Shown here: piece by piece, positions 1 through 64,000 of the stretch
How the letters are laid out: the number at the start of each line of letters is the position of its first letter
How positions within the stretch are numbered: position 1 is the first letter of the stretch
Assembly: GCA_025526935.1 (NCBI GenBank)
Contig: JAHLKD010000109.1
Span: 62,001-126,000 of the forward strand
DNA length: 64,000 bases
Source: Cladochytrium replicatum
Taxonomy: Eukaryota > Chytridiomycota > Chytridiomycetes > Cladochytriales > Cladochytriaceae
Direction: 5' to 3'
Translations under genes and position numbers: made by a program
Notes under the pieces: generated by a model
Seen by the model: the letters and a program-made list of their open reading frames with translations, nothing else
What the model was told of the DNA's origin: nothing
Databases searched by the model: none

Positions 1-199
1 ACTGTTCCAGGATGTCTGTATCCAAAACATTAGATCATGTGTGGAAATTTTGATACCAAACTTTCCATATATGGTAATGTCAACAATTCTTAACTTATTC
101 GCAAATTTAATTCGTGGGAAACGAACAAACGTTCCGTCCCTGAGTACCTGATAGCACACACGTACACGTGCTTGATTTAATATAATATCCGCTGTCTCT

Positions 200-2012
200 A
201 TGGTGCTCCTCGTCCTCGGTGTTTACCTCGGCCTGTTTATCGGTGCCTACTTCTTTCTGTTTCGGTTACCTCGTAACCGTAACCGCTTCGACTCCATGCC
301 TGGATTGTACAGCAAACAGTTGCCTTTCATCGGCAACCTTTTGCAAGTCTTTCCTTTCGTTGCGAAACGGGTATGGTGAAATGTCCCATGGTTCTCCTAT
401 GTGAACGCTTCCAATACAATACAGAGAATCGACCTCTTCTTCATCAACGTCGTCCAAACAGTGGGCCCAATCGCTCGACTCAAGATCCCTGGTCTGGGAA
501 CCTGCTATGCAATCAGCGACGTCAACGCCGTTAGGAAAATCCTTAAAGGCGGATCCGATCGCCACCCAAACTGCTTCATCAGAGGCACGGACATCCACCG
601 TGCCGCAATGGACTTTAGCCCCTTCGTCCTTGCAACCCTGCCCTCAGGGCCTCTTTGGAAAAAACACAGGAAAGCAATGCAGCCAGCTTTCGGTCCCGTC
701 CACCTCCGCCGCACCTTCGCAGTCGCCACAGACTCGATCCAAAAGCTCCTCCGCAACTGGTCCGCACGGATACGCCTCGCAAACGAAACGCAATCCCAGC
801 TGCCGGTCGTAAAATCCGCCCTGGACATGCACTACCTCGTCGCCGACATCGTGTGCAAAGTTCTGATGTCGGTCGATTTCGACCTGATCCCGAAGGAAGA
901 TGAAATCGACAGGCCGGTCAGGGAGGACGTGAAGGAGTTCTTTGACGCCGTCGCATGGGCGCTGGAACACATCATGCTGGTGAGTCGGCTATTTCTTTGT
1001 GTCCAATAATGGCAACTGACGGCACAAATCACACGCAACAAAGCGCGTCATGCTACCGAAATGGTTGTGGACCCTCGCAAGGGTCAGCGCCAAGGACGTC
1101 GCCAGCCGCCGCGCCGTCCTCGAAAAAGTCTTTAAACGCGCCATCGCCGCAAAACAATCCGGAACCAGCCTCCATGTCCACCTCCGCGAAGAGGATCCCT
1201 CCGCGCCAAACCTCCACATGGACGTCCTCGACCGGCTCTTATCCCTCCAATCCTCCTCCTCCGACGACCCCGCGACAACAACCACCTTCACAGCCGAAGA
1301 AGTCCAAGGCGAGATGTTCACCTTCCTCTCCGCAGGCCAAGACGGCACAACCAACGCCATCCTCTTCGCCCTCTTCGAGCTATCCAAGCGCCCAGACCTC
1401 CAGTCCCGCCTCGCCTCCGAAATCATTTCCAGCAGCGGCGGCGGCGGCCCGCAAAGCCTCACACTCGAGAAGCTCACGGACCTCAGGCTCCTCGACGCGG
1501 TCGTCCGCGAAACGTTGAGGCTGCACTACATCACACCGTTCGCGATCAGAAACATTGCGTACGACATCGAGGACGGCGCATTCGACGTGGACGGGTATAC
1601 CGCAAGGAAGGGCGATGTGGTGTTTGTCGTTGTAGGCGGCGTGCATCTGAGCACAGAGTACTACGGCCCCGACGCGGGGGTGTTCAATCCCGACCGATGG
1701 CTTGACGAGAAGCTTGACGCGGGTGCCGCAGGAACGTTCCTGCCGTTTGGGGATGGTCCGATGAACTGTATGGACAAGTTTGGAACGCCCCCCACGACGG
1801 CGATACCTTTTTGGCTAATGCTGTTTTACTTTTTCTTTCCAAAACTCCCAGGTATCGGACAAAAGATTGCAATGATAGAGATCCGCGTTGCTCTGGCGCA
1901 CATCTTTGCTCAGTTCAAGGTGGAACTGGCTTGCCACCCCGACGATATCGAAATCGCCGTCACCACCACCAAGGGCATCAAAGAACTTCCCCTGAAAATC
2001 TCTCATCTCTAA
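200..2012 (+). CDS. Cytochrome P450 monooxygenase
   Basis: Haem-thiolate monooxygenase, anchored to the endoplasmic reticulum by a hydrophobic N-terminal helix (residues 1-22). Four exons (200-370, 425-979, 1044-1767, 1852-2012) join in frame to 536 codons before TAA, close to the family's usual 500. Visible motifs: C-helix WKKHRK; I-helix AGQDGTT near residue 340 (oxygen activation); K-helix ETLR near 397; FNPDRW (PERF-like); and the haem-binding loop FGDGPMNCIGQ, with Cys about 484. The Cys codon is split by intron 3 (1768-1851), so the motif is complete only after splicing. A hydrophobic stretch read straight through that intron is not coding. The substrate cannot be told from sequence, and the neighbours do not form an obvious pathway with it. 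Confidence 0.9.
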
Positions 2013-2717
2013 ATGAAAAGTAAATGTAAAAACTTAAATCCTAATGACAAGTAACCGAAAGGCACCAGCTCGATTAGTCTGGTAGCTACCGCTTCAATTA
2101 ATCTTGACGTCGCAAAAGTTCCGAGTTCCGCGTGGAGGTTCTGGGTGCTGAAAACATTGGCTGAAATCAACTCTGTCCCAAAACTCAGACAAAGCAACTC
2201 AACAATCCCATATCCAACTTCTTCCGTCAAATTACCGCATCAGCTTGCCATTGTCGTACAAGTTCTGTGCCTTCAGAGTTTATAATGATCCGGGCAACCG
2301 ACGTGCACATCATTGGTAGGATATTTGAATTCTTGTTATATTTCCCACAGTTCACGGTTCGATTCTGGGAGGATCGATTCCAGGAATCCCAGGTCTAGTA
2401 TTGAAAACAAAGAAATATAACTCCATTGGTATGACGTTCGCGCGACGCTAAAGCATGGTCTGATGGTCGTTTGACAGCGTATATTATTAAGAGAAAGTTT
2501 GGGACTAGAGAATAAAACATGTTAAAACACAGATCAGCATTTAGAAGAGGACTACTGCGACGCCCAAAAATGTCAGCCTTTAGCAGGGGAGCAGCTCTAC
2601 AGCCAGCTGTACTCTCAGCAGGTCATGCCACTGCCACAAAGTGCCCAAACTGTTGGATCTTCAACTCAGCTTGCAGAGAGCTGGCGCGTCGGCTTTTTCA
2701 AAGTCTTCGCTCAACAT
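2013..2717. other. Intergenic, no gene seen
   Basis: The 3' flanks of two convergent genes. Only short, composition-driven open frames are present, and I recognise no RNA gene or repeat. Confidence 0.6.
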
Positions 2718-5700
2718 TTAAAGATCATCGTGGTCGATCACTGCTCGTGGGGCCAAAGGAGCCTCGAATTTCCTTCTGTAGTTTTCCGGAAGCCGATTCC
2801 ACACCTCCGGCTCGTCTGCTTGGAAGCGCTCCAGTCCGCCAACACACAGGCGATTCACAGCCGAGATCCGAGTAATGTCGAGATAGTAGTAACACACGCG
2901 CCGGGCACCCTTCGTACTATCGGCTTCCAACGATCGTTTATACAAAAGAATCCTATTGATCTTGTATGTCGCCTCCTCGTTACGGTCCACCATCGCCTCT
3001 TCATTCGGAACGGCAAGCAAACTGACCGACGTTCGCTCTCCCATTCTTGTTGACTGAGATCTTGGGTTGTAGCAGAGATGTGTGAAGTACGATACTGCCA
3101 CACAGCACGAAAGTTTTACCCGGAGTTGTTTCCGATTTTGCTCCCTCTCTTCGCAAAGCTCTTGGCACATTGCAATGTAATTGGCCCACTCCTCCTGCTG
3201 CTGCTTTATTCCCTGATCCATTTCCTGAGTTGAGACCCCCGGCATTTTGATGTAGTCTTCTCCGTCCGGTAACTTGGTGGACTGTATATTTGGAAACTCT
3301 ATTTCCTCCAGTTCCTCAGCCCTTATCATTGCTCTACTCTGATCCAATGCTTGATCATCGTCGTTATCAACTCCTCTCGATTCTATCGACAGGTCTTGGT
3401 CTAACAATCCGTCGCTTGGGGTTGCCCATTCCTGACCATCGCTCCCGCCAGCGTCGTTTGGGGTTTCCTCACCATTGCTCCCACCAGCCATCTCAAGGCG
3501 AATCAATCGACCCTCCGAGAAACTGTGATTGGATGGTCTTGCTAGCTCCCCCAGCATTGGATCCAACGATTTAGTAGGTATTTTGACTGGCCGGGCTGGC
3601 GAGCGAAGGGTATCAGGTTCAATCGAAATTGCAGCGTTCAGCATTTCGTTGAGCTTGGACTCGATCACTGGGGAGGGGAGAGCGTTGATCAGTGAAGTGG
3701 CTTCAATTGTTGGTGGAACTGATTCGGGGTAGTCGCTCCTATCAGCACCGGCCCCGTCATTTCCCCTTGCTAAAGTTTTCGTCTCCTTCTTCATCTTGAT
3801 CAAATCCTCCAACATAAGTTTGGGCTTTTCCGGAATTTTCGGCTTCTTTGCGACAACCTCCAGCATTGTCCAGCCAAGTTTAATCGCCATCTGACGGATC
3901 TCAACACGCACTCGATGTACCTGCTTCAGCTGGTCGTGACGGACTCCATTCTCTTTGCACCATCTTTTCCTTGCTCCGACTTCGCGAAGCCAAGAACCAT
4001 AGTACCATAGCAACGCCTCAAAAGCACGGCCGTCTGACCATTCCAGATTTTCATCAGCATCAATTGATGTTTCAGAGAAATACTCTGCCATCAAAAGGAG
4101 CTTGGCATTGTCATCGTCCAACTCATCGTCTGATTCATCTTCCGAATCAGAATCACCTTTGTTTGTGGCAGCGGGTTGATCTAGGGGAGATTCGTCCTTA
4201 TTGTCGGGCAACCGAACGTTAAACCGGCTAATGTGGAAAGCAACGATGGTGACGGCCTCCTCGAAGCAATTCAGTTCTGCAGCTTCAATCAGAAATCGCG
4301 TGTCTTGGCAGTGCAACCCCGCCGAAGCGAACTGAAGGGCAAGATCTCCAAAATGCGTCACAACGTACGGAGTCCGTTTGGAACCGATGAATGCTTCGAC
4401 TGCTTGTGGATCCATTGTTTTCTCATCATCCACATTATCTGGTGTCGGCGGTGCCTCGACCTTGGTTATGAACTTGAGATCCAACAGCAGCTGAATCGCG
4501 AACTCGATATCCTCCCGTTGAGGCGGCAAAAACCATGTGAATGTCAAAGGGTCAATGTCGGCTTTCAGCATCCGCAGGACAGCACTGTCGAGCTGATCGT
4601 AGGCGACGACTCGGCCTTCGTCCATCATATTGTACTCTTCTTGGCTGTACATGCGATAGCAAATCCCTCTGAACTTCCTCCCCACTCGACCCTTCCTTTG
4701 GATCGCCGACGTCTTTGGAATTCTAGCCACAGTCTGAGTGACCGCGCCAGTCCTGATCTCTCGAGTCACATGCAGGTGCAACCCGGAATCGACCACGTAA
4801 CCGAGAGAGCTGATGGTGAGCGACGTCTCGGCTACGTTGGTCGCGAATATAACCCTCCGCACGCCAGCTTGGAACTTGTTCAGTTTTTCCGTGAAATCGA
4901 ACTCTGCCCAGCCCTCGGCATTCTCATTATCAGCCTTTTCGCTGTCGACAATGCCGAACGCATATTGCGGGTTTAAGACCAGATCTTTCTCATCATCATC
5001 GAGCGACGCATACAACGGGAGCGCAACGATGTCCCTGAGCCCTTTCTTTTTAGCCTTGGATCGAAGCATGTCACAAGCAGTAGTGATGTCAAGCGTGCGC
5101 GGGAAGAATACCAAAATGTCCTACACGTATGACTGTTTAGTTGATGGTCGAAGATGTATCAGTTAACTGACCTGATGTAGTGCTAACATGCGCTCTTCCT
5201 TTTCGGGGGTCATCGCTTCGTCGTCATCATCCACATCAGGAACTGGAACCTTTGATGAACCAGGCTTTGAAGCATCTGCATCATCCTTAACTGCCACTTC
5301 GGCCTGAATGGTCCCCCTCTCCTCGGAAACTTCTTTATCACTTTCTGTCTTCTTTCCCTTCTTTTTCTTCTTGTTCTTCTTACTGCTTTTGGATTGCTTA
5401 TTCATCGATACTGCGGTCGTATTTGGGTCTTCAAGGAGAATCTCCCTTGTTCTCTTCAAAATGTCGTGATTTGCAATATGAATCTCAATGCACTTTTCAA
5501 CGCATACTTCAACGTAGTTTGAGTCTGACTTGATTCCATAGTAGACTTCCACAGGATACGTTGCGGTCGTTACACGAACGAGTGCGACAGCGCCCAGATC
5601 GGTGGTCTGCCTATTGCGAGATTCTGGGACGGAACTTTGGCCGGTGTTCGGTTTATTCTCATTCTTTGGTTCTGTGACGGGTAATGCTGCGTTACGAATG

Positions 5701-8700
5701 ATATCGTCGAGCTTGGCTTTCTGTAGGTCTTTATCTTCAAACAAATCCATGTCGTCCTTCAAACGCCCTCTGTCCACATCATTGCCAAAGAAATCAATCA
5801 GTTTCTTCTCATCCACCGCGGCTGACATGAGCACTACACGAAGCGATGCGTTCGAGTCCAGGGCTCGCCTCAGGGACCCAAGGAGCAAGTAAAGTTCCAT
5901 CCCAGCTTCATGAACTTCGTCAACCACAACCACACTGAACGACGTGAACGATGGATCCGATGCCGATCGAGCCCTGTTCCAAATATTAGAGCAATCGCAG
6001 GCTAATTCCAACACACTTACAACAAGATGCCGTAGGTCACAAACTCAAGCAGTGTCTCTCCTTGTTTCACAACAGCTCGACCCATTCGTCCGATGTGATA
6101 TCCAACCTCTGCGCCTAATGTGGTGTTCCGAATCCCAGCAACATGCTGTGCAACTGAAGTTGCTGCTACACGCCGAGGTTGAGCAACCACGACACGGCGA
6201 CGAAACGACGCTTGTCCAGCAAGAATCCGTGCGTTCACGATGAACTGTGGTGCGATCGTAGACTTGCCGCTCCCCGTTTGTGCAACCAGCAAGAGAATCC
6301 GTCGTGCACGTTGACTCTCGTCTTTATCGTCCAAAAAGTCAATGGCCCGATGAATCTCTGCGCGCCTGTCGTATACTGGAAAATAACCTTTTCCCATAAG
6401 GTGACACTCGATATCAACTAGCCCCGACAAATCGCGAAGGTGCCTTTCGGCAGATCCAAAGCATTGCACCCTGGTTATGAAAGCCGACGTGATCTTGTGT
6501 AGCTCGCTGACGAAATCGGATCCGCGACCTGTGTAGACACGAACTTTCTCGACGATCCCGTTGACTTTCGCGATCAACCGAGCCTGCATTTCGATCCTGG
6601 TGTTTTTATCGCTCTCTTTGCCACGTTCTCGAAGATAATCCCGCGTCGAGTTGTTAATCCAATCCTTGAACTTGGCACGGGCTGCATTAAGCTCCTCTCC
6701 CAACCTTACGATAAGTTCAGCGTCGTCTTCTCTGTCCTTGTCTTCTCTGTCCTTATCCTTCTTCGCCCTTCTCAAGTTTTGCTCCGCAAGGTCAACCGGC
6801 TCGGCCAGCGTCGCCCATGTCGACACCAATTGCAAGATCAGACTGTTGTTGCTAGCCAATTTCTTGAGGTCGCCTTCCAGTGCCTGCAGCAGCTCGACGC
6901 ACCGTTTGGCTCTGTCTGATCCAAACGTCTCCGATATCTGTGAAGCAAGCTCCACAGGCATCCATCCACTAGCTCCCAATGCACTCTGCTCAATCTCAAC
7001 GATTTTGCTCCCGGCTGCACGAAGAGCGTGTCTAGCGAGATCGACTTCGTCCTGCAACTCCACCGTGATCGGAAAATCCTCATACACAATCCTCAAAGTC
7101 GGCGCAACCATCAGCTTCTCCCTCGTCCAAACAAGTAAGTCTGAAGAAGCTGGTGATTGAAAGTCGCCTCTGTTAGATTTTGCATACAACGCAATGATGT
7201 CCTCCATTGCCGAATCCACGTTAAGTTTGAATATTGGCTGCAACAATGAATGTTTCCGCTTTTGTGTGCTGTGTACGCAGTCGTTGATCTCCGTCATCAG
7301 TTTTTCATCGAGATCGCTCACTTCAGAAGGTCCGACCGCATGTTTTCCAATCTTGCTTGTAAGGACGTTCAGCAGAGCTTTGACGTTTTCTGGGTTGAGG
7401 ATGCTTTTCCCTCTCCCATCGCTCGGGGCAGTATGATCGATTCCCACATTAAACATTGAAACCAGCACGTCTTGAATTTGAGCCGGTGCAGCTGGATGCG
7501 ACAAACGCTGCCACAATCGCATGACCGAATCGACTTGCACCACCGCGTAATGATTCGGCAAAGTCGTCAGGAAATCGACAAGCTCTTCATGGAAGTGAGC
7601 GGCGGTCTTTTTGGGTTTACTCAGATTCTGGTATGGCAGAGGTTCTTGTGGCACGCGGGCAGAGATGGCAGACACGACCAGCGCCGCCATCTTCCCTGCG
7701 TCGTAATGAAACGGCTCGCATCCAGGTCCATCGTCCGGGAACAACATATCGTCCCAGATCACGGAGAATTTGTCGCCATCGAGATCCTATCAAAAAGCGC
7801 CGAGCACAGTCAGTTCCGAAGTTCCAAAACCTTCCACAATCCCAGTGAATTCGAAGGTGATAGAAATACGTACACCGCCGCTCATTTCGTCCGGATGAGG
7901 CCGGGTCCCGTTCGTTGGGAATACAATCACGTCCGCAACGTTCTCCAATCCACTCGGAGGCTTCTCCACTGCCGTGAGAATACGAATATCATTTGGATGG
8001 TATGATGGGAAACGGAAGACCATGACCTTCCCGCTTAGGACCGTCGGCTTGTCCACACCCGCCCAGGTCACTTGCAAATAGCATTCGCCCGGCTTCAGCT
8101 GTCCCGTATGGTCCGCACAGCCGTAAACACTCACCCCACGCACAGGAAGACGAACTCGATACATGAGTTTGCTGTCTTCAGCGAACGGATCAGGAGGTAT
8201 AAGAACCGAGGACTGTGTTTGCAGTAAATTCGCAGTATCCTGCGAGCTCGACTGCTGTGCTTGGAACTCTGCGGCTCGCTGAGACGGCGTCGGTGCCCGA
8301 TCCGGTTTCCTCCAATCCGCCAACTCGCTCTTCTGCCACGTCGCGATCCGATTCCATATCTTCTGTACCGCTCTTTCCGACGCAATGACCGAAAGGCTCA
8401 CGATGTCTTTGATGAGCGCTTCCAGGAGCGAAAACTTTCCCGTGAGCCAGAGATAGTTTAAGGCATACGCAGGACTCAGCGTCATGTACCGGACAGAGTC
8501 AAAGTAATGCTTTTCCAACTTTAAAATGCTGTCCACTTTGACTCCGCGCTGGACCAGCAGGGCGAGGACTTGATGGTTAATGGTCGTGTACGCTTTTGCA
8601 GGCCGTGCAAAACCGACGACATGGCACGGCATGCGTTTGTACATCTGAGCTTCTGTGTCGAATTGGAGTAAGCTCAGCACGTCCAGCTTAATCATGGACG

Positions 8701-9977
8701 GTCGCAAACGGATGGTTCGGTTGGGCAAAGTGGGGTCAGCAACAAGGACTCCCTTCACACCAGGCAATCGGACCTGAAAGATTGACGGACGGTGCTCCCT
8801 GTATTCGTGATCAGCGGAGTGCACAGCGTGCCCGCGTATCATCTCCTCCGCAACATCCATGGAAACGAGACCGCTACCATCAGTGAAATTGTATCCATTA
8901 ACCTTCACGTCATCAACCTTTTCGATGCGAACATTCTCGAGCTCGAATATGGGCCTGTAGTTGTTGAACAGCAGGCCGGCATACTTAGCTCTCTTTGCGA
9001 GGGAGAGCTTTGGCCCGTGCAGGCCAAGTGCTTTCAGTTTGTCGTTTCTGTCTGCCGCCCGAATCAAAATGCAGCCTTTTGTGGACTCCATTTGCTTCTT
9101 TGTTATTGCAAACAGGCAATATGGGTTGAAAATGCGGCACTTTGGCGGAAAAAACGAATCGATTCGTATGGAAATCCATTTGCGGGAATGGAAGCAGAGT
9201 CCCCCTCCTTCCTTTTGATCGGAATCTTGAAGAATTCGGCATAGCTCTTCAGATGTTCGGGACTGGTTGCATCGCCACGGAACTCGAGCTCGATGAAGAG
9301 GGAGCTGTCGGGAACAATCCATTCAATGAATTTGGTCATCATCCACGAGTTTGTTTGCTTGATCACTAGCGGAATTTGTTCTCCGGTGTCCTTTTTGGTG
9401 TCCTTTTTCGCCCAAATCACCGGATCAAATTGAGCGACTCTCATGGGCCGGGGTCGCTGTTCATCTTAAGGTGATACTCAGTTGCTGAAGCAAAATATCT
9501 TGGTTAGCTGAATCCTACATCTTTCAGGGGACTCCCCGAGCTTAATGTACATTGGTGGATCTGGAGAAGAGAGTCCAGTATCGTCGTCTTGGACGAGAGA
9601 AAGTGGTTAGCTCACTAAATCGGCTCGGATAAAGGGAGCTTACTCCATGGCGTCCCGGTAGAACCTCCTCCTCTGCCTCTTCCTCGACGTCCACTCCCAT
9701 TTCCTCCGTTTCGTCCTTTCTGAGTTGTGATATCACTTCTACCTCTCCCAGGAATGCCATTCTTGTTTGGCTGATTTGACGCTGGTCGATCATCAGGCTG
9801 ATCGCTTGCAGCTGGTCTACCTGAAACATAAACTTGTGAGCGATGTCCAACAGAATGGATTGATAGTCTCCAATGAGCAATGACATAACCACCAATTGTC
9901 TGTTTTCCCTTACCCTTCTCCTTATTCTTTGCAGGTTTCGGTGACGGTGGTTGTTCTTCGGCCCTGCTGCCATCCAT
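2718..9977 (-). CDS. RNA-dependent RNA polymerase fused to a DEAH-box helicase
   Basis: Seven exons: 9977-9914, 9820-9644, 9587-9519, 9464-7874, 7786-6021, 5973-5172, 5120-2718. They join to about 2,290 codons. Order: an Arg/Gly-rich N-terminus (residues ~22-80, GRGRGGG); a cellular RdRP domain with FTDGSGLVS near 294, GVKGVL...LRPSM, and the metal-binding DLDGD at about 635-639; a ~500-residue RdRP tail and charged linker (DKDREDKDRED near 975); then a DEAH/RHA helicase. Helicase motifs: I AQTGSGKST near 1135, Ia AQPRRVAATS, II DEVHE near 1240, III SAA, V TNVAETSLTI near 1582, VI QRKGRVGR near 1626, and a long C-terminal region. DLDGD and motif I lie in one uninterrupted exon of 1,766 bp, so the fusion does not depend on intron guesses. 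Known: cellular RdRPs make dsRNA for small-RNA silencing. Inference: the helicase clears or translocates RNA template or product. Odd: a one-base frame break near 9,155 in a T6 run; motif II is DEVH; the RdRP N-terminal region is short. A further 66-bp in-frame intron near 3,050-3,120 is possible. Confidence 0.85.
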
Positions 9978-10113
9978 CGCTCGAGCCGAGTGCGATCGAT
10001 GGCTTGTGGCGAGCCCTGAGCATCAATTTTGTAGGAGAATGGGAAACAACTATTATTTTCTTTTTAAAAATGAACAAGAACAAACTTGATGTGTTGAAAA
10101 AGAAACCCCTCGA

Positions 10114-11139
10114 TTATCCCTCCATTGACCCGGTGTAGTCATATTCCATGGTGGGCAAAACAGCCGACATGAACTTTAAGAACAAGAAGAGATACTGATC
10201 AACTCGAAGCTCAGAATCGTTCCCCCTCTCAACCCAATGATCGATGATGCGCTTCATGACGTTGGAGTGCTTGCATGGGTGGATCGACGCAAGGGAAACG
10301 TCCTCGTGCGGGTGCGCCTCGATCGTTACGGTCTTCAGGGCGTGGTCCTGCGAGATGTCTTCGAAGATTTGTTGAGAGGTTAGAGGCTGTCGGAATTCGT
10401 CATAGCCGAAGAGCCAGACTCGTGGAGTTTGCCAGTACTTGTCGTACGTGATGGACATATCATAGGTCCTGAATAGTAAAGACAACTTGATTTAAATAAT
10501 TCAAAATAGGATATCAAGTTATCTGTGCTACCTAGTTTTCAGGATCTTGTCTTCTTCCGTTGCAATTTGAGCAGATTTCGTGGACGTGTACACTGCTGCT
10601 GGGTCGTCTTCTTCCACAATGCCCATCTCATCATCGATATCCGGAATATCATCCAAGTCTGGCTGCACTTCGTCATCCTGCACCCTCACGTTCTGCACAC
10701 CCTCCCTCAACTTTCTGACCTCTTCCTCTTCCTCATCATCCACAATCTCTCTTTCCGCACCAGCAGCTCCCTCGCCCAGCCCAGCATGATGCGTAGCCAC
10801 CCACTCCTCATCACCATCGTCGTCCTTCACAAGTGTCTCCGCATCGACGTCTTCATCGGTATACTCCATTGCTTTGACTCTGCGCAGACAGGGCACGTTG
10901 CGCGTGATGAGGTACTGCTTGTCAGCCGGCAGATAGTCTCGGCGCTTGCCCTCAGTGCCTGCGGACCAAGCCCAGGTGGGGCATTTGTAGACCAGGAAGT
11001 CGCCAGCGAGGACAAACTCCTCAGGAGTGAGTACGCCTGTTTCTTTAAACTTTGATTCCTTGAGTAGCGGAGCGTATCTCTCGCGCAGGGTGTGGAACAT
11101 GCCATGGAGAGTTTGGTTGGGGAGGAACGACGAGGCCAT
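10114..11139 (-). CDS. ATG3: Autophagy E2-like enzyme Atg3
   Basis: Two exons (11139-10532, 10468-10114) join in frame to 320 residues, the usual Atg3 length. Atg3 transfers the ubiquitin-like Atg8 to phosphatidylethanolamine during autophagosome formation. The N-terminus ([20 protein letters not shown]) and the block [13 protein letters not shown] are characteristic. The central segment is acidic and low-complexity, as in the flexible region of other Atg3 proteins. After the intron come [16 protein letters not shown] and the catalytic HPC motif near residue 265 (HPCKH). The C-terminus keeps the FLKF...PTMEYDYT pattern. The single intron (10469-10531) splits an Arg codon. The start lies only about 90 bp from the divergent zinc-ribbon gene at 11,228, so the two probably share a promoter region. 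Confidence 0.95.
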
Positions 11140-11227
11140 TGCGTTGATGTGCTAGAAACACAGATGTCAAAGCCACTGAAGATGTAACACATACGAGATG
11201 TCAAAGCCACATTCATTGTTCAGAAGT

Positions 11228-12344
11228 ATGCACGACTCGGAAGGGGAACAAAACCGGGAACGCGGTATCGCAGAAATGGGGTCCATGATGCTCAAGGGAT
11301 GGGTATGCAACAAGCATTTGCTTGGCTGAATAAGCTCGATATGCTAACGCTGCCCTAGGTCATGACAAATGACACTTGCCCAGCCCCTTCATGCGATTTT
11401 CCCCTCCTACGAACAAAAGACTCGGCAAGATGGGTCTGTGTCGTCCACGGTGAGCAAGCTGTTGGTTTTCAGAATTCAACAAAGGCGCAAAAATCTGCAC
11501 TATCGAAAAACTCTGTTCCAAAGGCAGCCGAAGCAGATGCTGAAGCAGCATTCAACGCTCTTCTAGCCGAGAAAACGGATCAACAGGCAGAATGGCAGGA
11601 TATAGGTGCGTGTCTTCACTTTCCTGCATGGTTTTCCTTCTTTAATTTCCTCATTTCAGATGATGGAGAGCTGATCGAAAGGTCCAATATCGCACAATCA
11701 GAAGTATCCTCTCGCATAGGTCAGAAGCTGTTGCAAGGCTGGACGCTTCTTGCTGAAGAATGCCCAAACTGCGACTCTGGCGTTCCTCTCATGCGCAACC
11801 CGACCACAGGTCGCGACTTTTGCGTTCGTTGCGACGAGTACATCAACGACAGCAAACAAAAGCAATCGTCAAGCAGAGGAAGCTCTCTTGTCGTGTCTTT
11901 CAATGACTCCATGACGATCACTGAAGAGAAACAAAAGGAGAAAGTAAAAGCGTCGAGTTCGGCCGGAAAGAAGCACTCTTTGGATGAGGACAGCGACTTT
12001 GAGGACTTGATGGAAGAGGAAAGCTTGCCACCTTCCAAGGTAACCTCGCCGGTATGAGTCATTCCTCTTGACAGAGAGTTTGTTTTCTCAAAATTCTTGA
12101 ACAGAGACTAAGAAAAGATAACTTCTCGACCAACCCGCAAACTGAAGTTCCGGCGGTGCTCTCAAGTACAATCAAGCAAATTGACACGACGATCCAGGCG
12201 TTGAATACACGCATGGATGTCTTGACGAGCGTGATCCCGCTAGGTGATCGTAATACGCTGGACGATCTCCGGGCACTCGCTGGAGTGATCTCCGTTTACG
12301 TGGACCTGAGGAACAAGATTGCAGTGAACAACAAAAATCATTGA
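11228..12344 (+). CDS. ZNRD2 (SSSCA1/p27)-like protein with two zinc ribbons
   Basis: Four exons: 11228-11302, 11359-11605, 11660 to 12051 (or 12039), 12105-12344. They join to about 317 residues. Two copies of the Sjogren/scleroderma autoantigen 1-type module are visible. The first is MLKGWVMTNDTCPAPSC followed by DFPLLR and WVC, made only when the first two exons are spliced. The second is LLQGWTLLAEECPNC, PLMRNPTTG and FCVRCD. The C-terminal exon is predicted helical and has no recognised domain. Family members are small zinc-ribbon proteins, reported as tankyrase or chromosome-segregation associated; the role here is not inferable. Two donors 12 bp apart (12,040 GTAACC and 12,052 GTATGA) both keep frame, so alternative products differing by four residues are possible. 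Confidence 0.75.
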
Positions 12345-12515
12345 GTTGTGAAACACATCACAGTTTTATCACCCGAAGGAGTCTCCGATTGTGAGCAGTT
12401 TGCCCGTTATTAGTTACATGAGCATTGTACAGAATTCCATCACAAAGTAAAGTGAAATATTCATAATGAAGTTGAATGGCGAGTCTCCATTTTTGCTGTC
12501 CCATTTCATCCTCGT

Positions 12516-14096
12516 TCAGATCTTTCCAGGAGTGTAGATTCTCATCTTTTCAGGAACAGGCATTCCCGGCGAACCCGGAATCGCAATAACATCCTTCACA
12601 CCATCAACGCCCATTAAGCTCCCCAACATGACTTCTCCCAACCATGCCATCCCGTCCAGCGATCCTGCAGGTGGCCTCAAACTGACCGGAAGCTTTTCCT
12701 TGGGGCTTTTCCGGATATAAGCTGCATTGGAGTAGATCGAGATGCGGTGGATGGGGTGGATCACGAGTTTGCGGGTGTCTGAGAACTCGTGAAGGACTTC
12801 CTGTAGCGACATCCCCGAAGACGAGAAGTAGCGATCTCTAAGTGCAAGACCAAGGAAAGCACCGTCCTCTACGAATCAGGAGATTAGGTTTTGCTGAAAT
12901 GGTTCAAATCAGCCGATCGGCTGGACACACATACCAATGGAAGACTGGGCACCGTATCCTGACGAAGGGGGAACGGCATGCGCAGCGTCCCCAATAATCA
13001 CGATTCGCTCATATGCCGTTTTTTCCAGGAGTGGAAGGTGCTTAATCACCCAGTGGTCCTTCTTTTCTCCAGCCGAGAAATCCACCATTTCCACCAGAGT
13101 CGGTAGGAGGTCAATTGCCGGGCACGGATGGGGACCAAGGTCGGCACGATGGGCCTTGGCGCGCGCCAGGAGCCCTTTCCGTTTCTCTTCAGGGCCCGCT
13201 TGATCTTGCGTTTTCCCATTGAACAGCGTCTTTTGTGCTTCGTCTACCCAATCAAACTGATGTTCACATACTCAATCACAAAACGATATAGCTTTAGCTT
13301 ACGGTCGATGGAGTCAAAGAAACACAGCCTGTTGTTTCCAAGCGGGAACAGTCCAAACATTTCCGGAATCGCCCATGAAAACACTGACGCATTGCCGTTT
13401 ACGAAGTCCAATATCGACTGTTCTTGCGCCGTCCTCGATTCCTTTGACTTTGCAGCAATGTCGCTAAAGTCCATTGTCATATAGAATCCTTCGTTTCCGG
13501 GCACGATTGGCTTGATGCTAGGGTCGATCATAGCACGAACGGTGGAGTGAATCCCATCAGCTCCGATAAGCAGGTCTGCGGGAGCGCTAGTTCCATCTGC
13601 GAAAGTGACACGGCGTGCAGCCATATCGTATGACGCAAACCGTTTCAGAAAGTGCATTTTGACGTTCAACACAGGTAGTTCTGCGGCAAGAGCTTCCAAG
13701 AGCGCAACTCGTTCAAAGTGCTACCATAAAATCGCAACATTTAATTCGAGCAATCGAAAACAAATAGCTCATCATTTCTAAACTTACAACCCATCCCTCC
13801 TTCCCTTTCTCGTCCCCGAAATCCATCTTGCGCGACTCCCCACGGACCTGATCAATGAACCACACGGGCGAGTTCACATGCCCGATCAATTCCAAAATCT
13901 TTCTCCGTATGCCGAGAACGTCGAGCGCGTTCAGACCCATGTACATCAACGTATACTGCACTCCGACATGCTCTTTGAGGGAGCCCCGTGCTTCGTAGAC
14001 GTTCACTGTGACCTCGGACGCGGGACAGTGTTTTGCAATGGAGATGGCGGCGGCGAAGGCGGCGGGACCACCGCCGATGATTGCAACGTTGAGCAT
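12516..14096 (-). CDS. FAD-dependent monooxygenase (aromatic hydroxylase type)
   Basis: Four exons (14096-13788, 13720-13303, 13243-12935, 12868-12516) sum exactly to 462 residues plus stop. Group A flavoprotein monooxygenase signatures are in order: the Rossmann dinucleotide motif IIGGGPAAFAAA at the N-terminus, the central GD motif LLIGADGIHSTVR, and the FAD-ribityl motif VIIGDAAHAVPPSSGYGAQ. These enzymes use FAD and NAD(P)H to hydroxylate small aromatic or similar substrates. No signal peptide or membrane segment is seen, so it is probably cytosolic. Introns are 59-67 bp with normal GT-AG ends. The substrate is unknown, and the neighbours give no pathway hint. Confidence 0.88.
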
Positions 14097-14646
14097 TTTT
14101 GGATGTAAGGGATGGAATAGGGAACCAACTAGTTATACGGGCAAATAAAAATTTTGTATCTGGTGTCTGAGGGTTGATGATTAATGGCGACAAAACGAGA
14201 CGTGACCTCGGATTAGAGAAAAGAAGGACGATGTTTGAAGAAACAAGCTCACGTATTATTTTTTTATGGTAAATGTTATTCATGTCTGAACTTTGACATT
14301 CCAACCTGAATAAGTAAATTGCAATTGAATACCTAGAAGTAATCTCCAATAAAGTGTATTGGTAATTGTCACTGCTGGGCGATGCAGATCGTGACGGAAC
14401 CGTTCCAATCATGCATGGAAGTTTCTCGGCACCAAAAGCATCCTTTCAGCCATTGGCCGAAGGAATGATTTCAACTAAATGTGACATATTGAGACAGCAT
14501 TGTCTCTAGGAGTGATTTGCGGTAAAATTGGCGCATTACTGTGGGAGATCTCATTTCGGTGAGTTTATGATTTGTTAGTCCTGGTGGTTATTTTCGATCC
14601 GAGGGTCTCTTTTTGTGTCACAAAACTACCCTCGGATTCCACGGAT
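14097..14646. other. Intergenic region between divergent genes
   Basis: Shared upstream region of the FAD monooxygenase (-) and the 7TM receptor (+). AT-rich; no repeat, RNA or convincing open frame seen. Confidence 0.5.
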
Positions 14647-16012
14647 ATGTCCACTTTAGACATGACGTCCATTCTAAACGCATTAAACGAAGGTCCCTTT
14701 ATCCCACAGGGGAGCTTGCTGCTACCTTCGCGATTATTAGTTCGGCAGTATCAATAGCAACGATGATTTACCGCCAGGTTGTATTCAAACTGAAGGCGAT
14801 CGCCAAGGAACTCCTGATTACGTCCATGCTTCTCAGCGGGCTAATCAACTCGGTCAACACGTCAGCTTCAGGTATCATCTTCCTAACCACTGGAAGTCTT
14901 CCTCCGCAAGGAAGCGCCGGATGTACAGGGACAGGATTTATTCGCCAGTGGTCTCTCCAAGCGATGGATTTCACGATGCTCGTCACAACGCTCCTAACGT
15001 GTTCGGTGTTAATGGCAAGTTTTTGGAAATACTTTGGCGATAAAGGTATTTAGCTGTTCGAATAGCCACGAACAAACGGAATTGGAATTATGGAGGCTTT
15101 CTCGAAGCTGATCTGGCACACACTCGCCTCCATATGGGGTATTTCTCTGGCCACCGCAATTGCTGCACAACTGCTGGTTGGTTACGGATCTGCTGGGCCA
15201 TGGTGCACGACAGCTTCTGGACCTTACCTTTGGCACTATGTAAGTCGCGCATAACTCGATGGATATACCTAAATACATTTTTCTCCTGTAGATGTGCGTT
15301 TCGGTAGGACTCCTCGAAGGTGGTCGAAAATACTCCAAGAACTCATCCACTCGGTTTTAGGACTCAGCCATGGCCCCCGTATTGCAGCTTTCTGTATAAT
15401 GGTTGTACGGCCTAGAAGAGTGGTTGATTTTCCCGAAGTTTAACTGATTTCCACAGTTGGCTACTTGATTCTCTTCGCCATTCAGCTCCGTTGCCGGCAA
15501 CAGCAGCAGCATCTTTCGACAAACGCGCCGACTAACAAGCAAAGCAGCAGAACAGTGAAAACCAAGGAGGCACCAAATACTCAAAACACATTTATTGACC
15601 GGCAGTCTGTCACTCCACCCAAGGTGGAACCAGATCCTTTTCCGATCCATGATCATCTTGTCACTGTAAGGAAATCGTGCGTTGCTTCAGGGATGACCCC
15701 GTAATTTAGTCCAAAATCTCCTCCAGCTACCCAGCTTCCTTTTTAGTGTTATATGCGCCAAGTACTATTTACCGGATCATGGAAGCCGCGAACGTGAACA
15801 GTGAGTTTCTTTCCAGCTTGCAAACAGTCTGCCTTCTGCAACCCTCGGAAAACTGTGCGGTTTGGCTTGTGACGCAACTGGTGAAGAAGTCTCTATCAAG
15901 TAGTCGGGGGAGTGTGCGAGCAACATCAAGCGTCAGCGCTTGTAGCAGAACCGCGAGTAACATATCCCGTGGGCAGATGAAGCCAGCCTCCAAGGAAGGA
16001 CCAGATGTTTGA
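14647..16012 (+). CDS. Probable seven-transmembrane (GPCR-like) receptor
   Basis: Multi-exon membrane protein. After a short N-terminus (ATG 14,647) come hydrophobic spans around FAIISSAVSIATMIY, LLITSMLLSGLI and MLVTTLLTCSVLM. Exon 2 (from about 15,110) holds a fourth span (SIWGISLATAIAAQLL) followed by a GPWC extracellular-loop motif. A fifth/sixth block (RIAAFCIM...GYLILFAIQ) is followed by a polar loop and a seventh span (ASFLVLYAPSTIY). The Ser-rich tail ends with TGA at 16,010. The layout fits fungal or cAMP-receptor-like GPCRs, but I cannot name a subfamily. Two joins fail to keep frame with canonical splice sites: a G4 run near 14,713 and the junctions near 15,400 and 15,670. The model is therefore approximate, and either sequence indels or decay are possible. 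Confidence 0.55.
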
Positions 16013-16192
16013 ATGAATTGTCAATGTTTTACGGCTTTACTATGAAAAGCATGGCCTAATAATATCCAGTCAAACCATTTATCTGTTCCGACATTGTTTT
16101 CATATTTTGTGCTTCATTTGGTTATTTCTCAGTAATGAGTGCTAGTCCTTCATAAACCTTGATGAGCTTCGGATCGAACTATTCAGGACTCT

Positions 16193-18124
16193 TTACCTCC
16201 TACTATCGGCCAGGTCCCGATTTTTCTGAATTGCAGTCGCGCTGAAAGATGAAATTTTCATCAGTCATAGCCTTTGGAAGGCATATGCAGTACTTACAAC
16301 GTCTTGACCATATCTGCAAAGCTCTCCTGCAGAATCCGAAGCTCGCTGAACATGCTTGGGCGAGTAAGCTTGATGTTTTCCTCGAGTTCTTGGAACTCAA
16401 ATTTCGTCGCCTTTCCCCAAAAGTCAATTCGAAAAGTTCATTCCATAGTCGTTGAATTACCTTGGACATATTGTAAACCATACGGCGAACGGGCAGGACA
16501 ATAAGCACAGTCACTGCAAATGCACCGAGCAATCCCAACCCGCTTGAAACACAGGAGATGACGATCCCACGCCTTATGCTGCTTTCAACTTCGGAAAAAA
16601 AGTCGTCTCTTGGGATTGCGATGGTAAACCAAAAGTTTGAATTTCCGTCCCTCAGATTCAGTTTTTTCGTCGCAACTTTCCAGATAGAGCCATCTCTCGT
16701 CGTCACGGTTTGAGTTATTTGAGATGACTGGTGGGTCACGGTCTGGCTGATTTCGGCAATGTATGTGTCTGAAGCAGTTGCTGCAGGAACTAGACATAAA
16801 GAAAAATTTAGTCTTTGAATTGATTGTGAAAGCATAAATTCCTTGCCAAACAGCGTTCCGTTGACCGTCGTACTAATGTTCATGTTTGCAACTACGAGTG
16901 ACCCTTCCGCATTCGTCAGAAAGAGTCTGGTGTTTCTTGTTGGAGTTAATTGAACCAACAACTTTGTTGCATCCGAAACTGGAGTGACAGATCCACAGGC
17001 ATACGTAATCATCTGTTTGGCGACGCCAAAAACATCGGTGATGTTCATCGGTTCCGCACATGCAGCGAACGTGAAGTGTGGGACTTGGACGATTTCGGAC
17101 AACCAAATCGGTTCGCATATTCCGCTTCCCATCAGACGATATCCTGACCCGTTTTTCAGAATGAGAGACGTTGGGACTGGATTTCGAGTGGGAATTCCGA
17201 CTACCCTTCCGGTCGCTTTTTCGTCAATGTTTCATTTAAATGGTCCGTATGGAAAAGTGGATTTGGGTGGTAAGGTTTACCATTGTCAACCGGAGCAAAG
17301 TAACTTGAGTTTCCGGTGCTGTAGTCTGCAAAGTAGACCAAAGAGGATTCCTAAGAAAGCGCAACAATCTGAGAGACTTGAACATGAATCAGTGACTTTT
17401 TCTCGGCGCACCAGCAGGTATGATGTTCCATTTGGGTAATCATGGTCTGAATACCAAGACGACGGTACTTCACCAGTGACGTTGTTGGCTTGCCCACAAA
17501 CTGGACATAGATAAGAGAATTAAAGAATCGTCGACGATTTAATTTTCTGGATTGGCTTTTACTGAGATTCACCATTCCCGGTGTTGATTGAATGAGCTGC
17601 GTAGCAAGGTAGTTGAACTCGGTATTGTAGCCGTAGCCCCGAGTTTGCGTGGACATAAAAGTTCGAGCAACGATTGACCGAAGAAAAACCAATGTACTTG
17701 CGGAGATCCCATTCAGAGAGTTTGATAGCCCACCAGTTGCACTGTTTACAGTATCCTGCATGTAAATTCGCCTTCAATTCGAGCTCGAGAAGAAGATAAC
17801 TTTTCTAACGCACGGATATGATTTTCTCCGCCATAGAGTCTATGGACATCAGGGATGTGGTGAAAACGATGGTTGCGGTCTATGGCACTATCAGTAGTTT
17901 AAAGGAATTCTGGTGATGTGACTTAACATTACCGGAACAATCGCAAAAACCAGTACAACAATCAGAAACAATCCGATGAATAGCATAAGCGATAAGGCCC
18001 AACGGCGAGGCCTAGAACCATTTTGTTCACGCCGAGCATTTTCAATGGGACTGGCTAAAGAGTGAGACGTAGCTGAAGTATTGGGTACCATGTGCTTTGT
18101 GTGTAAGGAAGGGCATAGCCGCAT
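16193..18124 (-). CDS. Two-span membrane sensor with Cache-like extracellular domain
   Basis: A spliced minus-strand gene. The cytosolic N-terminus is followed by a transmembrane helix (LSLMLFIGLFLIVVLVFAIV). A large extracellular region with several N-glycosylation sites follows, spread over several exons between about 17,880 and 16,600. A second membrane helix (GLGLLGAFAVTVLIVLPV) leads into a HAMP-like segment (VRRMVYNMSK) and a short cytosolic coil with FSELRILQESFADMVKTF. The last exon gives a brief tail ending at TAA 16,193-16,195. The layout resembles double-Cache receptors that bind small extracellular ligands; no cyclase, kinase or other output domain is visible. Paralogues occur at 26.3 kb (relic) and 63.6 kb (partial). 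Exon borders in the extracellular part were assigned by splice signals and continuity and are approximate. Confidence 0.6.
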
Positions 18125-18172
18125 GGCTCTTGATTGATCGGTGCAATTGACTTAGTTCAGTTAAACTATTTA

Positions 18173-18247
18173 TGGACAGGGTAGTAAACATTCAATTTTC
18201 ATACAAACTAGTTGTGGACAGGGTAGTAAACATTCAATTTTCATACA
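18173..18247. repeat. Short tandem duplication, two 33-bp copies
   Basis: The segment starting tggacagggtagtaaac is repeated with a 42-bp period in the upstream region of the sensor gene. Confidence 0.7.
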
Positions 18248-18511
18248 GTTTCAACTCCTCTTTCAGCCCGATTTGAGGCGAAATTTGTTTATGCAAAGGA
18301 CGAAGCGCCGAGAGCACCAACTGCCATGACATCCATCCAAAACACATTCTGAAGATTGGGATTCAAACCGCTAGACCCTCTTCTCCGAGAGCAATGTATG
18401 ACATCATGCTGCCCAATCCCACAGCGTAACCCATACCACTCAGCTCTTTCTTGAATGCAGCCGCACTAAAAACAGAGCCTATGGCCTGGCCACAAACAGC
18501 GGAGCTCTGCT

Positions 18512-19034
18512 AAGGTTCTGATGGCATACATCGGGCATCTTTCATCCATAACGCTCCCTGAGGTGAATTGGAAACCTTGGAAGACAGGTTTAGCCAAGGA
18601 TTTCATGCTTTCAAATGACGACATCGATCGGTTCATCAGGACTGGGTTGGCGAAGGACGTAGCCAGTGGTGGATGGGACTCTGACGATATAAACCAGATA
18701 CAGAAGCTGATTTGGGCTGTTCCACCTATCAACTTGTGATTGTTCAGTGGAGTTTTGTTTCTTTTTACGATAGTGTTTCTAAATAACAACTGTCCACACA
18801 GACACAAAGTGTTCATGTAAATATCCGTGGTCTAACTCAAAGTTCAATCAATCCTCTCCTGGGCAGCAAAAACCTGGCGGGTCAGGGTCGGGTACGGGTT
18901 TCAACCACTTCTGGTCCGGGTATTCCATTTGTACCCGTCAGTGACCCAGCAGGTCCCCGGACAAACATGACCCAACACAAAGGGTTTGATGCAGGTCGCC
19001 ACTGAAACCCGGACCCGACCCAAACCTTAGCACG
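18512..19034 (+). mobile_element. Detached end of a hAT-type transposon
   Basis: This segment repeats, in opposite orientation, the terminal part of the hAT element at 46.8-48.3 kb. It carries the same coding tail (TGLAKDFMLSNDDIDR...WDSDD) followed by the same GC-rich subterminal block (gggtcgggtacgggtttc...) and ends with ...cccaaacctta. No transposase or second end is present, so it is a non-autonomous fragment. Confidence 0.8.
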
Positions 19035-19352
19035 ACTAGGTTGCGATCTGCATGGTTTTGGTTGCCGTTGAGTTTGGATAGAGTTGAAGCACCCCAGACT
19101 CCGGTCGAGGGGATGAGATTTATTGAGCCAGTGTTGGTGAGCGATTGCTGTACAGTCCACCTGCAAGAGATTCGGATCACGCTATTGAAGTTTTGTTGTG
19201 GACAGCCAACGAGAAATTCTCGCAAACAAAACGTTGTAGCCAAGAGCGTAGAGCTGTTGATTGGATTACCGTACTAATCATGCCGTATTTTCTGGTTTGT
19301 GGAAACATTTCACATTTTTAACACACCAAGCCGCGTTGTCAACATCGTTAAC

Positions 19353-21007
19353 ATGGACCCTGAAGAGGTTGATGCGAGGGACGGGATGGACTGGGCCGTG
19401 GAAGGCACCCCCGCTGCGTCGATGGACACTCACATCCCAGAGTCGAATGCTGGATACAAGCTCATGCTCAAAATGGGCTGGGTGAAGGGGTCTGGGCTGG
19501 GCCGACTTGCTCAAGGTACGGTTGGACCAGCACATTCACACTGTTAACGCTGACGCACTTGGCCTATAGGAAGAGTTGATCCTATTCGCATCGATCTGAA
19601 GATTGATACTCTCGGTCTGGGACGCAGCGAGATGTACGACCAGTGGCACGCCGAGTCTACTGCCAAAGCGAAGTCACTCACAAGCGAACTGATCGCACAA
19701 GAATCCGAGGAGCGGCGGCTGCTTCGTGAGGTATGGTGCAAAATGCAAAATACGAAAGAAGTGAATTGGGAGCTGTTTGCCTGCATTTTGGAGATCAACA
19801 AGTTTCTCAAAAGTGTGTTGGAACACCTTCCCCGTATCACAATTTTTTCAATGTACAGTTGCTTTACATTTTTTTCTCTCTTCTTCAAAAAAATACATAT
19901 TGTGCCTTCCTCGCGAATCCTACCGGCCACTGGCAGTCCCAAGTCTCAAAGAAGGAATCCGTGAAGGAAGAACTCAAGGCTACTCTCGCCGCGTTCTACT
20001 GTGCCCTCTGCGACAAGCAATACAAAAAAGTCGCTGAATACGAGTCTCACCTCTCGTCTTACGACCACCACCACAAGAAACGTTTCATGGAGATGCAGCA
20101 GGCACACAGGGCAGGTCCGAGCAAGAGGAAGAGGGATAAAGAGAAAGAGAGGGAGGAGAAGGAGTTGGAGAGGCTGAGAGCTGCGGCCATGGAACAGGAG
20201 ATGAGGAGGAAAGGGACGATGGTCGAGAAAGAGGCGATTGGAGTAGAGAAGCCGATGGAAGGAGATGCGGATGCTTGTAAACCGCAGACCGAAGACAGCT
20301 CCACGGGTGGTGGTTGGGAGTCAATAGGGAGAGACGATACAAAATCTCAGTCGTCGGGTGGTTGGATGACGGTTGGGACGCCAGATGAGAACAGCCATGG
20401 GAGTTCAGTTATTGAAGCAGTAGAGAATACTGCTCAGGGCAGCTCATCTGGGGCGTGGAAGAAGATCGAAACACCAGATTCTCAAATCCTAAGGGGGTTA
20501 GCGGGGGGGTGGCAGCCTGTTGTTCCTGAATCCAGTGCAAAATGGAAACCAGTCGGTTCAGAACCATCCATGTCAACATCGACAGCTCTCTCCGCAACCC
20601 CTTCATCCATGTCAACATCGACAGCTCTCTCCGAAACCCCTTCGTCCATGTCAACATCGACAGCTCTCTCTGCAACCCCTTCATCTGGATGGAAACCTCT
20701 CGACGCGTCGGAGCCACCACCGGCACCCGCTTCCCGCTTCCAGAAATCCTCTGTTACGTTCGAGCTCTCAAAGAGTTCATCAGCGACGGTCGTCGATTCT
20801 CATGGTCACGCGATACGCTCAAGTTTCTCAGAGGTTGTGGAGCCCGCAGAGAATGCAGAACAGACAGAAAATGCAACAAGTTCCAGTGGTTCGGTCGGAG
20901 GATCAGAAATGAAACGGCTGGGCACTGGAGCAGCGAAGGTTTCGATGTCATTTTCCAGTGGCAGAGGCGGATCCAGTCGTGGCAAGTTTTTCGGATCCAA
21001 AAAGTAG
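19353..21007 (+). CDS. G-patch and U1-type zinc-finger protein (GPATCH8-like)
   Basis: Three exons (19353-19515, 19570-19730, 19937-21007) sum exactly to 464 residues. The N-terminal G-patch (AGYKLMLKMGWVKGSGLG), with a GR-DPI continuation across intron 1, is the RNA-helicase-activating type found in splicing factors. It is followed by a C2H2/U1-like zinc finger (FYCALCDKQYKKVAEYESH). The same order is found in human GPATCH8/ZNF804-type proteins. A strongly charged Lys/Arg/Glu coil and a long Ser/Thr-rich, low-complexity tail follow, including a 39-bp tandem repeat and a Gly/Ser/Arg C-terminus. Probably nuclear, with a role in pre-mRNA processing (inference from family). Intron 2 is 206 bp, long for this genome. 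Confidence 0.85.
20567..20683 (+). repeat. 39-bp coding tandem repeat, three copies
   Basis: Three near-identical 13-codon units (SMSTSTALSATPS) lie in the Ser-rich tail of the G-patch protein and differ by a few substitutions. Confidence 0.85.
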
Positions 21008-21100
21008 AACCCATAATTTTATTTTCCCACACGGACTATTTCATTAGTTCCCGGTTAGGCAATAAGTGTCTCACCCAGAATTGGAAGAATTCGAATTGGA

Positions 21101-23801
21101 ATGTCCCTCACATCAAACGCAATCCGATTGCTGCACCAGAAGACGGCGGAAGACAAGCTGGTGGTGCAGGTGCTGGACGTGAGGAAAGTCACCACAAACG
21201 CTGCTCAGTCATCGGGAGTTGACAGATTCAGGTACTGCTACTGATCCATACTGTTGTTCCACAACTTTGCACTGAAAACTGCGAACTGTGCTGCTCCAAT
21301 CTATTCTGTAGAGCCGTGGTTTCAGATGGCACCGAATACTGCCAAGGTTAGATTGCACAATCCATGGACGTGAAAAAGTATCTCACTCTCGCCGTGACGC
21401 AGTAATGCTCGCTACACAGTGGAACCCGGCCATCTTGGACGGCACAGTGCAGAAGAACTCGATTTGTCTCATCAAGAGCCATATCATCAATACCGTCCAA
21501 TCGAAAATGTAAATCTCAAGTTAAGCTACGACAGAATTGGATATTGACATGTTTTTTGTTTGGGAGCCAGGCTGGTGATTCTTGTAAACTTTGAGATCGT
21601 CGAGTCGAATTACCTAAAAAAGATTGGCACTCCAGTCCAGTTTCATGACAACACCACCGCTTCTGCAACAACCGGTTCCTCGAGCCCTGCAGCGCAGCCA
21701 GCCCAAGCTCCACAACAGTCGGCATCCCGCCCTGGATCATTTGGTGAGCAGCATGCGAGCGGAGCCGGAGCGAATGTAGCTGGAGGTCAAAGTAATTTCG
21801 GTGGGATGGCTGCACCGTCGAGTGGAGGACGCGGAAGTGGAGGAAGTTGGCAGCAGCAGAACGTGCGGGTATTTGGAGGAGGTGGATTTCAATCGAATTC
21901 TGGCGGTGGTGGGGGATCAAATATGCCGCCGAAACCAACGGATAACGCACCCAGATCAACTCCGATTACAAGTCTAACTCCGTACTCAAACAAGTAAGCA
22001 TGCCACATCTTTGTGTATATCAATCGTTTTTTGACTTAATTTTTTTGAGGTGGACGATCTGCGCGCGTGTCGTTACAAAGAGTGACATTCGGTACTTTAC
22101 CAATGCAAAGGGAGAAGGCAAGTTTTTCAACTTAGTCCTGGCAGACCAGTCGGTAAGTTTGTGGAGAAATCACGAGACATGGATGACGGATGCTCATTCT
22201 TACTATTAGGGAGAGATTAGGGCTTCCGCATTTGGTGATGCAGTCGTCCAGCACTACGACACGCTTCAACCCAACCATGTGTATTATATCGCACCACCTG
22301 CGAAAGTGAAGACGGCAAACAAAAAGTATGCGGGAAACGTGGCGAACGATTACGAGTTGGCGCTCGAGGCCAACACTTCCATCACCTTGGTAAGCGTGTA
22401 TCGTCGATATTTACTGGGAAAGATTGATTTTGATGAATCCCATCATTTGGTTTTTCAGTGCACAGACCAATCGGTGGTTCCATCGGTAAAGTATGACTTC
22501 AAGAAGTTGTCGTCACTTTTTGAAATCGAGAAAGATGCGCAAATCGGTAAAATTGATTGCACCTCCACTTGTGTTCGGAGCTAACTGTTCCTACGGCGTA
22601 CTTACGTAGATGTTATCGGAGTGGTAAAGGACGTTGGGGACATTAACGAAATCGTTACAAGGGCACAGAAACCGGTATGTGTGGGTTCTTTTTGGCATAT
22701 CCTAGCTGACAATAGCTATTCAGATTAAGAAGCGAGATCTCACGATCGTCGATGACTCCGAATTCCAGGTCCGTCTCACGCTCTGGGGAAACCAAGCCGA
22801 GTCATTTGATGGCACCGACCATCCTATCGTATGCGTCAAAGGAGCGAAGGTCGGAGATTACGGTGGGAGGAGTTTGAGCCTGCTGTCGTCTGCGACAATG
22901 CAGACCAACCCAGACATTTCAGAGTGCCACGTTCTACGTGGGTGGTGGGAGAACTCTGGCGGGAAACGCAGTGATTTCAAGGGCTACGCTGGTGGAGGTG
23001 GAGCGACAGGAGGCGCGCAGGGGGGGGTGGGAACGAAGGACATGAAGCCGATCCAGGAGGCCAAAGATGGAAATCTTGGTTTTGGTGATAAGGTGAGAAG
23101 GATCGCGGGTTATGTTGGGTATTGCGTTTCGCTGATGTTTTCGAGCAGGCAGATTACTTTACGACACGTGCATCGGTCGCGTATGTGAAGACCGATTCTG
23201 TGGCGTACCCGGCTTGCCATACCGAAGGGTGCAACAAGAAGGTGTCTGAGGACACGATGGGCGGCGGATGGAGGTGTGAGAAGTGCCAGAAAGACTTCCC
23301 GGTTCCTAATTATAGGTAGGCGGTCGGTGTTTGAGTGGGTAGGTACGAGATTGCTGATACAGTTTATGTTTGAAGGTACATTATATCAGCCTCGATCGCG
23401 GATCACACCGGGCAGATGTGGGTGCAGGTCTTTAATGATCAGGCAGAAGTCATTCTCGGATGCAGCGCGAACGACTTGATGCAAATACGGGTATATTGCG
23501 TGCTCTATGATCATTTGCACTTTTTTAAAGAAATACCTTTCTTGGTATTAAGGAGTCGAACAAAGCACGAGCAGATGTAATCATGAGCGAACTTTTGTTC
23601 CAAGAGTTTACATTCCGAGTTCGCGCCAAGATGGAAACATACCAGGTAACAGTGAACAGAAAAGGTATTTAAGGAGTTCGGCCCAAGTTTCTTGTGCTTC
23701 AGGACGAAAGCAAGATCCGGTACTCTGTAATGGGATGTACACCTCTGCAGTTCCCCGAAGCGAACGAGCAGTTGCTAGATATGATCATGCAGTATGAGTG
23801 A
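21101..23801 (+). CDS. RFA1: Replication protein A large subunit (RPA70)
   Basis: Single-strand DNA-binding subunit of the RPA heterotrimer, acting in replication, repair and recombination. The start (ATG 21,101) opens an N-terminal OB fold (LVVQVLDVRK, DRFRAVVSDG after splicing). A Gly/Ser/Gln-rich linker follows (21,640-21,940). DNA-binding domain A spans the intron near 22,000 (KWTICARVVTKSDIR, GEGKFFN). Domain B includes KKRDLTIVDDSEFQVRLTLW. Domain C carries a zinc ribbon (CHTEGCNKK...WRCEKC) near 23,210-23,290. The last exons give IRYSVMGCTPLQF and end at TGA 23,799-23,801. About ten short introns interrupt the gene. Domain order is complete and all recognisable joins keep frame. Confidence 0.93.
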
Positions 23802-24011
23802 CTGTGACGATACAAAGGGAATGTGATTTTGAGAATGTTGTACGCTCCGTGCGATATTTAATGTGGACGTGAAAGACACCACAAACAAGTAGAATATTCG
23901 AAATTAGTTGCTGGCTGCCGTGTCCTGTGCCGCTATCGTGCACCACAGTCTTGGCAGACTCGGTATAAAAAGGCTGCACTTTGCGAAACTGACACAACCA
24001 CAATCACCGCT

Positions 24012-25935
24012 ATGGATCAGGACACCCAACCGCTGCTGCGTGAGCGCAGGCCCATCTCAAGGGCACCTTCGAAACTCATCATCGCTGCCACAATTGCCGT
24101 AGTGGGAATTGTTGTATTCTCCGGTCTTGTCTTCTTCCCCCGTTCTCCAAATCCGAAATCTGTGTTAAAGGAGCTCGAAGCGAAACGTCTCCGTTGGGGC
24201 GTCCCGGGCATCGCTGTCATAGCGGTGAAGGACTTTGGCGATACCATCCTTCTCAGCGACGGTCTCGGCGTTCGAAACGAGTATGGCGATCCCGTCACCT
24301 CCAAATCCTTGTTCCAGATCGGCTCGACCACAAAAGCAATGGGCGCTTTCGTGATCCTGAAGCTCGCCGAGAAGGGGATCATCGACCTGACAAAGCACAT
24401 CAAGGACATCCACCCAGCATTCAAAATGCACGACCCATCCGCGACGGCGTTGGCGACCTTAACAGACCTTCTCTCGCACAGGACCGGTCTCCCCCGCACC
24501 GACATCCTCCTCCTGAAAACCAACGCAACCATCCATCTTCTCGACACCAAGCTATCCTACCTCAAGCCCTCATACGAGTTCCGGGCGGGATTTACCTACC
24601 AGAACCAGATGCACACGCTCGCTGGCGCGGTGGCCGCAGATCTCTACCTCAACAGAACAAGCCGAGGCCCCCACGCCAACTTTGATGGGTGGTGCGACAT
24701 GATGGACAAGGAGCTTTTCGAGCCTTTGGGAATGGAACATACTTCCGGCGACATCCGCAAATGGCTCGACAGCCCTCATAGGAGCGACTCCGCCCGTCCC
24801 GTCAGCTTCGACCCCGTCACCGGCATACCTTCCTCGAAACCTGGATGGCTCAACCCCATCGCGTCGCTCTGGAACGCATGGGACGCCCCCGCGGGAAGTG
24901 TCACGACCAACATCGAGGACCTCGCAAAATACCTCCGCTTCGTCCTGAAGCAAGGTGTCAACTCCAAAGGCGAGCGTGTGCTCTCGACGCAAGCATTTGC
25001 GAACGCGTTCGCCCCGCATAACCCGTACGTCGGGGACTTTATGGCGTACCCGCCCGCGCATCTTTTGCCGCATTATGGGCTGGGCTGGGGCGTACGGACG
25101 GAAAGGGGCAAGACGACGGTGAGCCACTCGGGCGGGACGGAGATGAGTTGCGCGGTGTGCTTGTACGCTGACGATGGGTTCGGGGTGTTTGTATTGACGT
25201 AAGGAACTTGCAAAGTCGTAAAATCTCTCCGCGCTGATTGTTTTTCTCCAACTACTTCAGAAATAACGTTGCGGGATATGGCAGCGCAGCTTGTCAACTC
25301 GTCGCGGATCGGTGAGTACAAAATCACACACACAGACGGTTCGCTCCACAACAGCTTGCTCAGTTTTTGCTAGGCTTCTGTTCAAGGACTCCAAAACCGA
25401 TCCTTTTGCTGACATGGAAAAGCTCATGGCTGAGCGAATCAATAAGCAGATTGAAGAAGCAAAGAGAGCCTTTGAAAGTCGCCCCCGCCCCGTCCCACTT
25501 CCATCTGTCGACCCAAGCTCATTTCTCGGCACGTACACAAACCCACTCTTCGGCAAAGTCTTGATCTCAGAAACGGAGCTAGAATTCTTTGCCGCCAGAC
25601 GCACGTCACTGAGCCTCAACCGTCTCAGCCTCGACGCCAACTTCGTTCCTCCCATGATCCATCATAAAACTTTGGAGATCGCCACTCAGGATGCCGCTGA
25701 TGTCCCTCTGCTCACATTGACGTTTATGGAGCTCGAGTACGAGACTTTCCTAAAGTCGAATGGACTCGAAGAGACCATTGGGGAACTGCCGCTGCTGCAC
25801 TTCACGGGTGATCGCTATGCGTTGCTTGGGGATCCTGCGGAGAAGATTGAGTTTGTGTCGGTCGAAGGCGGGGGGATGGAAATGAGGGTCGCTTCGCCGG
25901 CCCTTGGGCATTTTACATGGACGAAAGTGGTTTAG
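24012..25935 (+). CDS. Membrane-anchored beta-lactamase-family serine hydrolase
   Basis: Three exons (24012-25198, 25261-25311, 25374-25935) sum exactly to 599 residues. A cytosolic N-terminus is followed by one membrane helix (IIAATIAVVGIVVFSGLVFF), so the enzyme is a type II membrane or luminal protein. The class C beta-lactamase/DD-peptidase fold is shown by the nucleophile motif STTK, the YxN motif (TYQNQM) and the HSGGT box (the KTG equivalent). A further C-terminal domain of about 190 residues (FLGTYTNPLFGKVLI...) resembles the lipocalin-like extension of Pab87-type or LACTB-like peptidases. In fungi such enzymes are mostly esterases or peptidases of unknown substrate rather than antibiotic-resistance proteins. 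Confidence 0.85.
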
Positions 25936-26344
25936 AGCAAAACTGGGATCGCGTGTTTGTTTAGTGCATATCATACTGATCGCATCCGGCTCAACAGCTT
26001 TCATAACTATAGAGTTTCGAGTTTTGTTTCAACCACGCATGCATTTGGTAATCTGTGCTGTTCCTATCGTCGTTTTAACTTTCGCTTGGATCAATCTCAC
26101 CAAACAGTCCCACACGATTTTTCTGTATTGCAGCAGCACTTTGAGCTTAATTGATTTAATCGTTGAATATCTTACAAAGCTCTTATCATGTTGGCTAAAG
26201 TTTCTTGCAGCGTTCGAGGTTCGCCAGATACGCTTGGTCAGATTATCCTCAAGCTCGCGAAGTCCAAACCGGGGTCGCCTGATGGAAAACGGTTAATGCA
26301 ATTGTATTTTCTCTATTCGTACCCTAAAGAATGGCCCTTTTTTG

Positions 26345-26760
26345 GTTTACTTCACCGATAAAACAATAAGAATAGATACTGCCAGGGCACCAAGCAATCC
26401 CAACGCACATGAGATGACAGTACTACGGTCGATCCCATCCCCATCCGAGAATAATGTCTTTCCAAGGAATCGCAATCGTGAGATAGAGATCCGGGTTTCC
26501 GAGCTTTAGATACAATCTCACAGCTGCGTTGACTGCACTTCCGCTGGTTATGGTCAAGTCGGCAGCGAATGGCCCCGAGCGTGGACAGCTCCGAAACGTG
26601 TTGCACGATCACCTCTTGGAGCTTAGCCCTGCTGATGATGGTTCCCGCAATGCCTCCAATAGAAGATAAGGTCACCGCGCGAACGTCGATGAGATCCCAT
26701 GGAACAGCTTCATCTTGGTGAATTCATTCCAGTGGTCGATACAGCCGCTTCCGGTGGATT
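26345..26760 (-). pseudogene. Relic of a two-span sensor gene
   Basis: Reading the minus strand in changing frames gives pieces matching the sensor at 16.2-18.1 kb: LTIAIPWKDIILG, ALGLLGALAVSI and, further upstream, GGIAGTIISRAKLQEVIVQH. Frames are broken several times, and most of the extracellular and cytosolic regions are missing, so it is a decayed third family member. Confidence 0.6.
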
Positions 26761-27644
26761 CCATAGCTTCATCGCAGAATAGGACAAAGTTGTATCACAT
26801 GGATTCCGTGCAGATGTGCACCAATGTGGAGTGATCACGGAGGTGCTCCACAAGCTACAAACTACATACATTCTTGTCCTTAATCCGGCAGTGTTTTCTT
26901 ATCGTCAAATCGTCCATGTTGCTCTGCAAGAAATGCTTGACACCAGGATGTATTTTTGGGATTCACGTTGCGATTTTTGGAGTTGATGTTATCAGTTCCG
27001 TCGAAAGTTTAGGCAGACCTAAGAGCACTTGCAAACGTACCTTAAAGGAAATAATTCATCACAAAAAATTGGACAAAGCTTTAAAGAAAGAATAACCGGA
27101 ACTATCAGATCTTTAAACAATAGACAAACGGCACAATACTACATCTTTTCAAAATCTTCCGTGTGATTCGATTGCGCTCGCACGTACTGAGCGCACAAGG
27201 TCTGTTTGGTGTTCAAAAATGAGCTTAAAACACCAATGACACTGGGATCAACAGCAAACTCAGCGCTGCAGTTTACATGTCCGTTTTTCGGCGGCTGATG
27301 AGAATTGACGTGCTTGAGAGAAGAACATTACTTCACCGGATTCACAACAAAATAAGAAAGGGTCAGTTGTGTGTGGAGAGCAGCACAGAGCAGCACCTCA
27401 AGGAGTGTGGTGCTGGCAAGGAGTGCTGCTTTAAACGCAGCAAAAAATCTGGGGTGATCCATTTCAAAAGTCTTCCACAATCCTTTACAGCATATATTGG
27501 GAGGATGCAAAAGAAATAATGACATAGAACAAGTTTGAAGCAGTAGGAGTGCATCCATACAGACATCACGTTTTTTTGTCAATATACAGGATCAGGTCTG
27601 AAAAGCAGACATGAAACCCCATCATCGAGACTCATCCAACTCCT
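26761..27644. other. Gene-poor stretch, nothing recognised
   Basis: Only short open frames without a recognisable domain (for example 26,874-27,095). AT-rich; no repeat or RNA identified. It separates the sensor relic from the 3' end of the GMC oxidoreductase. Confidence 0.5.
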
Positions 27645-30182
27645 CTACTTCTTGGTCCAAGTTGCCTTGATAAAGTCCGCGCACTTCTCTCCAATGACGA
27701 TGGCAGGTGCGTTCGTGTTACCCGCGGTCACTTCGGGCATGACACTCGCGTCCGCCACGCGCAAGTTCGAGAAGCCGAGCACCTTGAGGTCCCTGTAGGA
27801 CACCACGGCCGTCTTGTCACTCTCGGGGCCCATCTTGCACGTTCCGACTGGGTGGTACAGCGTCACAGCAGACCTGCGCACCGTCTCCTCGGCATAGGCG
27901 CGGGTGGCACCGAGGACGGCATCGGAAAAGTCCTTGTTGTAGCGGATGTAGGCAACGCGGCGGAGCTCGGCGAGGACAGACTGGTTGAGCTGCTCGGGAC
28001 CAAAGGGCTTGAGGACCGGGTCGCTGACGGCGAGGTCAGACATTTTGGAGTGGATCTTGCGGGCAACTTCGGTACCTTCCGCGAGGAAGGTGACATCGGC
28101 GGGGTTCTCGAGGTAGTGAGGGTCTAGATTAGATGATAAGAGATATGGTTCTGAGAAAGTGAGCGAAACCTACCGATGATCGGGTGGTCGTATGGTGAGG
28201 AAGATCTGAGAGTCACGCGACCGCGGGAGAGAGGCTTCACAAGAGTCACGAGCGTTGAGAAGATGTGTTGACCCTGGGTAGTAGTATTCAATTTAGCCTG
28301 TGCTGCGGGGTCGAACACAGTGGACACGGGTTTCGATGGAGTAAAACCCTTTGAGAGGTCCAGGTCATCGAGAGAAACATGGTCCAGCGGCGTTATCTCG
28401 ATATGCTTGGTGCCAATAGATTCCAGTTGGTTGCCTTCGATCGCAATGGGGAGGGTGAAGAACTGGATGTTAGGAGGCGGGGTCACAACGCTCTTGGAGG
28501 CGTAGGACTTGAGGTAGGAAGGAGTCGACATAAAGGCCGTACCCTCAACACCTGCAGTCATGAGAAGACCCTTCTTCTGGGTGACGTACTAGATGGACGA
28601 TGAGAGAGTGTTAGTGGATGCTCAAACAACCTCACACAAATGCTTACCTTATAGAGGCCATTAACGATCGCACCAGGAGTCTTCCGGTAGGTTTGTTTCG
28701 CAAGATCCACGTTCGCAACTGGGACGATCAAGTGGTCGTGTAGGTTCTCTCCGACACCAGGAAGGTCCAGGACAACCTCAATTCCGAGGCTCTTGAGCTC
28801 GGCACGGGGACCTATTCCGGAGAGCTGGCGAGGATGAACCAAACCGTTAGCTTAAAGGGAAATGTGATAGCAATGAGGGTCATCGGACTAACCTTCAAGA
28901 CCTGGGGGCTACCAATGGCACCAGCTGAGAGCACCACTTCCTTGCGTGCGCGAATCAGCTTTGGGGCGCTAGCAGGCTTTCCTTTGGCGTCGTTTGCAAT
29001 GCATTTCACGCCGACCGCGCGACGAAGGCCAGAGATCGGGTCAAGGCTCGATTCAATAGCTGCGACGGTGGTATCGGAAAGGAGGGTGAAGTTGGATCGG
29101 TAGGTTTTCAGCTTAGGGTCGATGATTGGTGCGACGTAACCACGGCCCGTGTGCTGTCGAACACCATCCGCAACTGACGACTAAACCACACGAGAATCAG
29201 TAAATCACCCGGATACTGTGTCGGTCATCAATTTACCATGATGCAAGCAGCATTGTAAGTAGATGCACCATTGTAATCGCGACCCGGGCCAGTTCCGTTT
29301 GTGAAACCTTTGGAAGTGTCGACCTCACCACGAGGGCCATATCCGACACCCAGGGCTTCGCACGAGCGAACCCATAGGTAGTTCCAGACACAGGGTTCAT
29401 TCCCAGTGGTGCGCGAAACTTTAATCGGGCCATCGAAGCCGTGGTAATCCTGCGGATTATCGATCAGAAAACGCATCAGTCGGCGAACTGCAATGTCACT
29501 CACCTCATCGAGCTCGTTTCTCGGAATCTGCATGTTTTCAATACGCTTGAAAATAGGAAGAATCTGGTCCCAGTTCCAACCTTCACAGCCGTAGTCCTTC
29601 TCCCAGACACCAAAGTCGTCCTTTGAACCACGGACCCAGAGCATCGCGTTAGTGGACGAAGAACCACCGAGAAGCCTGCCACGCGGCCAGTAGTGGGGAC
29701 GGTTGCGAGTGGCGGGTTGCTTAGAGGTTATGTAGTTCCAATCAACTTCGCTCTTTTGGGTGTCCGGGAAGAGCGCGGGAATGTTCACACGCATATCGGA
29801 AAGGGAGTTTGGACCGGACTCGATGAGGAGGACTGTCACATTGGGGTTCTCAGATAGACGAGCGGCGACGGCACACCCGGCAGATCCACCTCCGATGACG
29901 ACGTCTGTATCAACCACAGAGTTGAGTTGGGAATTAGGGAACAAGTGAGCGTGAAACTTTACAGTCATATTCCTTGTCGAAGGCAGAAGCGTAAGCGATC
30001 GCTTTGGAACGACGGAGAGCCTCACGGCCTGCGGAATAAAGATTTTAATGGCAGAACACACACAAGGTTGGGAGTATGGTATACGTACGAGCGACGTAGA
30101 TAGCGTAGAGAGCCGAGGTGACAGCGGGGACGGCGAGCCACTTGACGAGCCAGGTGGGCAGTTTGCGGGGTGGGGCAGACAT
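27645..30182 (-). CDS. GMC-family oxidoreductase (choline dehydrogenase/alcohol oxidase type)
   Basis: Seven exons (30182-30089, 30028-29963, 29904-29237, 29180-28893, 28824-28648, 28588-28174, 28123-27645) sum exactly to 728 residues. An N-terminal hydrophobic helix ([17 protein letters not shown]) suggests membrane anchoring. The ADP-binding motif [19 protein letters not shown] is formed across intron 2. Further family signatures: [20 protein letters not shown] (GMC signature 1), [17 protein letters not shown] (signature 2, across an intron) and a C-terminal block with [10 protein letters not shown] (active-site His) and [15 protein letters not shown]-dependent oxidation of an alcohol is expected; the substrate is not inferable. 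All introns are 50-68 bp. Confidence 0.9.
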
Positions 30183-31470
30183 AGGTTGGAGAGACTTGTG
30201 CGGGAGAGGAGGGGGATTGCGAACAAAGGTTAAGAGGAGGGGAGAGCGGGATAAAGTACAGCCGAGGTGTGGCGAGGGGAGCCACGTGGCACGTGCACAG
30301 AATATTACTATATTATGGACCAATGGAGGAGGACGCGTACTGCCGTGGGATCAACAAGGGTCGTGTCGATCATGGTGACGGAGATCATTGCCATCGAAAT
30401 CGTCGACAGGAGATAGGATTCTGATGGGAGTCAAGACAGGCATACCGCTTAGCTGTGCTTCTCAGACAACCTCATCCGTACGTCCCATCAGCATTGCCCA
30501 TACAAGCATGTGCGGTGTTGTCTACGCCTCGATCAACTCATATCCCTGCTCTTGACTTCACCGGAATTGGAATCCCACTCCAAGAAAGCCAAGAGCTTTC
30601 CAGCCACAACGACCACGTCGATGTCTTAGATCGGTGGAAATCATCCAGCGGTCTGGGGCTCCACTACTCGACAAACGCCATCGAATGGGCTTGTAAGAGA
30701 AGCCACGTAACGCGTCATGGTGCGGTGGAAGTCCAGCGGACTGGAGTTAAAGTACAACGAACATGAGGTCTGACTTGGCGAGCGGAGTGTGGACACGTTC
30801 GCGCTCTCGAGTGGTGGGCAGCGAGCGGATCGGGCATACAGTACACTGAACCTTCCATGAACAACGCAGCGTTCTCGGCCGCGTCGAGGTTTTTGGTTGG
30901 TAGAATTCCGGCGGGTTCGAGATATAGTGCAACTGAACTCGCAATGGACAGGGCGAGCGAGAACGCGATATTTCGGTGCTGGAATGGTGGAAGCATTGTG
31001 GGTTGGAGTTGAGATACACAGATTCGTTCCCCCCGCGCGAGAGATTACGCGCATGTCCATGTGCTTGAGTTGTGGATGACAACACAAAACACAGCAATTC
31101 GAGATTGATGGAACAAGCGAGAAAAGGTCAAGTTTCTGTGCTGAAATGGTGGAAAAACCGCGGGGTGTAGCTTGAATACAGCGAATTTGCAATCGATTAG
31201 GTTAGCGCATACGGAAGAGTCGGGGTCTGGGGAGGGTGCTACAGCTAAAGTACCACCTCGAAGCGATGCACATGGCAAGTTGGAATGAGGACGGAAAATG
31301 CCTCAACTTGTGGAGAAAAAGTGGGCTCGAGTATTCGCTCGATCGAGGAAATGGTGGATGGAAAGTGGTCTTCTTGATTAGTTGTCGAGAAAGGGGAAGA
31401 ATAGTTATCAACAGAGCACAATTGTATTATTCTCACTGCTGAAATTCCCTTCGCATTGGTTGGTCAGTTG
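30183..31470. other. Long non-coding stretch with degenerate internal repeat
   Basis: No open frame here resembles a known protein. Segments near 30,955-31,000 and 31,110-31,160 resemble one another (gcgagaa...gtgctg(g/a)aatggtgga), pointing to an old tandem duplication. It forms the 5' flank of the GMC gene and the 3' flank of the 7TM gene. Confidence 0.4.
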
Positions 31471-32295
31471 CTATGCACCACGACCGCTCGCTGGTGGAAT
31501 GCCCGCATTATCGCCGTCCTTCATTCCTACCACCGCAACAGAGGAGCGCGCTGCAGTTACCTGGCTCGGCAGTATCAGATTCACCGCCATAAATAAGTTC
31601 TTTATCGTATCCAAAAGATGCTGAAACCCAAGGTTCCCCTCCGGCAGCGCACCTGACTGCCCCGTGGGATCGATCGCAGTCCCGGTCTTGTACAACGAGA
31701 TCGCAAACGCAAAGAAGAACATGAACGCGTCTGAAGCAACGTAGATCTCAAGCGACGTGGTCTCCCCGTCCGGATTCTCCGCGATGATCCGCCCGAGCGA
31801 AACGAGCGTGCCGATCAGGACCACCACGCTGAGGAAGGTGTCTTCAATGTACACCGCCATTTTCACGCCGCTCAGAGACTCTCCGTCGACCATGTACCCT
31901 CCGCTGTTGGTGTTGCTGGCGCCGATGCCGAACACGACCATCTCGACCACGGTGGTGACGATGTAGATGGCGATCATGACGTACATTGTCCATTTTAACG
32001 CGGCTGCTTTTTGTCGAAAGAAAACGGCGAGTCTACGTTCGTAGAGGTAGTAGAGGAGTGCTCGGGAAATGTTCAGGCCAAAGTAGAGTATTGTGTATCG
32101 CGCTGGGGCGTTCAACCACATGATTTTGTAGTATACGACCCCGATGATGGTGCGGAGGGTGAGAAGGAGGGATGAAATGAAGAGGACGAGATTGAAGTGT
32201 GACTGGAGGAACGATAATCTGTAAGCGGATCCGAAAAGCATAGCTATAGAGATGGCCATTGTTAGGCACAAGAGAATGAAGTCCAAGGTCTCCAT
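31471..32295 (-). CDS. Intronless seven-span membrane protein
   Basis: A single exon of 274 residues with about seven hydrophobic segments: FILLCLTMAISIAMLFGSAY, FNLVLFISSLLLTL, YTILYFGLNISRALLYYLY, WTMYVMIAIYIVTTVVEMVV, FLSVVVLIGTLVSLG, AFMFFFAFAISLY and LFMAVNLILP. The C-terminus is short and cytosolic. I do not recognise a named family; the layout is receptor-like, but no G-protein-coupling motif is obvious. It differs in sequence from the spliced 7TM pair at 56-61 kb. Confidence 0.7.
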   Translation of the reverse strand: METLDFILLCLTMAISIAMLFGSAYRLSFLQSHFNLVLFISSLLLTLRTIIGVVYYKIMWLNAPARYTILYFGLNISRALLYYLYERRLAVFFRQKAAALKWTMYVMIAIYIVTTVVEMVVFGIGASNTNSGGYMVDGESLSGVKMAVYIEDTFLSVVVLIGTLVSLGRIIAENPDGETTSLEIYVASDAFMFFFAFAISLYKTGTAIDPTGQSGALPEGNLGFQHLLDTIKNLFMAVNLILPSQVTAARSSVAVVGMKDGDNAGIPPASGRGA

Positions 32296-33024
32296 AGTTT
32301 TGGAACTAAATCAGTTTGGTTGCGGACAGGAGAACGGATCATTGTTCTGATTAGCTCGTTTTTTTTAGCAACAAAAGTCGAGAATATTTTTAACATTATC
32401 AATGCCGATAGAGGTTCGTTAAAAACAAAACGTTTCTAGCACCACTCACTCGAACCATGCAGGCGTGTAGCGATCACTGCCAACGACATTTACCGAGCCA
32501 ACCCCTCATGTGGAAGAACCTCCTCATCTCAGACGTTGCGAGTGATATCTGACCCATCATGCGCTCGAAAAGCACAAGCGGCAGGTTAAAATGTGCTACG
32601 AATCGCTCCAATCTACCGGGTTGTGATTCGAATTCCATTACACATCACTTTTTTGTTTTTCATCTCTTGAATCACTGAAATCACAACGCAACTGGCACTT
32701 TTTGCACGCTCAGCAAAAGCAGACGGAAAATCAGGACCCGTTGCGTGCACGACCCCTCCCTAGTTGGAAGCTCAATTGGAGATTAATCAGATACAGTCCA
32801 AACCTCCGCCTAGTTTGAAACCTCCTCCAAAAGACGAATACGGCCATTCAGTGGGGTGAATGACTTTTAGAGAGAAGAAGGGGAGACACTTTGAAGCAAC
32901 GGGGGGCGTGAGAGTGCTTAACAGCACCTTCAAGCTCAAACTGTTCGCAAGCCACAGGACGGTTAATAATTGATTTACACAGCCAATTTTGAATTGCAAG
33001 GGAACAGCCTGCTCTTACCTGGCA
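32296..33024. other. Intergenic, upstream of RACK1
   Basis: Divergent promoter region of the 7TM gene and RACK1. No repeat or further gene recognised. Confidence 0.5.
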
Positions 33025-34748
33025 ATGTCGGAAACACTCGTCTTGCGCGGAACACTTATCGGTACGTACGCGGAGGACACCGCTGTATCTCTGGTGTACT
33101 TCTATCGGTGCATGAATGATAATGATTGCTGCAAGTCTCAATGTTGCACAAATGCTAATTCTTTGATTGCTCTTTTTCTAGGCCACTCTGGCTGGGTTAC
33201 TGCTATTGCTACCAGCAATGAGGCTCCCGACATGATCTTGTCTGCTTCGCGCGGTACGTGCTCACTTTCAAAACTTGGGTTTCACAACTTGGGGTGTGGG
33301 CGTCACAGACTGTGATCTGGGCAATGTGGACACGCACCGACCCTCAGTAGCAACAGGCAAATGGGTTTGCGGTTTCACTGTGCTACAGGATGGATGAATA
33401 GATAGATGGATGTTCCGAGTCGATGGATGACATGGATGGATGGATGGATGGATGACGGATGGTTGGATGGTTTGCGGTAAGTTGAAGCAACTCGTCGCAA
33501 TAGTGGATATATGAGATAGGAGAATTGGGCTTGTAATTCTGTTGATTCGACTTAAGACGGTTCTGACGATTGACTTTCGACGACTACAGACAAGACCATC
33601 ATTGTCTGGCACTTGACCCGCGACGAGGTCACCTACGGTGTCCCCCGCCGGGCCCTCACTGGCCACAACCACTTTGTCCAGGACATTGCCATCTCATCCG
33701 ACGGCCAGTTCGCTCTTTCCGCCTCGTGGGGTAAGTGGTTTGGACTGCAAATATCTCTACCAGAAGTTCTTACTTTGGCCAATTTTAACAGACAAGACCC
33801 TCCGTCTCTGGGACTTGAATACCGGTCTCACCACCCGCCGCTTTGTCGGCCACACCAACGACGTTCTCTCAGTCTCGTTCTCCCCCGACAACCGTCAGAT
33901 TGTTTCCGGCTCGCGCGACAGGCAGATTAAGCTGTGGAACACCTTGGGTGAATGCAAGTACACCATGACTGAGGAGGGTCACTCCGAGTGGGTGTCGTGC
34001 GTCCGTTTCTCCCCCAACCCCCTCAACCCCGTCATTGTCTCTGCTGGCTGGGACAAGCTTGTCAAGGTGAGTTTTGCAGGCGTTTTGTGTTCATTTGGTG
34101 GAGGCGGTATGTGATGTTATCTGTTATATTTGCTACTTCGGAGGTTTGGTCAAATCCAACCCAATGAGACAAATTTAACCACCAAGATCTCTGATACCCA
34201 CCACCATTGTGCATTCAGTATTCCCCTTCTTTGAAACTCGACCTAACTCGTTTGCAATTTTTTTAGGTCTGGGACTTGTCTAAGGTCAAGTTAAAGACCA
34301 ACCACTACGGCCACACCGGCTACATCAACACCGTCACTGTTTCCCCCGACGGGTCCCTCTGCGCCTCCGGAGGCAAGGAGGGCATCGCCATGCTCTGGGA
34401 CCTCAACGAAGGTCGCCACCTGGACTCCCTCGAGGCCGACGACGTGATCCACGCGCTCACCTTCTCGCCCAACCGATACTGGCTCTGCGCCGCCACCGGC
34501 TCAGGAATCAAGATCTGGGACTTGGAGAGCAAGGCGGTTGTCGACGAGCCCAAACCCGACTACCCCGTGAGTTGATTTGACAACGTTTAAAATGATGCGC
34601 TGATTTCATTTTGGAACTGCAGGACGCCAACAAGAAGAAGAGCAGCCCCCCGCAGTGCCTCTCTCTCGCCTGGTCTGCGGACGGACAAACGCTGTTCGCT
34701 GGTTACTCCGATGGCAGGATCTTAGTGTGGCAGGTCACCCGTGCATAA
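33025..34748 (+). CDS. ASC1: RACK1/Asc1, WD40 ribosomal and signalling scaffold
   Basis: Seven WD40 repeats in the RACK1 order: [127 protein letters not shown]; and the last [21 protein letters not shown]1 sits on the head of the 40S ribosomal subunit and docks signalling proteins. Six exons, with introns at 33062-33181, 33254-33589, about 33731-33791, 34067-34266 and about 34567-34621. Start ATG 33,025 ([11 protein letters not shown]); stop TAA 34,746-34,748. The 200-bp intron carries a U24-type snoRNA, and the 336-bp intron carries a GGAT microsatellite. Confidence 0.97.
33389..33472. repeat. GGAT/ATGG microsatellite in RACK1 intron
   Basis: An imperfect run of the tetranucleotide GGAT (tggatggatggatggatg and variants) inside the 336-bp second intron of RACK1. 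It contributes to that intron's unusual length. Confidence 0.85.
34106..34198 (+). ncRNA. C/D box snoRNA U24 (snR24/SNORD24) in RACK1 intron
   Basis: Inside the 200-bp intron 34,067-34,266. Perfect 5-bp terminal stem: ggtat (34,106-34,110) with atacc (34,194-34,198). Box C-like gtgatgt (34,111-34,117) and box D ctga (34,191-34,194). A C'-like aatgaga lies near 34,163. The guide segments upstream of D' (atatttgctacttc, about 34,127-34,140) and upstream of D (accaccaagatct, about 34,178-34,190) match the U24 family, which guides 2'-O-methylation of large-subunit rRNA. In budding yeast U24 also lies in the intron of the RACK1 orthologue ASC1, so the host gene is conserved. It would be released from the spliced intron. 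Confidence 0.88.
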
Positions 34749-35572
34749 GCGTTCCCTCTGTATTCTTTGTTTACATTGTTTGGACAAAAATAAAACGGTG
34801 GTGGAGAGGAGCCAAGAACTCGCCCTACCTTGTTCACAAACTAATTTTTTGCTCTAATCTCAACTCATTCCTTGACAGCAGCATATTGCCATGGCGAGAG
34901 CGAACGTTTGGAGCGAGATTCAAAAAACAATCCGAGCAAAATTCTAACGGATTCGTTTTGCTCGATGGCGTTCAGAACATCAAAAAACAAAAGGTGTCCG
35001 AGTCTATATTGAGAGCATGCTGTTTATATCTTCGTTCACAAAATGGAAACCAAATTTACAAGTGGTGAGTATGAAGATTCGTCCACGAAACATCGCTGCT
35101 TGATCAATGCGTGTTTCAAAGAAAGACCCCCACCAAGACAAGGAACACCTGCGTTCAGAATGTAAACCGGTCTTCAAGCATTCGAATGAGAATATAAAGA
35201 AAGCTGAAAGCAGAACGTGAATGTTAATGTTAATTTTCAAACATTTTTGTGCCTGATCAGTATCCTATTAAGGAAAACGAATCCGGGGCGGTGAGCAAGT
35301 AAAAACCTGACGGACAATAAAAAATGGGCCGAGTGGGGTAAGCTGCTCCCCAAATCCGACCAGATGCCCGTCCCCGTGCTTTGTACGCCATCCACCACAC
35401 GCCCTCCCGAGACTGCGGGTTGTTTTCCGTGAGAAAGAAAGCACTTTCTCACGTGTCCTTTTGAATGTTTAAATTTATCAGACCTTCATCTCCCGGCGAT
35501 AGGAGCGCTGAATAGGAGATCACAGAAGGGGAAGTGCGTCGAAACTAGTCGATCTGCTTAATTCCACTATCA
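34749..35572. other. Intergenic, RACK1 3' flank to ILV1
   Basis: No gene recognised. Short open frames here show no domain. Confidence 0.5.
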
Positions 35573-37920
35573 ATGGACCCGGAACAGAAGCACTCCGTCA
35601 ACGGGAAGCACCCCGCCGCCCCAGTCGATACCCACTCGAAAGACGAGCCTTCCACGCAGAATCATGGACCAGAATACCAACCCGTCCCCGCTTTCATGAA
35701 CAACCCGCTTTACCGCTCGCTCACGCGGGGACAGTACTTTACACCAATGAGCTCCGCGCCGCCGTTCGTGTTCCCGCCGTCGAGCATCCCACACCCGCAC
35801 CGTCCGCCCACGCCGACACACTACGCAGACGGAGTGAAGCACAAAGACATTGACTATCTGAAACTAATCCTCAACGCCCGGGTTTACGACGTTGCGATCG
35901 AGTCACCTCTGACGCATGCACCGAAGCTATCAGTGAAGACGGGAAACAAGATTTACTTGAAGGTAGGAAGGGGATCGAGAAAAATAAAGCTCTTAGATGA
36001 CGTGTAATGACTTTTTCGGCGCAGAGGGAGGATTTGCAACCCATTTTCTCGTTCAAGATTCGGGGATCGTATAATAGGATGTTCCAACTCACTCCGGAGG
36101 AACGTGCGCGTGGAATCTGTTGCGTGAGTGCGGGTAACCATGCGCAAGGTGTCGCTCTCGCAGCGCAGAAACTCAATATTAAGGTATTTGCTAATCACAT
36201 CTATTTGGGGACGCGAAAAAAATTTGGCAATTCTTTTCAAAGGCTACGATCGTCATGCCGAACTTCGCTCCCGAAATCAAAGTCGAGAGCGTGAAGAGAA
36301 TGGGTGCGAACGTCATTCTCTACGGAGACAGCTTTGACGAGGCAAAACAATACGTCAATCGCATCGCAGAAGAACAAAAGCTAACGTTTGTCGCACCTTT
36401 CGATGGCAAGTTTTTGAGGGCGATGTTTGCAATTATTTGAGCTGATTTGACCGCTACCCAAGATCCCTACATTATTGCGGGACAAGGGACAGTCGGAGTG
36501 GAGATCCTCCGCCAACTCAAGCAAGATCGCTTGGACGCCATCTTTGTGTGTTGCGGTGGCGGAGGTCTGCTTGCCGGAATCGGAGCGTAAGCACTTTAAA
36601 AACTGTCCGGGCCATTTGAGCCGAAGCATAACCTTACCATTTTAGGTACGTGAAACGCATCCGACCGGAAGTTCGCATTATCGGAGTCAACACCGCAGAC
36701 TCGGATGCGATGTACCAGTCGCTCCTCAAAGGGGAGAGAGTGGAGCTCAAGGATGCCGGGGTGTTCTCCGACGGTACGTCCATGAAGCTCGTTGGGGAGG
36801 AAACGTTCAGACTGGCTCAGATGTATGTCGATGGTAAGTCTGCGAGCATGGTAATTACACTCTAAACACACTCTAAAGCGCTGAACATTTTGTGTTTATC
36901 AGATATGATTCTGGTATCTACGGATGAGGTGTGTTCTGCCATCAAGGACGTTTTTGACGACACCAGATCGATTCCCGAACCATCGGGAGCACTTGCGGTC
37001 GCTGGTGTGAAGAAATTCATTGGACAAAACCCTCGGATGAAAGATGGTGTCTTTGTTGCTATTGTCAGTGGTAATCGGTTTCAGTCTGGTTTCAAGATGA
37101 AGTGCAATTTGATACCTTTGTTATCAAGGTGCCAACATGAACTTCGACCGCCTTCGATTCGTTGCCGAGCGATCCCGCATCGGGGAAGGAAGAGAAGCAC
37201 TCGTCTCATCAAAGATCCCCGAGAGGCCGGGGAGGTATAGCAATCGGTCCCTCTCGTTTCGTAAAAGCTTATTCATTACTTCCCAACCAGCTTCTCCTCG
37301 CTCTACAACATGATCTACCCCCGCTTTGTCACAGAGTTCTCCTACCGCTACAGTAACCCCGACACTGCCCACGCCTTCATGGCCTTCGAAGTCTCCAACG
37401 GGCCAGAGGAGATCGAATCTGTCATCGCGACGCTGAACGCGAACGGGATGGAGACGATCGATCTGACTGGCAACGAGATGGCGAAGACGCATGGGCGATA
37501 TCTGATGGGTGGGCGGAGGCCGTGGCCGACCAAATCTGGAGGTGACGAGGACGAGATTTTGATCCGGTTTACGTTCCCGGAACGCCCCGGTGCACTGAGG
37601 AAGTTTTTGGGGGTGCTTGATGCGCCCGGAAAGTGGTGAGATCAGGACTCTGGTGTTTCGTTCTATTGGGGCGCTGATGATGGAGCAATTGGCTTCTAGG
37701 AACTTGACGCTGCTACACTACCGCAACCACGGGTCGGACGTAGGTCGAGTACTTGCGGGTCTTCAGATGCCTGCAAAGGAGAATGATCAGTTCAAGAAAT
37801 ACATGGATGATATGGGCTTGCAGTATTATGACGAGGTTAGTTACCGGTGATCTTTAGGGTGACGCAACTAACTCCCACCATTAGACAGGAAACCCGGCGT
37901 ACCACCATTTCCTGCGTTGA
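35573..37920 (+). CDS. ILV1: Threonine dehydratase (biosynthetic), isoleucine pathway
   Basis: PLP enzyme that deaminates threonine to 2-oxobutanoate, the first step of isoleucine synthesis, normally mitochondrial. Exons joined across short introns give an N-terminal extension of about 100 residues (Pro/His-rich, possibly a targeting region), then [10 protein letters not shown] and PLP-lysine motif [55 protein letters not shown] (the Gly loop binding PLP phosphate) and [10 protein letters not shown] follow. Two ACT-like regulatory modules come next ([10 protein letters not shown] and [18 protein letters not shown]), the site of isoleucine feedback in this family. The last intron joins DE to [11 protein letters not shown] and a TGA at 37,918-37,920, matching the usual C-terminus. 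Confidence 0.93.
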
Positions 37921-38896
37921 GCAAGTTTCGAAAGACATTCCCAATCTTAATTATTTCTCAAATTCTCTTTGGATTCTAGTTTTCTATTTCTTTTTTATTG
38001 AAAATCATTTTTCTCATTCGAGCTCGGAAAATATGACAGGTCCGCATGTCCCACGTCTCAAATGCCGTGGAGGTTGATTACGTGAACGCGAAGAGGAGAA
38101 TGCAGGAGCGGGAGCACAAGAAGGACGTTGGAGGACGTTTCGCCGCAGGTGGAGTTCCCCCATGTTGCATACATCACCCGAGAATCGGCAGGTGGTTGAG
38201 GATCTGTTCTAGACGTTGAAGCGGCCGATGAATGCTATCGTGCTGGTTATTAATTGTCATTGACGATGGTGTTTCGACTAATGAGCTGGATCAGAGAGAA
38301 GAGAGATCAGAGAATAAAGGGATGGTCGATTTTGCAAGTTCCAAACATTCCCGGGCATCGCAATCTTGATGAATGGTTAGCGAAGGCTGCTTGACGATGT
38401 TCTTGAAACAAAGATCGCAGAACCAAGCTTGGCCGTCTTAGAATCAAGTCCTGTTGTTCAGGTCACTATGACGCTAATTCCCAATGAATGAGATTGAAAA
38501 GCTTGCATTTATTTGAGCAGCACTCTGAGCTGCGCATGAACTAGCGGTATTGATAGAGCCGTGATATCTTTACAGGCTGTAGACAGCAGAAGCTAACAGA
38601 GCAAACTACTTGACGGTCAAATTATGTCGGTGGCTCACTGTTCTTGCTGATTTCCATTATCCGCCTGGGCCACCGGATCAAATCTACCATCTCAAATGTG
38701 TCATCCGCCCCGTCAGTTGATCACACCTTGATCATGCCAGCGTTGTGATGCAAACGCCAGCGGGCCAATGATCTCTCAAGACAATGTTCACTTCCCACGC
38801 CGGTTCGCTAGAAGTACTCCATTGGATGCTCGCTGATGCTTCCAGGCTCCGACCTCCCAGTAGCAGCACTTGGTTCGCAAATCTCTTATTAAAAAC
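37921..38896. other. Intergenic, nothing recognised
   Basis: About 1 kb without a supported gene. A short Arg/Glu/Lys-rich frame near 38,050-38,150 could be an exon remnant, but it has no flanking context. Confidence 0.4.
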
Positions 38897-40070
38897 ATGA
38901 AAACTACCGCCCTTGTTCTGGCTCTTCTGTATGGCTCCTTTGCCACCGCAACTCCCATTTGCAGCCTTCGACCTCGTTTTGCAGCCGGCGTTCAATCCGG
39001 TCCGGTACGATGTAGGAAAAGAGTGCTCGAACATCATCGAGTGCTTGCAGAACGAAAAGCGGTTCAGCAAACTTCTTGAGAAGGTATGTTGAAATGTTGC
39101 ATGGAGCATTTGTGAATCTCTATTACTGCATCTATCATTCTTTTAAAGCACGGGGATAAGCTTCGGAACGACTGGACCGCGATGGGGGGACCCTTTTGGC
39201 TCCCACCGGTATCTTCAAGAGCATTCCAGCATTATGCATGCTGACCATTCACATATTTTTCATTCCAACTTTTTTCACAGATGAGGTACGCCCACCCTTC
39301 GAAAAAACTATCTCAATCACCCAACTGATCTTTGCATTCCTTCACAGGCATTCGAGCACTTTGACCGATCCCCGAATCCGTCCGCGAATCTCGCCGTCAC
39401 CGCCGCCATGGAAGCTCGGATGAAGATGAATTTGAGGATTCTGAAAACTTCGATGCGGAAGGACGCCGCAAGGGTCGCAAGGGTCGCCCTCATCTGGAGG
39501 ATGACAGCAATGACGTGGACTCCGAATCCAGCTGTAAGGGTCGCAGGCGCCACTCCCCTTTGGACCAGTCGACGCTGACGAGGATGATGAATTGAACGAG
39601 TCCCAGCGCCGTAAGGGCCGTAACGACAAGCACGAAATGGAAGAGCTTCTTGAGTACCACATTATTGAAGACAACGTACACCACAAGCATATGTACGAGG
39701 GGAAGCTGCTCCGCACCAAGCTGAAGCTCGATGAGTTAGACGGGAAGCACCAGCGCGTTCGTGTTCATGAAGTTCAACGACGAGTTCTATTTGATGAGCA
39801 GTGATGTCAAATTTGGTTGGGAAGCAAAGCTGATTTGTTTACAACTTCAGAACTTCCAATCGCGTGTTGAAGAGCACATGAAGCTTCGTCCTAAGAAGAG
39901 TAGCATCCTCGCCATCAGTCGTGTGCTTTGCCTTCCAGTAGGACATAGCTGGCTTATGTCATTTTCAGATCGACGCAATGGACATGATGGCCTTGATGCC
40001 GGAGAAGTTCTCCACAACCCTCGTTGCAGCGGGCAAGACCAAACTCCTCGATGAAATTGTTGAATTATAA
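38897..40070 (+). CDS. Secreted fasciclin (FAS1)-domain protein, frame-disrupted
   Basis: ATG 38,897 starts a clear signal peptide (MKTTALVLALLYGSFATA). The continuation in another frame (AFDLVLQPAFNPV, ECSNIIECLQNEKRFSKLLEK) has the start of a FAS1 fold. Later exons give LLAPTGIFKSIPAL, a charged insert (EGRRKGRKGR), the FAS1 H2-like block LLEYHIIEDNVHHKHMYEGK and a final helix MPEKFSTTLVAAGKTKLLDE, ending at TAA 40,068-40,070. FAS1 proteins are cell-surface adhesion molecules. The shift after the signal peptide (a T3 run near 38,957) and another near 39,200 break a single reading, so the gene is either decaying or affected by sequence indels. A second FAS1 piece lies at 42.2 kb. Confidence 0.5.
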
Positions 40071-40131
40071 GTTTTCAAACCTAAATTTCCGCAGTTTGTG
40101 CATTCTGCGATATCAAAAGAATAGCCACACG

Positions 40132-40419
40132 ATGAAGACGATAATCATTTTCGTGATTTTAGCGCTAGCAGCTAGAGCCCGAGCGTGGGGGGCAGACCTC
40201 ACTAGGATTGAGCCAGGCTCAGAGGCATATTGCAACAGGTGGTGTGGTGAGTTAGGTATGGCAGAGTTATTGCAGGCCGCCGGTCAGAGTGAAGATGACA
40301 TGACCAAACACCCTGCAATGACTTTATGCGGCTGCATGTCAGATGGCGGAAGGTTCGCGAGGGTAGCGGAGTTAGAGGACCAGCATAAGAGACTTCGCAA
40401 CGCTGCGGGCATGTGCTGA
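40132..40419 (+). CDS. Putative small secreted Cys-containing protein
   Basis: An intronless frame of 95 codons. The start is a good signal peptide (MKTIIIFVILALAARARA). The mature part of about 77 residues has five Cys (YCNRWC, LCGC, C-terminal GMC), is hydrophilic, and matches no domain I know. It lies 62 bp after the fasciclin stop codon and upstream of the gag relic. It may be a genuine small secreted protein, or it may lie inside leader sequence of the retroelement relic; a 19-bp direct repeat flanks the whole block. Confidence 0.4.
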   Translation: MKTIIIFVILALAARARAWGADLTRIEPGSEAYCNRWCGELGMAELLQAAGQSEDDMTKHPAMTLCGCMSDGGRFARVAELEDQHKRLRNAAGMC

Positions 40420-40611
40420 CAGGCACAACTCCACTACAACCAACATGGTGGCAGTGGTTAGGTTCTGACCTCATCGACCTCACTCTATTACCATCAGTTT
40501 CAACCATCACGCTTTACGGTTCGATTTCATCTATTCAAAACATCTACAAGGAAAACCCCGCAACAACTCCCCAAGACCTCCAACAACACCATACCAACAC
40601 CAGCCTCCACC

Positions 40612-41465
40612 ATGACCGCTGAGGACCGCGAAGCTCGAAACAAGCATATCTTCAAGGGGAGAACTATCACACCTGGCGCAAACGCCTCGTTGCGTATCTA
40701 CGGGGAAAAGAACTTTTCGACGTCGTGGAGAATGGTCTCCCAGAAGCTCCACCAGCAGGAAGCGCCGACGAGGTTTTCGCAAAGCACAAGGAAGAGCTCA
40801 AGCAAGCACTCAAGGACGACGCGCTGGCGCGAGCCAAGATCCTGGAACTACTCGACGACGTCGCCCTCAACTTCGTTGATGAGGAGCCTACGGCAAAAGC
40901 GATGCTAGAGAAGCACGATTCGCTCTACCAGCGCGGATCGCTCTCAAGTAAGGCGAAGCTCCGGCGCCAGCTCATCACGACGCTCCTGGAATCCAACAGC
41001 GACCTCCGCGTGCACGTTTCGAAGCTGCAGGACTACATCCAGCAGCTTGCAGCAATCGGCGTCAAAATCAGCGGCGAAGAGCAAGTGATTTATCTCCTTG
41101 CGTCGCTCCCTCCCGCGTTTGATCCCGTGGTGAATACCTTCGACGTTGAGCCGGCGGATAAGCAGACCGACTTCAACTACATCGTAGGGCGGCTCATTGA
41201 TGACGAGAGCAAACGCAAGGATCGCCAAGATGAACCGGAATCGCGAGACAGAGCCTACGCGATGGCAAAGAAGAACGGCGGCAAGAACCAGCAAAAAGGC
41301 GGCAACAAGAACGCTCGACTCGTCTGCGAAAACTGCGGCAAGACCGGGCATACGATCAATCGATGCTGGGCTCGGGGGTGGGGTGGCGATCACGATCCCG
41401 AGAGGTGGAATCAATCCAAGGGCATGAACGCCAAGGCGGCGACCCTGCCAGCGATCGCCTTTTGA
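40612..41465 (+). pseudogene. Copia-type gag polyprotein with zinc knuckle, frameshifted
   Basis: From 40,612 the frame runs MTAEDREARNKHIFKG and then continues, after a one-base shift in a G4 run near 40,655, as ENYHTWRKRLVAYLRGKEL. This is the typical copia Gag (UBN2/DUF4219) N-terminus. The remaining frame to 41,465 shows the Gag helices (SSKAKLRRQLITTLLES, EEQVIYLLASLPPAFDP) and a CCHC knuckle CENCGKTGHTINRC followed by a Trp. The protein ends shortly after, without a pol fusion. Confidence 0.75.
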
Positions 41466-42149
41466 TTCGGAAAACCTCCGGCAAGAGCGGGGCGACGGGT
41501 TATGGCGAGAGTGCTGGAAAATGGGGGAGCAAAAGGAAGATGGGAAGTTGAGGCAGCATGCGAAGATGTATGCACGGAGGCAAACAAAATTGAAAGAAAC
41601 TCACCTACGATTGCGAGGCGGCCGATGGAAGGTGTGCAATGTCGGGCACATCTAGAACGAGTACGTCCGGGTCGAATGCCGACAGTAAAAACTCAGTTTG
41701 CCAAATTCTTTCGGAAATTCCTATTTTGACATCACTTCTATGAAGACACCACGCTGCTTATTTCTCACCTTTCTGTTTGTTCAGCGTAGCTGGGTGCGCG
41801 ACCAATTGCGCTGCTATAACAGGAGTTTTTGTGCAAGGGGCGAGGTGGTCAGCCTAATGGCGGACAAATTTTCGATAGCCAGTCTTGACTTGAGTGGCCA
41901 CAAGTGCAAGACCGGAGTAAAATTAATTTCTTCCTTTTTTTGAGGTGAAAACCGATTTACCGACAAAGAACTTTTATTCGAAATGGGGGAGTGTTGAATT
42001 ATAAGTTTTCTCATAAAAGTTTTGTTTAGGAGAAAAGAACTTGCAGTGCAAAAGATATTACCGACTGTGAGTTTAACGGAACGTGATGGAAACTTGATGG
42101 AATGTGCAGGATTTTATGTTGGGGAAAGTTCTAGCACTTTGGATTGATT

Positions 42150-42671
42150 TAAAAGCGGAGCTCATGCCGTTCAATACACTTGAAGATCTTCCGCTCAATC
42201 CTCCAAAACCCAACAGAAATCGCACGCGAGAAGGCCATCACCATCTTTGCACCAGAAAACCAGGACTGGACGAGCCTTGGATTACAGAACGTGCAGTACC
42301 TCTTCTCTCCCCATGGCGAAAAGGATCTCAAGAAGATCCTCAAGTATCACGTATGTGCAAATTATTCTGAATGTCTTGCTCATTTCCTGGATCACCAGAT
42401 CGTCGCGGACGATCCTATCGCTTATTCTGAGAAGCTCATGAAAGAGCAGGAGCGGTGCTTCAAGACGCTGCTGAAGAACAAGGAGATATGCGTGTGCACT
42501 CATGAGATGGACCAAGGGAAGGATCACAAGGACTGTAATGGACTTTGTCGTAGCGGAGGGAAGAATGGTCAGTGTGCTACGCGTAAGGCTTTGGGCGAGG
42601 GGAAGCACGAGCAGCGTGAGCCAGGAACTTCGTGTTCTCTATCAATGATGGAGAGTCGAGTTTCACGGTGA
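42150..42671 (+). pseudogene. Partial fasciclin-domain coding segment
   Basis: Contains FAS1 signature blocks: IFRSILQNPTEIAREKAITIFAPENQDW and, further on, KDLKKILKYHV (the H2-like strand and His). The rest is a Cys-containing tail (ICVCTHEMDQ, CNGLCRSGGKNGQC) and a stop at 42,669-42,671. It has no signal peptide and only one half of a FAS1 fold. It may be a fragment of the fasciclin gene at 38.9 kb or a second copy. Confidence 0.5.
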
Positions 42672-43023
42672 GCCTCTGATATGTAGACATTTCCGACTTA
42701 CTTGCTAATGCGATAATGCCATGCTGTAGATCACCGACATATTGGCGGAAAAAGGGTGAGTTGTTTGCGATAAACAGATCTGACCACCGCATATATGAAT
42801 TGATAGAGTGATCCATCCTATCTCCTCAGTGCTCATCTCGGTTAGTTGATTTTCAATGCATGAACATGTGTTTCTGATGCTACAACCCGTGTAGCCCGAC
42901 GTTGATCTCCCACACGAGTGGACCAATGACAACAATGTGATGGTTTAATGCAGCTTTGTTTGAGTTGTGAGACTGGCCATTTAATTTTCGAGATACAGTG
43001 ATCGCTAAAGAATGATTGACTTT

Positions 43024-43242
43024 TGTCGTAAATAGATGGTTTTCTAACTTCACTAGATTTATTGAGAAAGATTGTTCTCCTTTTATAGAGCAGAAACGAC
43101 AAAGGAAGCATCTAGAAAGTAGGAAAAGAGAAAAGGAAAAGAAACTTTTAACTTTCCAAATCAGGTAAACAATAAAGAAAAATGAATGATTCAGTGGCAG
43201 ATGAACGGTTCAGGTGTAAATGCATTTTTATGATTTATGACA
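43024..43242 (-). repeat. 3' LTR of the copia element
   Basis: A 219-bp LTR, nearly identical to 54,874-55,092, with only a few substitutions and single-base indels. This indicates fairly recent insertion. Confidence 0.93.
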
Positions 43243-43414
43243 CTCCCTACAACTGAACTGTGAAGAAACAAACAAGAGGTCAAATGGAATCACAAAAGGT
43301 TTAAATTGAACTGAATTCCATTTTCAATAGAAGACAGAGAGAAACAAGAGAAAGGAACAAAAAAGAGGTACGACTAAAAAAAATCGAGAAAACATCACAG
43401 TGATCAATTTATCG

Positions 43415-44800
43415 CTAAGTTGAAATTCCAATGAGTGAGCGCAGGTGAGCAAATGTCGGTGCCGATATAACTTTGGTAAAAATGTCGGCGGCATTGTCCT
43501 CAGTTTCTACGTAGATAGGCCTAATTGTCTCTTGCACGATTGCCTCGCGGATAAAGTGAAGGCGAATGTCGATGTGCTTAGTTCGTCCGTGTTCTGTCGG
43601 GTCTTTGAGGTGAGCAATACACGCTTGATTGTCTTCGAACTTGTTGCGAAGGCATAGAACTCGGCTTCCATTGTTGAGAGAGCCACGGAGTGTTGAAGCC
43701 GAGATCGCCATGACATGGGTCCACCGTTTGCCATGAAAACATATCCACCTGTGGACTTGCGTGTTTCCTCGTCTCCTCCCCAATCTGCGTCCGAGTATCC
43801 GACGATTTCAAATTGTGCACTCTTGCAGTATTGTATGCCGAAGCTTTTGGTACCGGTGATGTATCTGAAGATTCGCTTCGCAGTGAAAATGTCGGCAGCA
43901 GTTGGTGAAGACATGTTTCGACTGACTCTGTGCACGGCGTGCGCGATATCTGGTCGAGTTCCAAGCATCAAGAACATAAGACTTCCGACAGCTTCGTGGT
44001 AAGGATAGTCTTCACTTGTGATCTCTGAGTTTTGGCCTTGCTTACATCTTCTGGTGTAGAAACTGGTTTCCACTCTCCCATTCCGAATCGTTGAAGGATC
44101 TTGTCTAGTAGCTCTGTTGATCAATCCGGTATCCATCCCGTCGTTCGCTCAATTCTTATTCCAAGGTATGATGTTGCCTCCTCATCTTCAGTGATGTTGA
44201 ATACTTGCTTCGTGGCACTTGCTGCCACGATGGGATGGGTGATGCAAAAGGGAGATGTGAAGCAAGCATATCTCAACGCCATCTTGATGCACACCATCTA
44301 CCTCAGGATCCCTCCCGGTTTACCGTTCTCGGAAAATTGCAAGAAAGCCTGGTGTCTCCACAAGTCACTCTATGGACTCCGTCAGTCTGGCCGAAATTGG
44401 AACAAGGAGTTCGACTCTAAGCTTACCTCAAACAGATTCATACGGTTACGGTCAGATTCTTGTGTTTACCTTCTACCTGGTAATGGATTTGCGGAAGCAG
44501 TCATCATCGCAATATTCGTAGACGACGCGCTGGTCATTGGAACAGCGGAACGGACAAAATATGCTATGGGGATTCTCACGGAATATGACAAACGAGACAA
44601 CAGGCGCAAATACCTCGTCAAAATCAACACCAAATTGTTGCGTGAAACCTCGAGCAACAATGCGGGCCTTGAATCAATCGTGCGCCTGTTGGCGAGTACT
44701 TTGCGCTTGAACACCCACTTGGACTCAACGACAGTGGCATCTTCCGGCAAATCGACAACCTCGTAGGTCCCCAGAGCTCGAAGTCCAGCGTCCTCCTGCA
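43415..44800 (-). pseudogene. Copia reverse transcriptase and RNase H, with inverted palm segment
   Basis: Minus strand from 44,800: the RT start TYEVVDLPEDATVVESKWVF, then [20 protein letters not shown] and APVVS. At about 44,594 the protein stops matching; the RT palm (DVKQAYLNA, LYGLRQSGRNW, catalytic FVDD) is on the plus strand instead, until about 44,202. Minus-strand coding then resumes with FNITEDEEATSYLGIRIE, passes through ILQRFG, and runs into RNase H (YSDADWGGDEETRKSTGGYV) and the C-terminal ADIFTK block ending at 43,415. An in-frame stop near 44,128 also breaks the thumb region. Confidence 0.85.
44202..44594 (+). other. Inverted ~390-bp segment of reverse transcriptase
   Basis: Reads on the plus strand as the RT palm, from TCFVALAATMGW to [13 protein letters not shown]. 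If flipped, its two ends fit the flanking minus-strand RT sequence on both sides (...APVVS | TCFVALAA and LTEYDK | FNITED), so the segment has inverted in place with little or no loss. Confidence 0.85.
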
Positions 44801-44850
44801 TAGCCTGAATCCAATCCTCGCGATCGGAGAGGCGAGGGCGTCGGCATACG

Positions 44851-46752
44851 TTAGGGGCTCAGTGGAGGAGAACGACGCGGCCTGCAAAGCAAAGAGCTCA
44901 GAGGAGAAAGGAGCAAGAGCGGAGGAGCCGCCGAGGTTGTCGGGGTCGAAGTTGAAAGGGTCAGGCGGGAGGGTGACGGATCAGTGGGATCCAACTCGAG
45001 AAGCATGGCAGAGTGGCGAGGAAGAGGATACGCGGTTGAGGCCAAAAGGAGGGGAAGAGCTGACTGGAGATATGGCGCTGGATCGAGAGAATTGAAAACA
45101 TGATCACCGAAATACACTCTGTCACGGGTGAACTTATCTTCTAAAAAGGTGGCATGGTGGGACTCGACAATTTTGCCGGTGGATGGGACGTAGAACCGAT
45201 GAGCATGTGTGCTGGGGTTGTAGCCGACAAAGATGGTCCAAACAGCACAAGAGTCGACCTTGCCTCCAACAGGAGGGAGACTGCCAACACGAGGAACTAA
45301 GAGAATCCAGCCGTCGCACCCGAAAGTGCGAAGATGAAAAATATCCGGCCGATAACCGAACCAGGCTTCGAAAGGAGTCTTGTGATCCAGAGAGCGTGTC
45401 GGCAAACGATTCAACAGGTAGACAGCAGTGCGCATGGCCCCTTCCCAGAATTCGGCAGGTAGGTTGGCGTGGTGAAGCAATGTGCGAGCGACGGTGAAGA
45501 CGGTCAAGAAAAACCGCTCAGCGACACCGTTGTATTGCGGAGTGGCGACTTCGGTAACGTTAATTGAGACACCGAGCTGGCTCAGGAACGATTTGAATTC
45601 CCCAAGGAACTCGCGTCCACTGTCTGTTTGAATGGACTTGACCAGCTGTCCAGACTCTCTCAGCGTGTCGACCGTACGAGCTTGCTTGTCCGAAGAGAAG
45701 AGCACCCAACGACCGGAGGTGCAGTTGTTGGTCAAACCTGCGACGTACTGATTTCTGGTGAGTGAGGGAGGCGAGATTGGGCCGGCGAGGTCGAGATGAA
45801 CACGCTCGACGGGTGCTGTTGCGCGGCGACGGGAACCATGAAAAGGCTGTTTGCGCGCTTTGGCAGCTTGACAGGACGCACAACTGTGGACGTTAGCATC
45901 GTTGAAAGCTTGAACACCGAGACCGTCCACAAGATGAGGAAGCTGACGCAAGGCGTTGATGCCAGTGACCAGTGCGGGCATGCCAGAGCTGAGCGAGTTG
46001 AGCTTGCGTGGTCGTAACAAGAAAGGCGGTGGGTTTTCCGAAGACTTGAGCAGATTGCAGACGCCAAAGGCGGCCTATGTCCCGGCGAGCAGTAAAGAAA
46101 AGCGCCCCGTTTGGATAAAGGACATCGCAAACATCCTTGGCAAACTTGACCTCGAGGCTCACATCCACGAGGCGACCAACAGATACCAAGTTGTGGGAGA
46201 AAGTCGGGGCGTAAAATACATTGGTAAGTTCAAGATTGTTAGTTCTGCCATTCAAATCAAACATCAGTTTGACTGAACCAGGTTCAGTGACGGGGACCGT
46301 CTCGTTGTTCCCGACTAGGATAGTCTCTGAAGGAACGCTCCGGAGATTGGCAAACGCTGCACGATCCTTGCATATGTGTGTCGTCGCTCCTGAGTCAAGA
46401 TACCAAGAGATCTCGTCACTGGAACGAGCCGACAAAACGGTGTGCTCAATTCGATCGACAGCACAAGGGATTGATGGAAGAGTAGGGACCTCGTGAAGTT
46501 CCCTGTGTGATCGAGTCACCCGGTCGTGGTTGCTCAATCCGACGCACGCGAAGAATGGCGTGAATGTTCGCGCGCCAGACTGTTATTGGTGTTTGCGATG
46601 TTGGCTTGGTTTCGACAACCGCAGTTGTTGCCGTTGTTGTTGCCATTGCTTCCCAATAGGTTGCACATGTTGGCTGGTCAAGTGTCTTGTCCGGTGGCGG
46701 TGTCGCGAGCGCAACGGCGGCAGTCTGCTTGTATGTGAACTTGGATGCCACA
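44851..46752 (-). pseudogene. Copia zinc knuckle, protease and integrase
   Basis: Starting next to the hAT insertion are the second half of a CCHC knuckle (CGIQVHIQADC), then the aspartic protease WYLDSGATTHICKD, the gag-pre-integrase region (LWHARTGHW, HSCASCQAAKARKQPF) and the integrase core (HLDLAGP, IQTDSGREFLGEF, QYNGVAERF, AVYLLNRLPTRSL). The frame changes between the knuckle, protease and integrase blocks, so this copy is not translatable as one polyprotein. Confidence 0.85.
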
Positions 46753-46762
46753 GTAGTGAGTC

Positions 46763-48480
46763 CCTAAGGTTCGGCGGGTCCGGGTCGGGTCCGGGTTTCA
46801 GTGGCGACCCGCATCAAACCCTTTGGGTCGGGTCGTGTTTGTCGGGGACCCGCCGGGTCACTGACAGGTCCAAAGGGAATACCCGGACCCGAAGTGGTTG
46901 AAACCCGTACCCGACCCTGACCCGCCGGGTTTTTGCTGCCCAGGAGAGGATTGATTGAACTTTGAGTTAGATCACGGATATTTACATGAACACTTTGTGT
47001 CTGTGTGGACAGTGTGTTATTTAGAAACACTATCGTAAACAGAAACAAAACTCCACTGAACAATCACAAGTTGATAGGTGGAACAGCCCAAATCAGCTTC
47101 TGTATCTAGTTCATATCGTCAGAGTCCCATCCACCACTGGTTACGTCCTTCGCCAACCCAGTCCTGATGAACCGATCGATCTCGTCATTTGAAAGCATGA
47201 AATCCTTGGCTAAACCTGTCTTCCAAGGTTTCCAATCCACCTCAGGGAGCGTTATGGACAAAAGATGCCCGATGTATGCCGTCCAGAACCTTAGCCACTC
47301 AGAAGGATATGCATCCACTAATGCCCTGAACATGTGATAGATAGTGGCAGACGAACTTAGCGAATTATTGTGCTGTATCCAGTTTCCGAGCAAAATGTGC
47401 ACCCTAAGAAGAGTAAGGCTGCTCCGAGAACTGCTACTTGAGGTTGATATTCGGCTTGAGCGGCTGTCTGATTCAACAAATATGGGCCGTAAAAACTCAT
47501 TTCAGGAGAGGACTTCATAGTTAACGTTGACGTACTTGATTGATGGTGGAAGAGACAGCAATTTAAGGTCATAAATAACCTCATTGATCTTATGCATCTG
47601 GAAGCAGATACCCTAGATTAAGGTTCGGCGGGTCTGGGTCGGGTCCGGGTTTCAGTGGCGACCCGCACCAAACCCTTTGGGTCGGGTCGTGTTTGTCTGG
47701 GGACCCGCCGGGTCACTGACGGGTACAAAGGGAATACCCGGACCCAAAGTGGTTGAAACCCGTACCCGACCCTGACCCGCCGGGTTTTTGCTGCCCAGGA
47801 GAGGATTGATTGAATTTTGAGTTAGACCACGGATATTTACATGAACACTTTGTGTCTGTGTGGACAGTGTGTATTTTAGAAACACTATCGTAAAAAGAAA
47901 CAAAACTCCACTGAGCAATCACAAGTTGATAGGTGGAACAGCCCAAATCAGCTTCTGTATCTGGTTCATATCGTCAGAGTCCCATCCACCACTGGTTACG
48001 TCCTTCGCCAACCCAGTCCTGATGAACCGATCAAAGTCGTCATTTGAAAGCATGAAATCCTTGGCTAAACCTGTCTTCCAAGGTTTCCAATCCACCTCAG
48101 GGAGCGTTATGGACGAAAGATGCCCGATGTATGCCGTCCAGAACCTTAGCCACTCAGAAGGATATGCATCCACTAATGCCCTGAACATGCGATAGATAGT
48201 GGCAGACGTACTTAGCAAATTATTGTGCCGTATCCAGTTTCCGAGCAAAATGTGCACCCTAAGAAGAGTAAGGCTGCTCCGAGAACTGCTACTTGAAGTT
48301 GATATTCAGCTTGAGCGGTCGTCTGATTCAACAAATATGGGCCGTAAAAACTCATTTCGGGAGAGGACTTCGTAGTTTACATTGACGTACTTGATTGATG
48401 GTGGAAGAGACAGCAATTTAAGGTCATAAATAACCTCATTGATCTTATGCATCTGGAAGCAGATACCCTGGATGACCTCT
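46763..48480. repeat. Tandem duplication of the hAT left end (2 x ~860 bp)
   Basis: 46,763-47,622 and 47,623-48,480 are nearly identical. Each starts with aaggttcggcgggtc(c/t)gggtcggg, continues through the GC-rich block and the same coding tail, and ends near gaagcagataccct. The element therefore carries two consecutive left ends. Confidence 0.88.
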
Positions 48481-49586
48481 TTCACCAAAAGGATAGCCGT
48501 ACGACGATGCTGCTGCAGGCTAAGCAATGCAAGGGAACTCGTTGGAGAACTGGTTCGATGTACCTTCGGAATTCTACCAATCCCCTTGATAGCTGACGAT
48601 ATGCTTATTAGGCCGCCTGTTGATGTTGGCGCCGCAGGTGCTGCAGCTTCTGAATGACCAGCCTGTCGTTTCAGAGCAGCAAGCTCTCCCTCCAGGGCGG
48701 TCACACGTGATTTCCATTGTGAAATCTCCTGGGAAGTTGCCTGCTTCTCCCTTTCCATTGCAGCGGTGATCTCCCTGAATCTTGCTAGCTCTTCGTGCTC
48801 GCCGTGCTGAATCAATGCACCCGCCCTGCCCAATTCATCAATGAGAGCCTTCTCTCGCACTTCTGCTGCGATGCGGGTCCTTCTCTCGTTCATTGCAGTC
48901 TCTTCAAGATCTTTTGTCATGTTCAACAGTTGTTCTGACTGTTTGAGGACCTGTTTTGTCCTTTCACGGTCCTCATCTGCTCGTTTGATGGTCGCTTGGA
49001 ACTCGTCAACCTTTGCAGTGACGGGCATTCCTCTGTAAATGCCGTACTTGTGTCCCTGCCGCCTGTAAAAGTCCAGAAATGTTGTTTCCTTCTGAAAGGA
49101 AGAGCTTTTCAAGCACTCCATACGATAGGCGTTTGCTGCTGTTATGAACTCCGTTCGTCCACTGCATTCATCGTGAATTTTGTTCAGGGCTTGACGAACT
49201 AGCTTGCTGTCAGAGTTAAGTCGGTCGATCAACCCTTGAAGAACAAATCTTGGGCCGCATTCATCACAATTTGTTTGACAGTTGCTGATGAAGTCCTCCG
49301 AGTCGTAGCAGTGGCCGCTTGCTTTGAATTTTCGATACCAAAGTCGTATGTCTGAAGCAGGACAGAGTCCGTCGATGAGGAAATAGTCAGCATCCCCTTT
49401 AGTACCATGTCGCACCGGTTTCTTTGAAGGAGCTGTCGATTTGACATCAAGGCCTGCTTCTGCTTCTTCCACTTCAGAACCCGATCGCAGAGATGTTTCA
49501 GGTGCAGTCACTGGTTCTGCACTTGATTCTCTTTCAGATGATGGTCTGGATTGTTTCAACGCTCGCTTCTTTGTAGTTCGAGGCAT
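47919..49586 (-). CDS. Accessory protein of the hAT element, coiled coil, unknown function
   Basis: The first exon (49,586-48,306, 426 codons) encodes a basic Ser-rich start, a Cys-containing region (NCQTNCDECG), a long predicted coiled coil (about residues 215-320, heptads rich in Glu, Arg, Gln) and a C-terminal part reading VIYDLKLLSLPPSIKY. A further frame (48,257-47,919) carries FRALVDAYPSEWLRFW and FMLSNDDFDRFIRTG, probably joined by splicing. I recognise no family. A second copy of this tail lies at 47,584-47,106 and a third at 18.5 kb, so the tail moves with the element's end. It could be a transposition cofactor or a captured host gene. Confidence 0.5.
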
Positions 49587-49727
49587 TGTGTTTGTACTGT
49601 TTGTCGTGGGAAGATACAGGCCCTGTGTTCTTAGCCGGAATGTTACAGGAATGTATGCTATAATAGTTCCCTGACACTATAGTTTTCTACCCGATCTGAA
49701 AATAATAATAAGCTAGGGAAGAAACTG

Positions 49728-49990
49728 GCTAGTAACATTGATAGAGAGGACACTTTCTCAACTCATTGACGGTACTTCAGTGATCTCTATCAAGTACAGC
49801 TAACCTCTCTAATAATGTTACTAGCAATAAGATTCTGTCCACCCGGACACCTTCTCAACTCATTGACGGTACTTCACTGATACTTCACTGATCTCGATCA
49901 AGTACAACCAACCTCTCTACAAATACTACTCGCAGTAGGATTCTGTCCAGGCGGTCACTTTCTCAACTCCTGGACGGTACTTCAACAGAA
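49728..49990 (-). repeat. Subterminal repeat array, inverted relative to 53.0-53.4 kb
   Basis: About three degenerate units containing ctctctatcaatgttactag-type, tctgtccacccggacac and ctcaactcattgacggtactt segments. They are the reverse complement of the array at the other side of the transposase gene. Confidence 0.8.
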
Positions 49991-50015
49991 GAACAGTCTA
50001 AACAACAATTTATAT

Positions 50016-52893
50016 TTAAAAGAGTGGGTTATCATCAGTTGCTTCCAACTCTAATACCACATCAAAATCCTCGCCAAAATTATGCACCTTTACAAAATCC
50101 TCACTAACATCACTTTTTGAATCTAGGGAATCATTTTTGAACTGTTCTTCAGCACTCAATTGATGCAACCAGTCATGACGGCACATCAACGCATCTATTG
50201 TTCTTGGAGCAAGGCGGTTGCGAGTTGCAGGTACCAAATCAACCCCGGCTGAAAACTTTTGTTCGACTGGAGCGCTTGTTACTGGTATTCCTAAATAGTC
50301 CATTGCCATCTGGCTTAGGGCTGGAAAGTTCACACTTCCAACGGTTTTCTACCAGTCCATAATATTGATTGGCTTCCCATCAGAATCAATACCGCGGAGT
50401 ACCTGATCACCAAGATAGCGATCCAGCTCATCTTTTTCCTCAGGAATCTCTTCTTGCCAGATGAAAACAGATCTAATGGCTCTCAAGCGTTCAGCGTCGG
50501 TTTTTTTCTGTCTATCACCGGAAGCTCCGCTCGAATCGTGTCGACGTTCTGGCGTGTTTCCAAAAACATCGGCACCACTGTTCTTGATTTCCGTGACTTA
50601 TACAATTCCTCCCAGACTTTCCGCACTAGGGTGACCTGATCCCTTCCTACATCTTTCTCCCAAGCCTTTGAAAATCGATAATATTGATCCTTAAAACGAG
50701 GATCGAGTACCGTAGCAACTGCTTAACACGGGCTCTTAGCAATTGAGTAATATATTCTCAGCTTATCTAGTGCATTTCGAAATGCTTTGGTGAAAGTTTT
50801 ATCCAAATCTGCCTCCTCTAGGTCCTCCAGTTGATCGATAAGATCGTTGTAAAATGGAATAACAAGCGGAAGTGTTGGATATCTAGACCCCTCGATTGCC
50901 TTTGATATAACCTCGAAAACACTCAAACCATCCCGGATCTTCTGTAGGACCTCCCATTGCTTTGGATTTATTGACCAATCTTTCAAAGAATCTTCAATCC
51001 AGCAAATTTTGTCTATTGCCTCTCGTAGCTGTAAGGCTCGTGTGACCATACAGAACGTGCTATTCCAGCGAGTTGTCACATCGATAATTGGTATGTAGAA
51101 TTTCGTAGTAGGCAGGTAAGATCAGATAAGAGGTACTTGTTCAATATATTGGAAGCTTAAGACTCACACCTTTTATAGGTTCTCCCATTCCCAACAAAGC
51201 CTCCCTTAATTTGTCCTTGCCACGTCAGCAGCGGCGCTCTCCTTCCTCCTTTGGTAAGTCCCCTTCAAGTTTGCTGGTGATCCGGAATTTTCTGGAACGC
51301 TGGCTTTTGAAGTTTTCGTCGAAGAACATGAAGCCGAAATAGAAACAGAAATGAAAATTTTGGATAACAACAAAGCTAGCGTCGTGGGTTAAACCACAAG
51401 CCATTCAACATCATGTCGCAAGTTCGGTTCCGAGGATCAACAATAATCCTGTTGTTATCCTCAGCCGAACTTTTTCTTTTTGAAAGTAAAAACAAAGAAG
51501 GAAAACTTTTATGAACGAAACAACACTCAACAGGTAATAGAGGAACCAGTTTCACAAATCGGCACGAATCAATAAATGAGCTTCGTCGTTTTGGGGAAGA
51601 CCGGATTCCTCTGACTAGCCGTTGAAGAAGGTTTATGACATTAACGCCGGAGTTATCGTCATTTGCGACTGTGTCCCCTGCGGGCGCGAATGTATCGACA
51701 AAATCCTTTGCTGTAAGATTGATAATGTGTGCCATACGCCACATGCGTTGAGTTTCTGCAGACCACGCAATATCCCTATCTTCCAAGAGCGTCTCCAGCT
51801 TAGCACTCATGGTAAAGTTGTTTGAACTGTTGTCAGTTGTAATGCACAATAAGTGTTCACCCGATAGCATGCCAAATTCATCCAGACACTTGACAAGCTG
51901 ATTAGCCATGGCGACGCCTTCATGCTTTCCAACCATCAGAATCATCTGCAGCAGCAAGTCCTGCAGCTCCCATTCTTTCGTGATGAACTGGGCAGTAATT
52001 CCAAGAAAAGAAATCTGGTTCTTCGATGTCCAACAGTCAGCTGTTATTGATACTTTTGAAGGCGAACCAACAATCAGACCTTTAACGAGCTCCTTCTGCC
52101 TATTGTAAAGATCCATCTCCTTTTGCTTCACTGCTTTTGCTGTCTTTGGTGTATAGTTTGGCTGAAAAGTCTTCAGCGTGCTGACAAAGAACTCGTTCTC
52201 TACAACTATAAAAGCCTGATTGTCTGCAGCAATCCAGTCCAAAATTGACCGCCACGCTACGTCTGGATTGAACACAAAGTTTTGCTCCTTCTCCTGCGAG
52301 CCGAAATTCAATGTCTGTTGTCCCTTGGGGACGATGTCCAACAGTCCAAGTGACCTGGCAATACTTCCATGGTGGTTTTTCAGATGCCGGAGGAAGTTTT
52401 TTGTTGATCCCGTCTTATCGACCTTCTGGCTCCACTTGCATTTCGCAACCAAACATGTTCTCAGACCATTATCAACCTTATAGTAATCCTTCGCTATGCT
52501 GCCTCGACTACCTCTACAGTCCGACATGCTATCAACATCTGCGTCTGATGAAAGCATTGATGGTTGAACTGATCCAGCTGCAGGCTCCTGTCGCACTGAA
52601 GAGTCAGCAAAACTAACGTCAGCAGGAAGCTCTGGTGCACGCTGAGAAGCCAGGCCCAACTCGCTGGAGTCATTGGAAGAAGATGTGGAGCTCGGCTCTC
52701 GAGCGCTGTTGTTGCCACCGTGTCCTTATACACGTCTGCGTTTGTCCTGCATGCTGTTCCCCTCCCTGGACGCCTCTGAAATTTGGGGGGCCGGCAGACT
52801 TCGCTTCCGTGTGTCAAGCGGATGACTGTCCACCGGTCTTTGGCTTGCATCGGACGCTGCCTTACGCTTTGGTTTAACAAAGGCAGCATCCAT
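50016..52893 (-). CDS. hAT-family transposase
   Basis: Probable start at 52,893 (MDAAFVKPKRKAA), joined by a short intron near 52,730 to the long exon 52,659-51,545. A BED-type zinc finger (CLVAKCKW...FLRHLKNHH) binds DNA. The RNase-H-like core shows ITADCWTSKNQISFLGIT, LLCITTDNSSNNFTM and RMAHIINLTAKDF. After a gap of about 450 bp (long intron or insertion, with GTG/AG candidates) it resumes with VTTRWNSTFCMVTRALQLR. The C-terminal dimerisation domain follows (50,333-50,016): LGIPVTSAPVEQKFSAG...RNRLAPRTIDALMC. A stop or frame change between about 50,720 and 50,340 leaves part of the insertion domain unread, so the gene may be damaged. Confidence 0.8.
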
Positions 52894-53040
52894 TTTTGCT
52901 GTGGTGTGGCTGGAACGTTACTGACTCTAAGCAGGTGCACAGAAAGCACAGCTCTCGAGGTCTGTTGTGGTAGAAATTGTTTGTTACAGAACTTCTGTTG
53001 TGACTTCTTGGAAAGTGTCTGGGTGGACAGAAGCGTATTG

Positions 53041-53415
53041 CTAGTAACATTGATAGAGAGGTTAGTTGTATTGGGTAGAGATAACTGAAGTACGTCAATG
53101 AGTTGAGAAAGTGTCCGGGTGGACAGAATCCTATTGCTAGTAACATTGATAGAGAGGTTAGTTGTATTGGGTAGAGATAACTGAAGTACGCCAATGTTGA
53201 GAAAGTGTCCGGGTGGACAGAATCTTATTGCTAGTAACATTGATAGAGATGTTAGTTGTACTTGATAGAGATCACTCAAGTACCGTCAATGAGTTAAGAA
53301 AGTGTCCGGGTGGACAGAATCTTATTGCTAGTAACATTGATAGAGAGGTTAGTTGTACTTGATAGAGATCACTGAAGTACCGTCAATGAGTTGAGAAAGT
53401 GTCCGGGTGGACAGA
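53041..53415 (+). repeat. Subterminal array of four 94-97-bp direct repeats
   Basis: Units begin at about 53,041, 53,137, 53,231 and 53,328. Each has ctagtaacattgatagagag, then a gttagttgta... part, a gtcaatgagttgagaaagtg part and tccgggtggacagaat. Likely transposase-binding repeats (inference). Confidence 0.85.
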
Positions 53416-53739
53416 AAATACATGCCTCGATGTCTGTTGTGATGCAAATTGTTTGATACATACAAAACTTATATTGCGTCTTCTTGAAAAGTTTCCGCGT
53501 GGACAGAAAGAACAATAGCTTTGTTTTAGCTTCCCTATCACATCAGGTTTTACTCGGGTCTGATTTTTGACCCGAGAAGGGTTTTCCTACTGGACCCGAG
53601 AAGGGTTTTCCTACTGGACCCAATACCCGACCCGGATCCGACCCAAGAATTTTCCATGAAAACCCGGCACTCGGGTCGGGTACATTTGGTCAATGGGCCC
53701 GGACCCGACCCGAAAGACCCTAAAACCCGCCGATCCTTA

Positions 53740-54686
53740 GTAGTGACAACGACGAGGATCCTTCTTGCTGTGATTGTTTCGACCTTGATTTCGCTGCTGC
53801 TGCTGCGCGGAGAGTCCGGTCTGCGCTTTTAATATGCTTTCTTGTGTCTGTCCCTGCTGGCGGCGATGGCGATCCATGTGAATGTCGAGTTGTACCAATT
53901 GACGCGTCAGGTTGTCGAGGGTCTGCTCGCTCTCCGCTTTGGTGTACCAGGTAGAGACAAAACCGATGTGCTCGAAGGATCTGAGTGATGATGCGAGCTT
54001 CAGACCAAGTGTCAGCTGCTGTGGCCGAACCCTTCGCAATAGTCTTGGCGACTGCGTTAATGCGCCGAGCAAGCGAACGAATTTGCATGGCAAACTCTTC
54101 GAAAGGCATGGAGGTTGTTTTGGTAAGCGATGCCATCTCTTCATTGCCGCTGCAAGGTGACAGGAGCACTTAACTTGTATGCATTTTCCAGGATTGTCCA
54201 GATACGCTTGGCGAGAGTTTCTCCTTCGATGCGAACAGGGCCCTTGTCTGAGAGGCATTCCAGGATTGCGGCGAAGGCTTGTCCGTTCTGCTGCTTCTGT
54301 GTGACTGACATGTCTGCTTCGACAAGGTCAGTATCCAGGATTCCATACCAGAGGTTTCGGCTAGTTAGCCACCACTGCATTTGGAACTGGAACTCAAGGC
54401 CTTGGAACTTAGGCGGGCGAGACCATCCGGAGGTGGAGATTTTGTTGTTTGTTGATGTAGTAGCGGACACGGTGTTGGTGGGGTTGCTCCTGGAGCTGGC
54501 CATCGCGATAACGTTAATCGGAGATTGGCTGACTTGCGTTTGTGGCGGTTCTTGTGTAGCCGGGGCTGTTGGTTGCTGAGCTGGTGCGAGAGCTTGATAC
54601 GCGGTTGTTGCGAGTGAGGTTGCTAATGACCGTCCGATGGAAAACAAAGAGGTCGATGGTGCTTCTTGCGTTGGAGTGTCAGCCAA
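53740..54686 (-). pseudogene. Copia gag, frameshifted and cut by the hAT insertion
   Basis: The N-terminal frame (54,686-54,141) has the Ala/Pro/Gln-rich start and the Gag core WSRPPKFQGLEFQFQMQWWL, then GETLAKRIWTILENAYKL. Coding continues in a second frame (MASLTKTTSMPFEEFAMQ) and then a third (FEHIGFVSTWYTKAESEQT, DNLTRQLVQLDIHMDRHR), with shifts near 54,145 and 53,975. It ends with basic KKDPRRCHY, the first Cys of a CCHC knuckle, where the hAT element enters. Confidence 0.85.
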
Positions 54687-54873
54687 GTCAGACGTGTCAG
54701 TGTCAGTGCTGCTCGGCGAGTGAAGTTGCTGTTGCTGCTAGTAAGCTTCAAGGTGTCGTCTTCGAGCTTCTGATTCCGTTAAGCTAAGGTCAAGCGAGTA
54801 GAGTTCTCGGTTGTTTCGGCGAATTGACATACGATGAGATCAGGTAACGGTATAGAGCAATGGGCTCATAACC

Positions 54874-55092
54874 TGTCGTCAATAGATGGTTTTTCTAACT
54901 TCACTAGATTTATTGAGAAAGATTGTTCTCCTTTTATAGAGCAGAAACGGCAAAGGAAACATCTAGAAAGTAGGAAAAGAGAAAAGGAAAAGAAACTTTA
55001 AGTTTCCAAATCAGGTAAACAATAAAGAAAAATGAATGATTCAGTGGCAGATGAACGGTTCAGGTGTAAATGAACTTTTCCGATTTACGACA
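54874..55092 (-). repeat. 5' LTR of the copia element
   Basis: The promoter-bearing LTR in element orientation (reads leftward), 219 bp, matching 43,024-43,242. Its outer end is 97 bp from the start codon of the DUF4442-like gene. Confidence 0.93.
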
Positions 55093-55188
55093 ACTTTCCT
55101 TGTTGTGATTCAGGTTTTAGTTACAAAATTTGTTAAAAAATTAACTCTTCAACAAGCCACCTCTTCCGCACCACAATTCTAATTTTCG

Positions 55189-55828
55189 ATGGCCATCATG
55201 AAGACAATGCCCATTTGGAAGTCGCTCTCCCGCTACGGGTGGGTGGGCCGCTTCATCTTCTCGTGGCTAGTTACATACATATCGCCATATACAGGTACGG
55301 ATGACCGTTGATGTACAAAAAAAGCAAGTGTCTGAATTAACATGTCATTTTCACACAGGCTCTATTCCGTTTAGGGTTCTTAAACTTGCCCCAGGATATT
55401 GCCAAGCACGGCTTGTCGAAAAGTTCTACCTCCGAAACCCGTTCCAAAGCATTCACGCCGCTGCCCTCTACAACTTCGGTGGGATACATACTTCGATTCA
55501 ATTTTTTGCCCGCTGTAACTGAACTGCGAATTATGTAGCCGAAGGTATGCAGGGTCTTGCCGTCTTGTCTTTGCTCGATGAGTCCCCACACCCCATTCGG
55601 GGTATTCCGAACAGAATGACAATCGAGTACTACGCAAAGGCACGCGGGGCAGTTACCGCAACTTGCAGCATCGAAAACTCAGATTTAAAGATTGAAGAGA
55701 ATGAGAAGGATGGGAAGTGTGTATCAGTCACGGAGATCAAAAGAGAGGCGGATGGTGTACTGGTCGCAAAGCTGTGGACGGAGTGGAACCTGAAGCAGGT
55801 ATCGGAGGGTGTCCCTGCCAAATTGTGA
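55189..55828 (+). CDS. DUF4442/hot-dog thioesterase-like protein
   Basis: Three exons (55189-55294, 55359-55478, 55539-55828) sum exactly to 171 residues. The fold matches the small DUF4442 family of hot-dog proteins related to acyl-CoA thioesterases. It shows PYTGSIPFRVLKLAPG, then RNPFQSIHAAALYNFAEGMQ across the second intron, IEYYAKARGAVTATC, and the C-terminal strand DGVLVAKLWTEWNL. The hydrophobic N-terminus (FIFSWLVTYISPY) may be a membrane or organelle-associated segment. Substrate unknown. The copia 5' LTR ends 97 bp before the start codon, so the native promoter has probably been displaced or altered. Confidence 0.75.
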
Positions 55829-56136
55829 ATAGCACTTTCAGCGCTTGCATGATTCACCTCGATTTGATCAATTAATTTTGAGATCGCTCCTAATTCTTGA
55901 AATCGTCAACCTGGTTCTTAAAACGAAGCATTTTGTAGTGTTAACGTGGTGCTTGGTGGGTAATACAACCGCTTTCATTCTCAGCAAAATAGAAGAAGCA
56001 TAGCCAACTTGAAATATATGTTGGCGCGATGAAGAAATGAGTAGCATCTGAACAAAGCAAATGGAACAAGCACATATTGAACTTGGCCGGAAACCCACCA
56101 GCCGGTAAAATCATGCCTTTATCAAGCAAGCCCAGC

Positions 56137-58106
56137 TTAGCGACCTCCATTCAGATTTTGCTGATATCTCGCCATGTTCGCGTACGCCTCGGCAACAGAG
56201 TTGGCTGCCACATCGACCACGGTAGCTGGGTTGCTGCTTTGCTGGCTGCTGCGACGAGAAGGCAGCCTTGTTACAGGTACTTGATGCGAGTTGAAAACAG
56301 ATGGAACTGGAGGATATACAGTCAATGGCACTGCAACCCTGGTATCTGTGGGGTATGGCGATGGCCCAGGGTTTAACTCCCAGATCTTATCGTAAGACGA
56401 GATATGTGCATGACTTGAGCTCGGAAGTATGGGGTGGATATGTCCTCTTTGATCACTGCGTGGGCCATAGAACGGATCCTATACCGGGAATGTTGGATCA
56501 AAACTACGATCGGGAATCGTGTATTTGCTCTTACAGGGATCTGAATGTCGATTTGCGGTGATTGTGAATTCACAAGAATGCCCTTGAACGAAGGAACCCG
56601 TCCCCAGCTATTGGTGCCAACTGTTGTATTACCGACCACCGGCCCCGAACCTAGTGCGCCTACACTGCTGGTTCCTTCACCAGAAGATGCGGGGTAGTAT
56701 GACCCATCTTGGGATTTAGCAATCCTCCCAAGTCCCTCGTTGAGAATCAGCGCGGTTGCGTTGATAACGCCGCCGAGGTTGATGGAAACCACCGCCATGA
56801 CGTAAAGTATGTAAGGTTGTGTGGGAAACAAGAAAGAGGTTGCAACTGTATGGTAATCATTAGTTCTGCTTGTGCTCTGCCTGTGTTTTGTAATTAATCG
56901 TTCTCTTACACGGAATTCCTGGTAAGTACTATCCAAAAGAAGCATGGCATTTAGCGGTTGCCTTTGTGATGTCATCATAGGGATGGTTTACCTGAATGAA
57001 GCATGCGAGCATATACATACAAATCTTTGCGATGATCTGCTTTTCGACTATACTCAACTGCGAGCTCTCGGAACGCATATTGTCGGAAGCGACTGCACCA
57101 TTGTTTTCTATCCGGCTGGTCTGATCTCCTTGGCGAGTGAGTGGAGGCTGAAAAGCCTGAATGCTTGTCGACTTTGTTGGACGAAATGAAACTGCTGTGC
57201 TGAGGAACGACCCACGCGAAACTTTGAAGACTTCGAACATGATATGTACATAGAAAAACCAGAGGGCGATCATGCTAGACAGAGTGCTTAACGTCGCATC
57301 CATGTGTTAACAAACATTGAAGAGGCGTTGAGAAAGCACCCACCATATGACGAGGAAGAGTGCAGCGCCGTATGCAGACTTGCGAATCCAGCAACTGGGA
57401 CGTTCAATTTTATAAGATATCTGACGAACAATATTCTGTTCGCTTACATGTAGTTGTTGGCCCCAAGGGCACCGATGGAGCCGAGGACGGCAACAATTGC
57501 AATTGGAACGAGAATAGCTGGCCCGACAAGTTTCGCGTCGTACGGGCCATTGTCCACTGGCCTCTTGCGGACAACCCTATTCCAGCTAAAGAACGCAGCG
57601 TTCGTTATCAGGATGAAGTTACTCACAATCACAAACTTCAGGAAAATGTTAAGCGCAGCAATGAGACGAATTGTCGGAACCCACCGTAATCAATCCGCCA
57701 AAGATGGCTGAATAGGGTTGGGTAGGTTGCCGGCGAGCCAGATAGAGGTGCACCATCTCGGTAATATATGAGAACGAGCACAGGAGGTCAAGAAACACAA
57801 TATCTGTACAGCGAGGCAAGCATGAGCCAAGTAAGATTGCAAAAACGCTTTGTTGCTTACAGAATGGTAATCGCAGGCTGACTGGGACTACTCGCGGCCG
57901 GCTCCGGAACGTCACCGAGAGTACTCTGAAGAGGACATATATGCTCCCGGCAATGTTCAGAGGAATCACCCCCACGGCTCTGTTGCTGAATATTAGGCGT
58001 ACGTTGTCACATCGCTAAACGCATACATGTGGAAGATCAGGTTGATTCCCCGCTCGAACTCGTCGGGAGTGAAACCAACAACTGCATCCTCTTGCTCGAT
58101 TGTCAT
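56137..58106 (-). CDS. Seven-transmembrane receptor-like protein, paralogue A
   Basis: Multi-exon gene. Start MTIEQEDAVVGFTPDEFERG (58,106), then spans VIPLNIAGSIYVLFRVL, DIVFLDLLCSFSYITEMVHL, FVIVSNFILITNAAFFSW, VGPAILVPIAIVAVLGSIGA, a short span after WIRKSAYGAALFLVIW, QIIAKICMYMLACFIQV and YILYVMAVVSINLGGVINAT. Between spans 5 and 6 is a long polar loop (FKVSRGSF...SQLSIVEK). The C-terminal tail has WELNPGPSPYP and NPATVVD...EAYANMARYQQ, ending at TAA 56,137. The layout is GPCR-like; I recognise no named subfamily. The gene at 58.8-60.7 kb has the same exon pattern and motifs, so the pair arose by tandem duplication. Confidence 0.7.
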
Positions 58107-58824
58107 TCCTCATTAATTCAGGGGTGAGGACCTTCCCTTTAAACACACACACATGCCTGCAGGGCAAAGAATATTATTAATAGTATACTTTTAGCGTATT
58201 TTGTGGACAGACAGTCACACAGATCTAGATGAATATGATTAATTCTCGTACGGCTTTTACAACTGCTAGTGTTGTCTCCTCGTTGCCTAGAGAAGGCATC
58301 TAACCACCCTTTGATACAATCTAGTTTCCCAGTATGCCTGATGCTCCACGATGTTCAATGCAATCCAGAATGGCTGAAGGTGTATGGCACCAATCAGCAC
58401 CATTCTTGATTACCTCGGCATGGGTGAACAAAAAAGACTATTACTATTTAGCTACTGAGAGGGAAAACTCTTGTTCAGGATGAGAGAGAGGACAAACAAC
58501 GGAAGATCAGGCTCAATTCTAACATGGCTACTGAGGTGAAAATGAAGAATCACTAAACTAAACCGCTCAAGGGTATATGCAGATCTAACCAACAAACGAG
58601 ACACCGGACACAATTTCTAGCTAACCACAACAAAAGAAACAAAAGAAAAAGAACGCCTTATTCCGCTCCCATCTCCACCGGCTTGGCAAAAAATAAGAAA
58701 AACAGCATCAGAAATAGAACAGATGGTATAACTTGGAGACAGTAGCCTCAGCAACAGGAAAAAAAATGAGCAATATCACATTCCTCTAATAGGCGTTCAA
58801 TCGCTTTCCACTTTCAATAAGTTT
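58107..58824. other. Spacer between the two 7TM paralogues
   Basis: AT-rich, with no open frame of note. Holds the promoter of paralogue A and the 3' flank of paralogue B. Confidence 0.5.
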
Positions 58825-60736
58825 TCAATAACGAGGTTGAGGATGCTGCAGACGCGCGGTGCTCCCATATGCCTCAACGTAGTTGTTGAAACCACCGTCG
58901 ACCACCGTCGCCGGGTTGCTGTACATGCTTGACTGAGAAGCTTGCCGGGAAGCCAGTGCTTGGAAATTCTGCTGCTTTTGTGCGGGCGGGGGATACATGT
59001 TTGTTTGAAATGAAGTCGGATTTCCAGAGAGAAAGGGAGAGGGACCCGGTGAAACTTCCCAAGCTTTGTTGTACAATTGATCCCCTGCCTGCGTCAGTTT
59101 CGGGTCGTTAAAATAACTTTGGTAACCCCCTTGGTAGCGCGGCCTATCTTGAGAGGATCTCGGAGCATAAAGTGCATACTATGGGAGATATTCAGACTCA
59201 AACATGGGACAGCTTCGAAATCTCTTACCGCGCCATTGCTTTCTTTTTGGGAGTGCTGTGGGTTAACAATGACACCGTTGAAAGACGGGACTTGTCCCCA
59301 GCTGTTCGTAGCCGCGGTCGTGTCCGATCGGAAGCCTCGGGCCCCTTCACTGTTTCCTTCGGCGGAGGGGTCTCGGATACCTGTTGTATCCTCGTTGTTC
59401 GAAACAGCGATTTTGCCAATTCCCTCGTTGAGAATCAGCGCGGTTGCGTTGATAACGCCGCCAAGGTTGATGGAAACGACGGCCATGACGTAAAGGACAT
59501 ATGGCTGATCTTCGAACAAAAACGAAACGGCAACTGAGACGAAATGAGAAACTTTTGCGAGTATTTTTGAAGTTTATGGTACTCACATGGAATGCCTGGC
59601 ATATACTGTGTTCGATGATGCGAAGAACATTGAGCGTGGTTTTATAATGCGGAATATAGGGATGGTTCACCTGGATGATGCAGGCAAGACAATACATGCA
59701 AATTTTTGCAATGATCTGACGCTCTCTCAAGCTCAACTGGGTGCTTCCGCCAGATCGCGCGTTGTTCGAGCTGGGCTCGTCGAGGTCTGAGACTTGGGGC
59801 GGTTTGGTAGGACGGTAAGAGACAATTGTGTTGAGGAAAGCCCCGCGCGAGACCTTGAACACCTCGACCATGATGCTGATGTAGAAGTACCAGAGAGAGA
59901 GTATGCTGAGCACGATACTTTGACGAATCCAATCAGTACCAGACGTGGCAGTTTCGTGGGAGTACTAACCATACGACAGTGAAAACAGCCGCAGGGGATG
60001 CAGACTTTCGGAGCCAGCAGCTGAAAAATAGTGCGTTGGTGTATGGAGTTTCAGGCGAGATCCGCAGCACTCACATGTAGTTGTTGGCGCCAAAGGATCC
60101 GGTAGCGGCAAAAACGATATTGACAATTATCGGTACCACAATGGCCGGTCCTAGCAGTTTTACGTCATAGGGACCGTGGTCCGTCGGGAGCTTGCGGACA
60201 ACCCTCGTCCAGCTGTAGAATGCAGCATTCGATATCAGAATGAAGTTGCCTACAATAACGAACTGAGGAGATAACGTCAGTGAGCTACCAAGGTAGTGGA
60301 ACATCCATCAAACATACATTGATAATGGCCCCAAAGACTGAGGAGTACGGCTGTTCATATTGACGGCGAGCAGTGTATAAGTGTACCATTTCAATACCGT
60401 ACGCAATGGAGCAAAGGAAGTCGATGAACACGATATCTGGTTTCTGAAATTAGACCACATCCACCTGGATGTATTGCGACTTACAGAATGGCAGCCTTAG
60501 GCTCTGAGGAACGATCCGCGGCCTGCTCCGCAATGTCACAGAGAGAACTCTGGTTAAAACATACAGATTCCCAATGATGTTCAGGGGAATGGTGACAAAT
60601 GCACTGAAGGAAACATTGAGGAATAGAAACATGCTTCCTATGATGATGCAAAGACGTACAGATAGCAGATCAAGTTGATTCCGCTTTCAAACTCTTCCTG
60701 CGTATAGCCAACGACTTCATCGCTTTGCGGCGACAT
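58825..60736 (-). CDS. Seven-transmembrane receptor-like protein, paralogue B
   Basis: Start MSPQSDEVVGYTQEEFESG (60,736). The spans correspond one by one to paralogue A: VTIPLNIIGNLYVLTRVL, an exon with FIDFLCSIAYGIEMVHLY, FVIVGNFILISNAAFYSW, LGPAIVVPIIVNIVFAATGS, the segment after FGANNYM, QIIAKICMYCLACIIQV and YVLYVMAVVSINLGGVINAT. Loop motif VEVFKVSRGAFLN also matches. The C-terminal tail carries KAWEVSPGPSPF and NPATVVDGGFNNYVEAYG, ending at TGA 58,825. Intron positions match those of A where checked (the first intron splits the codon after the N-terminal helix in both). Membrane receptor role is inferred from layout only. Confidence 0.72.
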
Positions 60737-61049
60737 CTCAACGGTGTCCAAAGCCTTTGAGTCCGCACTGCGTTTTGTGGTGCTGTCTAGGCTACACCAA
60801 CGGCACACCAAAAACTAGCAAAGTAAAAATTTATAGCACAGTTATGTTTTAAGTTTTCTGCTTTTTTGAATGGATCATCGTTGATCTGGTCGGATCACAA
60901 CCGCCCGGTGCAGGGTCCGCATCGCCACAACATGGGATTCCTAATTTCATAGCGTTTCGGGAGGTTGAACATGCTATGCTGTGTGCAAGTGGTGCATCAA
61001 ACCAACCTCCGAAAGGGCCCACATCGTCAAATTGCTATTTTGTTTTATC
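60737..61049. other. Intergenic, nothing recognised
   Basis: Promoter side of paralogue B and 3' flank of the Gemin2-like gene; short frames only. Confidence 0.5.
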
Positions 61050-62431
61050 CTAGGATCTCTCCTTCTGAATCTCCACCAATGAATGGGGTTCAGACATACT
61101 ATCTCCTCCTTTTGGAATATCCACATCATATCGCACATTGCTATCGGCGGGATTCCCAGCTGAAGCCCGCGGATCCAAGTTCATGGGCATCTCATTCGTA
61201 TCACCAGACCAGCCTAGTTCTTCCGCTTTTCGCTTCCGCTTGATAAAACCATTGAATCCTTCCTTTCGCTTTCGTTTTGTCTTCGAGACTGCATCTTCTC
61301 TGTGCAACTGCTCATTCGTCATTAGTACCTCTCCGCTCCTTCGTTCGATCATGTCCTTCTGCCCAAACACGTGCGCAATGACTGTGAGCGCAGTGTTGAT
61401 TCCAATCATCCTTGGATCTACTGCACTTATTTGAACACTCTCCCCCTCCCCCTCCGGAAATACCAAGTTTCGCCGAAGCCGAAAGAGTTTTCGTGCTAGC
61501 CTGCGTAGTAGCGAGACCGCATCTGCTTCCAAGAGGGGGTTGAGACGCAGGAGAAGTGCAAACAGCCATTTGCTCTGTGCCGATGAGAGGTCCGTGTCGG
61601 ATATCCAGCGGAGGTGATGTTGGAGGAGAGCAAGGGTAATTTGCTATCGAGAATGGTTCAGCACAGGTGAACAAGAAAGTGGAGTGAACAAACATACTTG
61701 GTCGAAACGCTCCAAGAGGACGAGAGTGGGTATTGGTGAAGTTGACGGCAGGTCTTCCAATTCTCCCTCTTCCATGTCTGAGGCATCTGAAGGGGCACGT
61801 TGGGGTGACGGTGGTGTGTCTGTTGGCCCATAACAAAGGATCTTCCAGCCATTAATATCTTCCAATGGCGGAAATGGGGTGTCCTTCGCGTAATCAGCTC
61901 TTCGCTTTAGTCTCTTCTTCGTCGCGCAGTGCTTCTGAAGTGCCTGAGAGCAAAAAACATGCTGTCAGCCGAATCCGCTGGCATTAAAAATTCAACTGCT
62001 CCTTACAGTCTTTGCAATGTTGAAGTCCTGAAGAAATGCGTACCGCCATTTCTCCGACGGTATAAGATAATCTGGAAAACCTATTCTGGAAAGCCCGTCC
62101 TCATGCGCACGGCGTTCAAAGTACTCCTCCCGGAAATTGGTGGTGATGTGAAGGTTCTGATGAAGATGCTCCGCTACCACGACTTGGGGACACGTAAGAG
62201 CTTCGGATCTTAAGGGGAAAAAGGCAGCTCGGACCGTCAGTCAGGGCAAATGTGCGAATTTTTTGGTTTTAAGTACCGAACACTGCGGAGGTACTGCAGT
62301 GCAGTCGCCGGGGAATCCCCATCTTGGGCTTCTTCGTTGTTTGATTCCTGTTCCTCCTCAAGAAGATCGAGAGGAAGAGCTCTGCGCAAAAGACCAGCGT
62401 CGTCCCAACGGAATACAGGCAAATTCATCAA
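61050..62431 (-). CDS. Gemin2/SIP1-like SMN-complex protein
   Basis: Gemin2 holds the SMN protein and the Sm core during snRNP assembly. Exons joined across short introns give MMNLPVFRWDDAGLL, an acidic stretch, LQYLRSVR spliced to SEALTCPQVVVAEHLHQN, then ITTNFREEYFERRAHEDGL and EKWRYAFLQDFNIAK. INGWKILCYGP and a Ser/Pro/Glu-rich loop follow. The helical core has QITLALLQHHLRWI, SAQSKWLFALLLRLNPLLEA, DAVSLLRRLARKLFRLRRN and GINTALTVIAHVFGQKDM. Family markers are the EYLrrVr...P.VVVA block, the GW-K-C block and the closing FGQ-D helix. Unusually, about 85 residues continue past the family's normal end, with a basic cluster (KTKRKRKEG, IKRKRKAEE) that could be a nuclear localisation signal. 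Confidence 0.8.
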
Positions 62432-62717
62432 GTTACTGCGCCATTTAGGCTTTTTGAAGCGTGAGATCCGATTGTTCAGAGAAGGTAATTGAGAACTCCT
62501 GATAACAATAGCTGTGAAAGCTGTGGATCAACATCTGTCTGAGTGTCCCTCTGCCTTTGAACAAAGTTTGGCCAGTATCCACATCACATTCGCATCTACA
62601 TCCAACACCATGTCAGGATGCCTCCAGCACAAAGCAATGCTGGATATTAATTAAAAATTGAAAATTAAATCTGGAGATAACTTACAAGCCTCTGCGCAGT
62701 GACCACCCCAAACTGCG

Positions 62718-63505
62718 ATGGCAGAAATGATCAAGACTCCAACCGCATTGAAACTCACGTATTTTCCCATCGAAGCTTTGGGTGAACCGATCCGACTTGC
62801 ATTCTTTATCGGTATACCTCCATGCCGATGTTCACATGGATTTCAAACCTGACAATTGCTTGTTTTGAAGGCGGGATCGAGTTTGAAGATGAACGTGTGC
62901 ACTGGAATGATTTCGGAAGCATTCGTGGATCATTGCCCTTCGGTCAGCTCCCGATCCTGACTATCGACAACAAAACCGTTCTTTGCCAGGCACGAACTTC
63001 ACCATCCCGTCTTCCTGAAACCACTTGGATTGATGTTTTGTTTACTTAGTCTCAAGCCATCCTCCGCTACGCTGGACGTCTCGCGAACCTGTACCCATCT
63101 GACCCCCTCGAAGCCGCCCTCGTCGACCAGGTTACCTTCGGAGCTCAGGAGATTCCCGAGGCGATCCGGAATACCATGTCTGTATACGACAAGGAGCAAA
63201 AGCGAGCGGTGCGCGAAGCTCTGGTCGCAAATGGCCCACCGGCAGGTATCGTGTTGCGGACGTTCGGGCATCTCGACGGGTTGTTGGGACAAACAAGTGG
63301 TACATTTTCCGTTGGCGACAAGTTGACCATCGCGGATCTGTTTGTGTTCAACATGGTCGCCGAGTTTATGACCGGACACTGGGACATGGTTCCAGAGTCA
63401 GCGAGAATTCCTCAGCCGTTTGCGAATGTAATGAAGGTATATCAAAACGTTAAAAGTCATCCGAAAGTCGTAGAATGGTACAAGATTCAGCAGAAGGAGA
63501 GATGA
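62718..63505 (+). CDS. Glutathione S-transferase, sigma-like
   Basis: Three exons (62718-62811, 62871-62989, 63050-63505) sum exactly to 222 residues, the normal GST size. Thioredoxin-fold N-terminus: LKLTYFPIEALGEPIRLAF with the catalytic Tyr, GQLPILTID (cis-Pro) and LCQSQAILRYAG (the glutathione-binding Gln-Ser, formed across intron 2). The C-terminal helical domain ends with SVGDKLTIADLFVFNMV and a short HPKVVEWY tail. Cytosolic detoxification or prostaglandin-synthase-like roles are known for sigma GSTs; the substrate here is unknown. Intron 2 (62,990-63,049) starts with GC rather than GT if the conserved Cys-Gln-Ser-Gln junction is right. Confidence 0.9.
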
Positions 63506-63560
63506 AGACAATGGTTTGAGGTGTACAGAAACACATTTTCTCAAAATAGAATGTGACAGT

Positions 63561-64000
63561 TCAAGTGTGCTTTGAAATTGAACGTTGTCCTGTTTGAGAT
63601 ACTGATCCACCACCGCTATTCTGCATCGACTTGTTCCTCGAGATTGCTCCAGCGCTGTATAACCAAAAAGTTCCAATCGCAAATCATCAGCAATATCAAA
63701 TCCCCGCCACTGTGCAAACATACAAAGCTTTGACGAGCGTATTGAAAGTCATCTGCATCTTTCTGATTTCCGTAAACACGCTGTTTTCCACAAAAAATCC
63801 TCGCTCGAGCATCGAAAAGTCGAATCCTGCTACCTTGGTCATTTCCTTTGTCATGTTTCGAACCGGCAGGGTGATCCCTATGATCACGATGATGACGACC
63901 AAAATGGAAACCGTTCCGAAGGCGATGGTCACGATGATCGCGGACCTTTGCGCGTCGTCGATGGCGCCGAAAAAGTCGTGTCGTGGGATCGCGGCGACAA
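63561..64000 (-). CDS. Two-span sensor, C-terminal part (runs off the window)
   Basis: Paralogue of the sensor at 16.2-18.1 kb. The visible part has the end of the extracellular domain (AIPRHDFFGAID), membrane helix TVSILVVIIVIIGITLPV, HAMP-like VRNMTKEMTKVAGFDF and the coil VFTEIRKMQMTFNTLVKAF. A short intron at about 63,720-63,640 leads to a last exon with a Ser/Gln/Gly-rich tail (MQNSGGGSVSQTGQRS) ending at TGA 63,561-63,563. As in the first copy, no catalytic output domain follows. The N-terminal part lies beyond position 64,000. Confidence 0.7.

Follow-up and report, generated by a model that had tools for sequence, protein, structure and literature searches.

The minus strand of the Cladochytrium replicatum window analyzed here (64,000 nt of contig JAHLKD010000109.1, positions 62,001 to 126,000) carries a single gene that combines a cellular RNA-dependent RNA polymerase (RdRP) with a DEAH/RHA helicase core. 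The fusion is established at the DNA level, and we infer that the fusion protein is expressed and active. The locus is probably best read as one gene for an RNA-silencing RdRP to which a DEAH/RHA-type RNA motor has been fused C-terminally. The gene runs through the following features (window coordinates, all on the minus strand), and every base between 2400 and 10400 is A, C, G or T.

9914..9977, minus: predicted first exon from splice-site reading, where an RG-rich N-terminus begins; ATG at 9977, the same start as in the sequence-only reading
9913-9821, minus: predicted intron (splice-site reading)
9644..9820, minus: predicted exon 2 (splice-site reading), RGRGRGGG-rich and likely disordered
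9643-9588, minus: predicted intron (splice-site reading)
9519..9587, minus: predicted exon 3 (splice-site reading)
9518-9465, minus: predicted intron (splice-site reading)
9155..9464, minus: predicted exon 4, read in frame A and coding for the N-terminal portion of the RdRP half (splice-site reading and match to a decayed paralog)
9148..9154, minus: frame break, TTTTTTC (T run 9154-9149); -1 slip heptamer register, homopolymer error or decay
7874..9147, minus: RdRP exon in frame B (open from 9322), Pfam PF05183, with DGSGLVS, FQVRLPGVKGVL, RPSMIKL, HPNDIRIL and RPHPDEMSGG
7787..7873, minus: 87-nt GT-AG intron, joining EMSGG in frame to DLDGD
6021..7786, minus: junction exon with DLDGD, the RdRP C-terminal part, a linker of ~260 aa, Walker A and motif Ia (stop-free frame and coding statistics)
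5974..6020, minus: 47-nt GT-AG intron
5172..5973, minus: helicase exon with motif II DEVH, motif III SAA and a Lys/acid-rich insert
5121..5171, minus: 51-nt GT-AG intron
2718..5120, minus: last exon with motifs IV, V and VI (Helicase_C match), a winged-helix-like part, a weak HA2-like part, a C-terminal region of unproven fold, and the stop

The two halves meet within one exon. The sequence-only reading had placed the catalytic loop and the Walker A motif in an uninterrupted 1,766-bp exon, and we found DLDGD at 7786-7772 and AQTGSGKST at 6283-6257 in a frame of 589 aa (7786-6021) that contains no stop in the assembled sequence. Motifs II, III, V and VI, which it had put in frame across two further exons, are indeed read after the introns at 6020-5974 and 5171-5121. 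Frame B, from 9322 to the stop at 2720-2718, comprises 2,139 open codons with three GT-AG introns.

The linker (residues 211-470 of the junction exon) is coding-like. Its codon log-odds were 0.082 in frame, whereas the two remaining sense frames scored -0.112 and -0.050 and no antisense frame exceeded -0.001, using codon usage trained on 18 long frames that were not vetted gene by gene and that include the paralog C72, a gene of the same genome in which an N-terminal Dicer-type helicase, an RdRP and an added nucleotidyltransferase are joined. The in-frame score was reached by 0.3% of 2,000 random stretches, coding ones among them, and none of 20,000 base shuffles of the linker was free of stops. 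Across the junction exon, the coding frame scored positive in all 14 of the 60-codon intervals and was the top of six frames in 10, tied in 1 and beaten in 3, two of the latter falling inside the linker. Separate overlapping or tandem genes, with the RdRP ending in the linker and the helicase using its own promoter and start in the long exon, could make use of in-frame Met codons there (for example, junction-exon residues 226, 276, 400 and 464). This arrangement is improbable given the 589 codons without a stop between the halves, the positive coding signal across the linker, and a decayed paralog that retains the two parts on a single strand and in the same order.

No solved structure matched the linker at E up to 10. 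We also considered its segment FGSAERHLRDLSGLVDIE, which resembles the FGS...DID of the C72 domain, as a remnant of a nucleotidyltransferase, and rejected it: the single FGS...DIE motif, picked post hoc, also occurred in 354 of 20,000 shuffled linkers (1.8%), and the scores of three alignments between the linker and the C72 exon were reached by 46%, 34% and 94% of shuffles. Pfam searches detected no nucleotidyltransferase family in the window gene at E up to 1.

The decayed paralog, on contig C22, preserves five RdRP segments at 46-69% amino-acid identity and one helicase-exon segment at 42%. Its eight DNA matches to the window gene are all collinear, on one strand and in the same RdRP-helicase order, which argues that the arrangement is older than the duplication and is not an assembly join. 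The helicase segment, the counterpart of window 5771-5199, was recognised solely by its likeness to the window gene. Counterparts of window ~7190-5772 and of everything past ~5165 are absent, such that the relic shows neither the junction nor a named helicase motif. Between the two copies, dN/dS was 0.19 for the pooled RdRP segments and 0.29 for the helicase segment, rough values that cover only the six segments alignable by BLAST, with dS near saturation (infinite in one 50-codon segment) and one partner a pseudogene.

The earlier claim of one RdRP-helicase gene is thus well supported by the open frame, the coding statistics of the linker and the same-order relic. It made no mention of a frame break within the claimed span. 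This break, in the T run at 9154-9149, sets the predicted N-terminal exons apart from the RdRP frame, and it may reflect sequence error, decay or frameshifting. Upstream of it, predicted exon 4 matched the relic at 55% over 56 aligned residues, while a Pfam search with its frame A matched no family. At the break itself the relic, when aligned, is missing 11 nt, has no T run and can be read across in a single frame. A 43-nt intron around the break (9140-9098) was not favoured, as it has a poor donor, is shorter than all six modelled introns and would cut out a segment conserved in the relic.

A frame break at a site where the sister copy reads through, together with the decay of that sister, would also be expected if the window gene were a recently inactivated copy heading toward the same state, with a real fusion whose full protein is halted at the break and no longer made. 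We consider this unlikely, since 2,080 codons past the break show no further disruption, dN/dS is low (if rough) and codon usage is coding-like over most of the junction exon. Homopolymer frame breaks are, moreover, a frequent assembly error, and an in-frame ATG lies past the break at 9091. Programmed -1 ribosomal frameshifting, with a short N-terminal protein and a longer one containing RdRP and helicase as its products, would fit the heptamer U UUU UUC (9154-9148), whose register suits passage from frame A to frame B, and a predicted stem in the stretch folded from 9142 (-18.6 kcal/mol, z -1.8). With 13 of 200 shuffles folding at least equally well from a start that we chose ourselves, no T run at this site in the relic, and simpler explanations available, frameshifting seems very improbable.

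A single gene is further consistent with the content of each half. The spliced RdRP half matched PF05183 at 230.3 bits (cut-off 23.8, E 6e-68), and the exon segment 9322-7874 alone did so at E 3.4e-56; the DLDGD is the catalytic DxDGD loop. The genome-search match begins close to the frame break, at model position 74, and in the spliced half the match ends at position 466 of 582, so that the C-terminal part of the RdRP appears diverged. All seven solved-structure sequences matched by the RdRP half at E up to 1 are named RdRPs, including RDR2 and QDE-1.

In the helicase half, motifs I, Ia, II (DEVH, 5921-5910), III (SAA, 5825-5817; consensus SAT), V (TNVAETSLTI, 4841-4812) and VI (QRKGRVGR, 4700-4677, with both arginines kept) are ordered and in frame on the minus strand. 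The spliced half matched the Pfam DEAD family at 33.9 bits (cut-off 26) and Helicase_C at 31.7 bits (32 bits for the last exon alone; cut-off 23.5). Assignment to the DEAH/RHA class and not to the Dicer class is supported by the similarity searches: 70 solved-structure sequences matched at E up to 0.001, including DHX15 (E 5.4e-42), Prp43 and other DEAH helicases, and none of the 60 listed among these 70 is named Dicer or RIG-I. The HrpA profile matched at E 3.3e-50, a score far under the HrpA/HrpB equivalog cut-offs.

The helicase had been described as complete, which is supported in part, for the RecA cores and motifs; the HA2 signal is weak (HA2_C 15.7 bits, under the cut-off of 21.3) and Pfam detected no OB fold in the spliced half. 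The winged-helix-plus-HA2 region alone gave six weak matches to solved structures (best E 0.5), one of them an RNA helicase at E 0.72, and the HA2-like part aligned with paralog C143 in a collinear stretch of negative score. For the C-terminal region alone, the search of solved chains returned one match, an antibody chain at E 0.83, and no significant relative. DEAH-box mutants suggest that SAA for SAT in motif III possibly loosens the coupling of ATP use to unwinding. As a variant compatible with the one-gene reading, the helicase half could be an ATP-driven clamp or RNP remodeller that tethers the RdRP to its template instead of unwinding it; the SAA and DEVH deviations from the DEAH consensus, the weak HA2 and the undetected OB fold would fit such a role. 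We consider this less likely than not, as the remaining motifs read are kept, including both motif VI arginines, and DEVH is reported for the Dictyostelium RDR helicases as well (PMC4791657).

Compared with helicases of the DHX15/Prp43 and HrpA types, the RecA1 and RecA2 cores of the window gene align and continue into a presumed winged helix, whereas the large Lys/acid-rich inserts, DEVH, SAA and the RdRP fusion set it apart. Other DEAH motors have been tied to silencing, of transposons or transgenes, as separate proteins: Spindle-E, a chain of which is among the helicase matches, and a Chlamydomonas DEAH-box helicase that we take to be Mut6. We know of no RdRP fusion of either, and every other RdRP-helicase pairing known to us either uses separate proteins or places another kind of motor at the opposite end. 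PMC4791657 describes RDRs of Dictyostelium, Peronosporomycetidae, Hydra and Nematostella in which, as in the window gene, a cellular RdRP shares its chain with an RNA helicase, with DEVH as motif II in Dictyostelium, but their helicase is N-terminal and likened to that of Dicer, whereas ours is C-terminal and DEAH/RHA. Fission yeast RDRC, given in PMC2965749 as Rdp1, Hrr1 and Cid12, similarly has an RdRP and an RNA helicase that work together ahead of Dicer, but as separate subunits, whereas the window gene is one chain in which, unlike C72, no nucleotidyltransferase was found. In the accessible text of the literature searched, with most subscription journals outside its coverage, we found no description of an RdRP-DEAH fusion. 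Scanning viral contigs with the junction exon gave one pattern match and no relative, in a collection where fungi are not expected.

The fusion protein would make dsRNA from the transcripts targeted by silencing and thereby feed Dicer. DEAH helicases travel 3' to 5' along single-stranded RNA and an RdRP reads its template in the same direction, so a motor in cis could precede the polymerase on the same strand. There it would open structure or strip proteins off the template, raise the processivity of the polymerase, and do the job ascribed in other fungi to the separate helicases Hrr1, which is not known to be a DEAH/RHA protein, and SAD-3. One polypeptide may both unwind structured RNA and copy it, as the sequence-only reading proposed, with the SAA of motif III as a reservation about the unwinding. 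More tentatively, and with less confidence than in the fusion itself, the locus may encode a self-contained silencing replicase, with a 3'-to-5' DEAH motor ahead of the RdRP, an origin independent of the Dicer-type fusions, and a place beside a second chain that packs RDRC functions.

In multi-subunit complexes it is hard to dissect why RdRPs associate with helicases and how they cope with templates that are structured or covered by protein. A one-chain fusion that occurs naturally, with another class of motor, would point to a functional pairing and not an incidental one, and would let point mutations split copying from translocation. Together with C72, the window gene suggests that silencing-amplification machinery has been merged into single proteins more than once. 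Profile searches of the genome, whose 18S, 5.8S and 28S pieces look fungal by eye, returned 17 Piwi matches at seven places on six contigs and seven RNase III matches on five contigs, with paired domains on two of them, which makes a silencing pathway plausible in this fungus.

The fusion gene couples a cellular RNA-dependent RNA polymerase (RdRP) half to a C-terminal DEAH/RHA helicase half. Besides predicted upstream exons it has four exons, separated by GT-AG introns (87, 47 and 51 nt). Spliced, the four exons give a 2,139-codon frame with a terminal stop, 2,080 codons of which lie 3' of a frame break near the 5' end, and the sequence is free of ambiguous bases across window positions 2400-10400. 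The features are as follows.

9977-9914, 9820-9644, 9587-9519 and 9464 onward, minus strand: predicted upstream exons, which in frame A would plausibly encode an RG-rich N-terminus
9322-7874, minus strand: RdRP exon, open in a stop-free frame
7786-6021, minus strand: junction exon, 589 codons without a stop
5973-5172, minus strand: helicase exon, in the spliced frame
5120-2718, minus strand: last exon, ending in a stop

The sequence-only reading had placed the DLDGD catalytic loop (7786-7772) and the Walker A motif AQTGSGKST (6283-6257) in a single exon, which was borne out by the uninterrupted junction exon. That the fusion is real is argued by coding statistics of the linker, by a second, decayed copy on contig C22 and by dN/dS between the two copies. 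The linker of about 260 codons between the two halves is stop-free, which none of 20,000 base shuffles matched. Its in-frame codon score (0.082) is like those of the other exons (0.054, 0.142 and 0.094), while its two other sense frames scored −0.112 and −0.050; of 2,000 stretches drawn at random from the window, 0.3% reached its score. Across the junction exon, the coding frame was positive in 14 of 14 windows of 60 codons; compared with the other five frames it ranked first in 10 of them, shared first place in 1 and lost to another frame in 3.

The RdRP half matched PF05183 with 230.3 bits (E = 6.4e-68, cut-off 23.8), with the alignment stopping at model position 466 of 582. The seven solved sequences related to it at E ≤ 1 all carry RdRP names, including RDR2 and QDE-1. 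Near the catalytic region we found DGSGLVS, FQVRLPGVKGVL, RPSMIKL, HPNDIRIL and RPHPDEMSGG-DLDGD, stretches that we take to be conserved RdRP sequence, as is partly visible in alignments with solved RdRPs.

In the spliced helicase half, DEAD scored 33.9 bits against a threshold of 26, and Helicase_C 31.7 bits against one of 23.5; motif II reads DEVH. At E up to 0.001 it matched 70 distinct solved sequences, led by DHX15 (E = 5.4e-42) and then Prp43 and others; no Dicer or RIG-I names occurred among the best 60 of the 70. In NCBIfam the top matches were HrpA, at 170.8 bits (E = 3.3e-50), and HrpB, neither of which came near its equivalog cut-off. A putative winged helix aligned with DHX15 and with a helicase on contig C143 of the same genome, Prp22-like by eye, and the winged helix and HA2 region queried alone against solved chains gave nothing significant. 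The helicase had earlier been described as a complete DEAH enzyme: as judged by sequence comparison its DEAH class is secure, but its completeness is not, because HA2, at 15.7 bits, stays below its cut-off of 21.3 and is no more than suggestive, and neither Pfam nor a comparison of the C-terminal region with solved chains detected an OB fold.

A relic of the gene lies on another contig.

C22, locus 88001-98000, about 7498-5183, minus strand: degenerate paralog of the fusion gene, internally deleted and with the 3' part unmatched

The relic carries stops and frame changes, has nothing that corresponds to window positions ~7190-5772, and is unmatched beyond ~5165. Amino-acid identity to the fusion gene was 46-69% in five RdRP segments and 42% in one helicase-exon segment; the latter corresponds to window 5771-5199, and the relic contains neither a named helicase motif nor the junction. 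Eight DNA matches, 69-84% identical, were collinear on one strand, so that RdRP followed by helicase-exon sequence occurs at two places in the genome, which argues that this order is older than the duplication that gave the C22 copy. Over the six BLAST-alignable segments, dN/dS was approximately 0.19 for pooled RdRP segments and 0.29 for the helicase segment, rough values given with dS near saturation, infinite dS in one 50-codon segment and a pseudogene as one partner.

Frame A switches to the RdRP frame (frame B) at TTTTTTC (9154-9148), a break kept here as in the sequence, without correction; at this site the relic is 11 nt shorter and is read through in a single frame. Three explanations are considered: the assembly may be wrong in the homopolymer, a genuine change may have inactivated the gene, or ribosomes may shift frame by −1 at this site. 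Frameshifting would fit the heptamer, which is in the right register with a modest stem downstream, but the fold there does not stand out (z = −1.8), since 13 of 200 shuffled sequences fold as well. A product started at the frame-B ATG at 9091 would miss roughly the first eighty RdRP model positions.

Because RdRPs read templates 3' to 5' and DEAH helicases move along single-stranded RNA in that direction too, a DEAH motor in cis could precede the polymerase along the same template strand. Motif III is SAA, which leaves room for the helicase half being a clamp or remodeller, not a strong unwinding enzyme. Known fusions in Dictyostelium, Peronosporomycetidae, Hydra and Nematostella are described as having a DEAD-box, Dicer-like helicase ahead of the RdRP (PMC4791657), whereas the C. 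replicatum helicase is from another family and at the opposite end. Within a limited search, the portions consulted of the fungal RNAi literature (PMC4290597, PMC7763443, PMC12663654, PMC10515909) and of PMC2877743 contained no mention of an RdRP-DEAH fusion.

Across the genome (50.5 Mb, 198 contigs, with the window at C109:62001-126000), PF05183 matched twelve stretches at four loci. The RdRP on C79 was plain by eye, while that on C72 is multi-domain.

C72, locus 166001-176000 (L019), 9280-3676, minus strand, with 2057-1305 of locus L034 upstream: Dicer-type helicase, RdRP and C-terminal GLD-2/MTPAP-like nucleotidyltransferase

One frame of 1,241 aa holds Helicase_C (60.3 bits) and RdRP model positions 1-438 (322.1 bits); positions 438-581 and the nucleotidyltransferase are in the frame that follows it (639 aa). 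Read unspliced, the joint falls inside the catalytic loop. The helicase part is similar to Dicer and to RIG-I-like chains (top E = 2e-38, AncD1D2, among the best 60 of 156 matches), with a GTGKT motif in the frame adjoining upstream. The nucleotidyltransferase scored 33.6 bits as an MTPAP-like central domain (cut-off 27) and 13.1 bits as NTP_transf_2, under the cut-off of 21, and it resembles GLD-2 (two chains, best E = 0.0027). Fission yeast RDRC (Rdp1, Hrr1 and Cid12; PMC2965749) has this set of functions in separate subunits, whereas the C72 gene appears to combine them in one chain. Since Piwi (17 matches, spread over seven places and six contigs) and RNase III (7 matches on five contigs, of which C13 and C105 have the domain in pairs, as Dicers do) are present, an RNA-silencing pathway is likely, a statement about the genome and not about the fusion gene.

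The fusion gene is flanked 5' by an Autophagy_act_C (Atg3-like) gene (10117-11151, minus) and 3' by a cytochrome P450 (380-2009, plus). Open frames at 40623-41465, 44095-46582 and 51376-52725 appeared by eye to be parts of a copia-type retrotransposon and a hAT-like transposase. Of the Rfam families, only the C/D-box snoRNA SNORD24 (34106-34198, 50.7 bits, cut-off 41) passed its gathering threshold in the window. Nine 5.8S rRNA matches occurred elsewhere in the genome (C55, C82, C116, C68, C150, C12, C104, C69 and C94), with scores falling from 160.2 to 41.9 bits (the lowest under the cut-off of 42), which suggests that some rDNA copies have diverged or are broken.
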